The notes under the pieces are model-generated. The model did not search any database and was not told the DNA's origin. It was given only the letters and a program-made list of their open reading frames with translations. Position numbers and translations under genes: made by a program. 64,000 nt of DNA, taken from Tepidanaerobacter acetatoxydans Re1 (GTDB taxonomy: Bacteria > Bacillota > Thermosediminibacteria > Thermosediminibacterales > Tepidanaerobacteraceae). Position 1 is the first letter of the stretch. Each line of letters opens with the position of its first letter. The stretch spans positions 1,656,516 through 1,720,515 of the forward strand of contig NC_019954.2 of NCBI RefSeq assembly GCF_000328765.2, in the 5' to 3' direction. Of this stretch, positions 1 to 64,000 are shown piece after piece.

Positions 1-293
1 GATTCAGTTTTATCTGTCTTGTTATCTACAATAAACAGCTTGATTTCTTTACCAAGCACTTCTGGATACATTTCCTTTGCCAACTCAATACCTTCTACTG
101 TCATCTGGCCACCAGCAGCACTAGCCCCTGTCATGGGTTCATAAACGCCAATTCTGATAACATCTTCGTCTGCGGCTTTTTGTTCAGCATCCTCAGCTTT
201 CTTTTCCGTTTCAGCAGGTTTACTGCCACAGCCCGACAACACAAGTGACATCGTTAACAAAAGAATTACAGACACAACAAATAGTTTCCCCAT
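1..293 (-). CDS. ABC transporter substrate-binding lipoprotein, LivK-like (5' part only)
   Basis: The gene runs off the left edge of the window; only the first ~97 codons are present. The N-terminus is a hydrophobic signal sequence ending in the lipobox LVLSGC, so the mature protein should be a lipid-anchored extracytoplasmic receptor. After an acidic/lysine-rich linker comes IRIGVYEPMTGASAAGGQ and a helix with EGIELAKEMYP, the typical start of periplasmic-binding-protein type 1 receptors for branched-chain amino acids, amides or similar ligands. The ATG at 293 follows a GAGG at 9 nt spacing. Permease and ATPase genes, if present, lie outside the window. The ligand cannot be named. Confidence 0.8.
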   Translation of the reverse strand, partial: MGKLFVVSVILLLTMSLVLSGCGSKPAETEKKAEDAEQKAADEDVIRIGVYEPMTGASAAGGQMTVEGIELAKEMYPEVLGKEIKLFIVDNKTDKTE

Positions 294-602
294 TCGTTTT
301 AACCTCAATTACCTTCCCCCTTTATAATAGCATTCATATTCAAGCAAAGAATACTGTTTTTACAGCTAATCTAACCTCCCCTCTTGTACGCGTCTTGCGA
401 ATGCATGTCTATGATATATAGAGTACCATCGTTTAATACAAAAATCAAGAAGTTTTTTATGAAAAACAGCCTTCATCGAGAGCATAACATTTATTAATAA
501 ATAACTAAATATACAGATACTATAGCAGCAAAAATATTGGATAATATATCGAAAAATGATATCTGGGTTTTTATATATAATATGTTTTTGATGGTCAAAA
601 CT
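294..602. other. Intergenic region without recognisable gene
   Basis: An AT-rich stretch between the binding-protein gene start and the tRNA terminator. A minus-strand reading frame runs through 366-749, but it crosses the tRNA and has no coding character. The promoter of the binding-protein gene should lie here; I could not pick a convincing -35/-10 pair. Confidence 0.5.
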
Positions 603-641
603 AAAAAAACAGAGCTTTGGATTTTCATTCCAAAACTCTGT
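603..641 (-). terminator. Rho-independent terminator of tRNA-Leu(CAA)
   Basis: On the minus strand a 13-bp stem (610-622 with 629-641, one G-T pair) is followed by seven T residues (complement of 603-609). It lies 15 nt after the CCA end of the tRNA. Confidence 0.85.
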
Positions 642-656
642 AATCATTGTCATATC

Positions 657-743
657 TGGTGCCGAAGGCGGGAATCGAACCCGCATGGTATTGCTACCAC
701 TGGATTTTGAGTCCAGCGCGTCTGCCAGTTCCACCACTTCGGC
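657..743 (-). tRNA. tRNA-Leu, anticodon CAA
   Basis: An 87-nt cloverleaf with the long variable arm of a class II tRNA and an encoded CCA end. The acceptor stem GCCGAAG pairs with CTTCGGC. The anticodon loop CTCAAAA gives CAA, reading TTG leucine codons. It is transcribed alone and followed by its own terminator. Confidence 0.95.
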
Positions 744-814
744 TTGCATGTGCTTATTATCTTAGCATATCTTTTAAAAGATTTCAAGAGGATTGTTGCA
801 AAATGGCAAGCGCC

Positions 815-836
815 GCTAAATGCAAGTTAAAATGAA
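815..836. repeat. 22-bp dispersed repeat, copy A
   Basis: These 22 bases are identical to 10344-10365 in the same orientation. Just after this copy, at about 844-863, a looser version of the same AAATnCAAGTTAAA pattern recurs. Tandem degenerate short repeats of this kind resemble the multi-repeat ends of IS21-like elements, so this may be an IS relic; that attribution is an inference. Confidence 0.6.
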
Positions 837-864
837 GGTTTCTGCGCTGAAATCAAAGTTAAAT

Positions 865-1644
865 TTATATAAAAATAGCACCACTTAAGGGCATTATGCA
901 AATACCTGCAAAAGATGATAAAAGAGCCAGTCTGCTGTAACCATACTGCCGAGATGTTGGAATAAGCTCCTCGAAACTTATATAAATCATGATACCTGCT
1001 ACTGCCGCAAATATTGCTCCTAGCAAAAACTCATTAATAAACGGTCTTAACACAAGAAAGGCTAAAATTGCACCAATAGGCTCTGCAACACCTGATAAAA
1101 AGGTGTATTTTAAAGCAGTTATTTTGCTCTGTGTTGCAAAATATATCGGCATAGCTACCGAGATACCCTCAGGTATATTGTGAAAGGCAATTGCAAAACC
1201 TATTGATGCTCCCAAAGTAGGATCATTATAGCCAGCCATAAAAGTTGCTATTCCCTCGGGGAAATTATGCAGCATCATTGCCAGCATTGATACAAAACCA
1301 ACTCGATAAAGATTTTGATGTGGCTTATCATTTTTTTCAGTATCAAATTCTTCATGTGGCACAAAATAATCAATTACCAAAGCCGCTGATAGGCCTAATG
1401 CCATAAATATAACTGAAAAGATTATTGCTCGGTTTTCTCCGGTATAAATCCCGATAGCCTGCTGAGCTTGCGGCAGTAAATCGGAAAATGATACTGATAT
1501 CATCACTCCCGCCGCAAATCCTAATGAACACGATACTATCTTTTCACTTTTAGATTTTGTAAAAAATATTAAAATCGCCCCTAATAATGTTGACATACCA
1601 GCTGCAATAGAAATTATTAATGCTGTAAAAGTACGTTGGTCCAA
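865..1644 (-). CDS. ZIP-family divalent metal transporter (ZupT-like)
   Basis: A 259-residue membrane protein with about eight hydrophobic segments. It carries the two ZIP signature helices: HNFPEGIATFMAGY and, about 25 residues later, FHNIPEGISVAMP, whose His, Asn and Glu residues form the metal path. Its length fits ZupT (about 257). ZIP proteins bring Zn, Fe or Mn into the cytoplasm. I start it at TTG 1644, which has GAGG at 8 nt; the upstream GTG at 1653 overlaps that ribosome binding site. It stands alone downstream of trpA, with a palindrome at 1715-1735 in its promoter region that could bind a metal regulator. The metal specificity is not visible. Confidence 0.85.
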   Translation of the reverse strand: MDQRTFTALIISIAAGMSTLLGAILIFFTKSKSEKIVSCSLGFAAGVMISVSFSDLLPQAQQAIGIYTGENRAIIFSVIFMALGLSAALVIDYFVPHEEFDTEKNDKPHQNLYRVGFVSMLAMMLHNFPEGIATFMAGYNDPTLGASIGFAIAFHNIPEGISVAMPIYFATQSKITALKYTFLSGVAEPIGAILAFLVLRPFINEFLLGAIFAAVAGIMIYISFEELIPTSRQYGYSRLALLSSFAGICIMPLSGAIFI

Positions 1645-1714
1645 ACAGTTCACCTCTAATCTTTAAATTTGTAAAGGGCTTTTTAGGCAAACCTCATTTC
1701 TTACATTTTACCCT

Positions 1715-1735
1715 AACATACTAATCAAGTATGTT
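1715..1735. promoter_or_regulatory. Palindrome upstream of the ZIP transporter, candidate operator
   Basis: AACATACT-N5-AGTATGTT is a perfect 8-bp inverted repeat about 70 bp upstream of the transporter start and 55 bp past the trpA stop. No T-run follows on either strand, so it is not an intrinsic terminator. The size and symmetry suit a dimeric DNA-binding regulator; which one is unknown. Confidence 0.4.
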
Positions 1736-1789
1736 GTGTTCATAAATACAAATGTCATACCTGCAAATTCTGATCAATTAATAATCGAA

Positions 1790-2560
1790 TCAGCTTATCG
1801 CTTCTTTCATTGCCTTTACATAATCCGAGACCGGGATTACGGCATCCCTCCCATACTCTCCTATAATCTTGACAATAGCTGAACCTACAATTATACCATC
1901 AGCTATTTGAGCCATTTTCGTTGCTTGAGCAGGAGTTGAGATTCCGAACCCAATTGCTGTAGGGATATTAGTGGACTCTCGGACAAGTTTTACCATATTA
2001 TCTACATCAGAATTAATCTCATTTCTTATTCCTGTAACTCCCAAAGAGGATATACAGTAAACAAAGCCTTCCGCTTCTTTTGCAATCATCAAAATGCGTT
2101 GGTTTGACGTAGGTGCGATAAGGGAAATAAGCTCTAATCCATACATTCTACAGGCAGGTGCAAAATCCTCTTTCTCCTCGAAGGGCACATCGGGAAGTAT
2201 CAATCCGTCCATACCAGCCTCGGCAGCCGTTCTCATAAAGCGCTCCGTTCCATATGAAAATACCACATTGGCATATGTCATAAACACCATAGGGATTTTA
2301 ACAGTTTTTCTGACTTTATAAACCATCTCAAATATATCATCTGTCGTTACGCCACCGGTAAGCGCTCGCAGGTTTGCAGCTTGAATGATTGGTCCTTCGG
2401 CCGTTGGATCGGAAAATGGAATCCCAAGTTCAATAAGATCCGCGCCGGCATCGGCAATGGCTCTTACTAGCTTTTCTGTGGTATCTAAATCCGGATCACC
2501 ACAGGTTAAAAATGCAACAAACGCCTTCCCGTGGTCAAATGCACTTTTTATATTACTCAT
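1790..2560 (-). CDS. trpA: Tryptophan synthase alpha chain
   Basis: TrpA splits indole-3-glycerol phosphate into indole and glyceraldehyde 3-phosphate and passes indole to TrpB. The 256-residue TIM barrel starts with [15 protein letters not shown] and has [15 protein letters not shown] with the catalytic Glu and Asp, then GVTGIR and the phosphate-binding [10 protein letters not shown]. The family is usually 255-270 residues. Its start overlaps the trpB stop (ATGA type), indicating translational coupling. It is the last gene of the operon; I see no clear intrinsic terminator behind it. Confidence 0.97.
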
Positions 2561-3741
2561 TCTGATAAATTCTCCCCTCTGTAGCGGGCAATAGCAGCAC
2601 AGTCTTTGTCGCCCCGCCCGGAGATGTTAATTACTATAATTTTGTCTTTACCCATCTTAGGTGCCAGCTTCATACCATATGCCACGGCATGAGCACTCTC
2701 AATCGCCGGAATAATGCCTTCTGTGCGTGAAAGATATTCAAAGGCATCAACCGCCTCCTCATCAGTTATTGCTACATAATGTGCCCTGCCGGAATCATAT
2801 AGATAAGCATGCTCCGGCCCGATTCCAGGATAATCAAGACCGGCGGAAATAGAGTAAACCGGTGCAATTTGCCCATATTGGTCTTGACAAAAGTATGATT
2901 TCATGCCATGAAAGATTCCCGGTTTTCCAGTGGCAATGGTTGCCGCCGTTTCAAAAGTATCAACACCTCTGCCGGCTGCCTCACAGCCGATCAGCTCTAC
3001 CGATTTGTCATTAATAAAATGATAGAATGCACCAATTGCATTAGAACCGCCGCCTACACATGCAAGAACCGCATCCGGAAGACGGCCTTCTTTTTCCAAC
3101 AACTGTCCTTTAATCTCTTTTGATATTACTGATTGGAAATCCCTAACAATAGTTGGAAATGGATGAGGACCCATAACTGAACCTAAGATATAATGTGTAT
3201 CGGCAATGCGGTTCGTCCATTCACGCATTGTTTCCGACACTGCGTCCTTTAACGTAGCGGTACCTGAGGTAACCGGATGTACCTTCGCGCCGAGAAGTCT
3301 CATCTTGTAGACGTTTAGAGCTTGGCGCCTAGTATCTTCTTTTCCCATAAAAATTTCACATTCCATACCCATAAGCGCTGCTGCTGTAGCAGTTGCAACT
3401 CCATGTTGGCCGGCTCCGGTTTCAGCAATCACACGAGTCTTTCCCATTTTTTTTGCTAAAAGCGCCTGGCCCAACACATTATTTATTTTATGCGCACCGG
3501 TATGATTCAAGTCTTCACGCTTAAGATAGACTTTTGCACCACCTAAGTCCTCCGTCATCTTCCCAGCAAAATAAAGCAGGGATGGCCTTCCGGCATAGTC
3601 TTTAAATAAATCCGCAAGTTCAGCATTAAATTGCGAATCATCTTTATAGTAATTGTATGCTTCTTCCAGTTCAATTACGGCATTCATTAATGTTTCCGGT
3701 ATATACTGCCCGCCATGACTTCCAAATCTCCCTTTTGACAT
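2557..3741 (-). CDS. trpB: Tryptophan synthase beta chain
   Basis: PLP enzyme that condenses indole with serine to tryptophan. The 394-residue protein has the PLP lysine in [14 protein letters not shown] and the glycine loop [11 protein letters not shown] place the start at ATG 3741, which gives [18 protein letters not shown] and sits 5 nt behind GGAGG; the longer frame to 3768 reads through that ribosome binding site. The IS110 element has landed immediately upstream (core at 3751-3752), leaving this Shine-Dalgarno intact but separating trpBA from the T-box promoter by about 1.7 kb of opposing DNA. Continued expression would need readthrough or an outward promoter in the IS. Confidence 0.97.
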
Positions 3742-3789
3742 AGTTTCCTCCTCGTATAATAAAGTCATAGTTTAAAAACTATATTTCTT

Positions 3790-3970
3790 TTCTATCTCAC
3801 TATTCTTGTGAGATAATAATTGTACAGATAGAGGTCGTAGTTTTCCTCCTTGAAGCCTAGTCTTCCTTTTCAAGGGTTACGCCTCTTCTTTACATCCATA
3901 TGCGAATGAGCTGGATAGTACAAAAGTTACTGAATATCTAACGAGGTTGCATCATGTAAAGTAGAGAGGT
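3790..3970 (+). ncRNA. Candidate IS110 bridge RNA (5' stem-loop, target-binding loop, donor-binding loop)
   Basis: Three successive structures precede the transposase. First, a 7-bp hairpin ATCTCAC/GTGAGAT at 3794-3814. Second, an outer stem GAGG-bulge-CGTA (3831-3839) pairing TACG-CCTC (3878-3885) around an inner stem CCTTGAA (3848-3854) / TTCAAGG (3869-3875). Third, a long arm CTTTACAT (3888-3895) / ATGTAAAG (3954-3961) with an inner GATA/TATC stem. The size (~175 nt) and three-part order resemble the IS621 bridge RNA. In the second structure 3842-3850 TTTCCTCCT equals the left insertion flank 3744-3752, and 3875-3879 GGTTA is the reverse complement of the right flank 5491-5495. In the third, ACGAG at 3941-3945 complements the core plus first three bases of the element (CTCGT). 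The donor left guide was not identified. Confidence 0.65.
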
Positions 3971-4011
3971 CCTAGACTTTATCTGTAAATATATTAAAAG
4001 CTGGTGATTTT

Positions 4012-5190
4012 ATGTTTTATGTTGGTATTGATATTGCTAAACAAAACCACGAAGCTTCTATTATTGATTCTAATGGTAAGCTTCTTGATAAAAGTATATC
4101 CTTTTCAAATTCTCAAGTAGGTTGCAATAAATTAATTGCCTTGCTTGAAAGATTTGAAGCTGATACTTCCAACACTGTTATTGGTATGGAAGCTACTGGT
4201 CATTATTGGGTTAGCCTTTATTCATATCTAATTGATCTAGGGTTTACTGTAAATGTTATTAACCCTATTCAATCAGATGCATTTAGAAAGATGTATATTA
4301 GGCAAACTAAGAACGACTCTAAGGATTCCTTTATCATTGCTCAAATTATGCGTTTCGGTGAATTTTCCACTACTTCTTTAGCTGATGAAGATGTTATGGC
4401 CTTACGCCAATTATCCAGATACCGTCTCGCTTTAGTAGATGAATGCTCTGATTGGAAACGCAAGTGTATTGCTCTTTTGGATCAAGTTTTCCCTGAATAC
4501 TCTAAGCTTTTTTCTGATACCTTTGGAGTAACTTCTAGGGAGCTGCTCTCTAAATATCCTACTCCAGAGGATATGTTATCCATAGATACAGGGACTCTTT
4601 CCAAACTTCTATCCGAAGCTAGTAGAGGACGTTTTGGTATTTCAAAAGCTTCTGAAATTCAAGAGTCTGCTACTAATACTTTTGGTATTAACTTTGCAAA
4701 AGATGCATTTGCATTTCAAATTAAGCAAATTATTGCCCAAATTAATTTTATCGAAGAACAGCTAAAAGAACTTGAAACTGAAATTTCTACACTCCTTCAC
4801 CAAACCAATTCAGTTATTACTACTATTACAGGTATTGGTGATGTTCTTGGTGCTATTATTATCGGAGAAATTGGTGATATTTCCCGTTTTGAAGCTGCAC
4901 CCCAACTTGTTGCCTATGCAGGTCTTGATGTAGCCGTAAAACAATCTGGTGATTTTGTGGGGACACAGACTAAAATTTCTAAACGTGGTTCTCCATATCT
5001 TCGTAGGGCAATTTGGTTAGCTGCTACTGTTGCAGCCTTCAAAGACCCAGCTCTGTCAGTCTATTATCAATCACTTAGGGCAAGAGGGAAACATCATTTA
5101 ACTGCCATTGGGGCTGTCGCTAGAAAGATGTGTAATATTATCTTTGCAGTCCTTCGTGATAACAAACCCTATGTGCCTGATATTAAATAG
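4012..5190 (+). CDS. IS110-family transposase (DEDD recombinase)
   Basis: The 392-residue protein has the N-terminal RuvC-like DEDD domain: Asp7 in GIDIAK, Glu60 in GMEATGHYW, and Asp102 and Asp105 in TKNDSKDS. A coiled-coil linker follows around residues 235-265. The C-terminal IS116/IS110 Tnp domain begins near TGIGDVLGA and has KRGSPYLRR, with the likely nucleophile Ser327. In this family the recombinase joins a circular donor to target DNA under guidance of the bridge RNA encoded in the non-coding end. The length is typical (about 330-430) and I see no damage. Translation starts at ATG 4012 behind GGTGA. Transcription is opposite to the trp genes. Confidence 0.93.
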   Translation: MFYVGIDIAKQNHEASIIDSNGKLLDKSISFSNSQVGCNKLIALLERFEADTSNTVIGMEATGHYWVSLYSYLIDLGFTVNVINPIQSDAFRKMYIRQTKNDSKDSFIIAQIMRFGEFSTTSLADEDVMALRQLSRYRLALVDECSDWKRKCIALLDQVFPEYSKLFSDTFGVTSRELLSKYPTPEDMLSIDTGTLSKLLSEASRGRFGISKASEIQESATNTFGINFAKDAFAFQIKQIIAQINFIEEQLKELETEISTLLHQTNSVITTITGIGDVLGAIIIGEIGDISRFEAAPQLVAYAGLDVAVKQSGDFVGTQTKISKRGSPYLRRAIWLAATVAAFKDPALSVYYQSLRARGKHHLTAIGAVARKMCNIIFAVLRDNKPYVPDIK

Positions 5191-5217
5191 GATTGGTAAA
5201 AACTAACCTGCTTTTAC

Positions 5218-5247
5218 AACCTAAATTTTTTATTCTATATTTAGGTT
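5218..5247 (+). terminator. Probable terminator of the IS110 transposase
   Basis: AACCTAAAT pairs with ATTTAGGTT around a T-rich loop, followed by TATTTGTTTTG, 27 nt after the stop codon. The stem is AT-rich, so the strength is uncertain. Confidence 0.5.
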
Positions 5248-5489
5248 TATTTGTTTTGCCTAATTTTACATAAGTATTTATGGCAGGTTCTGTCAAGGGA
5301 TGCTTTTTCCCTTGACGGGTTCTGACAGAAATTTTATAATCACAAAGGCAAAATAAATTAAATTATCTCTTGACTTTTAATAGCTGGTCTTGTTTTAATA
5401 AATGTTTTGTTAATAAATTACAGTTTATGATATATGATAGATAATCTGCTGATAACCGATACAATCATATACTATTTAATGTCATACTC

Positions 5490-6098
5490 TTAACCTCTCC
5501 TAGCTGCAGCAACTGCCGCATAAATTTTTGTTTTATCTTTTACGCCGTCTGATTCTACTCCTGAACTAATATCCAGTGCGTAGGGATTAAATTGTTTAAT
5601 TGCATCCGGAATATTTTCCGGTGTCAGACCTCCGGCAAGAATAAACGGGCGACAAAAATCCATTATCAGTGACCAGTCAAAACGTTTTCCAGAACCATGC
5701 CCGTTGTCCAAAAGCACCATGTCTGCCGCACTTGTTTTAGCAACCTCTAAATCCTTTGCCGAGCGAATTCTGTATGCCTTCCAAATCTTATTTTCCGGAA
5801 GAATGCATCGGAGGCCGGATATAAATTCATTACTTTCGCTGCCATGCAGTTGAACTACATTTATAATATTTTGGCAGCATAATTCAACAATCTCTGTGTA
5901 AGATGCATTTACAAATACCCCAACAGTAGCTATTGCCGGGTGCAATGCCTTGCGCAGCTCCAATGCCAGTTTTAACGATATATTTCTGCGGCTTTGAGGG
6001 TAAAACACAAACCCTGCATAATCAGGCATAGCACAGTTGACATACTCTGCATCACACAACCGAAAAAGACCGCATATCTTAATCTTTGTGTCACTCAT
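5490..6098 (-). CDS. trpF: Phosphoribosylanthranilate isomerase
   Basis: Converts N-(5'-phosphoribosyl)anthranilate to CdRP in tryptophan synthesis. The 202-residue barrel has the general base Cys in KIKICGL near the N-terminus, AGFVFYPQSRRN, the acid Asp in LLDNGHGSGK, and the phosphate-binding LAGGLTPENI. The family is about 200-210 residues. The start overlaps the trpC stop by 4 nt (ATGA). The stop codon TAA at 5490-5492 overlaps the inferred right-hand core of the IS110 element, so the insertion left the reading frame complete by the narrowest margin. Confidence 0.96.
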   Translation of the reverse strand: MSDTKIKICGLFRLCDAEYVNCAMPDYAGFVFYPQSRRNISLKLALELRKALHPAIATVGVFVNASYTEIVELCCQNIINVVQLHGSESNEFISGLRCILPENKIWKAYRIRSAKDLEVAKTSAADMVLLDNGHGSGKRFDWSLIMDFCRPFILAGGLTPENIPDAIKQFNPYALDISSGVESDGVKDKTKIYAAVAAARRG

Positions 6099-6877
6099 TG
6101 TGCCGCTCTCCTAAAAGACTCAAGCACTGACTTCTTATCGCTGGCTTTCATCAAAGACTCGCCAATCAGTACCGCATCAGCACCTATTGCTTTAAGGAAT
6201 ACTATATCTGCAGATGAATGTACACCGGATTCTGCAACAAATATAGCTTCAGGCGGTACTTTATCTCGCAGTCTTGCAGCATTATTCAAATCCACAGTAA
6301 AATCTTTCAGATTTCTATTATTAACACCAATTAAACGGGCGCCTGCCGAAACCGCTGACTCAATTTCCTTCTCATCATGTGCTTCCACCAGGGCGCAAAT
6401 TCCCATTTCCTCGCATATATCAAGAAAATTCGCCATTGCTGACGTATTCAGCAGTGCACAAATTAGAAGAATCGCATCTGCACCCATGCACTTTGCCTCA
6501 TATAGTTGATACTCATCTATGGTAAAGTCTTTGCGAAGCATAGGGAGGTAAGTATCAGAACGTATCTGGCAAAATATTTCGTCCGAGCCCATAAACCATT
6601 TAGGTTCTGTAAGACATGAAATACAATCCGCACCTGCCGCCTCGTATTCCTTGACAATCTTGCGGTAAGGAAAATCCTCCGAAATGATTCCTTTACTAGG
6701 AGATGCTTTTTTTATTTCACAAATAAAAGACATACCTGGACTTTCCAAAACATGCCGAAAGTAAAAGTCCCCTCTTGGTAAGCTCATCGCTTTTTCGCGC
6801 ATTTCCTCTAAACAGACTGTTTCTTTTGCTCGCTTCACTCGTTTTTTGGCATACGCTGCAAGCTCATCTAAAATCAC
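6095..6877 (-). CDS. trpC: Indole-3-glycerol phosphate synthase
   Basis: Ring-closing decarboxylase of the tryptophan pathway. I start the 260-residue protein at GTG 6877, which follows AGGAG by 7 nt and gives MILDELAAYAKKRV, the usual N-terminus. The longer frame to 6961 would overlap trpD and has no ribosome binding site. Visible family motifs are CEIKKASPSKG (catalytic Lys), LRKDFTID, GVNNRNLKDF and VAESGVHSSADI. It lies 10 nt behind trpD and overlaps trpF. Confidence 0.96.
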   Translation of the reverse strand: MILDELAAYAKKRVKRAKETVCLEEMREKAMSLPRGDFYFRHVLESPGMSFICEIKKASPSKGIISEDFPYRKIVKEYEAAGADCISCLTEPKWFMGSDEIFCQIRSDTYLPMLRKDFTIDEYQLYEAKCMGADAILLICALLNTSAMANFLDICEEMGICALVEAHDEKEIESAVSAGARLIGVNNRNLKDFTVDLNNAARLRDKVPPEAIFVAESGVHSSADIVFLKAIGADAVLIGESLMKASDKKSVLESFRRAAQ

Positions 6878-6887
6878 GTCGACACTC

Positions 6888-7895
6888 CTATCTATTTGAT
6901 TGTTCAATAAATTGATCAAGCTTTGCCTTTGCCTTTCCGCTTTCGATAAGTTCTTCAGCAAGAATTACGCCTTTTGCATGTGAATCCGTTTTCCCTGCAA
7001 TATATAGGCCCGCGCCGGCATTTAAAAGCACTGCTTCCCGTTTGGGTCCTTTGGCACCACTTAAAATTTCAAGTGTGATTTTAGCGTTTTCTCTCGGCAT
7101 TCCGCCTGTCAACTCATTCTTATTGCTACGTTTAAAACCAAAATCCTCTGGTTCGATAACATATTTGTTAAAATTTTTTTCGGTAAATTCACAGACAGTT
7201 GTCGGTGCCGATATAGAAATTTCATCTAGCTTATCTTGACCATAAACTACCATACCTCGCTTTACACCAAGGTTTGACAGCACATGAGCAAGTGGTTCAA
7301 CCAGTGATTCATTATACACACCAAGTACCTGCATATTAGCTGAAGCAGGGTTTGTAAGCGGTCCAAGAATATTGAATATAGTGCGTATACCCAGCTCTTT
7401 TCGTACCGGTCCCACATATTTCATAGAAGTATGGTAACTCTGTGCAAAAAAGAAACAAATACCAATAGTTTCCAACAGTTCCACACATTTTTCAGGTGAA
7501 AGGCATATTTTTACGCCCAGTGCTTCAAGGCAGTCTGCCGCTCCACTTTTTGAAGATGCCGCACGATTGCCATGTTTAGCCACCTTCACATCACCGGATG
7601 CTATGACAATGGCTGCCGTTGTCGAAATATTGAAGGATTTTGCATCATCACCTCCTGTTCCAACAATATCAAGTAAATCAAAATCACATGAAACCGGCAT
7701 GGCATATGCACGCATTCCTGCAGCACATGCAGTAATTTCTTCAATTGTCTCCCCCTTAGCGGACAGGGCAGCAAGAAATGCTGCCATCTGGACCTGAGAA
7801 GTCTCGCCGTTCATGATTTCTCCCATGACAGCCATAGCTTCTTCATAAGTCAGGTTTTCATTATCAATTAATTTTACTGTTGCTTCCTTAATCAT
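6888..7895 (-). CDS. trpD: Anthranilate phosphoribosyltransferase
   Basis: Transfers the phosphoribosyl group from PRPP to anthranilate. The 335-residue protein shows the PRPP loop [14 protein letters not shown], the anthranilate-site segment [22 protein letters not shown], and [11 protein letters not shown]. The length is typical (330-345). The ATG overlaps the trpG stop (ATGA) and has AAAGGAG at 7 nt. TrpD is separate here and not fused to TrpG as in enteric bacteria. Confidence 0.97.
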
Positions 7896-8476
7896 AGCAA
7901 GGCTCCTTTCGTCATACTGAGAAAATTTTGAATGATGTGTTTCCCGTCCGGTGTCAAAATAGATTCCGGATGAAATTGGACGCCATAAATGGGATATTTA
8001 TCGTGCTTAACAGCCATGATTTCGCCATCATCGGTTTCGGATATAACTTTTAGGCTTTCTGGAAAGTTATCTTGCACCGCTGTTAGAGAATTATATAGAG
8101 CTACTTTAATTCGATACGGCACATTTTGAAAGAGCAAGCAAGTATTATCTATGACTACTTCAGACTGTTTGCCATGCATCAGCCGTTTCGCATGAGAAAT
8201 CGTTGCACCAAATACCCTGCAGATAATCTGATGCCCGAGACCTACTCCTAACAGCGGGATTTCTCTTCCGAGCTCTGCCACAACATCATTACATATACCT
8301 GCATCTTTTGGATAGCCCGGACCTGACGAGATAATAATATGTGAAGGTCGCAAGCTTTTAATCTCATCAATGGTTAACTCATCCTTGCAGGCGACTCTAG
8401 TCCCTTTGTTTATCGTTCCGACCAGTTGATAAAGGTTATAAGAAAAACTGTCGTGGTTATCAATTATTAATATCAT
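7892..8476 (-). CDS. trpG: Anthranilate synthase glutamine amidotransferase subunit, catalytic Cys replaced by Gly
   Basis: A class I glutamine amidotransferase of 194 residues that normally releases ammonia from glutamine for TrpE. The fold motifs are present: [23 protein letters not shown] and, near the C-terminus, YGVQFHPES with the triad His and Glu. The nucleophile position reads [11 protein letters not shown], where the family has GVCLGHQ: codon 79 (8240-8242) is GGT instead of TGT. As written, the protein should be unable to hydrolyse glutamine. The frame is otherwise intact and overlaps both neighbours, so it may still stabilise an ammonia-using TrpE. A sequencing error at one base is the alternative. 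Confidence 0.93.
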
Positions 8477-9951
8477 AAACTGATTCCCTCCTGTGCGGTT
8501 TCAAGTGCCTCTACAACCGCTTTGGCCTTATTGATACATTCTTGGTATTCGTTTTCCGGTATGCTGTCTGCTACAATACCCGCACCTGATTGAATGAATA
8601 CTTTATCATTTTTTTTAACGGCAATACGAATCGCAATGCAGACATCCATGTTACCTGTAAAATCTATATACCCAATGGCACCACCATATATACCGCGTTT
8701 AATATTTTCCAATTCATTAATAATTTTGCATGCATTGATTTTTGGAGTACCGCAAAGTGTTCCGGCAGGAAGCACCGCTTCAATCGCATCTATTGCATCT
8801 CGATCTTTTCTAATAATTCCGCAAATATCGGAACCTATATGCATAACATGAGAAAAACGTTCTATGCTCATATATTTTTTAACCTTTACGCTGCCAAACT
8901 CACTTATCTTTCCTATGTCATTTCGCCCAAGGTCGACCAGCATATTGTGTTCGGCGCGTTCTTTTTCATCTGCCAAAAGCTCGGCTTCAAGTTGTTTATC
9001 CGCTCTATCCGTTTTACCGCGTGGTCGGGTTCCGGCCAGTGGAAAAGTGTGTAAAGCACCGTTTTCTAATGTTACAAGTGTCTCCGGCGAAGCACCGACA
9101 ATCTCAACATCATCGCCGGAAATATAAAACATATATGGTGATGGATTCGTCTTGCGAAGAACGCCGTAAGTATCCAGGAGACTTCCATCAAAATCTGCAT
9201 CAAATCGATTTGATATTACTACTTGAAACACATCCCCGTTATATATATATTCTTTTGCCCTTGCCACCATCTTGCAGTACTTCGCTTTATTAAACAGCCC
9301 ACAGATTGGCGACATCATCCTGCCTGGCAATTCATATAGAGGCGAACCGCGCAAAATAAGTTCGCGAAGATTTTCTAATTCCATCTTACCCCGCTCATAT
9401 TCTGTTTCAATATCATCACACCCTACATTTACGATTAGAATTATTTTTTGACGGAAATTATCAAAAACAATCACCTTATCAAAAAGCATCAGGTCCACGT
9501 CTCTGAAGTGCTCCTCGTCTTTAGCATCTAAAACAAGAGATGGTTCGATATATCTGATGTAATCATAAGAAAAGTAGCCTACAAACCCACCGGTAAAAGG
9601 AGGAAGATAATCGAAACGCGGGCTGTGATTATCTTCCAGTATCTTGCGAATAACCTGCGCTGGATGTACTGTTGACTCTGACATAACAAAAGAACCTGTA
9701 TGAATTGTCACTTTTTTATCAGTGCAGGTTAATTCCAGCACAGGGTCAAATCCAAGAAACGTATATCTACCTAATTTCTGACTACCCTCAGCAGACTCCA
9801 GTATATAGCAGCGTTTACTGACATTTTTTAGCCTGCGCAATACCTCAACCGGACTGCTGCCATCAAAGCAGAATTCACAGCTGACAGGGATTACTTTATA
9901 GGCTCCTGTTTCAGCAATTTTTTGCGCTTCCAAGAGGCTCGGTTGTAACAT
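8473..9951 (-). CDS. trpE: Anthranilate synthase component I
   Basis: Chorismate-binding catalytic subunit that makes anthranilate from chorismate and ammonia. The 492-residue protein has the feedback-site region with LESAEGSQKLGRYTF near residues 57-71. It ends with the chorismate domain motifs GASPETLV, PLAGTRPRGK, ELLADEKERAEHNMLVDLGRND, AGTLCGTPKI and QSGAGIVADSIPENEY. I use ATG 9951 behind AAAGGTG; the frame opens further back at a TTG lying in the T-box terminator, which cannot be the start. It is the first gene of the operon and overlaps trpG by 4 nt. Confidence 0.96.
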   Translation of the reverse strand: MLQPSLLEAQKIAETGAYKVIPVSCEFCFDGSSPVEVLRRLKNVSKRCYILESAEGSQKLGRYTFLGFDPVLELTCTDKKVTIHTGSFVMSESTVHPAQVIRKILEDNHSPRFDYLPPFTGGFVGYFSYDYIRYIEPSLVLDAKDEEHFRDVDLMLFDKVIVFDNFRQKIILIVNVGCDDIETEYERGKMELENLRELILRGSPLYELPGRMMSPICGLFNKAKYCKMVARAKEYIYNGDVFQVVISNRFDADFDGSLLDTYGVLRKTNPSPYMFYISGDDVEIVGASPETLVTLENGALHTFPLAGTRPRGKTDRADKQLEAELLADEKERAEHNMLVDLGRNDIGKISEFGSVKVKKYMSIERFSHVMHIGSDICGIIRKDRDAIDAIEAVLPAGTLCGTPKINACKIINELENIKRGIYGGAIGYIDFTGNMDVCIAIRIAVKKNDKVFIQSGAGIVADSIPENEYQECINKAKAVVEALETAQEGISL

Positions 9952-10003
9952 ATTATGAACACACCTTTCTTTAAATAGTTTGAGCTTGGAATCAGGGACA
10001 AGC

Positions 10004-10041
10004 AAAAAAGCCCATCCCTGACATTTAAGTCAAGGACGGGC
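10004..10041 (-). terminator. T-box regulatory terminator of the trp operon
   Basis: On the minus strand GCCCGTCCTTGAC (complement of 10029-10041) pairs with GTCAGGGATGGGC (complement of 10010-10022) and six T residues follow. It sits directly behind the T-box motif and about 55 nt before trpE. Confidence 0.9.
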
Positions 10042-10281
10042 TTTACACTCGTGGTGCCACCTTGATTCACGGCATATTACAACCGTGCACTCAGCAGGAT
10101 ACTAACATATCCCCGGCAACTTACGTATGCCCACACGTTGCAGAATACTCAGCTTTCGCCTTTGACTGCACCCTCAACGGTCCATTTGATGACTTGTTTT
10201 CTACTCGCTTTCCAGCGCCGCGAGCTCTCTGTAAGAGCATGATCATCGTTATCTCCGCCTCAACGGTTTAGAATATAAATT
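10004..10281 (-). promoter_or_regulatory. T-box riboswitch (tryptophan-type) upstream of trpE
   Basis: The leader contains the conserved antiterminator element AAGGTGGCACCACG (complement of 10051-10064) immediately before the terminator hairpin. Stem I has the usual AGAGAGCTCGCGG segment and a specifier loop closed by GATGA/TCATC. In it the 5' side reads AGATAAC and the 3' side AAATGGA, so the specifier codon is TGG (complement of 10182-10184) for tRNA-Trp. Uncharged tRNA-Trp would favour the antiterminator and let trpEGDCF be transcribed. Confidence 0.93.
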
Positions 10282-10287
10282 TTATAT

Positions 10288-10316
10288 AGAATATCTCAAA
10301 TATAAGTTTTTGTCAA
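10288..10316 (-). promoter_or_regulatory. trpE: Sigma-A promoter of the trp operon
   Basis: On the minus strand TTGACA (complement of 10311-10316), 17-nt spacer, TATTCT (complement of 10288-10293). A start near 10281 gives a leader of about 330 nt to trpE that holds the full T-box. Confidence 0.8.
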
Positions 10317-10343
10317 TCTTTTTTTTTACACAAATAACTGTTG

Positions 10344-10365
10344 GCTAAATGCAAGTTAAAATGAA
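10344..10365. repeat. 22-bp dispersed repeat, copy B
   Basis: Identical in sequence and orientation to 815-836. The two copies bracket the ZIP transporter and the entire trp operon with its T-box. The repeat may be the end of a lost insertion element. Confidence 0.6.
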
Positions 10366-10500
10366 ACACTTTTTATCTCTGTTAATATGTGTTGTTTTCA
10401 TACTTTATAAACTCTTCTACATCAGTCTATGTTCTTCTCCCCTAGGGGAGAAGTTTTTTTGCTTTCATTAACTATACGCACTTTTTTAATTCTTCTTCGA
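10366..10500. other. Relic-rich intergenic stretch
   Basis: Between the trp promoter and the chemoreceptor remnant I find only the 22-bp repeat and, at 10434-10460, a plus-strand terminator-like hairpin with no gene before it. Confidence 0.5.
10434..10460 (+). terminator. Orphan plus-strand terminator-like hairpin
   Basis: A perfect 20-nt palindrome centred on CCCCTAGGGG is followed by seven T residues on the plus strand. No plus-strand gene is visible upstream within 10 kb, since trp runs the other way. It could end antisense transcription into the trp promoter or be a leftover of a deleted gene. Confidence 0.55.
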
Positions 10501-10725
10501 CTACTTTCCTAGCACATTTTCTATTCTTGAAGCTATTTCTTCGAAAGAGTTTCTGACTTCATTTATAAAGGTATTAACCGAACCTATCTTTTTATAAATT
10601 GCTCTATTAATTTTATTAGTTTCTGCTGCGGTTTCTTTTGATTGCTCAGCTAATTTTCTAACCTCCGTAGCTATTACTGCAAATCCTCGATGATTTATAT
10701 TTATATTAATTATATTTAGGTTCGT
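10501..10725 (-). pseudogene. Remnant of a methyl-accepting chemotaxis protein C-terminus
   Basis: The minus-strand frame ends at TAG 10501. It contains HRGFAVIATEVRKLAEQSKE, the signature of the MCP signalling tip (GRGFAVVATEVRKLAEES), and continues with a plausible C-terminal helix to ENVLGK. Before it, TNLNIIN resembles a decayed, internally deleted TNLLALNA. Nothing of the sensor, membrane or HAMP parts remains, and no start or ribosome binding site is present. A complete chemoreceptor of another kind lies at 31374-33371. Confidence 0.8.
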
Positions 10726-10788
10726 ATTTTGTTTTTGGTATAATATTTTAATTTCGGTCCGATTTTTGATTTTTCATAATATCAAAAT

Positions 10789-10830
10789 AAAAATGTTAGT
10801 ACCGGAAATTATCTAAGTACTAACATTTTT
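10789..10830 (-). terminator. Terminator downstream of the GH1 gene
   Basis: A perfect 14-bp inverted repeat AAAAATGTTAGTAC/GTACTAACATTTTT around a 14-nt loop, about 48 nt after the glycosidase stop. The A/T ends make it able to act in both directions. Confidence 0.75.
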
Positions 10831-10877
10831 AAGCCAAAAAATCGGCTTCCCTAATCAATAAAATCTGCTAAATAAAC

Positions 10878-12308
<1,431 letters not shown>

Positions 12309-12323
12309 TTATTTTAATATTAT

Positions 12324-12339
12324 TGCAATTATTGTGCCA
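12324..12339 (-). promoter_or_regulatory. Sigma-54 (-24/-12) promoter of the GH1 gene
   Basis: TGGCACAATAATTGCA on the minus strand. GG and GC are separated by exactly 10 nt, as sigma-54 requires. GAGTTTT directly precedes the GG and AAAACAC lies 28 nt further, an arrangement shared with the promoters at 19719 and 28013. The transcription start should be near 12312, just ahead of the gene at 12287. Confidence 0.88.
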
Positions 12340-12417
12340 AAACTCATTATGTGAAAAGTGCAATCGCCAAAATAGATAAGCAGATTGCCGGCAAATGAGA
12401 TGCGTTTGCTAGTAAAG

Positions 12418-12993
12418 CTAAAAAGCAAAGACAACCCCTAAAATCCCGGAAATTACGATCATCAAAATCGGATTTATTTTAAATTTAACAAGACATATCA
12501 ATGAGACAGCGAATATAAGCATACTTTTGAAATTAATTACACACAGGAAATTTTTCAATATATAACTTAAATTAAATACAATATCTTCTTTAAAAAATGC
12601 AGTTTGAGCAACAAACACCGCAGCGGAAAAGATGAGCCCGACAATAACCGGTCTTATACCGTAAAAGAGCATCTTATTTAAAGGGTGATCTTGAAATTTA
12701 AAAAAATACCTCGAAACTATTAAAATCAACACTAAAGACGGCAGCGCAACGCCAAAAGTTGCAACAATTCCGCCTAATATACCCGCTGCCTTATATCCCA
12801 CAAAAGTAGCAGAATTTACTGCAATCGGTCCGGGAGTCATTTCGGCTATCGCTATAATATCGATAAATTCTGAGGCAGAAAGCCACCCATGGTTTTCAAT
12901 TTCCCTTTGTATAAGCGGTATCATGGCATAGCCGCCGCCGAAACTAAATAATCCGATTTTCATAAATGATAAAAACAACTGTAAATAAATCAA
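12418..12993 (-). CDS. Chromate-type (CHR family) transporter, half-length subunit 2
   Basis: A 191-residue membrane protein with about five hydrophobic helices. It shows the CHR signature near the N-terminus: GLFSFGGGYAMIPLIQREIE, followed by MTPGPIAVNSATFVGY. Short CHR proteins occur as adjacent pairs that correspond to the two halves of long ChrA; this one and its upstream neighbour form such a pair. TTG 12993 overlaps the stop of the partner (TTGA) and has GGAGG at 9 nt. CHR proteins export chromate in some bacteria, but many family members have unknown substrates. Linkage to sulfatase/PTS genes makes export of sulfate, a chromate look-alike, an attractive but untested guess. Confidence 0.85.
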   Translation of the reverse strand: MIYLQLFLSFMKIGLFSFGGGYAMIPLIQREIENHGWLSASEFIDIIAIAEMTPGPIAVNSATFVGYKAAGILGGIVATFGVALPSLVLILIVSRYFFKFQDHPLNKMLFYGIRPVIVGLIFSAAVFVAQTAFFKEDIVFNLSYILKNFLCVINFKSMLIFAVSLICLVKFKINPILMIVISGILGVVFAF

Positions 12994-13583
12994 TCTTTAT
13001 GGCCTCCGCTGTTTAGAATTCTTGCCGCTTTTAATGGAAACAGATAATAGATGCCTAGCCCTACTGCAGCCCCGCCTAATATCACAACTATTGCCTGCAC
13101 GTCAAATACGACAACCAAAATAACCGCTAAAACCGAAAGAACTAAACCAATTTTATCAACAATTGATGTCTTTGAAACCTTTATCGCTGCTGTTAATATT
13201 AATGCAACTATAGCCGGCCTGATTCCGGAAAATACTGCCTTTACTATAGGACTGTCTTGAACCTTTGAAAAAAACATCGCAATTACAGTTATAATTAAAA
13301 GTGAAGGCAGTATAACACCGGCAGTAGCAATTATTGCTCCTCGTTTACCGGCTATCTTGTATCCTATAAATGTTGATGAATTGATGGCAATGGCGCCCGG
13401 CATTGATTGCGCTACGGCAAATACATCGATGACCTCGTCGGACGTAACCCATTTCTTATTTTCAACCACTTCACGTTCTATGAGCGGTATCATGGCATAG
13501 CCGCCCCCAAAGGTAAAGCTCCCTATTTTAAAAAATGTCGCAAAAAGTTCTATAAGTAGTTTAATTCTATTCTTGTTTTTCAT
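12990..13583 (-). CDS. Chromate-type (CHR family) transporter, half-length subunit 1
   Basis: The 197-residue partner of the following gene, with the same fold: IGSFTFGGGYAMIPLIEREVV at the start and SMPGAIAINSSTFIGY soon after. It has about five to six membrane helices. ATG 13583 comes directly after the ROK gene stop, and the GGAGG used for it lies inside the last codons of that gene, so the three genes ROK-chr-chr are one translationally coupled unit. Substrate as discussed for the partner. Confidence 0.85.
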   Translation of the reverse strand: MKNKNRIKLLIELFATFFKIGSFTFGGGYAMIPLIEREVVENKKWVTSDEVIDVFAVAQSMPGAIAINSSTFIGYKIAGKRGAIIATAGVILPSLLIITVIAMFFSKVQDSPIVKAVFSGIRPAIVALILTAAIKVSKTSIVDKIGLVLSVLAVILVVVFDVQAIVVILGGAAVGLGIYYLFPLKAARILNSGGHKD

Positions 13584-14816
13584 TTAAACCTCCATATTTA
13601 TTCCGCTTATGTATTTTGGCATACTTAAAATTTCCTCAACTAACAGTGCAGCTGCACCTATTGATATAGCATGTTCCTTAAAATACCCTTCTCTACTAAA
13701 GGAAATCTTATGGTTTTTGATATATTTTCGTTGTAATGCAATTGCAACACATGTATCATAAAATAACGATGAATTTTTTACCAAAGGACCGCTTAGAATG
13801 ACTAACTGGGGGTTTATTAAATTAATATAATTGGCAAGACCTATGCCGAAAATTGTGGCAGCATTTAAAATTACTTCCTCGGCGAGCTTATCGCCCTGCT
13901 CTGCAGCATTGCAGATATACAAATAATCAATTCTATCCAAAGACTTGCTTTCATCATCAGATGAAGAATATCTTTGCTCTAGCAGCTTTTTAAATTTCTT
14001 AGTAATAGAAGGTATTGAGCACATTGTTTCAATACAGCCGCGATTTTTGCAGTAACATGGTTCACCTTTAATATCTACAACCATATGCCCAAAAGCATCT
14101 TCATATTCATTGATAGCCCTTACGATATTCCCTGAAGAAATAGCACCTGTCCGAATGCCGACACCACAGTGAAAATATGATATGTTATCTATACCCTTGC
14201 CTATCCCGAATAAATGCTCGGCTAAAACCGCAGCATTTGCACCATTATCGATTACGATTGGAAGGCTCAATTTTTCCTTGAACATATCTCTGATAGGCAC
14301 ATTAATCCAAGAATTTGATGGAAAATTTGCCGGGTTAAGTATAACACCTTTCTTACGATCAAGAGGTCCTACCGTGCCTATTCCTGCTCCTAGCACCAAG
14401 GATTTTGCTATACCCAATCTGCTCAATGCATCTTTGACATATAAAGATATTTGATTGACAGTATCTGTCGGATCATGCGGCGGTTCAAAACGATGCAAAT
14501 CGATAATACCCATCTTTAGATTTGTTATGACAGTCTCGGTATAAGTTCGCGAAATATCGATACCGATTACATAAGAGCCTTTTGGGTTTACATCATATAA
14601 GGTGGGAGGTCTGCCACCAGTAGATTTATCAATACCTACCTCAATGATAAATCCTTCATCCAAAAGCGGCTGCATGAACCGTTTTAAAGTAGTTAACTTC
14701 ATGCCGGTAGCATCCATAATCTGATTTCTGGTAACCGGTCCATTTTTTTGAATGAGACCAAGAAGCAGCTTACTTTGGTCTTTCATATTCATTAGTTTAT
14801 CATAGACATTTACCAT
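13584..14816 (-). CDS. ROK family transcriptional regulator (NagC/XylR type)
   Basis: A 410-residue protein with an N-terminal winged helix (GPVTRNQIMDATGMKLTTLKRFMQPLLDEGFI) followed by a ROK sugar-kinase-like domain beginning VIGIDISRTYTE. It has the zinc-binding pattern CYCKNRGCIETMCS and the sugar-site GVGIRTGAI. ROK repressors sense sugars or phospho-sugars and control their catabolic genes; position beside the GH1 and PTS genes suits that. The frame is open back to 14870, but I choose ATG 14816 because the 18 upstream codons are an unlikely hydrophobic run. It leads the ROK-chr-chr operon. Confidence 0.9.
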   Translation of the reverse strand: MVNVYDKLMNMKDQSKLLLGLIQKNGPVTRNQIMDATGMKLTTLKRFMQPLLDEGFIIEVGIDKSTGGRPPTLYDVNPKGSYVIGIDISRTYTETVITNLKMGIIDLHRFEPPHDPTDTVNQISLYVKDALSRLGIAKSLVLGAGIGTVGPLDRKKGVILNPANFPSNSWINVPIRDMFKEKLSLPIVIDNGANAAVLAEHLFGIGKGIDNISYFHCGVGIRTGAISSGNIVRAINEYEDAFGHMVVDIKGEPCYCKNRGCIETMCSIPSITKKFKKLLEQRYSSSDDESKSLDRIDYLYICNAAEQGDKLAEEVILNAATIFGIGLANYINLINPQLVILSGPLVKNSSLFYDTCVAIALQRKYIKNHKISFSREGYFKEHAISIGAAALLVEEILSMPKYISGINMEV

Positions 14817-15090
14817 AAAAAGATACCCCCAAAACAAGGTATAAAGAATAAATGCAAATAACAATAACAAATATCGTTTTTCTTTGCGGCAAAAAGTTAA
14901 TTTCTCTACTCAGATGTTAGCACTAAGTTAATTCCTATGATGAATATGACATTATTGTTTTGCAACGAATTTAATAAACGAAGTTTTTACAGTAGGAGCT
15001 TTATTTATATATATATAATAATATCTTTTTACCATTTTGGCAATAAGTTTTTAAAAAATTATTTTTTTGTTTAGTAATGATTCGCTATAG

Positions 15091-16221
15091 CTATTTACCA
15101 AACTTTCGATTCTCTTTCTTGTTTAAATAAAATATAATATCCTGAAATTTTTCTAGTTTATCATCAAAAAATTCTTTATATGCACTACAAAAATAATTAA
15201 GATTATTTTCTGCTCTGTATCTCTTACATCCTCCACGGCATATATTTCTATACTTACAATTTAAACACTCAGTATCAATATTAAGAGAGCTCCTCACAAA
15301 TGCTTCTGTTTTAGAGCTGTTATATATTTCATCGAAAGTATTTTTGTATATATTGCCGATCTTATACTCATCATATGTGTAAAAATCGCATGGATATACA
15401 CTTCCATCTGCTTCTATAATATTTTGGCATGAACATACTCCTTTCATGTCGCAAGCTTCATATTCATATTTTAAAAATAATCCCAAAATATTATCAAAGT
15501 ATCTAATGCTAATAAACTCATTTGACATTATATCCTCATACCATAAATCAAACAAACGTTTCAGAAACTCTCCAAATTCTTCAGGTTTTAATGAATATTG
15601 ACGTTTTCCCCATGTTTCATTTAAAGGTTCTATACAAGGAATGAATTGTAAGTATGATAATTGATTTTTTTTAAAAAAATTGTAAACACTTGTTATTCTC
15701 CTGCATAGTGAAGGAGTAACAACAGTCAATATATTAAAAGGTACTTCATATTTTTTTAAAATAGAAATCGATTTCATTACCTTGTTGAATGTACTTCTTC
15801 CATCATTACTAATTCTATACGAGTTATGGACTTCCTTTGTACCGTCTAAAGATACTCCTACTAAAAAATTATTTTTTTTGAAGAACTGTGCCCACTCATC
15901 GTTAATAATTGTGCCGTTGGTCTGGATGGCATAAGATATTTTAGTTCCATTTACATTATAGTTATTTGCGTAATCTATTAACTTTTTATAGAAATCTAGT
16001 CCTATCAACGTAGGTTCTCCACCCTGAAAATTAATGCTGCACCTTCCTCCATTTGAAAAATTAATAGCCTTTTTTACTATTTCTTCCAAGGTTTCATATT
16101 TCATGAAACCATAGTCACTAACTCTTCTTTTTTCAGCAACTGAATGATAGAAGCAATAACTACATTTGAGATTACATTTACTAGATGCCGGTTTAATCAT
16201 AATACTAATATTTTCAGTCAC
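15091..16221 (-). CDS. Anaerobic sulfatase-maturating enzyme (radical SAM, SPASM)
   Basis: Oxidises the active-site Cys or Ser of sulfatases to formylglycine without oxygen. The 376-residue protein has the radical SAM cluster motif CNLKCSYCFY near residue 20 and NFQGGEPTLIGLDF. The C-terminal SPASM cysteines follow: CSCQNIIEADGSVYPCDFYT, then CLNCKYRNICRGGCKRYR and a final FCSAYKEFF. GTG 16221 is preceded by AAGG at 8 nt and is preferred to the GTG at 16230. It follows the sulfatase gene by about 100 nt, and both sulfatases in the region carry the CxPxR motif this enzyme recognises. Confidence 0.92.
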   Translation of the reverse strand: MTENISIMIKPASSKCNLKCSYCFYHSVAEKRRVSDYGFMKYETLEEIVKKAINFSNGGRCSINFQGGEPTLIGLDFYKKLIDYANNYNVNGTKISYAIQTNGTIINDEWAQFFKKNNFLVGVSLDGTKEVHNSYRISNDGRSTFNKVMKSISILKKYEVPFNILTVVTPSLCRRITSVYNFFKKNQLSYLQFIPCIEPLNETWGKRQYSLKPEEFGEFLKRLFDLWYEDIMSNEFISIRYFDNILGLFLKYEYEACDMKGVCSCQNIIEADGSVYPCDFYTYDEYKIGNIYKNTFDEIYNSSKTEAFVRSSLNIDTECLNCKYRNICRGGCKRYRAENNLNYFCSAYKEFFDDKLEKFQDIIFYLNKKENRKFGK

Positions 16222-16323
16222 AACATTCACCTTCTTTAGCTGAACAATTACTTAAGGTAAAGTGTTTACCGAGTCTAATTTATAAATCTCTTAATTTTTT
16301 CTTCTTCCTTAGTAATTATATAC

Positions 16324-17784
16324 TTAATACCGTCTGTCTTTTCTAATGGGTACAAAATCAGCAGTTTCTATATAAAATCTTAATAACCTATCTTTCATTT
16401 TATTTACTAAATTCTTGTATCTTTCTTGATCAATTAGATTATTTAACTCTTGAGGATCATTTTTAATATCGTATAATTCGTTTCGTTCATAAAGCCTCTC
16501 AATGTATTTAAAATTACCTACTCTAATCATAACTGCTTTCGTATGAGCCGGTCCTTCTTCACATTGGGTGCTAAGTCTCGGCCAATAAAGAGACTCAGGA
16601 CCATGGCCTTGCTCCATTGCTTGGGTTTCACCGCGTAGTCGTCCTCCTTCACAGAAAACTGCATCCTTATGCTCTTCACCACCTTCGAGCACGTGGAGCA
16701 AGGATTTCCCGAATTGAGTGTATGCTAACTTTATATTTGCCATATCAGCTATAGTGGCTGGTAAATCTACTAATTCTGCTAATGCATTGCTAATTCTCGG
16801 CTTTACTTTAATGTCTTTGTGAGGCTTAATAATTAAAGGAACGCGGCAACTGGGATCTTCAAACGTATTTTGAGTTTTTTCGACAATACCATAGTCTCCC
16901 GCATAATCTCCATGATCGCTAAACATAATAATGGAAGTATCATCATATAAATTTCTTTCTTTTAGAGCGTTTATAATTAAGCCAAACTGATAGTCCACAC
17001 GTGAAACCATAGCAAGATAAGTAGCTCTTAATTCCTTGAATTTATCAAGTTTCCAATTTATTAAGTTTTGTTTTTCATATATTTTTTCCAGCATACTTGC
17101 TTTATTTGACCAATCTTTAGGAACTGGACGTATATCATCTATTTTACTGCGATCAATCATGCTATACCAAGGATCTTCACAAGCATATGGCGGATGCGGA
17201 AAAACGAGCGATATATACAAACAAAATGGTTGTATATTATTCTGTGGTAAATTATGAATATATTCAATGGCTTCATCTATGCAATTCCAATCAGTAATTA
17301 CATTCTCTCGTTTAGTCTTGCCCGCATAAAAAGAGTAATAATTGTCACTTCCGGGTTTGCCTCTCCACGATTTTTCCCATTCTGCATATCTTAACATACT
17401 TTCGTTGGTTAACTCTGATTCTCCTGGGTAATATTCATGACAATATTTACTTAAATCTTTATCAGCTGGAATAACATCATTTCTGCCAATCCACATTACA
17501 TGATATCCATTTTCCTTTAATGTTTTTAATAGCATTGGATCGTCTTCTTCTAATAAGTAATGCATAGTCCTATGTCCTTTTGTATGTGGATACCATCCTG
17601 TTAGAAAACTACATCTACTAGGTACACATACTGGATTCTGACAATATGCATTCCTGAAAGACACCCCATCCTCTACCATATTGTCTAAATTAGGAGTTAT
17701 AGAAGCTTTATTGCCCAGATGTCTCAAAGAATCTGCACGCATCTCGTCTGCAACAAAAATAACTAAATTCGGCTTTTTATTCAT
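16324..17784 (-). CDS. Sulfatase, Cys-type (alkaline phosphatase superfamily)
   Basis: A 486-residue hydrolase. The metal site begins in NLVIFVADEMRADSL. The formylglycine precursor is Cys53 in NPVCVPSRCSFLTGWYPH (CxPSR), and the second metal site is in IIMFSDHGDYAGDYG. There is no signal peptide, so it should act in the cytoplasm, fitting removal of sulfate from sugars after PTS import. ATG 17784 has GGAG at 7 nt. It lies between PTS EIIC upstream and its activating anSME downstream. The family is broad; the substrate is not readable. Confidence 0.92.
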   Translation of the reverse strand: MNKKPNLVIFVADEMRADSLRHLGNKASITPNLDNMVEDGVSFRNAYCQNPVCVPSRCSFLTGWYPHTKGHRTMHYLLEEDDPMLLKTLKENGYHVMWIGRNDVIPADKDLSKYCHEYYPGESELTNESMLRYAEWEKSWRGKPGSDNYYSFYAGKTKRENVITDWNCIDEAIEYIHNLPQNNIQPFCLYISLVFPHPPYACEDPWYSMIDRSKIDDIRPVPKDWSNKASMLEKIYEKQNLINWKLDKFKELRATYLAMVSRVDYQFGLIINALKERNLYDDTSIIMFSDHGDYAGDYGIVEKTQNTFEDPSCRVPLIIKPHKDIKVKPRISNALAELVDLPATIADMANIKLAYTQFGKSLLHVLEGGEEHKDAVFCEGGRLRGETQAMEQGHGPESLYWPRLSTQCEEGPAHTKAVMIRVGNFKYIERLYERNELYDIKNDPQELNNLIDQERYKNLVNKMKDRLLRFYIETADFVPIRKDRRY

Positions 17785-17876
17785 ATTATAGCTCCTCGCT
17801 TTTGTTTCTTTTTTTTAGATTTATGTAAAACTCCTTCTTGTAAATCTTTAAATTCTGTTTTTTTAAACATTTTAGG

Positions 17877-19232
17877 TTAAATATGCATTTCTGTCTCTAT
17901 TCTTGCCTCTCTCTTTTGTAAGTCAATATCATAGAGCTTTACAAATGGGATATATATAATAGTGTCTATTATTACTAAAATGCACCACAAAATAACTGCC
18001 TTCCAATCCATCGTGCCAAGGAAAGCCGCAATTGGTCCTGGAGTTGTAAATGGAAAACTTATATATATCTTTCCAACTAAATTTAGGCTCATAACAAAAT
18101 AAGTTATAACAGAATTTACAATAGGTGCACATACAATCGGGATAAAGAGATAAGGATTCATGATAATGGGTACTCCAAAAACCAAAGGTTCGCTTATACC
18201 AAAGATTACAGGAATTATGGCGACTTTAAATACAGATTTTAATTGTGCAGATTTTGCCACTATCAGAATAGCTAATGCTAGTCCTAATGCCGCTCCTGAA
18301 CCTCCTATATTAATAAAAGTATTAAAAAAACCACCAGCAAATATGTGAGGCATAGATTCACCAACGGCCAAAGCTTGAGCATTTTCAGCAAAGTTCAAGG
18401 CAGTAAATGGTTGAATAACGCTTTGAACAACTGCTCCTCCATGTATACCAAAAAACCATAAAAAATTTGTTAAGACAGATGTTAAAATTATAGCTCCTAA
18501 ACTATCGATTGCCTTTATTGCAGGTGAAAGCAACGTCATAATAGCTTGAGGTATATTCATGCCTGTTGTATTAATTATAGCTTGATTAATTGTTAAAAAT
18601 AAAATGATATTCGTTACTACGGGAATTAAAGATTCAAATGGAGCTGATACCATAGGTGGTACATTCGAAGGCATTTTTATTTTAATATTTTTATTTATTA
18701 AAAATCTTGATATTTCTACTGTTAAAAGTGCTATAATAATAGCTGTAAAAATACCTTTTGCACCTAAATAATCAGTGCTTATAAACAATGCAGATGGTCT
18801 ATTTGTATCTACAATTGTCGCTGGCGCGACGACAGCAAGAAATGTTAACAAAGCAGAGATGCTTTCTGATAATGGATTCATTTCGTAACTTGAGGCTAAA
18901 TTATAAGCTATCGCAACAACTGCAAATAATCCTAATAAGCCTATTGTCATATTATAAGGTATCATCAATGTTTGAGCATTTACCGTGGCCCATTCTTTCC
19001 ATCCTAATAAAAATTTATAAAAAAAGTTGACGGGCTTGATTATGTTAGGATCAACTGGGGGTTGAGCTAAAATCAAAGCAAAGCCTCCAAGAATAGTTAA
19101 CGGCACTGTAAACATAAGGCCATCTTTTACAGCCGATATATGTCTTTGGCTGCTGATAGCACCTGCGATAGGAGCTACCTTAGCTTGAAGAATATCTTGA
19201 ATTTTTTGAAGATGCTTTTTAGAGTCTGGCAT
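17877..19232 (-). CDS. PTS EIIC, lactose/cellobiose family (copy 1)
   Basis: The 451-residue membrane component of a Lac/Cel-type phosphotransferase system. It has about ten hydrophobic segments, a start rich in HISAVKDGLMFTVPLTILGGF, the family-typical FFGIHGGAVV, and the segment IFGISEPLVFGVPIIMNP that binds sugar in EIIC proteins. It forms the channel and presents the sugar to EIIB. GGAGG lies 11 nt before ATG 19232. It is placed between EIIB and the sulfatase in the same direction. It is homologous to EIIC copy 2 (25092-26408) but clearly diverged. Confidence 0.93.
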   Translation of the reverse strand: MPDSKKHLQKIQDILQAKVAPIAGAISSQRHISAVKDGLMFTVPLTILGGFALILAQPPVDPNIIKPVNFFYKFLLGWKEWATVNAQTLMIPYNMTIGLLGLFAVVAIAYNLASSYEMNPLSESISALLTFLAVVAPATIVDTNRPSALFISTDYLGAKGIFTAIIIALLTVEISRFLINKNIKIKMPSNVPPMVSAPFESLIPVVTNIILFLTINQAIINTTGMNIPQAIMTLLSPAIKAIDSLGAIILTSVLTNFLWFFGIHGGAVVQSVIQPFTALNFAENAQALAVGESMPHIFAGGFFNTFINIGGSGAALGLALAILIVAKSAQLKSVFKVAIIPVIFGISEPLVFGVPIIMNPYLFIPIVCAPIVNSVITYFVMSLNLVGKIYISFPFTTPGPIAAFLGTMDWKAVILWCILVIIDTIIYIPFVKLYDIDLQKREARIETEMHI

Positions 19233-19371
19233 AACAGTAAACTCCTCCTTTTATCCTAAATATTTTTTATTAGTAGCTGGAGTATTGTTTTACTATTGAG
19301 CGGAGTCTCTCAAGTATAATATGATTAGATAAGATCTTGTTTTTAATTATTTACTTTTTATTTTTTAAAAC

Positions 19372-19671
19372 TTATAATCCCAATACCTTCTTTAATACCT
19401 TTTCTCCATTCATCATTCCATAGTCTATACTATCTATCACCTCTACTTTCATTCCCTTTGGTTCATAGGTTTGTTTGTACTTATTCAGTAAAAAGCCCAC
19501 CTGGGGTCCCAGAAGCAAAATATCAGTATCATCAGCATATTGTTTAAATTTGCTTTCTGATGTTGCTCTTATTTCCACATCAACTCCTAGTTTTTTTGCC
19601 TCCTCTTTCATTTTAGTCACCATTAAGCTTGTTGACATTCCGGCGGCACAAATCAATGTTATTTTTTTCAT
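19372..19671 (-). CDS. PTS EIIB, lactose/cellobiose family
   Basis: A 99-residue cytoplasmic phosphocarrier. Phosphorylated Cys8 is in the P-loop-like ICAAGMSTSLM. The length (about 100) is normal. ATG 19671 with GGAG at 7 nt is preferred to the upstream start at 19692. It has its own sigma-54 promoter (19719-19734) embedded in the end of the EIIA gene. Because EIIB of the second module is reduced to a stub at 27958-27972, this is the only EIIB for both EIIA and both EIIC copies in the window. Confidence 0.93.
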   Translation of the reverse strand: MKKITLICAAGMSTSLMVTKMKEEAKKLGVDVEIRATSESKFKQYADDTDILLLGPQVGFLLNKYKQTYEPKGMKVEVIDSIDYGMMNGEKVLKKVLGL

Positions 19672-19718
19672 CTCACCACTCCCCACTTTCAAAATAATGT
19701 GTTTTACTTATTATATAA

Positions 19719-19734
19719 TGCAACTATCGTGCCA
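19719..19734 (-). promoter_or_regulatory. Sigma-54 promoter of EIIB, overlapping the EIIA 3' end
   Basis: TGGCACGATAGTTGCA on the minus strand, with GG and GC 10 nt apart: a consensus -24/-12 element. The -24 box is made from the last EIIA codons and the -12 box lies past its stop. GTGTTTT precedes the GG and AAAACAC follows 28 nt later. Confidence 0.9.
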
Positions 19735-20053
19735 AAACACGTTCAAGTTTTAGCTGCCTTTCATACACATCGATAAACTCCTGCGCCAAATCTTTTACAG
19801 TCATTGCATTCATAAGATGGTCTTGAGCGTGTATCATGAGAAGTGTAACCTCTCTTGCCTTTCCGCTTGCTTCATCCTGAATTAGTCTTGTTTGAACATC
19901 ATGAGCTTTGTCTAATTCTTCTGCTGCCATGTCAATTTCTCTTCTTGCTTCCTCAATATTGCCGGACTTTGCAAGCTGAATAGCAGTCATGGCATGTGAC
20001 CTGGCATTGCCTCCATTTACTATAATTTTCATTACAATTTCTTCATATTCCAT
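19724..20053 (-). CDS. PTS EIIA, lactose/cellobiose family (copy 1)
   Basis: A 109-residue helical phosphocarrier that accepts phosphate from HPr and passes it to EIIB. It has the family signature LLMIHAQDHLMNA with the active His near residue 80. ATG 20053 has AAAGGA at 8 nt. It differs from copy 2 at only six positions. It is the first gene of the module EIIA-EIIB-EIIC-sulfatase-anSME and is preceded by a sigma-54 promoter and by a decayed piece of an activator gene. Confidence 0.95.
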   Translation of the reverse strand: MEYEEIVMKIIVNGGNARSHAMTAIQLAKSGNIEEARREIDMAAEELDKAHDVQTRLIQDEASGKAREVTLLMIHAQDHLMNAMTVKDLAQEFIDVYERQLKLERVLAR

Positions 20054-20119
20054 TTGCAACGTCCTTTCTTGTATTTAAGTGCGCAATGTATTTTATATGA
20101 AATATCTTTAAATTTATAG

Positions 20120-20135
20120 TGCAAATATCATGCCA
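20120..20135 (-). promoter_or_regulatory. Sigma-54 promoter of EIIA copy 1
   Basis: TGGCATGATATTTGCA on the minus strand, with GG and GC 10 nt apart. It deviates at one position from the TGGCAC consensus. GTGTTTT precedes it; AAAATACATT lies about 40 nt after that heptamer. Confidence 0.82.
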
Positions 20136-20144
20136 AAACACATT

Positions 20145-20285
20145 ACACAAAACATCACATTATTCTGCAATTGAAAAATGTCACAAAATATACATGTCAT
20201 CATATAGCCATACACATAAATTACGTGATTCTGTAAAATCTATTCTTCCCTAGTAAAATTTTATCAGCTAACTATCCTTCTCATA
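20145..20285 (-). pseudogene. Decayed 3' end of a second LevR/CelR-type activator gene
   Basis: This stretch aligns by eye with the 3' end of the intact activator gene (28490-28640): the same phrases TTGAAAAATGTCA, ATATTCTTC-type and TTTATCAnC-type segments occur in the same order. Reverse translation gives DKILLGKNRFYRIT and VTFFNCR against DEFFNREEYILQN and MTFFNYK in the intact protein, but with several stops. It sits exactly where the activator gene sits relative to EIIA copy 2, so it is the relic of a duplicated activator. The IS1634-type element begins about 90 bp further on. Confidence 0.7.
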
Positions 20286-20316
20286 TTCCCGTTTTCGACA
20301 CTTGCAAAAATGCATA

Positions 20317-20353
20317 ATTAATGGAATCCGCTATAATAGTGGATTCCATTAAT
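20317..20353. terminator. Perfect 13-bp inverted repeat beside the IS1634-type element
   Basis: ATTAATGGAATCC (20317-20329) pairs with GGATTCCATTAAT (20341-20353). Located 33 nt beyond the transposase stop, it may terminate transcription of the transposase. T-runs are imperfect on both sides. Confidence 0.45.
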
Positions 20354-20370
20354 TCTTAGGTTTTTTAAAA

Positions 20371-22311
20371 TGTTGTATGGGAATTTTACTTAGAGATTTT
20401 TTTAATGATTTTATTTAGCTCCTTCGGCTTGTAGTATTTCTTATCAAGCCCCAAGACATATATGCCGTTTAAAGCGGTACACACCTTACTTGCCGTGTAT
20501 GTTGCCATATAGCACATATCATTCATGTTTGCAACATTCATGTTCTTTAACGTCTCTAGAATATTTTCCGTTGTAAAGTGTTTGCCGTATTGATCCAGTT
20601 TATACTCCAATAACCTGTAAATCAGGAGTGCGGTGTAGCAAATCATAAAGTGCGCTATTATCCTTTCCTTGTTTCTGTGGTAGATTGGCCTTGCGCGAAA
20701 GTTGGTCTTTAGTACCCGAAAACAGTCTTCAATCTTATAGCGCCTTGAATTTATCTCAAGTATTGATTTTGCGCTATCTTCCAGATTTGTCGCAACTGCA
20801 TAGTAGCCGTCATATTTTTCCTCTCTTTCAATTGCGGCTTTATCGAGTTCATAACAATCAGAGGCTTTTTCCCCACTTTTTCCGACGGATATCTTCCTTA
20901 TGAAACGGGTCACATCATGCGGCCCTTTTTTTACATCCTCTACGGCATTATGCTTTATGATGTCCTTTGCTCTTTCAATCTGCCTATTCCTTATACTTCG
21001 CTGGTATTCCATCATTTTCCTTGAAAATGTGACGATGATGCGCTGCTTTAAAGCAGCCTTGGACTTTACATTCTTGCTAGTGCCATTCTTAAACGTCTTT
21101 TCCTCATACAGGCCGACATCTACCGCCTTTGACACATCTATTACCTTATAGGCGACATCGTTGTACAAAGAAAGGTTTTCTTTATTGAATCTGTCAAACT
21201 CCTTCATATGGAAAATCGTAACAGGAGAGTCATCTGAAAGAAGCCTGTAGCCGAAATCGTTAAACATTGCATCCTTTAGAGGTTTGGACAGTTTCTTTAC
21301 TGATTGCGTTACAATGAAAGCCCTTCTCCCGAATGAATTGTACTGCCTTATATCAAGAGAGCCAAGGCCTGAATCTGCACAGTAGATGAACGGCTTTCCC
21401 TTAAACATCTTTGTGATTTTCTTTTCTAAAGGGATGGCGGATTTTTGCTCATTGTCAGAGCCGGGATTGATGCACATTGATATAGGGATGCCGTTACCGT
21501 CCATGAAAAGCCCCATTTGCACAAGAGGGCTGGGCTGGTGCTGCTTTGAAGGGCCATACTTACGAAATCCCCTCAATACCTCACTTGTTACCTCATCTAC
21601 AAAATCATCATCTTCTTGCTCAATTTCAAAATAATAATTTGTACAATCAAAATAACATACAGAGGTGTTCCTGGGCATGATATTTTCACTGTTTAAGAAA
21701 AGATGTTCCAGATAATTATCATAATTCTCTTCTAATATGTCCATAAAACGCAATATGTGCTGATACTCAAAGGATGGTTGCTCAAAATATGTATCCAGCT
21801 TATCAAATGTCCCCCATTTGGATTTAGGGTCAAGTATCCTTGCAAAGGTAAAAAATCTGTTTATGTCATTACAGCTAAATGTAACCTTACTATCTGTCTG
21901 AATCTGTTTAAAAAAATCAGCGATCTTAAGATCATGATAGATTTTCTGTAGAATAAAGTAGCCGATATTTACGAGAGTTGACTTTGATGCAATGTAATTA
22001 GCAGCCGTCAGCTTCTCACTAAAATCAAGTTTTATGTCCATATCAGCTTTACCTTTTTTGTATTCCTCATTATACTTACGCACCTGTTCCTTAGCATAAG
22101 CAAGGGGATCAGAAGATATTTTAAGAAGCTCGGAATGTTTGCCGATTCTCTTTACATTTTTAGTTGTTGTCTTTTTACCGTTGCGAAACCCCATCTGGAT
22201 AAAATATGTAGGATCCTTAGACTTCTTATCATAATATAGTTTCATATATTCACCATCCTCTGCTAAGCTTACTATATCATGGATAAGATTAATATACAAC
22301 ACCATACAACA
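20371..22311 (-). mobile_element. IS1634-type insertion sequence
   Basis: TGTTGTATGG at 20371-20380 and its inverted copy CCATACAACA at 22302-22311 flank a single transposase gene; I take these 10 bp as terminal inverted repeats. No target-site duplication was found, so the outer borders are uncertain by some tens of bases. The element separates the relic of the second activator gene from the sulfatase pseudogene. Confidence 0.65.
20386..22245 (-). CDS. IS1634-family (IS4 superfamily) DDE transposase
   Basis: A 619-residue protein beginning MKLYYDKKSKDPTYFIQMG, the usual N-terminus of this family. The DDE elements are visible as YFDCTNYYFE (first Asp), FIYCADSGLGS (second Asp) and, before the end, INSRRYKIEDCFRVLKTNFRARP with the catalytic Glu in the Y-[2]-R-[3]-E-[6]-K type context. 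I start at ATG 22245, behind AGAGGATGG. The gene appears intact. The stop codon is only 5 nt from the presumed left inverted repeat. Confidence 0.9.
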   Translation of the reverse strand: MKLYYDKKSKDPTYFIQMGFRNGKKTTTKNVKRIGKHSELLKISSDPLAYAKEQVRKYNEEYKKGKADMDIKLDFSEKLTAANYIASKSTLVNIGYFILQKIYHDLKIADFFKQIQTDSKVTFSCNDINRFFTFARILDPKSKWGTFDKLDTYFEQPSFEYQHILRFMDILEENYDNYLEHLFLNSENIMPRNTSVCYFDCTNYYFEIEQEDDDFVDEVTSEVLRGFRKYGPSKQHQPSPLVQMGLFMDGNGIPISMCINPGSDNEQKSAIPLEKKITKMFKGKPFIYCADSGLGSLDIRQYNSFGRRAFIVTQSVKKLSKPLKDAMFNDFGYRLLSDDSPVTIFHMKEFDRFNKENLSLYNDVAYKVIDVSKAVDVGLYEEKTFKNGTSKNVKSKAALKQRIIVTFSRKMMEYQRSIRNRQIERAKDIIKHNAVEDVKKGPHDVTRFIRKISVGKSGEKASDCYELDKAAIEREEKYDGYYAVATNLEDSAKSILEINSRRYKIEDCFRVLKTNFRARPIYHRNKERIIAHFMICYTALLIYRLLEYKLDQYGKHFTTENILETLKNMNVANMNDMCYMATYTASKVCTALNGIYVLGLDKKYYKPKELNKIIKKISK

Positions 22312-22985
22312 AAATATATTAAAAATTTGACAACAAAAATGTTGTGATATCGGCCTTTGTAAGGTTTTTATTCATGCGCAACTGTCAAACTCCCGGATCC
22401 TTCTCATATTGCTACAATATAAAATCTAGTAGATTAGCAAGATGTAAGATTAATCAATTTTCTTATAACTTTTGAAATTTTCTTTTTTCAATGTCCTTTA
22501 ATTAATTACTATCATGACAAAATTGTTCCCCAGAGTAAGTCTCAGAAATACTTGCTATTTACACAAACATTTTACTGTGACATGGAGACTGATTATTAGG
22601 GCAAAGGGGTGACTATGACGGTCCTGCATGTGCATAGGAAAATACCGCCTCAATATTAATTTGCAAATTTACGGTTTACCAACTGGCAATTGCGAAGATA
22701 AGAACTTGCTTTTGCAGATTATGATATTTGCCTAGTTAAGGATTAAAAACGGTAAAGGATCTAAGCCGCTATAAAATAAAATTGTAAATGATCTCAAGGA
22801 AAAGCTGTTTTGATATTTAAAAGTTTAAAAAAACTACTTCAGGGAAAGAGTGAAGCGATAAATGATTGGATGAATGCAACAGTAATCTGCTTTACGGAAA
22901 TGTTCTTCATTACAGATACCTTAACTTACACACCAAAGTGCACATACCCCCAGAAAATCTTTTAAATCCTGCTATATTTTAATCT
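22312..22985. other. Non-coding stretch between the IS and the sulfatase pseudogene
   Basis: I see no gene. Near 22330-22350 there is a short hairpin ACAACA/TGTTGT, perhaps part of the IS end. 22814-22880 is one arm of a 67-bp inverted repeat whose other arm lies just upstream of the sulfatase pseudogene. Confidence 0.5.
22814..22880 (+). repeat. 67-bp inverted repeat, left arm
   Basis: Matches the reverse complement of 24498-24564 at 60 of 67 positions with no gaps. The arms flank the sulfatase pseudogene and are 1.6 kb apart. Both arms can be read as the same protein tail, KLLQ(E/G)KSE(V/A)IND, so the repeat may be a duplicated gene end. Confidence 0.75.
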
Positions 22986-24458
22986 CTACCCCTCTAACCC
23001 TAGCCGCTCAAATACGTCAGAAGGTGCATCAATACGACGTAGCACAGACTTTAATTTTTCGACCATCTCTGCTTCAATTGGCAATCTAATAATATTATTT
23101 TCTTGGTGCGGATCGTTTGCAATATCAAATAGCAAGCTGCCACAATAAAATGGATTTATACATATCTCGGTTGGGATTTTTAGACAAGGAATGCCATTAG
23201 TGAACCTCATCCCAGGTGCAATCTGCATCTGTTCTAAACTTTCCTGAGGAAAAAACCCCCGCATATTGGTAGGCATCAGTGTATAAGAAAAGAGAGGATT
23301 ATTATCCGGTTTTGCGCATCCTCTTATATAAGTATATCTACCATCGTAAAGACCGATTTGACCACCAAAAACTCCGAAAAGTAAAACTCTCTGATTTTCC
23401 TTATTTCCTAGCAAAATGCTAGAAATCGGCATTCCGTCCATACTCGCCGGCGGTACGATACCAAAAAATTCAAGCAACGTTGGTGCAATATCAATTGTTT
23501 AAGCCAATGCATTATACCGCTTTCCATCCCAAGAATGCCGTGGATCGTGGATAAAAAAAGGAATGTGTACAAGCTCTTCGTACGGAGGAAAAATGTTCTT
23601 TCCGATAAAACCATGTTCACCTAACAAAAAACCATGGTCGGTAGTAACAATCAGCAAAGTATCCTTCCACATGTCCTGTTCATCTATAACGTCTAAGATT
23701 TTGCCAAGTTGCATGTCGCACATGGAAAGTAGTGCAGCATATTCTTTCTGTACTTTTACAATTTCATCACAATTCTCTTTGACGTTAATCCTCTGATAGG
23801 CAGGCCAGTTAAAGATTCCATCTTCATCTAAACAACGGTAGATGTTACGATATTTTTGAGGGGCATAAAATGGTTCATGTGGATCGAAACATTCGATTTG
23901 AAGGCAAAACTGGTCAGTATCCTTATGTGCTTTCAGGTAATCTACACCAGCATTAATCGTTCTGACGGTCGACATCATGTCTTCCGTCTGCATTCGTGTC
24001 CGATTTGCAAAATGCTGTTTTACTGAAATGCCTTTTTTATTCAAAGGATGTAGGTATAAATTTGGTATTGCAAGATCTTGGGGAACCCATCGATCCCCTT
24101 CTTGCCCGCGGAAAGCTTCCCAAGTCGTGTACCTATTGTGGTACGTAGCCCCTCCGTCCTCGAAATAGTGATCATGATCCGTGATAAGGTGTGTATAAAC
24201 ACCATTTGTTTTTAGCTCTTCAAATACGGAAAAATCGAATGGTTCTAGTGGTCCCCAGCCACGAAAAGGAAAATTGTATCTCCCCGTGTGCAGTTCTCTT
24301 CTTGCTGGCATGCATGGCATGCTTCCAGCATAGAAGTTTTCAAAAGTGGCACATTGATTAGCTAAACGTTTAAAATTTGGTGCATATACCCAAGTGTTTC
24401 CATAGTTGGGGAGATAACATCTATTAAGTGTATCAAATATTACTATAACAGCACGCAT
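22986..24458 (-). pseudogene. Sulfatase gene interrupted by an in-frame TAA
   Basis: Codons 1-319 (24458 to 23502) and the following 22986-23498 segment are in the same frame, separated only by TAA at 23499-23501. The context NALA-stop-TIDIAPTLLEFFG matches the sulfatase pattern that normally has Q or another residue there. The N-terminal part has the first metal site in VIVIFDTLNR, formylglycine candidate Cys49 in SMPCMPARRELHTGRY (CxPxR) and TTDHGFLLGEHG. The C-terminal part has the usual end with IANDPHQENN. Removing the stop would give a ~490-residue cytoplasmic sulfatase. The rest is undamaged, so inactivation is recent, unless the stop is read through. Confidence 0.85.
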
Positions 24459-24497
24459 ATTTATTTTGTTGCCTCGCTTTCTTTTGTGAAATTTGTT

Positions 24498-24564
24498 GTT
24501 GCAACCATTTAATCATTTATCACTTCACTCTTTTCCTGAAGTAGTTTTTCTAAACTTTTAAATA
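24498..24564 (-). repeat. 67-bp inverted repeat, right arm
   Basis: Inverted partner of 22814-22880 (7 mismatches). It lies 40-106 bp upstream of the sulfatase pseudogene start. On the minus strand it reads SLEKLLQEKSEVIND followed by a stop, like the end of a lost gene upstream of the sulfatase. Confidence 0.75.
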
Positions 24565-25091
24565 GATCTCACGACTTTCGATTATCCTAAAAGACTGTGG
24601 CCTTTAAATTGTTTCGTAATGCTTCTATTTGCTGTTATCTAAATTCTTTTTTCTTTGGTCACATACTTAGATTTGCAATGACTTAATGCTTTTTACTAAA
24701 TATGTTGAGAATGACTGCAAAGTTGAACCATGTAAAAAACTGCAAGAGTTATTATTTGTTTTATTCTATTGTTGTTACAAATTATCTTCTTAATATTTTA
24801 AATTAAATCTGCTCTAAGTAATTCATTTAATATCTGAGCTGAGGTTTTGGTAAAAGCTTTGCAACTAAAAGTTTAAAATTCATAAATCTTATTAGCCGAA
24901 GATATTTCATAATTTGCCATCTTTTGACAAGAAATCATGGTGTTATCGTTGGCTTTGTTAATTTTTATTTTATATAGAATTATTAACTGTTTTTAAAATT
25001 ACTTGCTATAATGCTGGACAAAAATTTCTCGCATTGTTTGTAATATCAAACTATTGAGTAGATTCTGGCTTCCGGCAGATATAGACTAGTT
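24565..25091. other. Non-coding stretch between EIIC copy 2 and the sulfatase pseudogene
   Basis: AT-rich sequence without a supportable gene, sigma-54 promoter or structured element. It probably contains decayed coding sequence, given the gene-tail signature in the repeat arm next to it. Confidence 0.45.
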
Positions 25092-26408
25092 TCATTTTTC
25101 TGTGCTATTCTCAGTCAATTTCTTCTGCTCTTCTTTTAGAAGCATCTTATCATACCCCTTAATAAAAGGAATCCAAATAATAATATCTAAAGCTAACAGA
25201 ATTACATAGAGTACAGAAGCTCTCCAGTCCATTGTCGACAGAAACGCTTGCAGAATTGCAGGAGTTGTAAACGGAAGGCTTAAGTATACTCTCCCTATCA
25301 AGCCAGCTGTAGATGCAATATAGGCAATTAGAACATTTATCATAGGAATGCCAATGTAAGGAATCACGATAGAAACATTAGCAACAACCGGTAGTCCAAA
25401 CGTAATTGGCTCATTAATATTAAAAATATCAGGAATAACTGCTACTTTACCTATAGCTTTCAGGTGTGCAGATTTGGGAATTGTTAACAGAACCAGTGTC
25501 AAGGCGGGCAGCATGCACCAGGCGCCAAACAGGGTAATAAAATTGCCAGACAAAATTGCCGTGGGCTGCTTGCCGGCTGCAACCAATGCAGCATTCTGTG
25601 TAAGATTAAGTGTTGTGATTGGAATTAAAACAGCATTCAAAACATTGTCTCCATGAATTCCAAAGAACCACATAAGCCGTGACAAAAAGCAAAAAAACAA
25701 AACGATTCCAAGTGAATCCGAAGCCCTTAAAATAGGTTTTAAAATTGAGGAAACTAAATTGGGAAGACTGGTTCCGACTAGCCCCAACAATCCGTTAATT
25801 CCCATAAACAACAGAATATTAACGATTAATGGAATCAAACTTTTAAATGGGGCAGCTACCATGGGAGGAACCTGTTCCGGAAGCTTAATTGTCATGTTTT
25901 TTTCTTCCATAAGGCGTGCAACTTCTACTGATACTAAACCAATAATAATCGCGGTAAATAATCCCGCTGCGCTAAGATTTTCAATGATAAGATTTCCACT
26001 TTTATCAAAAGAAGCAGATGCAACCAAAAAAATGATTACACTGGACAACGCTGAATTTATAGGATCCATTTCATACTCTTTCGCCAAGACATACGCAATT
26101 CCTAAGGCGGCATATACGCCTAAAAGACCCATAGTCAAGTTATATGGCAAGATTAAGATGGCTGCATTCTTTACCGACCATGTTTTCCATGCTAATAATA
26201 ATTGGAAGAAGAAATTGGAAGGGGCTATGATTTCAGGATCAACGGGTGGCTGGGCCAGAATAAGAAACAGACCACCGACGATAGTAGCAGGAACAACTAA
26301 TGTTAGTCCATTTTTCATGGCACTGATATATCTGTTTTTATCCAATTTTTCAGCAAGTCGAGCAAGTACTGCTTGAAATTTGTCAAAAAAGTTTTTTGTT
26401 TTCATCAT
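25092..26408 (-). CDS. PTS EIIC, lactose/cellobiose family (copy 2)
   Basis: A 438-residue membrane protein with the same plan as copy 1: YISAMKNGLTLVVPATIVGGLFLIL at the start, FFGIHGDNVL in the middle, and IFNINEPITFGLPVVANVS for sugar binding. About ten membrane segments. ATG 26408 has GGAGG at 6 nt. In the second module its EIIB partner is missing, and a decayed insertion sequence separates it from the sigma-54 promoter at 28013. It would depend on another promoter and on EIIB from 19372-19671. Confidence 0.92.
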   Translation of the reverse strand: MMKTKNFFDKFQAVLARLAEKLDKNRYISAMKNGLTLVVPATIVGGLFLILAQPPVDPEIIAPSNFFFQLLLAWKTWSVKNAAILILPYNLTMGLLGVYAALGIAYVLAKEYEMDPINSALSSVIIFLVASASFDKSGNLIIENLSAAGLFTAIIIGLVSVEVARLMEEKNMTIKLPEQVPPMVAAPFKSLIPLIVNILLFMGINGLLGLVGTSLPNLVSSILKPILRASDSLGIVLFFCFLSRLMWFFGIHGDNVLNAVLIPITTLNLTQNAALVAAGKQPTAILSGNFITLFGAWCMLPALTLVLLTIPKSAHLKAIGKVAVIPDIFNINEPITFGLPVVANVSIVIPYIGIPMINVLIAYIASTAGLIGRVYLSLPFTTPAILQAFLSTMDWRASVLYVILLALDIIIWIPFIKGYDKMLLKEEQKKLTENSTEK

Positions 26409-26528
26409 TCAATACCTCCATATTCTTTATCCCGCTCTGTAAACTTAAATGAAAATTGAGGACTTCAATCCTCTGTGGTGCAATGTTTTTTGCAAGAAAA
26501 CAATACCTCCGGAAAGGATGAAGTCCTC

Positions 26529-27547
26529 ATGCAAAAAATTGTACCAATAAAATGTCCAAATGCGACAATAAAGATTCTTTTTACCGCTACGGCAAAGATA
26601 AGGATGGCTATCAAAAGTATCTTTGCCGAAGGTGCAATCACCAATTTGTCCCTGATAGACCGGCATCTAAAAGTGCGTCAGGATATCCTCGCTGTCCTGT
26701 TTGCGGTAAAGCAACCTTTCTTCATCATGATTACGAATACTACTCTAATTACAGGTGCTGTGATAAGAAATGCAACCATTCTATGTTTGTTCCTAAGGTG
26801 GGCAATATACCGCCTTCATCTATGTCTAAGCTTACAGGCAAGAGTGATTTTAAAGGCATGCGTTACCCGGTACATATTATTAGCGCTTTATCTATGTTCT
26901 ACCTTGGCAAGGATTCTTTTAGAAATATTGCTTTAATACTTAAGGTAGCCTATAATGTCAAGGTTTCTCATACTACCATCAGCAATTGGTGTAAGAAATT
27001 TGCACCGCTTTTTCATAACCTGTCTTTAGAGCTTATGCCTATGTTAGATTTTAATTCAGGCAAGTGGCATGCTGACGAAACGGTTGTAAAAATCAATGGC
27101 CAAAAATATTATGTCTGGTTTATCGTAGATTCAAACTCGCTTTGTCTTAGGTTTTCATTTATCGCCTTATAGGGATTCTTGCCAAGCTTTTACTTTCTCA
27201 ATTCCGTTAAAGATCTGGGTAGCACCGATGCCATAGAGCGTCGTATAGCGCTCACAAGATACCGGTTAAATCTGTACTGGGCAGTTCTGTTAAACATATT
27301 CGAGTTGAAAGATTTAAGGATGAGATTTCCAATAATCTAATAGAATCTTTTCATCATCAATTTAAAGCTTGGTACAAGACTAAGCAAGGTTTTAACTCTT
27401 TTGAGTCAGCAAATAATCCAATCAGCATGTTTGTATTTTTCTACAACTTGGTAAGGCCTCATTCATCTTCGCGGCTTAACTCCAGCTCAAGTTGCTGGGT
27501 TTAATCCAAGTAAGACAGAAAAGAAAAAGTATCTTCTTGTAGCATAA
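26529..27547 (+). pseudogene. Decayed IS6/IS240-like transposase with N-terminal zinc ribbon
   Basis: Coding pieces in different frames line up as one transposase. The first is MQKIVPIKCP, then after a one-base loss KCDNKDSFYRYGKDK. This is followed by the zinc ribbon (CRRCNHQF; CPVCGK; CCDKKC) and the catalytic start KWHADETVVKINGQKYYVWFIVDSNS. The frame breaks again near 27140, near 27190 and near 27465. Between those breaks come NSVKDLGSTDAI and NLIESFHHQFKAWYKTKQGF with the last catalytic residue, and after the last break GLTPAQVAGFNPSKTEKKKYLLVA. At least four frameshifts make it non-functional. An inverted repeat (about 26457-26470 with 26516-26528) precedes it, and a hairpin at about 27594-27647 follows. 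Confidence 0.85.
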
Positions 27548-27695
27548 GTTTTGCTTTTGCTTTGCCTAAATATTTTTCAAATGTACGTTTTTGAGATTGT
27601 CAAGGGCGCACTTTAGTGCGTTCATTTTACCCTTTGCAATCTTGCAGCGAACTTTTACAATTATTCAGGGTGAAATTTAAAGCAATTCTACAATG

Positions 27696-27854
27696 TTAAT
27701 GGTAAAACTCATTTACTAGCCATGACGCCACCATTTGTCTTACTACTTCTGCACATTCCTTCATATTTGAACTTTTGGAATAAACATACTTAGCATTTTT
27801 ATCTGGTAAAAGAAATATTTGACATAGTATTAATTCTAATAGTGCTGTAAAATA
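27696..27854 (-). other. Unidentified open fragment, probably the 3' end of a lost gene
   Basis: A 52-codon minus-strand frame with no start or ribosome binding site that ends at TAA 27696. It reads naturally (…LLPDKNAKYVYSK…MKECAEVVRQMVASW…), unlike the surrounding AT-rich spacer. I do not recognise it. It lies between the EIIB stub and the decayed insertion sequence. Confidence 0.35.
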
Positions 27855-27957
27855 TCATTGTCTAACCAACTATTATAATAAACTTAATTTAAAACTATTG
27901 AATTTTATCGATTCGATGTATATAAGACTACCTCCTTCCTCCGTCTTACATTTAATA

Positions 27958-27972
27958 TTGTGTTTTTTTCAC
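27958..27972 (-). pseudogene. Stub of EIIB copy 2 (first codons only)
   Basis: Behind the sigma-54 promoter and AGGAAGGTG-type ribosome binding site of the second module, GTG AAA AAA ACA corresponds to ATG AAA AAA ATA at the start of EIIB copy 1. It then runs into TAA. The shared sequence ends here, so EIIB of this module was deleted, leaving only its start. Confidence 0.6.
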
Positions 27973-28012
27973 CTTCCTCATTTTAAAATAATGTGTTTTA
28001 CTTGTTATATAA

Positions 28013-28028
28013 TGCAACTATTGTGCCA
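28013..28028 (-). promoter_or_regulatory. Sigma-54 promoter at the EIIA copy 2 3' end
   Basis: TGGCACAATAGTTGCA on the minus strand, with GG and GC 10 nt apart. Like its copy at 19719 it overlaps the EIIA stop codon and is flanked by GTGTTTT and AAAACAC with a 28-nt interval. Its former target, EIIB copy 2, is now a stub. Confidence 0.88.
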
Positions 28029-28347
28029 AAACACGTTCAAGTTTTAACTGCCTTTCATACATATCAATAAACTCCTGTGCTAAATCTTTTACGGTCAGTG
28101 CATTCATAAGGTGGTCTTGAGCGTGTACCATGAGAAGTGTAACCTCTCTTGCATTTCCGCCTGCTTCATCCTGAATGAGTCTTGTTTGAACATCATGAGC
28201 TTTGTCTAGTTCTTCCGCTGCCATATCAATTTCTCTTCTTGCTTCCTCAATATTGCCAGATTTTGCAAGCTGAATAGCGGTCATGGCATGTGACCTGGCA
28301 TTGCCTCCATTTACTATAATTTTCATTACAATTTCTTCATATTCCAT
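28018..28347 (-). CDS. PTS EIIA, lactose/cellobiose family (copy 2)
   Basis: 109 residues, six substitutions from copy 1, with the active-site segment LLMVHAQDHLMNA. ATG 28347 is behind AAAGGA at 8 nt; the longer frame to 28434 runs through the promoter. It follows the activator gene and its terminator and is driven by the sigma-54 promoter at 28411-28426. It presumably works with the EIIB of the other module. Confidence 0.95.
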   Translation of the reverse strand: MEYEEIVMKIIVNGGNARSHAMTAIQLAKSGNIEEARREIDMAAEELDKAHDVQTRLIQDEAGGNAREVTLLMVHAQDHLMNALTVKDLAQEFIDMYERQLKLERVLAQ

Positions 28348-28410
28348 TTGCAACGTCCTTTCTTGTATTGAGTATGCAATGTGTTTTAAATTAATATACT
28401 GAATATATAA

Positions 28411-28426
28411 CGCAAATATCGTGCCA
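28411..28426 (-). promoter_or_regulatory. Sigma-54 promoter of EIIA copy 2
   Basis: TGGCACGATATTTGCG on the minus strand, with GG and GC 10 nt apart; matches the -24/-12 consensus. GTGTTTT precedes it and AAAACACATT follows after 38 nt, ten more than at the other class of sites. Confidence 0.9.
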
Positions 28427-28439
28427 AAACACATTGCAT

Positions 28440-28461
28440 AAAAAAAACGGCTATCGGCCGT
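28440..28461 (-). terminator. Terminator of the activator gene
   Basis: On the minus strand ACGGC-CGATA-GCCGT is followed by seven to eight T residues, directly after the activator stop codon. It insulates the sigma-54 promoter 15 bp further on from readthrough. Confidence 0.85.
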
Positions 28462-28462
28462 A

Positions 28463-31162
28463 TCAATTTAAGGTATTACTTAATATTGTTTTGTAGTTGA
28501 AAAATGTCATGATATAACATATTTCATCATCCAAAATACTTATGTCATATTTCGTATTTAAACTCTCACAAGATTTTTTAACTATATAATAAAGTTCATA
28601 ATTTTGCAAAATATATTCTTCTCTGTTAAAAAATTCATCAACAGAATCACCGCCTCTTAATTTGTCTATCATGCAAGCTATATGCAAGGCTATCCCAATC
28701 AAAGCATTTGAATCAACTTTCATATTCAATTCATTTTCAATAGAACTGATAAACTTTCTTATATCTTTTAAAGCCTCTTTACTGTTAATATTTTTTAGTT
28801 GATTGCTTAAAGTGTCTCCCATCTTTAAGTAGGTATTTTCAACATCTATAAGTTTCTGTATGGATTTTATGGCCTCCAGGCTTAACACTTCATGCAGTCC
28901 ATACTGAGGTATGCTTGTATCTATTTTAAATGAGCTTACTATGCATAAAACTTTGTTTTCTTTCTCAATATTCCTTAGCTTTGAATAAACATTTTCTGCT
29001 CCTACAAGATTTATAGGAACTATTTCGAAGATATTATCATCATAATCAAGATGCTGCTCCAGGATATTTTTTATTGCAACCGCACTGCCTTCTCCCGTTG
29101 TACATATGGTTGCAATCAACATTTTACCTCTAACCTGGCTGCTCATATCTTCGGACTGCCGATCAGATTCTATGAATGCATTGACTTTTAACGTTTCGTC
29201 ATATACTTCATCTAGAGAATTACCCATCATTGCTTTTCTTGTAGCCTCTATGACATGCAATGTACTCACAAGAGGAATCGTTTTAGTCCGTATTCCAAAT
29301 TCTTTTTCAATTTCTTCCCCAAAAGTTGCAAGAGAACCCATGTCCACTAAAAATAAAATATCTGATTTTAGATTAGTATTTTTGAGATATGTTTTCAGCC
29401 GTGAAATTACTTGCTGTGGTTTCTCATCTAACGGAGCATTAATGCCTATTGCATATTTTGTTCCTAAAAGGCTATTGGCAGTTTCTGCCATGGAAGTAGC
29501 TGTTGCATTACCATGCGCAATAACGATTACTTTTACATTTTCATTTTCCTGATCTTTTACTTCTTTGCCATCATAAACAAAAAGCATTGTAAGGAAGCCC
29601 GCTTCATCGATAGGCATAGATATATCCAATGTTCGTTCAATGATTTTCAGACAATCAAGCGCTATATTAAACTCTTTGCTGTGTTCAGTCCTTATCTTAT
29701 TTAGCTGTGGATTTATGATTTTTCTATTTCGTTTAATTCGCTCTACTGCATTATATATATGGAGTGCCATACCGCAATAAAGTTCTTTGCTTGATTCTTT
29801 TTTCATCTGCTTTTCAGCAAATTTTATAATCTCTTCTACTGTTTTGATAATTTCAACGCCAACTATATTTTCGATATCAGAAACATCGATCATCTTATTG
29901 ACTTTATAGAAATACTTCTTAAAGTAATCTCTTATGTCTTTCTCCATTTCCCTATCGAGTTCTTTACCCGTAAGACCTTTGCTTTTAAGCTCACGCATTT
30001 TCAAATCTATTATTTCGTAGATATTATCTTTGCTTTCGTCTCCCTCTAGCAAGATACTTTCTTCATTTTTATCAAACACATAATATCTTTTGTTTATCTC
30101 TAAAAACTTATTCCAAAGCTGTCGGTGTTCTGTTTCCATATAAAGTCCGTTTCTTATGTGCTGTGGCAAATCGATACTGCTTATCTTGATTTCTTCTTTT
30201 TTATTTAAAATAAAATCTGCATAGGCTTTTGCACATGCAAGCTGAATATCTGTTTTTAATTGGCCGATATTGTTCGGGCAATTATAGCTTAGAAAAGCCT
30301 TCATTGAATTTACAGAAACAATAATCTGCCTGCTAAGTTTACTTGATTCTTCTCTTATAAAATGACAAATAAGGTTGAATCTCTCCTCCATACTTCTCTC
30401 TTTAAGATTTGGCAGGCGTATGATCATTGGGATTCTTCTCATAAACGTGTTAAGAAGAATAGAATTTGGATTCTCAGTAGTAGCGGAAATTATCAATGCA
30501 TTTGATTTTCTATCAATGTCTGACTCACCAAGTCTCCTAAATGTTCCTTTATCCATAAGTGTAAACAACATTTCCTGGCCTTCTGGCGGAAGTCTGTGAA
30601 TCTCGTCAAGAAAAAATATTCCTCCGTCAGCCTTTTCTATAAGTCCAGCTTTATCACAATCCGCTCCTGTGTAAGCACCTTTTTGACAGCCGAATAACTG
30701 ACTCACAAGAAGCTGAGGATTATTGGCATAATCTGCGCAGTTAAAGACTATAAAAGGAGAATCTTCACTCATTCTTCCTATTTCGATCGCATACCCATGT
30801 ATTAACTCTGCAAACATAGACTTTCCGACGCCGGTTTCCCCTAAGATTAACATGTGCATTCCGTGGGGAGGATACAATATAGCTGCTTTGGCTTGCTCTA
30901 CTGCGGAAAATAGACTTGGATTTTTCTCTAAAAATTTATCAAGAGATGGCTTCTTGTCGTCCTCTGAAATATCCTCAACAAGTTTAAAAAGAACCGGTTT
31001 TTTACCGACTTTTACCGCTTTTCCTTCCTTGCAAAGTTTATTTAAATCATTGCTAGCATTAGCTCTGCTCAGTCCAAGCGAGTCGGCTATCTCTGAAGCA
31101 CTTACGCCTGTCCTTTTATCCAGTTCTTTTAACTTCTGATAGACAGCATCAATTCGTTTCAA
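28463..31162 (-). CDS. LevR/CelR-family sigma-54-dependent activator with PTS regulation domains
   Basis: An 899-residue activator, in order: an N-terminal HTH (about 1-60, VSASEIADSLGLSRANASNDL); and an AAA+ domain (about 90-330) with Walker A GETGVGKS at 108-115, the sigma-54 contact loop as GAYTGA, and Walker B GGIFFLDEIHRLP. PRD1 follows at about 430-545, then an EIIA-Man-like domain starting VIVIAHGNATATSMAE, an EIIB-like stretch, and PRD2 at the C-terminus with IGIALHIACMIDKLRGG. Phosphorylation of PRDs by EIIB or HPr tunes such proteins. TTG 31162 follows GGGGTGG. Five sigma-54 promoters within 19 kb downstream are its evident targets. The family length is about 900-940. Confidence 0.95.
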   Translation of the reverse strand: MKRIDAVYQKLKELDKRTGVSASEIADSLGLSRANASNDLNKLCKEGKAVKVGKKPVLFKLVEDISEDDKKPSLDKFLEKNPSLFSAVEQAKAAILYPPHGMHMLILGETGVGKSMFAELIHGYAIEIGRMSEDSPFIVFNCADYANNPQLLVSQLFGCQKGAYTGADCDKAGLIEKADGGIFFLDEIHRLPPEGQEMLFTLMDKGTFRRLGESDIDRKSNALIISATTENPNSILLNTFMRRIPMIIRLPNLKERSMEERFNLICHFIREESSKLSRQIIVSVNSMKAFLSYNCPNNIGQLKTDIQLACAKAYADFILNKKEEIKISSIDLPQHIRNGLYMETEHRQLWNKFLEINKRYYVFDKNEESILLEGDESKDNIYEIIDLKMRELKSKGLTGKELDREMEKDIRDYFKKYFYKVNKMIDVSDIENIVGVEIIKTVEEIIKFAEKQMKKESSKELYCGMALHIYNAVERIKRNRKIINPQLNKIRTEHSKEFNIALDCLKIIERTLDISMPIDEAGFLTMLFVYDGKEVKDQENENVKVIVIAHGNATATSMAETANSLLGTKYAIGINAPLDEKPQQVISRLKTYLKNTNLKSDILFLVDMGSLATFGEEIEKEFGIRTKTIPLVSTLHVIEATRKAMMGNSLDEVYDETLKVNAFIESDRQSEDMSSQVRGKMLIATICTTGEGSAVAIKNILEQHLDYDDNIFEIVPINLVGAENVYSKLRNIEKENKVLCIVSSFKIDTSIPQYGLHEVLSLEAIKSIQKLIDVENTYLKMGDTLSNQLKNINSKEALKDIRKFISSIENELNMKVDSNALIGIALHIACMIDKLRGGDSVDEFFNREEYILQNYELYYIVKKSCESLNTKYDISILDDEICYIMTFFNYKTILSNTLN

Positions 31163-31235
31163 AATTACCACCCCAATAACTTCAATATAACAATAACCTA
31201 ACTTAAAATCAAACTATTTGCAGCTATTCTCTTCT

Positions 31236-31273
31236 ATTATACATTAACTAGACTCTAATATAAAATGTGTTTT
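31236..31273 (-). promoter_or_regulatory. Possible sigma-A promoter of the activator gene with a GTGTTTT-type half-site
   Basis: On the minus strand TATAAT (complement of 31236-31241) lies 17 nt from a weak -35 TTTATA. Immediately before it stands AAAACACATT, the same word that follows each sigma-54 promoter in this region. This could allow the same DNA-binding protein to control the activator gene. Confidence 0.4.
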
Positions 31274-31373
31274 GGTGAATATTCTCCGTAATTTGGTTAT
31301 TATACTGACTTTACGGCGATATATTTCATGCTTTGTATTTTATCTAATTAGTATTATTTTACTTTAGGCTTGT

Positions 31374-33371
31374 TTAAACTTTAAATACCTTAATTGATTC
31401 AGCAAGTCTTTTAATAGTATCGTCCAGTTCTTGAATAGATGCAGTTACTTCCTCTATTGATGATGTCTGCTCTTCAGTGGAAGCACTTACTTCTTGCAAT
31501 CCTGCTGCGGATTCCTGTGTTATGGCCGAAATATTTTCAGCGGCACTTAAGACATTTCTCTCTGCATCCTCAAGTTCTAAAATATCTTTATTTAGAGCCT
31601 CAATCTGTACTATTGTTTCATCAGATGATGCTTTAATAGTGTCGAATACACCGACTGTTTCCTCTACGGATAAATTGATTTCTTCCACTAATTCGCCGGC
31701 ACTCGCAATGGTTTCATGAGCTTTTGATATGACTGTTAAGATATCTTTAATGGTTTCTCCTATATCTTTGGTGGCATCTCCTGATTCTTCTGCCAGCTTT
31801 CTTATTTCTTCGGCTACAACAGCAAAACCCCTGCCCGCATCTCCGGCTCTCGCAGCCTCGATAGCCGCATTTAGTGCAAGTAGATTGGTTTGGTCTGCAA
31901 TAGAATTTATTGTTTCTACTATTTTACTAATTGACTCTGATTTCTCTGATATTGCTTCTATACTTTCTTCCACAGCCGTCGAAGCTTTAACATTTTCCTT
32001 GAACTTCTCTTTTATTTGTAAAACTGTGTTAATTCCTGTTTCATTTTTGCGTTTCATATCTTTGGTACTCTCATGTGTTTTTTTATATACTTCTACCATG
32101 TCCTGCAATTTTTCTTCTAAAGTATGTGCTATGTTTACAACTTCTGCTGCTTCCTCTGCCTGTTCAGCGGCACCACCGGCTACTTGCTGTATAGTAGCAG
32201 ATATTTCTTCACTTGCCGCAGCCACTTGTTGGGCCGAAGAAGCTATCATCTGGGATATATTCTCCGAGTTTAATATAACATCTTTTATATTGTTCATAAA
32301 GGACCTGAGTCTTTCAATCATCGTTTGATAGACTCTCATTATATCGCCTATTTCATCTTTTCTTTTAATATTCTTCACATCAATATCCTTAGTTAAATTC
32401 AAGTTTCCTATATCCTCGGCAATCATTGCAAGTTCCTTTATCGGTTTTGAAGTTGAATTGGCTATATATATGGATATAAATAATGCTAACGTAATTATCA
32501 CTATAGAAATTATAAGGGTTAATTTGGCCACATTGTTTACTGTTTTTAAAGTTTCTTTAGCAGATATTGCCAATCCGACCTTCCAACCCGATTCTTCCAT
32601 ATCATCAAAATAAAAAAGTCGATTAATACCATCAAAATCAGTAACTTCCCTGCTTTCTAATACTGGTTTATCTTGTGCCAGTATGTTGGCTAATTTCCCG
32701 TCTATAATATTACCTATATTATTAAAACCCTCGGCAGACGGATTATATTCTTTATTAGCGTGGGTTAAAATATTACCATTATTATCCGCTAAAAATGCAT
32801 AAGAGTCTTCTCCTACTTTAACTTTGGAAATTACATCAATTAAATAATCGATATATATATCTGAAGCTAATACCCCCAGAAAAGCACCGTCTTTTTTTAA
32901 GGGCATTGACATAGTAATAACAATATCTCCTGTTCTGGCATCTACATATGCATCAGATATACAAAGCTCATCTTCACTAACTGCCGCTTTATACCATCCT
33001 CTTTCAGTGGGTACAAAATCATCTCCCGGGATCCAACCTGAGCCATCTATAAATGTTCCATCATTTAAGCATATGTAATATGTGTTTCCGTCATTTTCTT
33101 GCATCCGTCTCTCTAAATAATCGTGTACATAGTCATAATCATAATTACTATTATAAATCAAACTGCTGGCTATCTCTTTTAGAGATGTTTTTTGAATAGC
33201 CATCCATTCGTCAAGTCCTTTAGCTGTAATAGCTGCAATGCCTTGAATTTTGTCGTTTGTTTCTTGCTTTAATCCCTTTATTGACAGATTATAGTTTACC
33301 AATGTCACTGACAATATTGCACAAACACAAATAGCAACCATTGCTGTAGCAATTTTATCTCTTATTTTCAA
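31374..33371 (-). CDS. Methyl-accepting chemotaxis protein (dCACHE sensor)
   Basis: A 665-residue chemoreceptor. A membrane helix near residues 8-30 and another near 280-300 (IISIVIITLALFISIYIA) enclose a ~250-residue extracellular sensor with the CACHE look (RGWYKAAV, DAYVDARTGDIVITMSMPLKKDG). A HAMP domain follows, and then the long signalling coil with the conserved tip QTNLLALNAAIEAARAG and GRGFAVVAEEIRKLAEES. I start at TTG 33371, which has GGAGG at 7 nt; the ATG at 33413 lies ahead of that site. It transmits to CheA/CheW, which are not in the window. The ligand is unknown; it lies next to the PTS regulator but has no sigma-54 promoter. Confidence 0.93.
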   Translation of the reverse strand: MKIRDKIATAMVAICVCAILSVTLVNYNLSIKGLKQETNDKIQGIAAITAKGLDEWMAIQKTSLKEIASSLIYNSNYDYDYVHDYLERRMQENDGNTYYICLNDGTFIDGSGWIPGDDFVPTERGWYKAAVSEDELCISDAYVDARTGDIVITMSMPLKKDGAFLGVLASDIYIDYLIDVISKVKVGEDSYAFLADNNGNILTHANKEYNPSAEGFNNIGNIIDGKLANILAQDKPVLESREVTDFDGINRLFYFDDMEESGWKVGLAISAKETLKTVNNVAKLTLIISIVIITLALFISIYIANSTSKPIKELAMIAEDIGNLNLTKDIDVKNIKRKDEIGDIMRVYQTMIERLRSFMNNIKDVILNSENISQMIASSAQQVAAASEEISATIQQVAGGAAEQAEEAAEVVNIAHTLEEKLQDMVEVYKKTHESTKDMKRKNETGINTVLQIKEKFKENVKASTAVEESIEAISEKSESISKIVETINSIADQTNLLALNAAIEAARAGDAGRGFAVVAEEIRKLAEESGDATKDIGETIKDILTVISKAHETIASAGELVEEINLSVEETVGVFDTIKASSDETIVQIEALNKDILELEDAERNVLSAAENISAITQESAAGLQEVSASTEEQTSSIEEVTASIQELDDTIKRLAESIKVFKV

Positions 33372-33607
33372 TCTTGACCCTCCTTTTAAATTTTTATTAA
33401 GTAATAGTTTCATTATGTGATATTTGTCGAAGGATGATATATATTAAATTCGACAAATTATTTAATATATTATTGAAATCTTATATTTTATTAAATATAT
33501 AGTCAAGCCAATCTCTTTCGGTTTTTTTGCTTTTATGCTGTCAGAATTTATTTTACTATGAATTAAAATAAATAAACCGGCAAAAAATACTATCATGAGG
33601 CGATGAT

Positions 33608-34531
33608 ATGAAAACAGCAAAGTTTATACCTTTTGTCATAGCCATACTTATTTTTCCAATCTGTATAAATGCAGCTCCTTTTTGCTCATGTGGCAACAGC
33701 CGATACTTAAAGTTACAGAATCCACCTATGTATGGCCACGATGTAAGGGAAATACAAACTCAATTAAAAAATATGGGGTACTATAATGACCCCATAAGCG
33801 GCGTGTACGATAATATTACTTCAAAAGCCGTTAAAGCCTTTCAGCAAGATATGGGCTTAGAAGTCGATGGCATTTTAGGTTCAAGGACACTTGATAAAAT
33901 TGCCGAGCTATTTGAACAACCTGTCGCACATCTGGAACCGGAAAAACCTAAAGGTGAAGTTAGTCTGGTTATATTTACTTTAGAACGGCAGCTCATTGTT
34001 TTAGATGACGGCAAACCTTTTAAACAATTCCCAGTAGCAGTAGGAAAATTTAACACACCGACACCTATAGGCATCTTTACCATAACTCAAAAAGATATTT
34101 GGAGCGGAGAGTTTGGTTCGCGTTGGATGAGGTTAAGCGTTCCTTGGGGAATATACGGAATACATGGTACTAATAAGCCTTGGAGCATAGGCACTTTTGA
34201 ATCCAGCGGTTGTATCCGAATGTATAATACGCATGTTGAACAGGTCTACGAATGGGTCAAAATCGGTACAAAAGTATTTATGGTCGGGGGTGTAGATGGA
34301 CCCTTTACCTTCGGTTTAAATACTTTATCGCAGGGCTCTAGGGGTTCTGATGTGCTGGAAGTGCAAAAGCGTCTTGCCGGTTATGGCTTTTATAACGGTG
34401 ATTATGACGGAATCTATGAACATGAAACCCAAAAAGCCGTTCTGGCCTTTCAAAAAGCTAAAGGGCTTTACCCGTCCGGAAAGGTGGACGCAGCCACCTA
34501 TAAAGAGCTGGGAATATTACTATTTGAATAA
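33608..34531 (+). CDS. L,D-transpeptidase (YkuD) with two peptidoglycan-binding domains
   Basis: A 307-residue secreted cell-wall enzyme. A signal peptide (about 1-22) is followed by a PG_binding_1 repeat (about 45-95, REIQTQLKNMGYYNDPISGVYD), a YkuD catalytic domain (about 112-230) and a second PG_binding_1 repeat (about 245-305, EVQKRLAGYGFYNGDYDGIYE). The catalytic pattern is IYGIHGTNKPWSIG and SSGCIRM, whose His and Cys are the active residues. Such enzymes form 3-3 crosslinks or attach proteins to peptidoglycan. Having binding repeats on both sides of the catalytic domain is less common than one. It stands alone on the plus strand. Confidence 0.93.
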   Translation: MKTAKFIPFVIAILIFPICINAAPFCSCGNSRYLKLQNPPMYGHDVREIQTQLKNMGYYNDPISGVYDNITSKAVKAFQQDMGLEVDGILGSRTLDKIAELFEQPVAHLEPEKPKGEVSLVIFTLERQLIVLDDGKPFKQFPVAVGKFNTPTPIGIFTITQKDIWSGEFGSRWMRLSVPWGIYGIHGTNKPWSIGTFESSGCIRMYNTHVEQVYEWVKIGTKVFMVGGVDGPFTFGLNTLSQGSRGSDVLEVQKRLAGYGFYNGDYDGIYEHETQKAVLAFQKAKGLYPSGKVDAATYKELGILLFE

Positions 34532-34534
34532 AAA

Positions 34535-35188
34535 TTATTCTATAACGCTAAAAAGTTCAATCGGTGTTTTTATTATTAAATCAGCACCATTTTCCATTAG
34601 TTCATCTGCATCTCTAAAACCCCAAAGCACTCCAACTGCATACATGCCTGCAGATTTAGCGGTATTCATGTCAATACCACTGTCACCCAAGTATATGAAC
34701 TCTTTAGGAGGAATATCTAAAAGTTTTGCTATTTCCAGAGCTCCCGCCGGGTTGGGCTTTCTTGGAACACCCGGCCGTTCTCCAAATACCGCATCAAAAC
34801 TCCAACGTTCAAGTAGTTTTTTTACAATTAATTGTGTAAATTCATGGGGTTTGTTTGAAAGTACTGCTTTTTTGCAGCCTAAGGTTGTAAGCCTGTCAAG
34901 CAGCTCGGGAATACCTTCATACGGTTTTGTAGTATCAGCCCATCTTTTTTTATATTCCTCTTGCATTAAATTTTGGCAGTGTTTTATAAAAGATTCGTCC
35001 CTCTTATCTAAAGGGAGAGCTCTCAATGCAAGGTTGTACATCCCGCTTCCGACAAACTGCTTATATTTTTCTATTTCATGAATAGGTAACCCCTGACTTT
35101 TAAGCACTTGGTTCATTGAATTTGCCAAATCCTCCAGCGTATCCAGCAAAGTCCCGTCAAGGTCAAAAATAATCGCCTTATATTTCAT
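34535..35188 (-). CDS. HAD-superfamily hydrolase, phosphoglycolate-phosphatase-like
   Basis: A 217-residue enzyme with the HAD motifs in order: IIFDLDGTLLDT (nucleophile Asp), AVLSNKPHEFT (motif II), RKPNPAGALE (motif III Lys), and YLGDSGIDMNTAKSAG (motif IV Asp pair). The four-helix cap suits the Gph/PpaX group, which removes phosphate from phosphoglycolate or pyrophosphate-type substrates. ATG 35188 has AAGGAG at 8 nt and is chosen over GTG 35197. It converges with the transpeptidase gene, with stops only 3 nt apart. Confidence 0.9.
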   Translation of the reverse strand: MKYKAIIFDLDGTLLDTLEDLANSMNQVLKSQGLPIHEIEKYKQFVGSGMYNLALRALPLDKRDESFIKHCQNLMQEEYKKRWADTTKPYEGIPELLDRLTTLGCKKAVLSNKPHEFTQLIVKKLLERWSFDAVFGERPGVPRKPNPAGALEIAKLLDIPPKEFIYLGDSGIDMNTAKSAGMYAVGVLWGFRDADELMENGADLIIKTPIELFSVIE

Positions 35189-35256
35189 ATAAAACACTCC
35201 TTGTTTTAATTGTAATTATTTTTTTATAACTGATTTAATTTATATTTATTTTTTGC

Positions 35257-35286
35257 TTGACTAAAATAATTAAAGTGTGTTATCAT
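35257..35286 (+). promoter_or_regulatory. Sigma-A promoter of the cation efflux gene
   Basis: TTGACT (35257-35262), 18-nt spacer, TATCAT (35281-35286). It would give a ~160-nt leader that contains the hairpin at 35349-35373. Confidence 0.6.
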
Positions 35287-35348
35287 TTTAGTGAGAATGG
35301 ATACTTCAATATGATAAAAACTTTTATTGTAAAAAGTTTCTGGGGCTC

Positions 35349-35373
35349 GTGGGACCAATCCCACAGTTTTTTT
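35349..35373 (+). terminator. Terminator-like hairpin in the leader of the cation efflux gene
   Basis: GTGGGA-CCAA-TCCCAC is followed after two bases by seven T residues. It lies between the promoter and the gene, 80 nt before the start codon. This is the layout of a transcription attenuator, although no known metal riboswitch sequence is recognisable. Confidence 0.6.
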
Positions 35374-35452
35374 ATATCCAAATTACTTTTGTATCAAAAT
35401 TGTTTTTTTAGTCATAGCATAGTAGCATAGCATAGTAACGGAGGCAATAGTT

Positions 35453-36352
35453 ATGGGTATCAAAGAAAACTCCAATAGGATTAGGGAAATCAACAAGGTG
35501 CTTTGGATTATTCTTGCTCTTAATTTCGCAGTTTCTATAATGAAACTTATCGTTGGTTATACTATATCATCATCCAGCATGGTAGCTGACGGTTTTCATT
35601 CTTTCTCAGATGGCAGTTCAAATATAGTTGGCTTGGTCGGAACCGCTTTGGCTTCAAGACCTGCTGACGAATCCCATCCTTACGGACATAAAAAATTCGA
35701 AACCTTTACTGCAATAGGAATAAGTTTTCTGCTGTTCATAGTCAGTATTAATATTATAAAAAGTGGAATAGCTAAATTAACCAGCCCGATTATACCTCAA
35801 GTTGACGTTTATAGTTTTGTGGTGATGATTATCACTATGGCAATAAATATTTTTGTCATAATTTATGAAACACGAGAGGGCAAAAAACTCAATAGCGATA
35901 TTCTTGTTTCTGATGCTATCCATACCAAAAGTGATGTTTATGTTTCATTGTCAGTCATACTGAGTTTAATTGCTGTTAAACTGGGATACCTTATTCTTGA
36001 CCCTATTATTTCTTTTATTATATCAATTATGATTATAAAAGCAGGTATCAACATACTGGCAAATTCCAGCAAAGTATTATGTGATGCAGCAGTAGTTGAT
36101 TCGAAAAAAGTTGTGGAAGTAGTATCCGGCATCAACGGAGTTTTAAATTGTCACCAAGTTCGCTCTCGCGGCAGAGAAGATGATTTTTCTTTGGATTTAC
36201 ATATTCTTGTGGACCCCTCGATGTCAGTCGAAGAGTCCCATAAGCTGCATCATGTAATTGAAAAAGAAATCAGAAAACACTTTTCAGGAGTCCATTATAT
36301 TAATATCCATATAGAACCACTTAAAATTAAAGAAATTTCAACAAGTCATTAA
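35453..36352 (+). CDS. Cation diffusion facilitator (CDF) family efflux transporter
   Basis: A 299-residue protein with about six membrane helices and a cytoplasmic C-terminal domain. The metal-site helices are visible: MVADGFHSFSDGSSN in helix 2 with the preceding conserved region, and VSDAIHTKSDVYVS in helix 5 (the HxxxD pattern). HPYGHKKFET lies between helices 2 and 3. The C-terminal domain has HQVRSRGREDDFSLDLHILVDPSMSVEESH. CDF proteins export Zn, Fe, Mn or Co in exchange for protons. GGAGG is 8 nt from ATG 35453. The leader hairpin suggests regulated readthrough. Confidence 0.93.
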   Translation: MGIKENSNRIREINKVLWIILALNFAVSIMKLIVGYTISSSSMVADGFHSFSDGSSNIVGLVGTALASRPADESHPYGHKKFETFTAIGISFLLFIVSINIIKSGIAKLTSPIIPQVDVYSFVVMIITMAINIFVIIYETREGKKLNSDILVSDAIHTKSDVYVSLSVILSLIAVKLGYLILDPIISFIISIMIIKAGINILANSSKVLCDAAVVDSKKVVEVVSGINGVLNCHQVRSRGREDDFSLDLHILVDPSMSVEESHKLHHVIEKEIRKHFSGVHYINIHIEPLKIKEISTSH

Positions 36353-36476
36353 AAGCTCTAATCCGTGGGTATATTGATTCTGCACTTAAAAAATGCTGAT
36401 AAATCCGATATTTTTTTGCGAAAAATTGCCGTATATCCATATTTGTTAGCAAAAAAACCAGAACTGCTAACAAAAC

Positions 36477-36513
36477 AAAAAGACGTAGAATGATGCATCT
36501 CGCTCTACGTCTT
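36477..36513 (-). terminator. Terminator of tRNA-Leu(CAG)
   Basis: On the minus strand AGACGTAGA (complement of 36505-36513) pairs with TCTACGTCT, followed by TTTTGTTTTG. It lies 10 nt after the CCA end. Confidence 0.85.
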
Positions 36514-36523
36514 ACTTTCATAC

Positions 36524-36610
36524 TGGTGCCGAAGGCGGGATTCGAACCCGCACATCCTTGCGGACACTAGACCCTGAATCTAGCGCGTCTGCCAATTCCA
36601 CCACTTCGGC
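36524..36610 (-). tRNA. tRNA-Leu, anticodon CAG
   Basis: An 87-nt class II tRNA with encoded CCA. The anticodon loop TTCAGGG gives CAG, reading CTG. The acceptor, D and T arms are nearly identical to the tRNA-Leu at 657-743, while the anticodon stem and variable arm differ. An upstream minus-strand frame (36648-36833) is not convincing as a gene. Confidence 0.95.
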
Positions 36611-36892
36611 ATAATGCATTTGTGATTAGCCAAATGCATTATTAATATTACCATATCATATACAATAATTCAATAGCACGATTAATTGAGCTTTTTGCTT
36701 TGTGACCTTTTTTATTCTCAACCATAATTTTACAGCTATATTTTCTCCATTTAATACGCTCAAAAAAGGTTTTTATTAGGTCAAAATTTAGTTTTATTTT
36801 TGTTTTAAATGGGTTTCTAATTAAAAAAGGCAATACTTAACACACCACTGTTTTTGTGGCTTTTTATAATTTAATATCAATTAATGTTTTCA

Positions 36893-38227
36893 TTATGCGG
36901 CGGTTTGGACCTTTTCTTTTTGAACAGGTTTTACAAGACTTCGCATTTGTTCTGCCTGTTTTTCTTTTATTCTTCCTAGCGCCATTGCCAGCATTACGCA
37001 TAATGCTACACCGCATTTTATGCTCATTTTCTTTTGCCCTCTTATGTAATGCTTCTCAAATCCAAAGGATTCATCCAGTCTGCTGTTTACTCTTTCTACT
37101 GCTGTCCTTTTGTTGTAATATCTTTTCCATTTGTAGCTAGCCCGGTCTATAGGGGTAAATATTCTTCTGTCTATATCTATTTTTATTCTTATTCCATGTT
37201 TTATAGGACATGTATCTATGCATTTGCAGTCTAATCCATACTGCTTTGCAGGGCATAGTTTTTTAAGTGTTTTTCTGTCTTCTTCAAATCCTCCTGCAGC
37301 CATTTCTTTCTGTTTACCGGTTTCCTGACAGCAGCAGTATACATTACCTTTGTAGTTGTATATCACATTTTCATACCCCGGTAATGACCGGGTCTTGTCC
37401 GGATCTTTCCACATGTTCCTGATGTCTATCACAGGTTTGATTTTATGCTGGTCATAAAGTTTTTGGATTAGTTTGGTATCATCATAGCCCCGGTCTGCTT
37501 CTATTGTGTTACAGTGTTTAAGAATCTGTGGCCGTTCTTTCTCAAGTTTGTCAATCATTTGGTGAGCTTGGCTGATATCCGACTCTGAAGCTTTAGTTAC
37601 ACTGTAAGCTACAGGAAGTTCATAATTCGCATCTACGATCAGGTGAAGCTTATATCCAAACCATTTAATAATCTTTTCCCAGACGCTTTTGTCTTCTCTG
37701 ATGCCTCGATATTCCTTTTTGCCCCAAGCGGCATCTTTATCTCTGCGGCCGTCTGTTTTTTGGTTTTTATTTATGCCTGTAGCCAGAGAGCTTATGGCTT
37801 TACTATCAATGGCCAGGTCTTTTCCGAAGTCCGGTAGTAATTTATATAGCTCTTCTACTAGCTTTTTAAATATCTTTTCTATTTCTTCTTCATGCTCAAA
37901 AAGTTTTTTTAAAAATCTCGTGTATACCCATGCGGGTGGAACTAGTTTTTGGTAAAATCCACACATTAGTCTTAATTGACCATTTCTTGCTAGTTCTCTT
38001 CTTAAGCTTTCTATGGATGGATGCTGGTATACTACGCCTGCAAGTATTGAGTTCCACATTGCTCTTACGGGATAGTCGTCTCTTCCTTTCCCTCTTTGTT
38101 TTTCTAGCATCTGCATTAGTTCTTCGTCGGGTATATATTCTATGACAAGACGTAGTCTTTCAAGATCTCCTAAATTTTCTATTTCATCATCCCATACAAA
38201 TAATGTTTGTTGTGGTATAATGGACAT
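36893..38227 (-). CDS. DDE transposase (IS5/IS1182-like group)
   Basis: A 444-residue transposase with an N-terminal dimerisation-type domain (MSIIPQQTLFVWDDEIENLG, then YPVRAMWNSILAGVVYQHPS) and a DDE domain. DLAIDSKAISS carries the first Asp, TIEADRGYDDTKLI the second, and YNKRTAVERVNSRLDESFGFEK the catalytic Glu. A cysteine-rich insert (about 320-370) lies between the last two. It seems intact. I could not define terminal repeats; an inverted pair GGTGAAAC/GTTTCACC occurs at about 38229-38302 upstream and a CCAC/GTGG hairpin at about 36844-36858 downstream. The exact family is uncertain. Confidence 0.85.
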   Translation of the reverse strand: MSIIPQQTLFVWDDEIENLGDLERLRLVIEYIPDEELMQMLEKQRGKGRDDYPVRAMWNSILAGVVYQHPSIESLRRELARNGQLRLMCGFYQKLVPPAWVYTRFLKKLFEHEEEIEKIFKKLVEELYKLLPDFGKDLAIDSKAISSLATGINKNQKTDGRRDKDAAWGKKEYRGIREDKSVWEKIIKWFGYKLHLIVDANYELPVAYSVTKASESDISQAHQMIDKLEKERPQILKHCNTIEADRGYDDTKLIQKLYDQHKIKPVIDIRNMWKDPDKTRSLPGYENVIYNYKGNVYCCCQETGKQKEMAAGGFEEDRKTLKKLCPAKQYGLDCKCIDTCPIKHGIRIKIDIDRRIFTPIDRASYKWKRYYNKRTAVERVNSRLDESFGFEKHYIRGQKKMSIKCGVALCVMLAMALGRIKEKQAEQMRSLVKPVQKEKVQTAA

Positions 38228-38491
38228 TGGTGAAACTCCTCTCTATGATGTATTTGGTTTTTTTGTCCAATTCCATTATACACCATAAAGACTGGGGTTT
38301 CACCTGTTTTTTGGTATTTTTTTGTATGGGTGTGATTTTTGATATCTCATATGTTTTGTTTTGTGAATTGCCCATTTTATTGTTTTTTTATGGGGTAAAA
38401 TTATTTTTTGCATGCCATCAAACCATTATATAGTCTGGGCCTTGGAACAAAGCAATTAACTCTAATTATTAATTGTTTTTTATTTTACTTT

Positions 38492-41347
38492 TTATTCCAT
38501 TGCTATCATCTTTTTTTCATAATGGCTGCTTTTAGGCTGCAGTACTTTTTTGAGAAATTTTCCCGTATATGAATGCGGATTTTTTGACACTTGTTCGGGA
38601 GTCCCTGTGGCAACTACTTCACCGCCGCGGTCACCGCCTTCGGGACCTAAATCAATTATATAATCTGCTGTTTTTATTACATCTAAGTTGTGCTCTATGA
38701 CTATGACAGTGCTGCCGCCATCTACCAATCTCTGGAGTACATTCAATAGTTTTTGTATATCGTCCGAATGAAGGCCTGTAGTAGGCTCATCCAAAATATA
38801 TATGGTATTACCATTACTTTTTTTAGAAAGTTCGGTAGAAAGTTTAACTCTTTGAGCTTCGCCACCTGACAATGTGGTTGAAGGCTGTCCCAATTTTATA
38901 TATCCTAGACCTACATCTCTTAATGTTTCAAGCTTGCGTTTTATTTTAGGTATACTGTCAAAAAACTCTAAAGCTTCATCTACCGTCATATCTAACACAT
39001 CAGCTATATTTTTCCCTTTATATTTTACTTCTAGAGTTTCTCGATTATAGCGTTTCCCTTTACATACTTCACAGGGTACGTAGATGTCCGCTAAAAAATG
39101 CATTTCGATTTTTATTATACCATCACCTTTACAGGCTTCGCATCGGCCTCCGCGGACATTAAAGCTGAATCTTCCCGGTTTATATCCGCGCATTCGCGAT
39201 TCTGGCGTCATGGAAAAAACTTCACGGATATCATTGAATACATTAGTATAAGTAGCCGGATTAGAGCGTGGTGTCCTTCCTATGGGCGACTGGTCAATAT
39301 TTATAACCTTTTCTATTTGTTCGATGCCAAGCATCTCGTCAAAATCTCCCGGTAAGCTTCTGGATTTATAAAGTTTCTCTTTTAGTGATTTATATAAAAT
39401 CTCATTGACTAAGGTACTCTTGCCTGAGCCGGATACACCGGTCACACAGGTAAATAGCCCTAATGGAAATTTGACATTGATATTTTTTAAATTGTGTTCT
39501 CTGCAGCCTTTAAGCTCTAGCCATGACTTCTTTGGCTTTCGCCTAATAACGGGAACAGGAATTTGTTTTTTCCCGCTTAAGTACTGTCCGGTAATAGATT
39601 CCTCACTTTTTTGTATATCTTCTAAAGGACCGCAGGCAACTACTCTCCCGCCGTGTTCCCCTGCGCCCGGACCAATATCTATTATATAGTCGGCAGCTCT
39701 CATAGTGTCCTCGTCATGTTCTACAACAAGCACTGTATTACCTAAATCTCGTAAATCCTTCAAGGTTTTAAGTAGCTTTTCATTATCTCTCTGATGCAGC
39801 CCAATACTTGGTTCATCGAGTATATATAATACACCTACCAGCCTCGAACCAATCTGGGTGGCTAAACGTATTCTCTGGGATTCACCACCCGATAAAGTTC
39901 CTGATGCACGGTCCAATGTAAGATAGTCAAGGCCTACATCAACTAAAAATTGTAAACGGTTTCGTATTTCTTTGAGAATTTGATGTGCAATCATTGCTTC
40001 CCTTTTTGTAAGTGAAAGGCTTTCAAAAAAAGCAATAGCCTCTCGAATCGACAATGATGTCACTTCAGCTATAGACTTATCTCCAATAGTCACTGCCAGG
40101 CTTTCGGGTTTAAGTCTTGCACCGTTACATGCTGGGCAGGGTTTTGTACTCATGTATTCCTCTATTTCTTCTCGAGAATATCCGGAGCCTGTTTCTCGAT
40201 AACGTCGTTTCAGATTATTTACAACACCTTCAAATTGCCCCCTGTAGCGTCTAGTATTCTTGCTAAACCTGCTCTTATAATAAAACTCGATAGTATCATC
40301 AGAACCAAACAGAATCGTATCTACAACACTTTCAGGTAATTCTCTAACAGGGGTTTCTGCACTTACACCATAATGCTTCAGCACAGCTTGAAGCATTTGA
40401 TAGTAGTATCCGTCAGGTGTGCTGCTCCAAGGTTCCACGGCTCCATCCGCTATGGATTTTTCTTTATCCGGTATAATTAACTCCGGGTCTATTTCCATAT
40501 TTATCCCTAAGCCGCTGCAAACCGGGCAAGCTCCATAAGGACTGTTGAAAGAAAACATTCGAGGTGTAAGTTCCTCCAAACTTATATTACACTCTGCACA
40601 TGCAAAATTCTGAGAAAATAGTATTTCTTGCCCGCCGATAACATCCGCAATCACCAAACCTTCGGATTGAGCCAGTGCTATTTCAATAGAATCTGCCAGC
40701 CGAGATTCAATTCCAGGTTTTATAATAAGTCTATCTATAATAATTTCGATATTATGCTTCTTGTTTTTTTCCAGCTTAATTTCCTCGCTGGTTTCTCGCA
40801 TTTGACCATCGACTCTTATCCGCACAAAACCATTCTTTTTGATTTTTTCCAGCAGTTTCTGGAATTCACCTTTCCTTCCGCGCACTACCGGAGCCAAAAT
40901 TTGAATCCTTGTTCCTTCAGGTGACTCCATTATTGCATCAACCATTTGGTCAACTGTTTGTTGAGATATCTCCTTTCCGCACTTGGGGCAATGCGGTTTG
41001 CCTATACGGGCATAAAGCAGTCTTAAGTAATCATAAATTTCAGTAACGGTTCCAACTGTTGAACGAGGATTTTTACTTGTAGTCTTCTGGTCTATGGATA
41101 TGGCAGGTGACAGCCCCTCGATATAATCGACATCAGGTTTATCCATTTGCCCCAAAAACTGTCGGGCATAGGCAGAAAGTGATTCAACATAGCGCCTTTG
41201 CCCTTCGGCATATATGGTGTCAAAGGCCAAAGTAGATTTCCCTGACCCTGAAAGGCCTGTAATTACTACTAATTTATCTCTCGGGATTGTAATATCTATG
41301 TTTTTTAAGTTATGTTCTCGAGCACCTTTAACTATAATCTTATCCAT
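38492..41347 (-). CDS. uvrA: Excinuclease ABC subunit A
   Basis: Damage-recognition ATPase of nucleotide excision repair. The 951-residue protein has two ABC modules: Walker [10 protein letters not shown] near residue 32 and GVSGSGKST near 640, signatures [12 protein letters not shown] and [12 protein letters not shown]. It also has zinc modules with [22 protein letters not shown] and CEVCKGK. The length is typical (about 940-960). It follows uvrB after 29 nt in the same direction, as is common. It dimerises, loads UvrB onto damaged DNA and leaves. Confidence 0.98.
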
Positions 41348-41376
41348 TTATTCACATCACACTCACTGTACTGTGT

Positions 41377-43374
41377 TTATTTAGTCTTAATTACGCTAAA
41401 CGCTTCAGCCTTTATCTCAAAAATAAGATCCCTAAGTTCGGCAGCTTTTTCAAATTCAAGTTTCTTTGCTGCGTCATTCATCTGTCTTTCAAGATTTTCA
41501 ACAAAGGTTTTAAGTTCTTTTTTACTCATTTTTGTTATATCTTTTTCAGGTAGGTAATCAGTTTTTTCCTCGGCAACTTTAGTAGCCTCTATTAAATCCC
41601 TTACCGACTTTTTAACCGTTGTAGGTACTATACCATGCTTTTTATTATAATCTAATTGAATTTTGCGCCTGCGATTGGTTTCACTAATCGCCCTAGCCAT
41701 AGATTGAGTTATGGTATCCGCATACATAATAACCCTTCCGTCTACATTACGTGCAGCACGGCCTATAGTCTGAATGAGTGAGGTTTCAGAACGTAAGAAT
41801 CCCTCTTTATCTGCATCCAGAATAGCCACAAGGGATACCTCCGGCAAGTCTAAACCTTCTCTTAGCAGATTAATGCCTACAAGACAGTCAAATTTACCGA
41901 GTCTTAAATCTCGAATTATCTGAAGCCGTTCCAATGTATGAATCTCCGAATGTAGGTATCTGACGCGAATACCTGCTTCCTTTAGGTAGTCGGTAAGATC
42001 CTCCGCCATTCTCTTGGTAAGGGTAGTGACTAAAACTCTTTGGTTCTTTTTCGCTCGGAGCTTGATTTCCCATATCAAATCATCGATTTGCCCTTTGACC
42101 GGACGAACTTCTACTTCCGGATCTACCAAGCCAGTGGGCCGGATGATTTGTTCTACGACTTGAGCACTTTTTTTAAGTTCATAAGATGCCGGTGTAGCTG
42201 ATAAAAAAATTAACTGATTTACACGTTCTTCGAATTCTTCAAAGACCAGAGGGCGATTATCAAAAGCCGAAGGAAGCCTAAAGCCGTGCTCTATGAGCGA
42301 TTCCTTCCTAGAACGGTCTCCAGCCCACATAGCATGAATCTGAGGCAAAGTCACGTGGGACTCGTCGATTATTATTAAATAATCTTTCGGAAAATAATCA
42401 AGCAGTGTAAACGGTGCCTCACCGGCCTTCCTGCCGGAAAGATGCCTTGAGTAATTTTCAATACCCTTACAATAGCCCATTTCTCGAAGCATTTCTATAT
42501 CATATTTGGTCCTTTGCTCGAGCCTAGCTGCCTCCAACACTTTACCTTGGTCTTTCAGTTCCGCTAATCGCTGCTCAAGCTCCATTTCAATTGATTTTAT
42601 AGCAACTTCTATTTTATCTTTTGGTGTGGCATAGTGTGAAGCCGGAAATATCGATACGTGATTTCGTTCACCTATTATTTCACCGGTTAAAGTATCGAAT
42701 TCAAGGATGCGATCAATAATATCTCCAAAAAATTCTACTCGAACAGCCTTTTCAGTAAAAGAAGCCGGGAATATCTCCAATATATCTCCGCGGAGCCGAA
42801 AAGTCCCTCTGTGAAAGTCTATTTCATTGCGATTAAATTGTATTTCCACAAGCTTTCGAACCACTTCGTCCCTATCTATTTCCATGCCCGAGCGAAGTGA
42901 TACAACCTGGTTTTCATAATCTATTGGTGAACCTAAACTATAAATGCATGACACGCTGGCAACTATGACTACATCACGGCGTTCAAAAAGTGCAGCCGTT
43001 GCAGAGTGCCGCAATTTATCAATCTCATCATTTATTGAAGCATCTTTTTCTATATAAGTATCCGTTTGAGCAATATATGCCTCTGGTTGGTAATAATCAT
43101 AGTAACTTACAAAATATTCTACCGCATTGTTTGGGAAAAACTCTTTGAGTTCACTGTAGAGCTGCCCGGCTAAAGTCTTGTTATGAGCTATGACCAGCGT
43201 CGGCCTTTGCACCTGCTGTATAAGATGGGCTATAGTAAAAGTCTTGCCGGTACCTGTTGCACCTAGCAGCGTTTGAAATTTGTAGCCCTTATTTATTCCT
43301 TCAGCTAATCTTTGTATTGCTTGTGGCTGATCACCGCGCGGAATATACTCTGAAACAACCTCAAATTTCCCCAT
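41377..43374 (-). CDS. uvrB: Excinuclease ABC subunit B
   Basis: The 665-residue damage-verifying helicase-like subunit. Walker A is [12 protein letters not shown] near residue 42. The beta-hairpin region is [23 protein letters not shown]. Helicase motifs include [21 protein letters not shown] and [12 protein letters not shown]. The C-terminal UVR motif that contacts UvrC and UvrA is in [21 protein letters not shown] (start of the last helix pair). AAGG lies 8 nt before ATG 43374. UvrC is not in the window. Confidence 0.98.
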
Positions 43375-43528
43375 TTTTTACACCTTCCAAATGAAATTGA
43401 AAAAATTTATTTCTTACAAGGATTTTATTTGACTTACCCTGTAATATAATTTCATGTGCAAGATGTATTATATCATATAATAAAAAGTGATGAAAGATAA
43501 AAACGAAACTTTGTTCGCTATTTTAAAT

Positions 43529-43556
43529 AAAAAAAACCGGGTTTTTTATTTCCCGG
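43529..43556 (-). terminator. Terminator of the small gene at 43558
   Basis: On the minus strand CCGGG (complement of 43552-43556) pairs with CCCGG (complement of 43537-43541), then eight T residues. It begins within a few bases of the small gene's stop and separates it from uvrB. Confidence 0.85.
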
Positions 43557-43557
43557 C

Positions 43558-43755
43558 TCAGTTCATATATATAATCTTGTTTCTTCGGCGAGTGAAAAAG
43601 CCGCTTGATTTAGTGCCATAAGTATCTCCATCTTGAGATTGGGTATCTATGTTTACTATTTTCAACATGATATCCCGCTTTTCTTCTTCTGATGCAGTAG
43701 TATAGGCTTTAAGCAGCATATCTCTCTCGCGATTAAGATATTCTTCTCTAGTCAT
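43558..43755 (-). CDS. Small conserved-looking hypothetical protein
   Basis: A 65-residue charged protein beginning MTREEYLNRERDMLLKAYTTAS and ending in a basic tail. It has a strong GGAGG at 7 nt before ATG 43755 and its own terminator, which is good support for a real gene. The first ~40 residues look helical; no membrane segment or metal motif. I do not recognise the family and no function can be proposed beyond its place ahead of uvrBA. Confidence 0.7.
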   Translation of the reverse strand: MTREEYLNRERDMLLKAYTTASEEEKRDIMLKIVNIDTQSQDGDTYGTKSSGFFTRRRNKIIYMN

Positions 43756-44089
43756 CGAAATTCCTCCTTTTTATGTATTTTGCATAGAAACTAGTAAATA
43801 TATGAGTGCAATTATAATTGAGAGCGTTATTTCTTTCACAAGCATTATATCATATATGAAAATTTCTATCAAGTATATATAGTTTGAAATGTCATCTATT
43901 TTCTAAAAACTCTTTTGTTTTATTCATTTTCCTATGCTATAGTATATTTTCTCCCATTTCTGTTGAATTATTCAATAAGTAGTAAAAAGAATTAGAATGA
44001 AACTAAACAATTAACCACAAATTATTTTTATCTTAAATTACTTGATACTCTTATATGATAGACATATAATAAAATTGAGGTGATAAACA
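43756..44089. other. Divergent intergenic region
   Basis: Spacer between the small gene (minus) and the racemase-family gene (plus). It contains the promoter at 44042-44070 and the palindrome TTGAATTATTCAA at about 43962-43974, which may be an operator. No other gene is seen. Confidence 0.5.
44042..44070 (+). promoter_or_regulatory. Sigma-A promoter of the racemase-family gene
   Basis: TTGATA (44042-44047), exact 17-nt spacer, TATAAT (44065-44070). The start would be near 44077, giving a very short leader that begins at the GAGG ribosome binding site. Confidence 0.75.
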
Positions 44090-44761
44090 TTGACTGCAAA
44101 TGTTGCAAATAATATTATAAAAATCGGTGTTATCGCTGGCACCCCGGTAGACACTCAAATGGGAGTTGATTTTATATTAAAAAAGGGGTTCGAAGCCATA
44201 GGATGTCCTACTGCTGCAAACCCCGAAGAACAAAATCTTCTTCAGTTTTTAAACCCTGATACTTTAACAAAAAAAGTATTAAGGATTATTCAAGATTTCG
44301 AAAACCATGATATATTTCGAACTATGATTTACTGCAATTCTTTATCAGCCGCAATAGATATTGGATATATACGAAATACGCAGACCCGATCCTTGGTAAT
44401 AACGCCATTGGATATTTACAGAAATCTTGCTGCAAGGTACAAAAAAATAGCCCTATGGGCTGCTAATGGTCAATGTCTTTCAGCAATCGAACATATATTT
44501 TATGAGCAAAATCCTTCAATTGATATTATTGGAATTTCCATGCTGCCTATAGTCAAAGCTATTGAAGAAGATCAATCAGCAGCATCGATTATTGACCAAT
44601 ACGATCTTGTTTCTCTATGTGTTGAAAGATTCGCCCCCAACAGCTTGATTCTGGGCTGCACTCATCTGCCTTATTTGCAATCGGAACTTTCTAAAAAAAT
44701 CAGTATTCCTATTATTGACCCTACGGAAGAAATGTTAAAAATATTGGTTTTGGATTCTTAG
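44090..44761 (+). CDS. Aspartate/glutamate racemase-family protein
   Basis: A 223-residue protein starting at TTG 44090 behind GAGG (9 nt). It has IKIGVIAGTPVDTQMGVDFI at the start and the two catalytic cysteines of cofactor-independent racemases: TMIYCNSLSAAID near residue 84 and SLILGCTHLPYLQSE near residue 183. The second motif, GCTHLPYL, resembles MurI, but the N-terminal motif lacks the glutamate racemase DSGxGG. It is therefore better called an Asp/Glu/hydantoin racemase superfamily member. The substrate is unknown. It is a single-gene unit. Confidence 0.82.
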   Translation: MTANVANNIIKIGVIAGTPVDTQMGVDFILKKGFEAIGCPTAANPEEQNLLQFLNPDTLTKKVLRIIQDFENHDIFRTMIYCNSLSAAIDIGYIRNTQTRSLVITPLDIYRNLAARYKKIALWAANGQCLSAIEHIFYEQNPSIDIIGISMLPIVKAIEEDQSAASIIDQYDLVSLCVERFAPNSLILGCTHLPYLQSELSKKISIPIIDPTEEMLKILVLDS

Positions 44762-44808
44762 TTTTATTGCTTTTTTAATCATTTAGCTCTAAGACTCTCA
44801 TTTTTTAC

Positions 44809-46059
44809 TTATGCGTTCTCATCCCTCTTTTTAAAAAACCTTTTTATCCTTTTCATTATATTATCATCATCCATAACTACATATGTCCCTGAAAAAACCT
44901 TTGGAACAAAGATAGCTCCTATGTTATTTAAACCGTTCGGAAATGCACTTATTTCAACATTTTTTATCTTTCCTTCAGAGGTCTTTACTGTCATCCATAT
45001 AAATGTAGGATATTCCGATAGCACTTCTTGCAGTTTTCCAGGTTCATCCAGGTCTTGGCCGTTTATTGACATGATTATATCACCGGAATTTAGACCCGAC
45101 TTTTCCGCAGGTGAGTTTTTTATTACGTCAAGAATCATCTCACCTTGTTTTGGTGGAACAAACAGAGGCTTGTTCGCCTGTTCGCTTTTCTTTCCGGTAA
45201 TTATTAGAAATTCATGTCCGGCAGGTGCAAAGATTGCCGCCATATAGGCAAAAGGCAAATACCTTGATGCCAAAACCGATAATAGCAGAAGTATAAAACT
45301 AAAGGCAAATAAATTTACCGCTGATGATTTACATCTGTCCTTTGGTGTCTTTGTAAGAGCTATATCCCCATAACCCAATGCTGCTACTACCGGCAGCATC
45401 AAGTATATAGCCTGAGGATTTTCCAATACATGTACAGGTGGTCTTATCAGCGGCCACCAATCAGGCATTTGAATTACATCCATTGACGGGAAATCCCCTA
45501 TAAGAATCGTTAATAGCATAATGGGGACAGGCCAAAATTCCTGCAGTGAAAATCCTCCTACGATACCATATCTGTCATCTTTAACAAACACCGGTGTTGC
45601 ATTTATATGCCCTGCAAAATATATTAAGAGACTTTCTACAAAATGCAGCACTGCTACAAGACCCATAAGGCCGGCCACATCTATTTGTAAAAGTCCTGTT
45701 ACCAATGAAAATAATGCTACTAAGCCACCTGCATATGAAAAACACATTAGGTGCGGATGGACAAGGGCAAGAATTAAAGCTAACGGCCATACATATACTA
45801 AACCGGCTTCGGTAATACTTATGCCAAGCAGCATAACTATAAAGCTGCCAATGATTCCACCAAGGAATCCATAAAATATTGCATAGAGTAATTTATTGTG
45901 CGGATTAATTTTTGCAGTTCCGAACAGGGTTTTTTCTAAAGTCGCAGTTTTCTTATATTGTTTCCACACAATGAAAATTACCAGCCAGAAAAATGGATTT
46001 AAAACGGCCGATGGGATACCTTGCAATATTAGGATTATAATTTTCCCAAGAGGAAACAC
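44809..46059 (-). CDS. PDZ-domain polytopic membrane protein, MinJ-like
   Basis: A ~416-residue protein with seven to eight membrane helices (about 1-290) and a C-terminal PDZ domain (about 310-395) containing MILDVIKNSPAEKSGLNSGDIIMSINGQDL. Bacillus MinJ, which links DivIVA to MinCD at division sites, has this build and lies next to ctpB/ftsEX, as here; that is the basis of the call. The start is either ATG 46065, overlapping the protease stop, or GTG 46059, which has AGGAG at proper spacing; I use the latter. It belongs to the ftsE-ftsX-M23-ctp cluster. Confidence 0.75.
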   Translation of the reverse strand: MFPLGKIIILILQGIPSAVLNPFFWLVIFIVWKQYKKTATLEKTLFGTAKINPHNKLLYAIFYGFLGGIIGSFIVMLLGISITEAGLVYVWPLALILALVHPHLMCFSYAGGLVALFSLVTGLLQIDVAGLMGLVAVLHFVESLLIYFAGHINATPVFVKDDRYGIVGGFSLQEFWPVPIMLLTILIGDFPSMDVIQMPDWWPLIRPPVHVLENPQAIYLMLPVVAALGYGDIALTKTPKDRCKSSAVNLFAFSFILLLLSVLASRYLPFAYMAAIFAPAGHEFLIITGKKSEQANKPLFVPPKQGEMILDVIKNSPAEKSGLNSGDIIMSINGQDLDEPGKLQEVLSEYPTFIWMTVKTSEGKIKNVEISAFPNGLNNIGAIFVPKVFSGTYVVMDDDNIMKRIKRFFKKRDENA

Positions 46060-46061
46060 GT

Positions 46062-47315
46062 TCATCTCTCCTGTCTTTGCATGTAAGTCGGAGATTTAAC
46101 TATATCAAGAGCCTTTAATAATTGAGAATCTTTTTCTCTGGGAATGTCAAAAGGACTTATATCCTTGCTAAGTTCAACCTTAATATCAGGCTCTACACCT
46201 ATGCCGTCAATGCTTCGTCCGCTCGGCAAATAATATCGGGCAATAGTCAATTTTATTCCTGTTCCGTCTTGAAAAGGTTCAATTTCCTGAACGGAACCTT
46301 TGCCAAAAGTTTTTGTGCCTACAAGCACACCTGCTTTGTGGTCTTGAATAGCTCCAGCTACTATTTCCGAAGCACTGGCACTGTTTTCATTTATAAGCAC
46401 TACAAGCGGTAATGAAATTCTGTTATTATCAGAATAATATTCTTCCAGTTTATTTTTATTCCTGTCTTCGGTATAAACTATCATTCCTTTTCCAAGTATT
46501 TCATCGGCTATCCTCACTGATTCATAAAGAGAACCACCTGGATTATTTCGCAAATCCAGTATTAAACCTTTTATGCCTTGCTTTTGCAAGCTGTCTACCG
46601 CAGCTTTAAATTCATCATAAGTCTGTGAATCAAAAGAGGTAATTTTTATATAGCCTACATCATCGTCAATAATTTCATGTTTTATTGTTGTAACTCGAAT
46701 ATCATCCCGCATCAATTCAAATTCCAACAAATCTTCGTTATCCTGTCTTTTTATATATACAACAACCTTTGTGCCCTTTTCACCTCTTAGAAGTTTTACC
46801 GCTTCATCAAGGCTTTTTCCGGCAAGCTCGATATCATCGACTTTAACTATTATGTCTTTTGGAAGAATTCCGGCTTTCTGGGCAGGAGTTCCTTCGATAG
46901 GGGATACCACTATAATATCGCCGGTACTCTCATCAGCACTGAGTACCATTCCTACACCGCTGAAGGAACCATTAATAGACGCAATAAAATCTTGAAATTC
47001 CGTTTCATTCATATAAACTGAATATGGATCGCCAAGAGATTCCACCACTCCCTTAATAGCTCCCTCAATTAATTTTTCAGTTTCCACATCCTTTACGTAT
47101 TTGTCTTCTATGAGTTTTATCACATCGACAACCGGCTTTAAGTGCTGTAAATCTGTCTGTCCATCAACTACAGCAGCAGCATTTTTATCATCGCCCTTAC
47201 TTATTGCATAGAATGGTTTGCTTACCGCCGCAGCTCCCGCAAAAAACGAAAGCAGCGATATTGCTATACACAATACCGCTACTTTAAACATATGTTTTAC
47301 ATTCTTGTTTTGCAT
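46062..47315 (-). CDS. C-terminal processing protease (S41 family)
   Basis: A 417-residue membrane-anchored protease. An N-terminal membrane helix (about 8-30) is followed by a PDZ domain (about 100-185, VVSPIEGTPAQKAGILPKD) and the S41 catalytic domain. The catalytic Ser is in NENSASASEIVAGAIQD and Lys in VGTKTFGKGSVQEI. CtpA/CtpB enzymes trim extracytoplasmic proteins and in Bacillus CtpB acts in sporulation signalling; which role applies here is open. ATG 47315 is preferred to GTG 47327. It overlaps the MinJ-like gene and follows the M23 peptidase gene by 46 nt. Confidence 0.93.
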   Translation of the reverse strand: MQNKNVKHMFKVAVLCIAISLLSFFAGAAAVSKPFYAISKGDDKNAAAVVDGQTDLQHLKPVVDVIKLIEDKYVKDVETEKLIEGAIKGVVESLGDPYSVYMNETEFQDFIASINGSFSGVGMVLSADESTGDIIVVSPIEGTPAQKAGILPKDIIVKVDDIELAGKSLDEAVKLLRGEKGTKVVVYIKRQDNEDLLEFELMRDDIRVTTIKHEIIDDDVGYIKITSFDSQTYDEFKAAVDSLQKQGIKGLILDLRNNPGGSLYESVRIADEILGKGMIVYTEDRNKNKLEEYYSDNNRISLPLVVLINENSASASEIVAGAIQDHKAGVLVGTKTFGKGSVQEIEPFQDGTGIKLTIARYYLPSGRSIDGIGVEPDIKVELSKDISPFDIPREKDSQLLKALDIVKSPTYMQRQER

Positions 47316-47361
47316 ATGTATCCCCACCCGGTAAAGTTTTTAGTCTTTACCATTATATCAT

Positions 47362-48507
47362 TTATTTTAGCCAATTCCAAGGGTTGACTACTTCTCCATC
47401 TTTGATTACTCCAAAATGAAGGTGTGGTCCCGTAGACCATCCGGTACTGCCAACCAAGCCAATTTTATCACCCTTGAGTACTTTTTTGCCTTCTGCTACA
47501 AGCAGTTTCGAAAGATGAGAATACTGCGTAGAAATACCTCCACCATGGCTAACAATGATTGTATTGCCATAACCTCCATAAGAGCCTGAAAAAATTACCT
47601 CACCATCATCTGCTGCCAGCACATCAGCTCCCATAGAAGCACCTATATCTATGCCTTCATGAAACCGCCGTGTTTTAAAGATAGGATGCGTCCTCCATCC
47701 AAACTCTGAAGTAATATATGTTGAACTTGGCGTCGGCCAAAGGAATTCCCCTGTTCCAAAAAAGCCTTTTTGGTTCTTCATTTCCCATTCAAGAATTTGC
47801 CGGCGTAGATTCTCCGAATCTTTTTGCAGCTTATCCTCTTGACGCTCATACTCTTTTTTCTGTTTTTCCAGCTCTGCCATGAGTCTTTGGCGATCTCCGC
47901 GATATGAAACTATGCTGGCTCGACGAGCATCTATATCATCGCGCTGCTGAGCTATGATCCTTTGTTGTTCTTCCAATTCTGCTTTTTTCTTTGCTACTTC
48001 TTCCTGTCTTGCTTTAAATTCCATAAGGAGATTTTTATCAGACTCAATGATACGTTTAACTAAATCAAGTCTTGTCAAGAAATCTGAAAAACTGGAAGAC
48101 GCCAAAATTACCTCTATGTAATCTACCGGCCCAGTTTTGTAAAGAGTTCGCATGCGGACATTTAGATCATCTTTTTGTTCTTCTACCTGTTGTTCGGCTT
48201 GTTTAAGCTCTTCTATAGTATTTACTAATTTCGTCTGATTTTCTCTGAGCTTGGCTTCTGTTTCAGCCAGTTCTTTTTGCGCCAAGTTCAATTTTTCTTC
48301 AAGCTCTGCCAATTCTTCACTTATATCCTTCTTATTCGCTTCAACTTTATTTATATTGTTTCTTAAATTTTTTATTTGATTGCTTAAATCTTGCTGCTGC
48401 TTTTTTAAATCATCGATACCGCCTAATGCCGCCGGAGCAGTTGCCGTTAAAATAATAGCCAACAGCAAGATGCTTGTAATTACTTTGTGTTTTTTCCAAC
48501 TCATCAC
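47362..48507 (-). CDS. M23 (LytM) peptidoglycan peptidase with coiled coil, EnvC-like
   Basis: A 381-residue secreted protein. A signal peptide (about 1-30) is followed by a long coiled coil (about 32-250, many E/K/Q heptads such as LAELEEKLNLAQKEL) and a LytM domain (about 265-380). The zinc ligands are in RRFHEGIDIGA and TGPHLHFGVI. Coiled-coil M23 proteins beside ftsEX are typically the hydrolases or hydrolase activators switched by FtsEX. All LytM zinc residues appear present, so it should be active rather than a pure activator. The start is GTG 48507 (GGAG at 9 nt) or ATG 48504. Confidence 0.92.
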   Translation of the reverse strand: MMSWKKHKVITSILLLAIILTATAPAALGGIDDLKKQQQDLSNQIKNLRNNINKVEANKKDISEELAELEEKLNLAQKELAETEAKLRENQTKLVNTIEELKQAEQQVEEQKDDLNVRMRTLYKTGPVDYIEVILASSSFSDFLTRLDLVKRIIESDKNLLMEFKARQEEVAKKKAELEEQQRIIAQQRDDIDARRASIVSYRGDRQRLMAELEKQKKEYERQEDKLQKDSENLRRQILEWEMKNQKGFFGTGEFLWPTPSSTYITSEFGWRTHPIFKTRRFHEGIDIGASMGADVLAADDGEVIFSGSYGGYGNTIIVSHGGGISTQYSHLSKLLVAEGKKVLKGDKIGLVGSTGWSTGPHLHFGVIKDGEVVNPWNWLK

Positions 48508-48530
48508 CTTTTTTCACTCCTTATATAATG

Positions 48531-49403
48531 CTAAACATTTAAAAATCTCTTTATGGAAAAGCTACTGCCAAATGCCCCGATGAACATACCAATACCTAAA
48601 AATCCAAAGGCATAGTTATAAAACTGTTCTATCGGCAGCAAAGAAATCATAGGAATATTTAGCTTCACCGTTACATAAAGATATTTGTAAGCTATTCCCA
48701 AAATTGCTACAGCCAGCGAAGAACCGATTAATCCCAATACCATACCTTCTATCAAAAACGGCCAGCGTACAAACCAGTCAGTGGCACCAATATATTTCAT
48801 AATATTTATCTCCCGCCGCCGTGCAAAAACCGTAAGTCTGATGGTATTAGAGATAATAAAAATTGAAACTGCGGCAAAAACTACCATTATCGCCAAGCCA
48901 ATAATCCGAACCCAATAAATTATGTTGAACAGTTTTTCAACAATGCCTTTGCCGTATTTGACTTCATCAACACCGGAAAATTTTTCAATTTTTTCAGCAA
49001 CCAAAGCCACTTCATGAGGGTCGTTTACCTTAATCCGGAAGGAATTGGGAAGTGGGTTTTCAATACCCTCCAATAAATCTTCTCCTACTTGCTCTTTGAA
49101 TTCTTCCAGAGCCATTTCCTTTGAAATAAATTCTACTTCTTTTATCCCGGAAATAGCAGCAAAATCCTTTTTTAGTTGAGATATCCTTTCTTGTCCCAAG
49201 GAGTCTTCAAGGTAAGCCGTAATCTCTACTTGTGATTCCACATCTTTTAAAACATGATCAAAATTTACCGAAAGTAATAAAAAAGAGCCTAGAATGATGA
49301 GTGCAGATGCTACCGCTCCAATGGATGCGAGACTCATCCATCTGTTTCTTACAAGACTGGTGAAGGATTCTTTGAAAAAATATTTGATGGTCCTAAGTCT
49401 CAT
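48531..49403 (-). CDS. ftsX: Cell division ABC transporter permease
   Basis: A 290-residue four-helix membrane protein. One helix (about 22-45) is followed by a ~120-residue extracellular loop (VEITAYLEDSLGQERISQL ... GIENPLPNSFRIKV). Three C-terminal helices follow, with NTIRLTVFARRREINIMKYIGATDWFVRWPFLIEG, the conserved FtsX/MacB-type coupling segment. FtsX with FtsE couples ATP hydrolysis to control of extracellular peptidoglycan hydrolases; the M23 gene that follows is the likely partner. The start overlaps ftsE by 11 nt. Confidence 0.96.
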   Translation of the reverse strand: MRLRTIKYFFKESFTSLVRNRWMSLASIGAVASALIILGSFLLLSVNFDHVLKDVESQVEITAYLEDSLGQERISQLKKDFAAISGIKEVEFISKEMALEEFKEQVGEDLLEGIENPLPNSFRIKVNDPHEVALVAEKIEKFSGVDEVKYGKGIVEKLFNIIYWVRIIGLAIMVVFAAVSIFIISNTIRLTVFARRREINIMKYIGATDWFVRWPFLIEGMVLGLIGSSLAVAILGIAYKYLYVTVKLNIPMISLLPIEQFYNYAFGFLGIGMFIGAFGSSFSIKRFLNV

Positions 49404-50079
49404 TACTGTATACCCCTCTCTCCTCGTCTCTTACTAGACTGCCTTTTTCGAGCTGAATTACTCTTTTTTTCATAGAATCTACCAATTCTCGGGCATGCGA
49501 GGCAACAACCAATGTAGTCCCCCGCTTATTGATATCATCTAGCAAATTCATGATATCCCTAGATGTATCCGGGTCAAGGTTACCGGTAGGTTCATCGGCT
49601 ACGAGGACATCGGGATTATTTACCAGAGCACGAGCAAGTGCGACTCGTTGTTGTTCACCTCCGGAAAGTTCTGAAGGTTTTGCCTTGGCTTTGTGAGCTA
49701 AGCCTACTCTTTCAAGAACATATGGCACTCTTTTCCTTATATCTCTGCCGGGGGCTTCCACCACTTCCATTGCAAAAGCTATATTCTCATAAACGGTTTT
49801 TTCCGGCAGCAGTCTAAAATCTTGAAAAACAATACCAATACGCCGCCTTAGGTAAGGTATTTCTTTCGGCCTTAATCTGGTAATGTTTTTTCCGGCGAAA
49901 AATATCTGTCCCCTTGTCGGAAGTTCTTCTCTGAATAAAAGCTTAATCAATGTCGATTTTCCTGCCCCGCTGGGTCCGACAATAAATACAAACTCTCCCT
50001 TTAATATCTTTAGACTAATATCTTTAAGGGCGACTTGACCGCCCGGATAAATCTTAGTAACCCCATACATTTCAATCAA
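49393..50079 (-). CDS. ftsE: Cell division ATP-binding protein
   Basis: A 228-residue ABC ATPase with Walker [11 protein letters not shown]-loop [16 protein letters not shown], signature [15 protein letters not shown], and Walker [14 protein letters not shown] place the start at TTG 50079 ([14 protein letters not shown]), which follows GGAG by 7 nt and gives the usual FtsE length; the frame opens earlier at ATG 50100. It heads the unit ftsE-ftsX-M23-ctpA-minJ-like. The 260 bp upstream hold no other gene. Confidence 0.96.
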
Positions 50080-50366
50080 ACTGCTCACTCCAAATTCCAT
50101 TTAGTTACATATATTTTTAACTTCGACATCAATACCGAAAATCCTTCATTAAATACATTTAAAAATATGTAATTTCCTAAACTTCGTCGACATTATCAAA
50201 TATATCATTAAATATTATCATTCTCAACATTTATATATCATTTTCAGACAAGTTAGGGCGGCATAAGAGGTTTAAGCAATCAATTTTTCTCCTTTTTCAT
50301 AAAAAACGATATACTTCCCACATAACGGAAAAAATGAATTGTGTTATAAAATTAAGAATTAAGGGG

Positions 50367-50395
50367 TTGACATTTTACAAATTTATGCATATAGT
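50367..50395 (+). promoter_or_regulatory. Sigma-A promoter of the T-box/SNF transporter unit
   Basis: TTGACA (50367-50372), exact 17-nt spacer, TATAGT (50390-50395). A start near 50402 gives a leader of about 340 nt. Confidence 0.85.
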
Positions 50396-50401
50396 ATTAA
50401 A

Positions 50402-50689
50402 AAGAATTACAGCTTTACAGACAATGACAGAGAAGATAAGCTTCGACACTGTAAATACAGAAAGCTGGGTTTGATGAGAGCCGGTGTTACAAGACGAAGT
50501 GCATATTCACTCTAGAGTCTTTGCCCTAAAAGGAAACGAGTAGGGGCAAAGGGTTGTCCTCCCTTACAAAGGACTATAGTTTAGCATATCGCAGACTAGA
50601 AATGAGTTATCCCGGATATTTTTTATATTCGGGATAAGAGTGGTACCGTGAGCAAAGCTCCACCTCTAAAATGAGGCGGAGCTTTTTTT
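50402..50689 (+). promoter_or_regulatory. T-box riboswitch upstream of the SNF-type transporter
   Basis: The leader has the antiterminator core AGAGTGGTACCGTG (about 50635-50650) followed by the terminator. A stem III TTATCCCG...CGGGATAA lies before it, and stem I has a GATGAGAGCCGG segment and a specifier-loop side AGATAAG like that of the trp leader. The specifier codon could not be fixed: the opposite side reads GAAGTGCATATTCA. The cognate amino acid is therefore open. Confidence 0.88.
50654..50689 (+). terminator. T-box regulatory terminator before the SNF-type transporter
   Basis: AAAGCTCCACCTC pairs with GAGGCGGAGCTTT (one G-T pair) and a T-run follows. It lies about 55 nt before the gene. 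Confidence 0.9.
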
Positions 50690-50744
50690 ATGTGAGCAAT
50701 TGATATTTGCCTAATTTAAAATTATTTTGGAGGTTGTATATCTT

Positions 50745-52103
50745 ATGGAAACTAAGACAAGAGAAAATTGGTCCTCAAAAGCCGGTTTCATTCTAGCTGC
50801 TGCAGGTTCGGCCATAGGTTTGGGTAATATATGGAAATTCCCTTATAGTGTGGGTACTAACGGTGGCGGAGCATATGTTGCAGTATACCTTTTGTTTTTA
50901 GTGCTCATCGGAACTCCCCTTATGCTGGCTGCCATCACTCTTGGCAGGAAGACCCAGCTTTCGGTTTTCGGTGCATATAAAAGCATAGATAAGCGTTGGT
51001 CATTTGTGGGCTTTCTCGCTGTAATTTGCGGTTTTGTCATACTGGCCTTTTATTCTTCCGTTGGCGGTTGGGTTTTGTATTACTTTAAAAACGCTGTTAC
51101 GGGAAATCTTAATACAAAAGATCCCCAAGTTCTTGCCGGTATTTTTTCCAATATGATGAACTCTCCTGCAACCTTAATAGTTTACCAGTTAATCTTTATG
51201 GCACTTACTATGCTTATAGTAATAAACGGCATTAAAAAAGGAATTGAAGTCACTTCTAAAGTAATGATGCCCGGTCTCTTTATACTTCTTATAATTATAG
51301 CTATTAGGAGTGTAACATTGGAGGGAAGTATGGAGGGAATTAAATTCTTGCTGGTTCCTGATTTCTCTAAGATTACCCTTGAAGTAGCTAAAAACGCCAT
51401 GGCGCAAGTGTTCTTCTCTCTCAGCATAGGCATGGGGGTCATGATAACCTACGGAAGTTATTTGGATAAGGAAGTTAATTTGCTAAGCACAGCGGTGTCG
51501 ATCCCCGCTTTGGACACATTGGCTGCGTTGATAGCCGGATTTGCCACTATCCCGGCGGTTTTTGCCTTAGGCTTTGAAGTTGGAGAAGGGCCCGGACTTA
51601 TGTTTATCACACTGCCTGCAGTTTTTGCATCGATGCCTTTAGGGCAAATCTTTTGCATTGCCTTTTTTCTGATGGTTACTTTTGCAGCATTGACTTCTTC
51701 AATGTCTATGTTGGAAATCAGCGTTTCTTATTTTGTGGATGAACTGAAAAAGGACAGGAAAAAATCTACATTGGCAGTAGGGATTGTAATATTTCTAATG
51801 GGAATACCCGCTTCCCTTTCCCTGGTTCAAGGCAGCAGTTTCTATATAGGAAGTTTGAGCTTTTTTGATATATATGACAAACTGTCTTCCAATATACTCC
51901 TAACCACCGGTGCATTTTTGCTTTCCATTTTCGTGGCTTGGATACTTACCACCAAAGAAGCCGTGAAAGAAATAGAGCTTTCAGGAATCCGCTTTAAGTT
52001 AGCCCCCGTCTGGAGCTTCTTAGTAAAGTATGTGGTTCCGGTAGGCGTATTTATTATATTATTTAATTCCTATAAGGATTTTATAATTGCTCTGCTTAAT
52101 TGA
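50745..52103 (+). CDS. Sodium- and neurotransmitter-symporter (SNF) family transporter
   Basis: A 452-residue membrane protein with about eleven to twelve helices. The N-terminal family signature is WSSKAGFILAAAGSAIGLGN followed by IWKFPY, the sodium-site region of LeuT-type transporters. Bacterial members import amino acids such as tryptophan, tyrosine or leucine together with Na+. Control by a T-box means import rises when one aminoacyl-tRNA runs short. With a trp T-box in the same window, an aromatic amino acid is plausible but not shown. ATG 50745 has GGAGG 11 nt upstream; the frame opens at TTG 50727 inside that site. Confidence 0.93.
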   Translation: METKTRENWSSKAGFILAAAGSAIGLGNIWKFPYSVGTNGGGAYVAVYLLFLVLIGTPLMLAAITLGRKTQLSVFGAYKSIDKRWSFVGFLAVICGFVILAFYSSVGGWVLYYFKNAVTGNLNTKDPQVLAGIFSNMMNSPATLIVYQLIFMALTMLIVINGIKKGIEVTSKVMMPGLFILLIIIAIRSVTLEGSMEGIKFLLVPDFSKITLEVAKNAMAQVFFSLSIGMGVMITYGSYLDKEVNLLSTAVSIPALDTLAALIAGFATIPAVFALGFEVGEGPGLMFITLPAVFASMPLGQIFCIAFFLMVTFAALTSSMSMLEISVSYFVDELKKDRKKSTLAVGIVIFLMGIPASLSLVQGSSFYIGSLSFFDIYDKLSSNILLTTGAFLLSIFVAWILTTKEAVKEIELSGIRFKLAPVWSFLVKYVVPVGVFIILFNSYKDFIIALLN

Positions 52104-52218
52104 TGGCATAAACGGCAGCAATACCTCTAGATAAAATACCCTAAATATGGTAAAATGATTATCAGCTTGAACCTCCATCAAGTGAAGATGACTTAATTCC
52201 ATAATATATTTTAACAAC

Positions 52219-52263
52219 AACCCCCACCTCCACTATATAGCATCAATAAAAGAGGTGGGGGTT
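52219..52263 (-). terminator. Terminator between the SNF transporter and the glycan cluster
   Basis: AACCCCCACCTC (52219-52230) pairs with GAGGTGGGGGTT (52252-52263), a 12-bp GC-rich stem directly behind the minus-strand gene stop. T-runs are weak, but it can serve both converging units. Confidence 0.75.
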
Positions 52264-52268
52264 AATAT

Positions 52269-55200
52269 TCATCTGCGATTATCTATTCTTTCTCTTACTT
52301 GTGCTGGAATCATGTCGCCGACAGTACCTGTGGCAAGGCAAATATAAGTATCTGCAGCACCGTAATATACTAAAATTTCATCATCTATGTCAAGAATTTC
52401 TTTATCTTCGGCTGCAACGGCACCGCAAGTAAACACCACATTCGGCACCCAACACTTATCTTTTTCCCCTACCTCACACTTGGTTTCAGGCGATAGTGTG
52501 GGGTTGGGCGACCTGTATAGAAGTCGGCCGGGGTCTTTTAGGTCAGCCAACATCACTCCCAACCTATACACCATGTCCTTATCCACACCGTGGTATATAA
52601 GCAGCCAACCATAACGTGTTTTTATAGGTTGTGCACCGGCTCCTATTTTCAGAGAGTCCCACATCATGCCGGACCGCGGTCCCATTATTATCTTGTGACC
52701 GTCACGAGGCCACGGAAAGGACAGTTTCGGGGAATATGCAATCCATATGCTTGGTTCAATACGATGATATATGACATACTTGCCATTGATTTTTTCAGGA
52801 AACAATATGGCATCTTTATCCCATAGTCCGGGAAAAGCCAGCCCTCTTCTTTTCCAGCAGTTATATTTTCTGTTGAGAAAATCATCTATGGTAATTGATG
52901 CCGCTGCTATCTGAGCTACCACACCGTCATATGCGGTATAAAGCATGAAAATTTCATCATCAATTATGACGGTTCTTGGATCTTCGCAACCTTTTTTCTC
53001 TTCTTCCATCTCCGGAGAAAATATAGGTTCTTTTAGTCTTTCAATTATTCTATAACCATCAGAAATAGCAAGACCAATTCGCGAAATCTCATCTTCACCA
53101 AATGCTCTATATAGCAGGTATACCTTATCTTTTATCCTTAGTGACGCCGTATTGAGCACAAAACGATTTTCCCACCAGTGCTCATTTATAGGCTTAAGTA
53201 TCGGCACTTCGCTATAACGCTTTAAAACCTCTGCCTTAGGCCAATAATCCAATTCTTGAATTATTACTTGTTCCCGATGTTGTTTTACTCCTAATAACGC
53301 CTTTGCTAAATCTATGCTTTCACGGCCTTGACTTATATATTGAAATACTTGCTGTAAGATTTCTTCAGAATCATATCCCATTTCCTTATATATTTCTTCA
53401 AGCAAATCGTGATTGAACCAATCCCTTTCCACATGTAGGAAAAGCGGTGTAGGTATGCCATCTCCACCTTTAAAGCTGAAACTGGCCCAAGTCCATGCGG
53501 AACATGGTATAAACGTCCCATCGTTTAATACCATGCTGAGGCCATACCCTTTGACCATAATATCAATATTTTTTGCATCTGTTTCATTATTCTCCTTGCG
53601 AAGATTATCCGCAATTACTTGTAATTTTGAAACCAACACCCTATGATGCCAGTTTTCAAAAATATGATGTGCAGAAAATACAGCCTTTCCATAATGGCCT
53701 AGAATAGAATTAACAAATTTTCTACCCACTTCCTTCCGTTCCCTTGTATAGGTCTTCCATAGGTCTGAAAAATGCTCGGCTTCAACTATACTCTTTGCTA
53801 TGCGTGTAAAATACCACAACTTAGGATAGTTGCCACCCATTCCCTTGCCTAAGTTCATAACAGGTATATATGCTGTCAAACGATTTAAATCAGATATTTC
53901 ACGCAGTTCACTGGAACCATGAAAATCATTACGATTTACCACCATTGGAAGTATTTCTACTTCTTCAAAACTATCGGGTCTTAAATTGTCCTTAAGCCAG
54001 TAAAATATTCGATCAAAATAATCCTTGTCCTCAGTAAACGAAGCCAATGTGAGAATCTTTCGTTCATTCATATTGTCAAGGAGTTCTCTCAAGTTTCTAA
54101 AGCCCATTCTTAAAATTAAATTCCCTGGAGGATATTCATATAATAATTTCCTCAGTATTTCCCATTTTACCGCTATGACTTTGCTATGTGGAATAATATT
54201 AAATATGCTTTTTACTACGTCATTGGTACCTTCCAAGCTGTATAAATTTCCCGGGCACAAGCTATCGATAGTGTTTTCCAAATCTGCCATGAAATCGGTT
54301 AAGCACCGGCAAATATCTTCAGAAGACGCATTATTATGGATACTTAAAGTCTCTAGAAAGGATGTAAAGGCATTATTATATTTTTTCTGAAGTCTTTTAA
54401 AAACTTTACTGGTAATAGCTTCGCAACGATTCTTTCCTATAAGTTTTTTAGGCAACACAATTGGAACCCCTGGAATAAACTCGAGGTAATCCAGTGGAGT
54501 AAGCACTGGACTTGTTTCCTCTAACTTTTGACGCCAATTATCCGAAAATTGAGATTTGTTATTCATGAAAGCATTTACGGTATTTTTATAAATTGCTTCA
54601 GTCTGAGCTAAAACAACAGTATCGATATCCACATTCAAATCACTTAAACCTTCGTTTGCGTTCATGATTTCTAGTATCAGCGCTGCCAGCATTCCTTTAT
54701 ATATAGCTATCAGAGCTTCCAAAAGGTCTTCCTGCGGTATTTCCGAATTAAAATTATAAGCAACTATAAACTCATAAACTGCTTGTGACCAGATTTCTGG
54801 TGAGTAAATTACATTGTCTTTCGATATCGTCATGAATTCAATATAACTAAGCACCTTTTTACTTAGTATTTTTTGCAATAGATTACCATAACAACAAGTT
54901 CCTTTAATAAAAGAGTCTAAAAGCTCCTCATGGTTATAAACAATTTTTAGTGGTACATCCTTAAATTCACTGCCGTACATATCAGGAGTTTTTATAATTT
55001 GAAAATCTTCCAACCAAATATCCTCATCCCGTATTATACATTCAAACAGTGATTTAAGCATTTCTTTTGCAGCGATATATTTTTTGTCAGAGGAAATTAA
55101 GGAAATTTTTGTCCAAAGATTTACCTCACATATCCTTTTACTCCATTTTAATGCTGTTGTAATAAGCCATGGGTTAATACCATATCCGCCTAGATATTCT

Positions 55201-55805
55201 CTGTTTTGATCGAATTCAGAGCAGAACTCTTCAACGAGATCGTGCGTAATAGCGGCAACTCCGCTGAAAGGATCGCTAAATTTAGTTTTATAAAGAGCTG
55301 TCATAAGCGGTAAAACTAATATCTTGTCAATAATATTTTCAAGCGTATATCGTCTAAAGCAGGCAACCGATATATCATAATCTCCAAAGATAGGATCTGC
55401 CGCACAATCCACCCAATCGTGCTTTAGCTCTTGCTCGCTTTGACTTTTTAAGTCTGTTTCCAGAAGTATCACATCTGACTTAAAAAGACGAGCAATCTCC
55501 AAAATGAGCCTTATACCAAAACCTCGGCCATTGACACCCGACGGCAGTGAAAAACCTGCTATTTCGTTTCCGAATCTTTCCCTGATATTTTTTATCGTTT
55601 CGACGTCTGTTGGACCACCGACACAAACAATCAGCTTTTGACCTTTTGTTTTTAAACTGTTCTTGGCAACTGTTATAATATTTCCCAAGGCATCTTTTTC
55701 ATCATTAAAAGGGATACCTATTATAATGTCAATATTTTTTACTGATTTAAGTTCTGCTTTTGCCCGGTCAACAGTTTCTTTAAAAAGTATTTCAATGTGC
55801 CCCAA
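52269..55805 (-). CDS. Large two-enzyme protein: glycosyltransferase-like N-terminus and GH130 phosphorylase-like C-terminus
   Basis: 1178 residues, starting at TTG 55805 (GGAGG at 7 nt). The first ~230 residues have a GT-A look: IDIIIGIPFNDEKDALGNIITVA, then LIVCVGGP, then ILLETDLKSQ where a DxD-type metal site would sit, and FSDPFSGVAAI. This resembles glucosyl-3-phosphoglycerate or mannosylglycerate synthases. A ~600-residue middle part has no domain I recognise. The last ~300 residues are a GH130 beta-fan: NRFVLNTASLR, LLYRAFGEDE, GCEDPRTVII, LLYRSPNPTLSPE and EILVYYGAADTYICLATG. GH130 members are mostly beta-mannoside phosphorylases, including beta-1,2-mannosides in thermophilic Clostridia. 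Synthesis or turnover of a mannoside is my inference. Confidence 0.8.
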   Translation of the reverse strand: MGHIEILFKETVDRAKAELKSVKNIDIIIGIPFNDEKDALGNIITVAKNSLKTKGQKLIVCVGGPTDVETIKNIRERFGNEIAGFSLPSGVNGRGFGIRLILEIARLFKSDVILLETDLKSQSEQELKHDWVDCAADPIFGDYDISVACFRRYTLENIIDKILVLPLMTALYKTKFSDPFSGVAAITHDLVEEFCSEFDQNREYLGGYGINPWLITTALKWSKRICEVNLWTKISLISSDKKYIAAKEMLKSLFECIIRDEDIWLEDFQIIKTPDMYGSEFKDVPLKIVYNHEELLDSFIKGTCCYGNLLQKILSKKVLSYIEFMTISKDNVIYSPEIWSQAVYEFIVAYNFNSEIPQEDLLEALIAIYKGMLAALILEIMNANEGLSDLNVDIDTVVLAQTEAIYKNTVNAFMNNKSQFSDNWRQKLEETSPVLTPLDYLEFIPGVPIVLPKKLIGKNRCEAITSKVFKRLQKKYNNAFTSFLETLSIHNNASSEDICRCLTDFMADLENTIDSLCPGNLYSLEGTNDVVKSIFNIIPHSKVIAVKWEILRKLLYEYPPGNLILRMGFRNLRELLDNMNERKILTLASFTEDKDYFDRIFYWLKDNLRPDSFEEVEILPMVVNRNDFHGSSELREISDLNRLTAYIPVMNLGKGMGGNYPKLWYFTRIAKSIVEAEHFSDLWKTYTRERKEVGRKFVNSILGHYGKAVFSAHHIFENWHHRVLVSKLQVIADNLRKENNETDAKNIDIMVKGYGLSMVLNDGTFIPCSAWTWASFSFKGGDGIPTPLFLHVERDWFNHDLLEEIYKEMGYDSEEILQQVFQYISQGRESIDLAKALLGVKQHREQVIIQELDYWPKAEVLKRYSEVPILKPINEHWWENRFVLNTASLRIKDKVYLLYRAFGEDEISRIGLAISDGYRIIERLKEPIFSPEMEEEKKGCEDPRTVIIDDEIFMLYTAYDGVVAQIAAASITIDDFLNRKYNCWKRRGLAFPGLWDKDAILFPEKINGKYVIYHRIEPSIWIAYSPKLSFPWPRDGHKIIMGPRSGMMWDSLKIGAGAQPIKTRYGWLLIYHGVDKDMVYRLGVMLADLKDPGRLLYRSPNPTLSPETKCEVGEKDKCWVPNVVFTCGAVAAEDKEILDIDDEILVYYGAADTYICLATGTVGDMIPAQVRERIDNRR

Positions 55806-55816
55806 CAAAGCCCCTC

Positions 55817-56839
55817 CTATACTGCTGGAATTAATATCCTTTGTTTTTTTTCTTTGATGTTCTGTAAAACTTGGTGTGCCATTAAAAATGAGATGACAGC
55901 CTCTGCACCTTGATTCAAGTTAACTCCATGTGGAACAAGAGCATCATGACAGCCTTGGGTTTTCTCATTGTATAAGGGAAGGTTATTGAGATTTTTTCCC
56001 CAGTACCAATCATATGCTAGTTGAGCCATTTCTATATATTCTCTTTCACCCGTAACCACAAACGCCTGTAGACAAGCAAGAGCTATAGACGCCGCATCTA
56101 CCGGTTGTTGGTCATAAGGCGGTATTTGACTTTTTCTAATCCACCACCCCTGATTACCAACAATATTCAGATATCCTTTCTTAAATAAAGAATCTGTAAG
56201 GAAATTCAGTGTAATCTTAGCTACTTTTAAAGCCTTTACATCTTTGCTCACTACATAAAAGCCAAATAATGCATGGGGCAGCAGTGCATTGCAGTACGTA
56301 AGTCTGTCCTCAAACCAATGCCAATCTTTACAGCGATTTGCATCGTAAAGTTTTATGAGTTTATATGCAATATACTTTGCATATGGCAAGAGGCTTATCC
56401 TTTCTAATGAATCTATAAGTTTCGCCATGCCTAACAATGTATAAGACATGGCTCTTGGAGAATTGGTGTCTATGGCTTTTGGCAGCACCTTTTTTAACAT
56501 CTTACAGGCAGTGTCCTTTGTTTCGGGTATATCGCAGTCCGCTGCAAAACTTGCCGCAAGTATACCTCGACCTATACTATCTTCTGAATTAATCGATGTA
56601 TAATATTTTCCGTGAACTTTTAAATTTTGCCATGTGCCGTCCGGCATTTGAGCTTCTTGTAAAAAACTTATAAAAGTTTTTATGAGTCTTTTGCGCTCCA
56701 GTTCCTCCATCCCTATTGCCACTACCAGTGCCCGAGCATTATCATCTACTGTATAACCGCTTTCGGCTAATGGATTTGATATATCGGAAAACTGAATAAT
56801 CCCTGTTGAGTCGGTCATGTGTTTAAAATGCTTATACAT
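55817..56839 (-). CDS. Alpha/alpha-barrel (six-hairpin) carbohydrate-active protein
   Basis: A 340-residue cytoplasmic protein. Repeated helix pairs with small-turn motifs are visible: YTVDDNARALVV, DGTWQNLKV, GRGILAASFAA, DWHWFEDRLTYCNALLPHAL, and DQQPVDAASIALACLQAFVVTGE. This is the pattern of (alpha/alpha)6 glycosidase-like or epimerase-like proteins that accompany GT4 enzymes. Acidic residues in VDDN and WFEDR could be catalytic. ATG 56839 has GGAAGG at 9 nt and lies 1 nt behind the GT4 stop, so the two are coupled. No reaction can be assigned. Confidence 0.7.
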   Translation of the reverse strand: MYKHFKHMTDSTGIIQFSDISNPLAESGYTVDDNARALVVAIGMEELERKRLIKTFISFLQEAQMPDGTWQNLKVHGKYYTSINSEDSIGRGILAASFAADCDIPETKDTACKMLKKVLPKAIDTNSPRAMSYTLLGMAKLIDSLERISLLPYAKYIAYKLIKLYDANRCKDWHWFEDRLTYCNALLPHALFGFYVVSKDVKALKVAKITLNFLTDSLFKKGYLNIVGNQGWWIRKSQIPPYDQQPVDAASIALACLQAFVVTGEREYIEMAQLAYDWYWGKNLNNLPLYNEKTQGCHDALVPHGVNLNQGAEAVISFLMAHQVLQNIKEKKQRILIPAV

Positions 56840-56840
56840 T

Positions 56841-57992
56841 TTAAAACACCTTCCTTTCAACCTCTGTCTGCATGATATTTTCTATTATACTTACATATCT
56901 TTTGCCTACTTGAGGCCATGTCATGGTTTTACCCAATTTACCAGCCTTTTCTTCCAGATTTTCTTTTAATTGATGGTCGGATAAGATTTTATCTATCAAT
57001 GATGCCAATTCTTCCGGATTGGCATCATTAGCTATAAGGCCTCTACCGTCCGCAAGAACTTCCAGAGCATAATCATATGGAGTGGAAACTATAGCCCTAC
57101 CACAGCCTACAGCATAGGAAAGGGTTCCGCTTACAGCCTGATTACGATGCGGATAAGGGGTGAGATAAACATCAGCCATATAGAGTACTTCTCCCAGTTC
57201 TTTAATGCTGAGGTATTTATTGATAAATCTTATGTTATTATCAACTTCCAAGGCTTGTATTAACTCAACAAGAGAATCTCTATAAGCTTCTCCCATCTTT
57301 TTTCTTAGATTTGGATGTGTTTCTCCCGCTACCAAATAAATAATATCGGGATATTTTTCTTTTAAGAAAGAAATAGCTTTAATTCCCAATTCAATACCTT
57401 TACCGGGACCTAAAAAACCGAAAGTAACTACTAAAGGACGATCCTCGACCCCATATATTCTTTTAGTTTCATCTCTTGGTTTTTCTTCAAATATCGGTAC
57501 TCCATGATGGACCATATAAAGTTTATTAAGAGGTATATTATATACTTTGTTTAGCAGTTCTGAAGAACGGTGGGTCATGCATATAACGGCCATTGATTTT
57601 TGTCCCAATGTTGATAGTATTCTTCGCTTATGAAAGTCCGGTGACGGCAGAACTGTATGAGTATTTAGGATAAATGGTTTTTCCAGGTTTTCGATAAAAT
57701 CCAATACAAAAGCACCGTTATTGCCGCCAAAAATTCCATATTCATGTTCTACAAAGACCAAGTCTATCTTTGCAGTATTGACAAATTCGGCTGCAATCAC
57801 ATACTGATCCCTATTATCCTCTTCTAAGTCAAAAACTACTTCCGGCGGATAATTATAATAACCATTTTTGTCACTAATGGCAAGAATTGACACTTGCTCA
57901 CCACATAGCATGAGATTGTTTCTAAGGTCCTTTGCAAAAGAGGCTATTCCGCACTCTCTCGGAAAGTAGGTGGATAATATAGCAATATTCAT
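56841..57992 (-). CDS. GT4-family glycosyltransferase
   Basis: A 383-residue GT-B enzyme. The N-terminal domain starts MNIAILSTYFPRECGIASFAKDL (acceptor side). The C-terminal domain has VTFGFLGPGKGIELGIKA, ADVYLTPYPHRNQAVSGTLSYAVGCGRAIV (the E/S-containing sugar-nucleotide site) and ends in a helix. ATG 57992, 8 nt behind AAGGAG, is chosen over ATG 57998, which is only 2 nt away. It opens the three-gene glycan unit and presumably uses a sugar nucleotide such as GDP-mannose or UDP-glucose; the donor is not readable. Confidence 0.88.
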   Translation of the reverse strand: MNIAILSTYFPRECGIASFAKDLRNNLMLCGEQVSILAISDKNGYYNYPPEVVFDLEEDNRDQYVIAAEFVNTAKIDLVFVEHEYGIFGGNNGAFVLDFIENLEKPFILNTHTVLPSPDFHKRRILSTLGQKSMAVICMTHRSSELLNKVYNIPLNKLYMVHHGVPIFEEKPRDETKRIYGVEDRPLVVTFGFLGPGKGIELGIKAISFLKEKYPDIIYLVAGETHPNLRKKMGEAYRDSLVELIQALEVDNNIRFINKYLSIKELGEVLYMADVYLTPYPHRNQAVSGTLSYAVGCGRAIVSTPYDYALEVLADGRGLIANDANPEELASLIDKILSDHQLKENLEEKAGKLGKTMTWPQVGKRYVSIIENIMQTEVERKVF

Positions 57993-58160
57993 GTACATTT
58001 CTCCTTAATATATTTATATAATCGTAAATTTATATCATGACTTTGTTTCGATTTTATTAAAAACGCTTCGGTAAAATAGTATATCCATCATACGCCTGTT
58101 ATACACTAATATTATTGTAAATTTGCCATTATATTATCCATAGTTATTTTTTTTGCATAA

Positions 58161-58190
58161 AGTATGCCCTGTTTTACTACAGGGCATACT
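58161..58190. terminator. Terminator-like hairpin after the 58193 gene
   Basis: AGTATGCCCTGT pairs perfectly with ACAGGGCATACT around a 6-nt loop. TTTT follows on the plus strand and TTTATG on the minus strand. It begins 3 nt after the minus-strand gene stop. Confidence 0.7.
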
Positions 58191-58192
58191 TT

Positions 58193-58669
58193 TTACAGTT
58201 TTACTCTTTCAGCATTCAATTCTTTTATAAACTCGCCTATATCAATAGTAAAAGTTCCTCTGCCTGACCAATCTGTTTTAACATCGGGTCTGTTTAATGG
58301 GATATTTAGTTCTTTTTTGTCAGAAAATATTTTTAGCAAAACATCTTGAACCATGATTCCCGGATCAAGCCAAATATTAGTTTCTATAATGAGTTTAATA
58401 TCATCCTCCGGATCTATAAACAAAAAATTCATAGGCAAAGCCGGATCTGCCTCAAAAATTCTTCCCATTAAATAATTACTGTCATAATGTCTTTTTCTTC
58501 CTAAAGCAGCTAGTCTTTTCCCTCCGAGAATCATTCCAAAAAATTCATAAACATCCTCAGAACAGCTTTCTTCAATTATTTTACCATTGTACATAACCTT
58601 TAAATTTACAAAACTGTTATCCGTAACGCTCAAACCTCTTTGAAGATACAGTTCAATTGCTACCTGCAT
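58193..58669 (-). CDS. Hypothetical protein
   Basis: A 158-residue soluble protein with MQVAIELYLQRG at the start, an acidic middle (LFIDPEDDIKLIIETNIWLDPG) and no cysteines in a metal pattern or membrane helices. ATG 58669 is preceded by GGAAGGGGGC and the gene ends at a hairpin, which supports it as real. I do not recognise the family. The beta-rich alternation in KVMYNGKIIEE and GTFTIDIGEF suggests a compact beta fold, but no function can be offered. Confidence 0.7.
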   Translation of the reverse strand: MQVAIELYLQRGLSVTDNSFVNLKVMYNGKIIEESCSEDVYEFFGMILGGKRLAALGRKRHYDSNYLMGRIFEADPALPMNFLFIDPEDDIKLIIETNIWLDPGIMVQDVLLKIFSDKKELNIPLNRPDVKTDWSGRGTFTIDIGEFIKELNAERVKL

Positions 58670-58868
58670 TTTAGCATGCCCCCTTCCTAAAAAATTTACC
58701 GCTTCATTCCATGATATTCATAAGGCTTATTAGTTGCTACATTTTTATGTAAATATTTATTTCTTTACATGGCAGGAAAAAATTATTATTTCGTAGAATA
58801 TAGTTTTGGTACCAAAGTGTATACTTATATTAGACCTTATTATAATATAACGCAAAGGAGATGAAATT

Positions 58869-59246
58869 TTGAAGAATATTGGCGATTTTAAACAGGAACT
58901 TATTAAAATAAATAATCAAGTAAATGAGGAAATGTATGGCCGAGGTTTAGATTGGCAGAAAATAGATATAATTGGAGATAAAATTATTATCTTAGCTCTA
59001 AATCGAAGAATTTCAGTGCTAAGGCATATAGATGAAAAAGACGCATTTACCGCAAGATTGATGGATTTGGCATTATTAAATGAATTTAAAATCAGAATTA
59101 AAACATATTTTGAAGATAAATTTCAATTAAAGGTACGCACAATCTTAAAAGATTACGACCCTGTAAATCAATTAGCCGGTATGATAATAATTACCGTTGA
59201 GCCCGTAGAAGAATTTTTTGAAAAAATTTTTTCAAAAACCACTTGA
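58869..59246 (+). CDS. DUF2294-like small protein
   Basis: A 125-residue protein from TTG 58869 behind GGAG at 8 nt. It has a helix (FKQELIKINNQVNEEMYGRG), a strand pair (KIIILALNRRISVLRH), a long helix and a strand with IKTYFEDKFQLKVRTILKDYDP. The order and length match DUF2294 proteins found in many Firmicutes and cyanobacteria; their function is unknown. It stands alone and is followed by a ~550-bp non-coding region. Confidence 0.65.
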   Translation: MKNIGDFKQELIKINNQVNEEMYGRGLDWQKIDIIGDKIIILALNRRISVLRHIDEKDAFTARLMDLALLNEFKIRIKTYFEDKFQLKVRTILKDYDPVNQLAGMIIITVEPVEEFFEKIFSKTT

Positions 59247-59800
59247 CAAACTTAAATTTATTTGATAGCTTGAATGTAGGTTTTTGTGAAAAATTTAATA
59301 ATTGACTGGATAAGAAAGATCTTAAAAAAGATGGTTCGAGGCCGTCAAATAAATACCTTTAATGGAACTGTTATGCTATTTTCATTAAGAGACTGGTAGT
59401 GTAATTTTCCTTTAAAGAGGTATTTATTTGGCGGCCTCTATTTATGTCCAAGTTAAGTATCGGAAAACAAATTCCAGAGTTTATTTAGCCTTGCAGAAAA
59501 AATTATGTAATCGGTTATCTGTTGTAGTGCGATATTTATTTATAAATAGAATATTTAGAGTTTTTACAAGATATATTCTGTAAAAATGTTTTATATTTTT
59601 GCAATAAAATAAAATTATAGGGAGGACTTTTGATTTAAATGTCGTATTATAATATGTGGAGCTCATCAGTGATGAGGGAATAAATAAACATGTTGTAACA
59701 CATCCTATCTATAAAACAAGATCAAACCTTTTAATTCTTCGATAGATTTTGGGCTTTGCCAGAACTTTAAATGCTGTATTTAAAAAAGGAGGAACATTAG
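59247..59800. other. Long leader/intergenic region with a large hairpin
   Basis: No gene is supportable. The main content is the inverted repeat at 59338-59438. Beyond it lies AT-rich sequence up to the GGAGG of the next gene (about 59789). Confidence 0.55.
59338..59438. repeat. 101-nt hairpin with ~25-bp stem, possible structured RNA
   Basis: GAGGCCGTCAAATAAATACC (59338-59357) pairs with GGTATTTATTTGGCGGCCTC (59419-59438), with one G-T type mismatch. The stem extends to TTTAA/TTAAA and an inner TAATG/CATTA arm. No T-run follows on either strand. It could be a regulatory RNA in the leader of the NIF3-like operon, or the two ends of a small mobile relic. Confidence 0.6.
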
Positions 59801-60811
59801 ATGAAAGTAAAGGAGCTAATCAAAGTACTGGACAATATAACAGGAGGGAGGGTAGTCAAGGATTTAAACGACGTATTTACAGGTAAGAACCCGTTCGTTG
59901 TTATGAAATCGTCGAATATCCCCGGAAAGGCAGTAATGGAAACTCCGGGTCTTGTTTATGGGAACCCTGAAGCAGAAATTAAAAAAGTTGCCGTAACGAT
60001 GACACTCACCGAAGGAAATATTGAGCTTGCCGGTGCAACAGGAGTAGATGTCATTGTAGCTCATCACCCAATTGCTGATGCGGCAAATTCAGGCGGAGTA
60101 ACTCTAAGCTGCTATTTAGACCTTTACAATATTTCAGTGTTTGAACTTCATGAAGCTTTTCACGGTTTACATCCCGGCATATCTTATATTCATGGTCATA
60201 AGCCTTTTTATACTGATATAAGATATGCGGGTATACCCGGAAATATTATGTATGTCGGTAAAGCATTGGATGAAATAAAAACCTTGGGCGATATACTAAA
60301 TCGCCTAAATAAAATGATGGACATGGATAAAGAACATCAAGTAATGGGGACAGAGCGAATCCACTTTAACTGCAGTGAAATTAAGGACTCCGCTACTGCT
60401 GTTCAGGGAGAAATATTGTTGGGCACAAAAGACACTCCGGTAAATACAATTTTGCATATTTTCCCACACACCGGATTTACTGCCGAACATCTGGAAAAAG
60501 CAAAGAGTGAACATCCTGAAATCGATACTGTCTTAGCTACAATAAGCCGTGTCAAAATGGACAGTGACTTAGTCAATAAAGCTAAAGAACTAGGCTTGAA
60601 CTTTATTTGCGGTAATTCCCATGCTTTGGAAATCTTTGAAAATGGACTACCTCTTGCATATGCTTTAAGACATTATCTGCCGGAAGATGTTGAGATTGTG
60701 ATTTTCCGGGAGAGGATATGTTCCACTCCGCTTAAAGATTTTGGCTCTGCGACGATTAAAGATTATGCCAAGTTTATTACTGAAAACTACCTTATACACG
60801 ACAAAAAATAA
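59801..60811 (+). CDS. NIF3-family dinuclear-metal protein
   Basis: A 336-residue protein with the NIF3 metal motif VDVIVAHHPIADAA near residue 85, and C-terminal LGLNFICGNSHALEIFENG, another metal-site helix. The N-terminus is atypical of the GTP cyclohydrolase I type 2 (YbgI/YqfO) group, so it is a divergent branch. NIF3 proteins form hexamers around two metal ions; their cellular reaction is not settled. ATG 59801 has GGAGG at 8 nt. It is followed after 21 nt by an amidohydrolase and then a Gate-domain transporter, suggesting one pathway for import and hydrolysis of a small heterocyclic or amide compound. Confidence 0.8.
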   Translation: MKVKELIKVLDNITGGRVVKDLNDVFTGKNPFVVMKSSNIPGKAVMETPGLVYGNPEAEIKKVAVTMTLTEGNIELAGATGVDVIVAHHPIADAANSGGVTLSCYLDLYNISVFELHEAFHGLHPGISYIHGHKPFYTDIRYAGIPGNIMYVGKALDEIKTLGDILNRLNKMMDMDKEHQVMGTERIHFNCSEIKDSATAVQGEILLGTKDTPVNTILHIFPHTGFTAEHLEKAKSEHPEIDTVLATISRVKMDSDLVNKAKELGLNFICGNSHALEIFENGLPLAYALRHYLPEDVEIVIFRERICSTPLKDFGSATIKDYAKFITENYLIHDKK

Positions 60812-60832
60812 AATTTATTTGGGGTGATGCTG

Positions 60833-62035
60833 TTGTGGGACTTAGTTATTAAGAATGGTCATATACTAACTATGGATTCCCCTCGGGAGCAGTATAAATC
60901 TGTATTGATTAAAAATGGAATTATTTCAGATATTGTTGATAATGAAACGGCTGAAACCCTTGATGCCCGTGAAGTAATAGACGCTACCGGCTTAGTTGTA
61001 ATGCCGGCACTGATAGATTGCCATACACATTTATGCGAATACGCCACCGAAGGAGTTCATCACATCAGGGGTAAATCCCAAACAATAGCCGCTATATCAA
61101 ATTACCTCGATTGCTTGAAAAGCGGTATTACCACAATAGGTGATCATCACCTGGGTCACCCTGTCCTAGCGGCTCCTTTAGAGTTGCTAAAAGATACAGC
61201 TCAAAATACGGTTTTAAATATTAAATTTGCTGCCGGTATGTGCTGCTTAGGCACTGAACCCTTGGCTTATACTTCGTCACTTCGGCCGGGAGGTAATTTG
61301 ACCCTTGATGATTTAGATAACTCACACTTTGCCAGACTGGCAGTTGAAAGTGAATTCCCAGGAGAAAATATATTTATAACCGCTACAGTGGCTAATCTGC
61401 CATGCCATCTTGTACCTAATGGCGGAAAACGTATTTTTGATAGTGAAGATATTTTCAAAATTGTTAATATATTTCACTTGCTGGGTAAAAAAATAGGAGC
61501 ACATATCGAAGGTGCTGAGAATATCCAGTTGTTTATAGATGCAGGCGGTGATGTGGTTCACCACGGTCATGGTGCCAATAACGGGCAATTTGATGAAATG
61601 GCACGAAAGAATATTTTCCTTGTTGCTACGCCGCATGGCGGGACAAGTAGTTCTCCAAATACACCGGAGGATATCTACAATGCCTTAAACGCCGGGGTAA
61701 CAACAGCTATAGCCACAGACTCATATTTGCCGGTACATGCCAAAGCTGTTGGCTTAGATGATATAAAAATGGTCGGGCCTAAAGACTTTTTAAACATTTG
61801 CAAACCTACTTTTGAATATTTAAATAAGCACGGTGTTGCAAAGGCTGACTGCCTAAAAATGATAACTATGAATGCTGCTCAAATTATGGGTTTGGAAGCG
61901 GAAATAGGTTCAATTACGAAACTCAAAAGAGCTGATATCATCCTTTGTAAAGGATTGCCAGTTTTTGACTTCACAGACACGGAATCTATCACCACAGTTA
62001 TTAAGGATGGTTTAATAGAGTTTAATAGATGTTGA
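60833..62035 (+). CDS. Metal-dependent amidohydrolase
   Basis: A ~400-residue TIM-barrel hydrolase. The metal ligands appear in order: PALIDCHTHLCEY (HxH), TIGDHHLGHPV, KIGAHIEGAENI (His), VVHHGHGANNGQ (His) and TAIATDSYLPVH (Asp). The N-terminal beta part DLVIKNGHILTMD and C-terminal ADIILCKGLPVFD are the usual composite domain. I favour TTG 60833 with the GGGTGAT element; GTG 60824 and ATG 60827 are alternatives. The group includes cytosine/guanine deaminases and imidazolonepropionase-like enzymes; the substrate is unknown. Confidence 0.88.
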   Translation: MWDLVIKNGHILTMDSPREQYKSVLIKNGIISDIVDNETAETLDAREVIDATGLVVMPALIDCHTHLCEYATEGVHHIRGKSQTIAAISNYLDCLKSGITTIGDHHLGHPVLAAPLELLKDTAQNTVLNIKFAAGMCCLGTEPLAYTSSLRPGGNLTLDDLDNSHFARLAVESEFPGENIFITATVANLPCHLVPNGGKRIFDSEDIFKIVNIFHLLGKKIGAHIEGAENIQLFIDAGGDVVHHGHGANNGQFDEMARKNIFLVATPHGGTSSSPNTPEDIYNALNAGVTTAIATDSYLPVHAKAVGLDDIKMVGPKDFLNICKPTFEYLNKHGVAKADCLKMITMNAAQIMGLEAEIGSITKLKRADIILCKGLPVFDFTDTESITTVIKDGLIEFNRC

Positions 62036-62173
62036 TTAAGGCTTATAAACATAATTATTAACTTCCGGAGGTGATTATTTTCAAAATATTGAACGTACTA
62101 TAATTAATTATCATATTACTTTCTATCATTACTTTTATTAATTACTAAAAATTTATACAAGGAGGTCTCTTCA

Positions 62174-63259
62174 ATGGCTGTTAAGGAAAATGAGGCAACT
62201 AAAGGTAAGACTCGTCCAATATCGAATATTGAGTATGTGGGTATGTCTCTTATTGCCCTTACCCTTATTATTCTCTTTGTTAAACCCGAAATTATCGGCG
62301 GCAGTTTTGATGCAATGTTGAAAAAAGCTGTTGGACCGGTGGTTGATGTATATCTTACAGGCACCCTGGGTACTGCCATCATATTGAGCGTTATGACCGG
62401 TCGTATCTTGGAACGTCTCGGTTTTACCGATGCCTTGGTGCGTATTTTTACTCCACTTGCAAAAGTTATGAAAATCACTCCGTTAATTATCGTTCCGGCT
62501 ATTTATAATATACTCGGAGATATTAACGCATCCGGAAGAATAACCGGACCTGCACTAAAGAAAGCAGGAGCTACAAAAGATGAACAGAAAATAGCCGTTG
62601 CCACCATGTTTCAATCACAGCAATCTTTCTCAACTTTTATGCTGGGCTTGGTAGCTTTTGCATCCAAGGGGATTTGGGCATTCCCTATTGTAATAATCGG
62701 AATACTGCTTCCTGTTGTCATAGTACCCTTTATTCTCAGCAAAACCTTATACAGAGATGTTCAATATAAAGATATCAGTGAAATGCCAAGCTTTACACCT
62801 GGCACGCCCTTGTTTACTACTCTAATTAACGGGGCTCGAGAAGGTGCCGAATTAATGTTCTTATTGCTAATTCCTGCTGTCGTTGTTGTTTTTGCCATAA
62901 TAGGATTACTTGAATATATGGGAATATGGGCACCTATCGAATCAGCAATGTCTGCGTTCCTTAGTGCGTTATCCATTGATCCTGTAACCGGTATGCAATC
63001 AATCTTGGTTGCACCAACACTTGCAATGAATACACTGGTAGAAACAATTGGAACTATGCCAACACGTTTTGCCATAGGTTCATTTATCCTTGCTGCATCA
63101 GGCCTGCCTTTGCAGATACCTTTTGCTCAGATTCCTGCTGTATGGTCACAAAGCTCCGACCTTTCCGGTAGTGAAGCCATGCAAGCAGCCCTTGTAGGAT
63201 TGGTAATCCGTGTATTAAGTGCATTTGCTTTAGCTTGGATATTGACACCGATGGTATGA
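62174..63259 (+). CDS. Gate-domain (nucleoside-recognition type) membrane transporter
   Basis: A 361-residue protein with about eight to nine membrane helices. Two Gate-like halves are visible: GTLGTAIILSVMTGRILERLGF ... GDINASGRITGPAL, and later MFLLLIPAVVVVFAIIGLLEYMG ... APTLAMNTLVETIGTM. This domain occurs in concentrative nucleoside transporters, FeoB and spore maturation proteins. Next to an amidohydrolase, it may bring in that enzyme's substrate. ATG 62174 has AAGGAGG at 8 nt. A strong terminator follows at 63302. Confidence 0.75.
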   Translation: MAVKENEATKGKTRPISNIEYVGMSLIALTLIILFVKPEIIGGSFDAMLKKAVGPVVDVYLTGTLGTAIILSVMTGRILERLGFTDALVRIFTPLAKVMKITPLIIVPAIYNILGDINASGRITGPALKKAGATKDEQKIAVATMFQSQQSFSTFMLGLVAFASKGIWAFPIVIIGILLPVVIVPFILSKTLYRDVQYKDISEMPSFTPGTPLFTTLINGAREGAELMFLLLIPAVVVVFAIIGLLEYMGIWAPIESAMSAFLSALSIDPVTGMQSILVAPTLAMNTLVETIGTMPTRFAIGSFILAASGLPLQIPFAQIPAVWSQSSDLSGSEAMQAALVGLVIRVLSAFALAWILTPMV

Positions 63260-63301
63260 TTCATAATTGGAGTAAATTCTCAAACTCTGGGGTGTGATTA
63301 C

Positions 63302-63341
63302 AAAACGGCACTGCAAATATCCTATGCAGTGCCGTTTTTTT
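63302..63341 (+). terminator. Terminator of the NIF3-amidohydrolase-transporter unit
   Basis: AAAACGGCACTGCA pairs with TGCAGTGCCGTTTT around a 9-nt loop, with a run of seven T residues on the plus strand. The A-run on the other side lets it serve the converging minus-strand genes too. Confidence 0.92.
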
Positions 63342-63367
63342 CGTTTTAAGATCTATACCTTTTTATT

Positions 63368-63482
63368 TTACCTGTTTTGTGAAATGATTGCAGCAAGCTT
63401 GATAGCTTTGACAAGACTTTTTTCGCTGGCTATACCTTTACCCGCAATGTCAGATGCTGTTTTGTGGGCCAGGGTATTTTTG
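63368..63482 (-). pseudogene. C-terminal remnant of a PdxA-like dehydrogenase gene
   Basis: The minus-strand frame, ending at TAA 63368, reads AHKTASDIAGKGIASEKSLVKAI then KLAAIISQNR. This is the C-terminal pattern of 4-hydroxythreonine-4-phosphate dehydrogenase-family proteins (HKTAxDIAGKGIA). It begins only a few bases after the transketolase stop with no start or ribosome binding site, so everything upstream has been deleted. PdxA2-type genes often accompany split transketolases in sugar-acid operons. Confidence 0.65.
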
Positions 63483-63485
63483 CTT

Positions 63486-64000
63486 TTATCTTTTTATTTC
63501 TTTTGCGGCTTTTACTATATCTTCTGCCGTCAGGTTATACAGTTTTAACAATTCTTCAGGCTTGCCTGACTGGCCGAATTTATCTTTTATTCCTATTCTT
63601 TTTATGGGTGTTGGCTTTTTCTCGGCTAGGACTTCGGCTACCGCACTGCCTAGCCCACCGATAATGGTATGTTCCTCAGCAGTGATAATCGCACCGCATT
63701 CTGCAGCCTTTAAAATTATTTCTTCATCAATTGGTTTTAATGTATGAATATTTATTACCATTGCTTTTAAGCCGCTGTTTTCAAGAATTTCTGCAGCCTT
63801 TAAAGCTTCTCCCACCATTATCCCCGTAGCTATTATGGCTACATCATTTCCTTCTCTGAGGATTTTGCCCTTACCTATTTCAAACTCAGAATCCTCTTCA
63901 AATATAGTTTCTACTGCCAATCTGCCAAAGCGGAGATAAACCGGACCTTCATGAACAGCCGCAGCTCTCACTGCTTTTTTTGCTTCAACAGCATCGGCCG
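63486..64000 (-). CDS. Transketolase, C-terminal subunit (3' part; runs off the window)
   Basis: The visible 171 codons begin inside EAKKAVRAAAVHEGPVYLRFGR, the end of the pyrimidine-binding domain. They continue through the transketolase C-terminal domain: IIATGIMVGEALKAAEIL, MVINIHTLKPIDEEII, ITAEEHTIIGGLGSAVAEVL and DKFGQSGKPEELLKLYNLT. This matches the small subunit of split transketolases, where the N-terminal TPP-binding part is a separate gene, expected upstream outside the window. The enzyme moves two-carbon units between sugar phosphates. It is followed immediately by the PdxA remnant. Confidence 0.9.
   Translation of the reverse strand, partial: ADAVEAKKAVRAAAVHEGPVYLRFGRLAVETIFEEDSEFEIGKGKILREGNDVAIIATGIMVGEALKAAEILENSGLKAMVINIHTLKPIDEEIILKAAECGAIITAEEHTIIGGLGSAVAEVLAEKKPTPIKRIGIKDKFGQSGKPEELLKLYNLTAEDIVKAAKEIKR

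Follow-up and report, generated by a model that had tools for sequence, protein, structure and literature searches.

Known GH130 enzymes are small, stand-alone and mostly catabolic proteins, and the hydrolases among them carry a pair of Glu residues in place of the basic residues of the phosphate site. The phosphorylases Teth514_1788 and Teth514_1789 act on 1,2-β-oligomannan with mannose 1-phosphate; the mannose site of Teth514_1789 contains Asn28, Asp98 and Asp287, and a cluster of Thermoanaerobacter sp. X-514 holds genes for a hypothetical protein, a GT4 glycosyltransferase, mannose-1-phosphate guanylyltransferase (GMP) and two GH130 proteins in a row (PMC4264767). In Leishmania, β-1,2-mannan (mannogen) is built and recovered via mannose 1-phosphate by the GT108 system (PMC8950772). 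CGS joins a GT84 front, a GH189 glycan-editing middle and a C-terminal GH94 phosphorylase that adjusts chain length (PMC10834661). In mannosylglycerate synthase (MGS, GT78) and glucosyl-3-phosphoglycerate synthase (GpgS, GT81), the metal ligands are a His and the final Asp of a DXD motif (PMC2581804).

The DNA analyzed was a 64,000-nucleotide stretch of the Tepidanaerobacter acetatoxydans Re1 genome, referred to below as the window. Three close, co-directional genes on its minus strand (52269–57998) encode a GT4-family glycosyltransferase, an α/α-type protein and a giant protein ending in a GH130 domain (Table 1). An earlier note on this DNA had described such a three-gene unit, and its open reading frames were indeed found there and are conserved in relatives. 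The giant has its start codon at TTG 55808 or TTG 55805, with AGGAGG ahead (1179 or 1178 aa, respectively), and translation of the α/α protein most likely begins at ATG 56839, immediately past the GT4 stop as in its homologues. The GC-rich hairpin that follows the giant sits before a convergent SLC6-type transporter gene (50727–52103) and may terminate transcription on both strands. On the other side of the unit, positions 58193–58669 encode a 158-aa protein that gave no Pfam or NCBIfam match; four Tepidanaerobacteraceae loci conserve it immediately upstream of GT4. The host genome carries another complete copy of the unit at 2.25 Mb (L021:4422-10369), with about 50% identity; it adjoins ribosomal protein genes, and its GT4 and α/α genes lie on the opposite strand, convergent with the giant. 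An apparent internal TAA in the own-genome giant paralogue was rejected, the reading frame being intact at 1189 aa.

Table 1. Features of the three-gene unit and of the giant protein (positions in the window)
Feature	Position	Strand	Remarks
GT4-family glycosyltransferase, first gene	56841..57998	-	385 aa; Pfam Glycos_transf_1 67.2 bits (cut-off 26.4)
α/α-type protein, second gene	55817..56839	-	340 aa; distant PDB profile matches
Giant protein, third gene	52269..55808	-	1178-1179 aa, TTG start; full-length family
Giant residues 24-236, GT-A core, MGS/GpgS-like	55101..55739	-	Foldseek and bridging homologue
Giant residues 237-430, helical C-terminal part of GT-like region	54519..55100	-	MGS structural match and stand-alone homologues
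Giant residues 431-858, middle domain, candidate new fold	53235..54518	-	AlphaFold; no PDB, Pfam or NCBIfam match
Giant residues 862-1165, intact GH130 phosphorylase domain	52314..53225	-	Pfam, Foldseek, residues
Terminator-like hairpin directly 3' of giant stop	52217..52264	-	MFE -30.1 kcal/mol vs shuffles -13.3 ± 3.0, z -5.6

To our reading of the open-access literature, the giant fusion has no published description. Sixty-one genomes were sampled first. Most of those from the same order, and some scattered Bacillota outside it, carry a full-length giant, which is kept end to end in 27 relatives; this full-length conservation argues that the fusion did not arise by chance. A species-level genome collection was then scanned with giant residues 8–856, which gave 177 loci, of which 80 were kept. 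The three regions of the giant occur in identical order in every intact copy of this set, and identities within the full-length family are 37–93%. Sixty-two intact homologues were aligned, and all residue counts for the giant below refer to these; they come mostly from syntrophic and thermophilic Bacillota, with a few metagenome-assembled genomes (MAGs) from other phyla. Giant loci belong mainly to the Tepidanaerobacteraceae, Thermosediminibacteraceae, Syntrophomonadaceae, Peptococcaceae and Desulfotomaculaceae, a few giant-bearing MAGs are labelled Dehalococcoidales, Deltaproteobacteria or Actinobacteria, and the nearest named relatives are from Tepidanaerobacter. AlphaFold prediction of the whole giant with the 62 homologues reached a pLDDT of 86.5 and a pTM of 0.80.

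Judged by its sequence, the GH130 domain of the giant is intact and closest to characterized β-1,2-mannoside phosphorylases. The Pfam match is strong (175.6 bits against a cut-off of 26; E = 1.6e-51), and the best Foldseek match is the five-bladed propeller of Teth514_1788 (9fj8; E = 3.3e-25, TM 0.87 to the target). N886, D943 and D1153, the counterparts of the three mannose-site residues of Teth514_1789, are invariant in 62 of 62 giants, as are E942, which precedes D943, and R1016, K1054 and H1073. The last three are common to both characterized phosphorylases in the alignments and are presumably the basic ligands of the phosphate site. The phosphorylase-like end proposed by the earlier note thus holds, the catalytic acid (Asp943) being retained throughout. 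The score against the NCBIfam model for β-1,2-mannobiose phosphorylase (250 bits) falls below the curated equivalog cut-off (450), and the domain is therefore not filed under that activity; its substrate could differ. The Thermoanaerobacter cluster shares the GH130 fold and key residues and has GT4 and GMP alongside, but its GH130 proteins are stand-alone (~300 aa) and accompanied by ABC transporter genes, whereas here the domain is the tail of a 1179-aa chain. Leishmania GT108 has a related propeller fold but is eukaryotic, belongs to another family and is without the front and middle regions.

Residues 1–430 form one region, with an MGS-like GT-A fold and the helical C-terminal part typical of such enzymes. 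Foldseek aligned this front to MGS (2bo7/2y4j) over about 415 columns (E about 1e-11, TM 0.70–0.72 to the target), and with the whole giant as query MGS was the first class unrelated to GH130, fitting the N-terminal ~420 residues. Stand-alone homologues of 413–437 aa align to giant residues 7–399, and one of these matches GpgS (PDB 7pdo, E = 4e-8; NCBIfam, 7.8e-13), which provides a sequence link to that family. The first profile matches had indicated a GT2 domain of the dolichol-phosphate-mannose type; this assignment was rejected because the bridging homologue and the structure favor GpgS/MGS. A GT-A-like front had been expected from the earlier note, and Foldseek found the GT-A fold in the predicted structure.

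The metal site of this front is weakened in comparison with MGS and GpgS. At the DXD position the window giant reads E117-T-D119 (ETD); other giants may begin the motif with Ala, Ser or another residue instead of Glu, no common variant has Asp there, and none of the 62 has the metal-binding His at the aligned position. D119 itself is replaced in 19 of the 62, essentially within the Syntrophomonadaceae and where the alignment has no gaps; these proteins form one branch of the front-end tree, so the loss may have been a single event. Stand-alone homologues retain both DSD and the His. Invariant positions number 5 of 213 in the GT-A core as against 89 of 304 in the GH130 domain. The hallmarks of GT78/GT81 are therefore found in part: the fold with its C-terminal extension is present, whereas the Asp-X-Asp motif and the metal His are not. 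Because the His is missing and D119 has been lost in the Syntrophomonas clade, where activity is evidently dispensable, the front is GT-like in fold and of doubtful transferase activity; D119 is nevertheless kept in the window protein and in most relatives outside Syntrophomonas, and there the front may still be a working transferase. The suggestion that a transferase and a phosphorylase share one chain thus stands for the GT-A fold and the intact GH130 domain, but is weakened on the side of the front.

Between these two parts lies a domain (residues 431–858) that AlphaFold predicted with high confidence when given alone (pLDDT 90.0, pTM 0.90). Foldseek gave nothing below E = 0.1 against the PDB (best E = 0.29, probability 0.04) and a best E of 0.49 against BFVD viral models. 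Profile searches of Pfam, NCBIfam and the PDB gave no match either, the Pfam and NCBIfam scores across the 62 members being at chance level, and hhalign found no relation to the α/α family. Searches of ~800 genomes, from Bacillota and the phyla to which L101 and L108 belong, did not find the domain on its own; every match was full-length or cut by a contig end. The predicted structure is therefore a candidate new fold, new relative to the PDB. The earlier note had left some 600 residues unassigned: ~190 of them belong to the GT-like part, while ~430 make up this separate domain, which is new by PDB, Pfam and NCBIfam as had been surmised.

The front and middle regions are not confined to GH130. 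In three distant relatives (L142:9282-13268, L143:1811-5818 and L145:294-4238), they are fused to the trehalose synthase/phosphorylase TreT, a GT4 enzyme, which takes the place of the GH130 domain of the window protein (PDB 2x6q, E = 2e-69; NCBIfam, up to 2e-114), and the giant of L142 adjoins another TreT and an OtsA–OtsB fusion. TreT and GH130 forms are split on one branch of the front-end tree (support 91/86). Since the same front and middle occur on two reversible disaccharide enzymes, they form a portable module, and the TreT fusions show that this module is not tied to mannose. The middle domain has 22 invariant positions, and E443, E593, N700, S712, E718, Y755, W774, E794 and W797 are shared even with the TreT-type relatives. 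That polar and aromatic residues are kept across a change of C-terminal enzyme suggests a real binding or active site in the middle domain.

Both partner genes are conserved with the giant. The GT4 protein scores above the Pfam cut-off, in line with the earlier assignment, and lacks EX7E, the classical GT4 motif: the expected first Glu is replaced by Q287, which is invariant in 61 of 61 homologues. The SGT that follows Gln287 is likewise invariant or nearly so among these. The second protein, which gave no Pfam or NCBIfam match, had been called an α/α-barrel protein; it is a conserved and coupled gene, but the fold call comes from distant profile matches only (family profile against PDB 7tem, YPO2471, E = 1.9e-13; GH76-type structures weakly, E = 0.006–0.009). 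D32-D33 is invariant in this family, and in several relatives the protein is fused to GT4. Among 299 Bacillota, the α/α gene was present in 32 of 37 giant-bearing and 34 of 262 other genomes (Fisher p = 1.4e-19, uncorrected for kinship). Genomes without the giant keep GT4 and the α/α gene together, often with GMP or phosphomannomutase (PMM); in several of them (L129, L130, L135) a stand-alone GH130 gene lies beside the pair, and in L128 the α/α gene, GT4 and a nucleotidyltransferase gene stand in a row. We infer that the hypothetical protein of the Thermoanaerobacter cluster belongs to the α/α family.

Gene context was counted at the 35 giant loci that are flanked on each side by over 5 kb of sequence. 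GT4 was present at 29 and the α/α gene at 28, GMP and PMM at 22 each, and at least one GDP-mannose gene at 24, which upholds the mannose chemistry surmised by the earlier note. Giant loci also contain genes for mannose-6-phosphate isomerase, a GT4–isomerase–cupin fusion and stand-alone GH130. In the genus of the window, the GDP-mannose genes are not adjacent to the unit, GMP lying about 1.1 Mb away.

Our preferred explanation, to which we would give about an even chance, is that the unit runs a cytoplasmic cycle of β-mannoside synthesis and recovery in which GH130 returns mannose 1-phosphate. GDP-mannose would be supplied by mannose-6-phosphate isomerase, PMM and GMP; GT4 and its α/α partner would build or edit the glycan; and the GH130 domain would reversibly phosphorolyze its β-mannosidic end or, running backwards, extend it. 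The mannose 1-phosphate released could re-enter GDP-mannose synthesis without ATP cost. The front module, MGS-like GT-A part and new-fold domain together, would hold or recognize the acceptor, the middle domain possibly having a second activity of its own, and the GT-A part is likely more a binding or scaffolding piece than a required transferase. The substrate is most likely a β-1,2-linked oligomannoside or a conjugate capped by one. Counted in favor of this cycle were the invariance of the GH130 residues while the GT-A metal site is not kept, the action of the closest structural relatives, Teth514_1788 and Teth514_1789, on 1,2-β-oligomannan, the GT4, α/α and GDP-mannose genes at the well-flanked loci, the co-occurrence of the α/α gene with the giant, the swap to TreT, and the finding that other Bacillota pair the GT4, α/α and GMP/PMM set with a stand-alone GH130. 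Counted against it were the distance of the GDP-mannose genes in the genus of the window, the NCBIfam score below the cut-off, the retention of D119 in most giants outside Syntrophomonas, and the TreT fusions, which are not tied to mannose. What can be said most safely is that the unit handles β-mannosides, probably β-1,2-linked, that GH130 is its conserved engine, and that GDP-mannose is the currency paired with it.

Other explanations give the front a larger or a smaller part. The order of a transferase-like front, a middle domain and a C-terminal inverting phosphorylase is that of CGS, and by this analogy the front could be a working synthase transferase, as the GT-A fold, the GDP-mannose neighbors and the conserved Glu and Trp residues of the middle domain would allow. 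All three parts nevertheless belong to other families than in CGS (GT78/81-like, no-match and GH130), the middle domain has no GH189-like Foldseek match, all 62 giants are missing the metal His, and the Syntrophomonas clade has lost the DXD Asp as well; we consider such a synthase unlikely. It is less probable again that the giant is a compatible-solute enzyme, with a front making a mannosyl- or glucosylglycerate-type core to which GH130 adds, or from which it recovers, mannose. The nearest fold of the front is MGS, the GpgS-matching stand-alone homologue has a gene for an MGH1-like hydrolase (mannosyl/glucosylglycerate) only a few genes away, and a TreT-fused relative sits beside trehalose genes, but giant loci did not repeatedly show a phosphoglycerate phosphatase or glycerate gene and the catalytic site of the front is weakened. 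We are just as skeptical that front and middle are merely a carbohydrate-binding or regulatory platform on a plain GH130 enzyme salvaging cell-envelope mannosides. The far denser invariance of the GH130 domain and the existence of gene sets with stand-alone GH130 fit such a platform; the invariant positions of the middle domain, several of them polar and kept across the GH130/TreT split, are more than a passive linker needs.

Returning to the β-mannoside cycle, we tentatively entertain a bolder form of it, in which front and middle are a new-fold glycan-handling head, interchangeable on GH130 and TreT, that drives a bacterial counterpart of the mannogen cycle in syntrophic Bacillota. The conserved 1180-residue GH130 form is widespread in energy-limited syntrophs (Syntrophomonas, Pelotomaculum, Tepidanaerobacter), and the giant, GDP-mannose synthesis and the two partner genes point to an endogenous mannoside pool, possibly a reserve, an envelope coat or a solute, of a kind for which no report was found in the open-access literature. 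For a first structure the obvious choice is the middle domain, whose role could be probed with the two substrate classes that the GH130/TreT swap offers.

Several further observations were made around these loci. Genes at L121:7413-8699, L123:849-2090 and L124:2880-4193 each encode a stand-alone GpgS/MGS-like transferase in which DSD and His are intact; the first lies near genes for a LacI regulator, an ABC sugar transporter and the MGH1-like hydrolase, possibly a glucosyl/mannosylglycerate cluster. A ~400-aa protein without a Pfam or NCBIfam match is encoded between a GT4–cupin fusion and the α/α gene at L055:15004-16230 and at five further loci. In the Tepidanaerobacteraceae and Thermosediminibacteraceae, all seven sufficiently flanked loci have ftsE, ftsX and a gene for an M23 peptidase close to the unit (47362–50100 in the window), a neighborhood not seen at giant loci of other families. 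A gene for an M3 peptidase of the oligopeptidase F type stands immediately upstream of the giant at L102:7987-9819 and at 10 further Syntrophomonadaceae loci, including most of those from Syntrophomonas.
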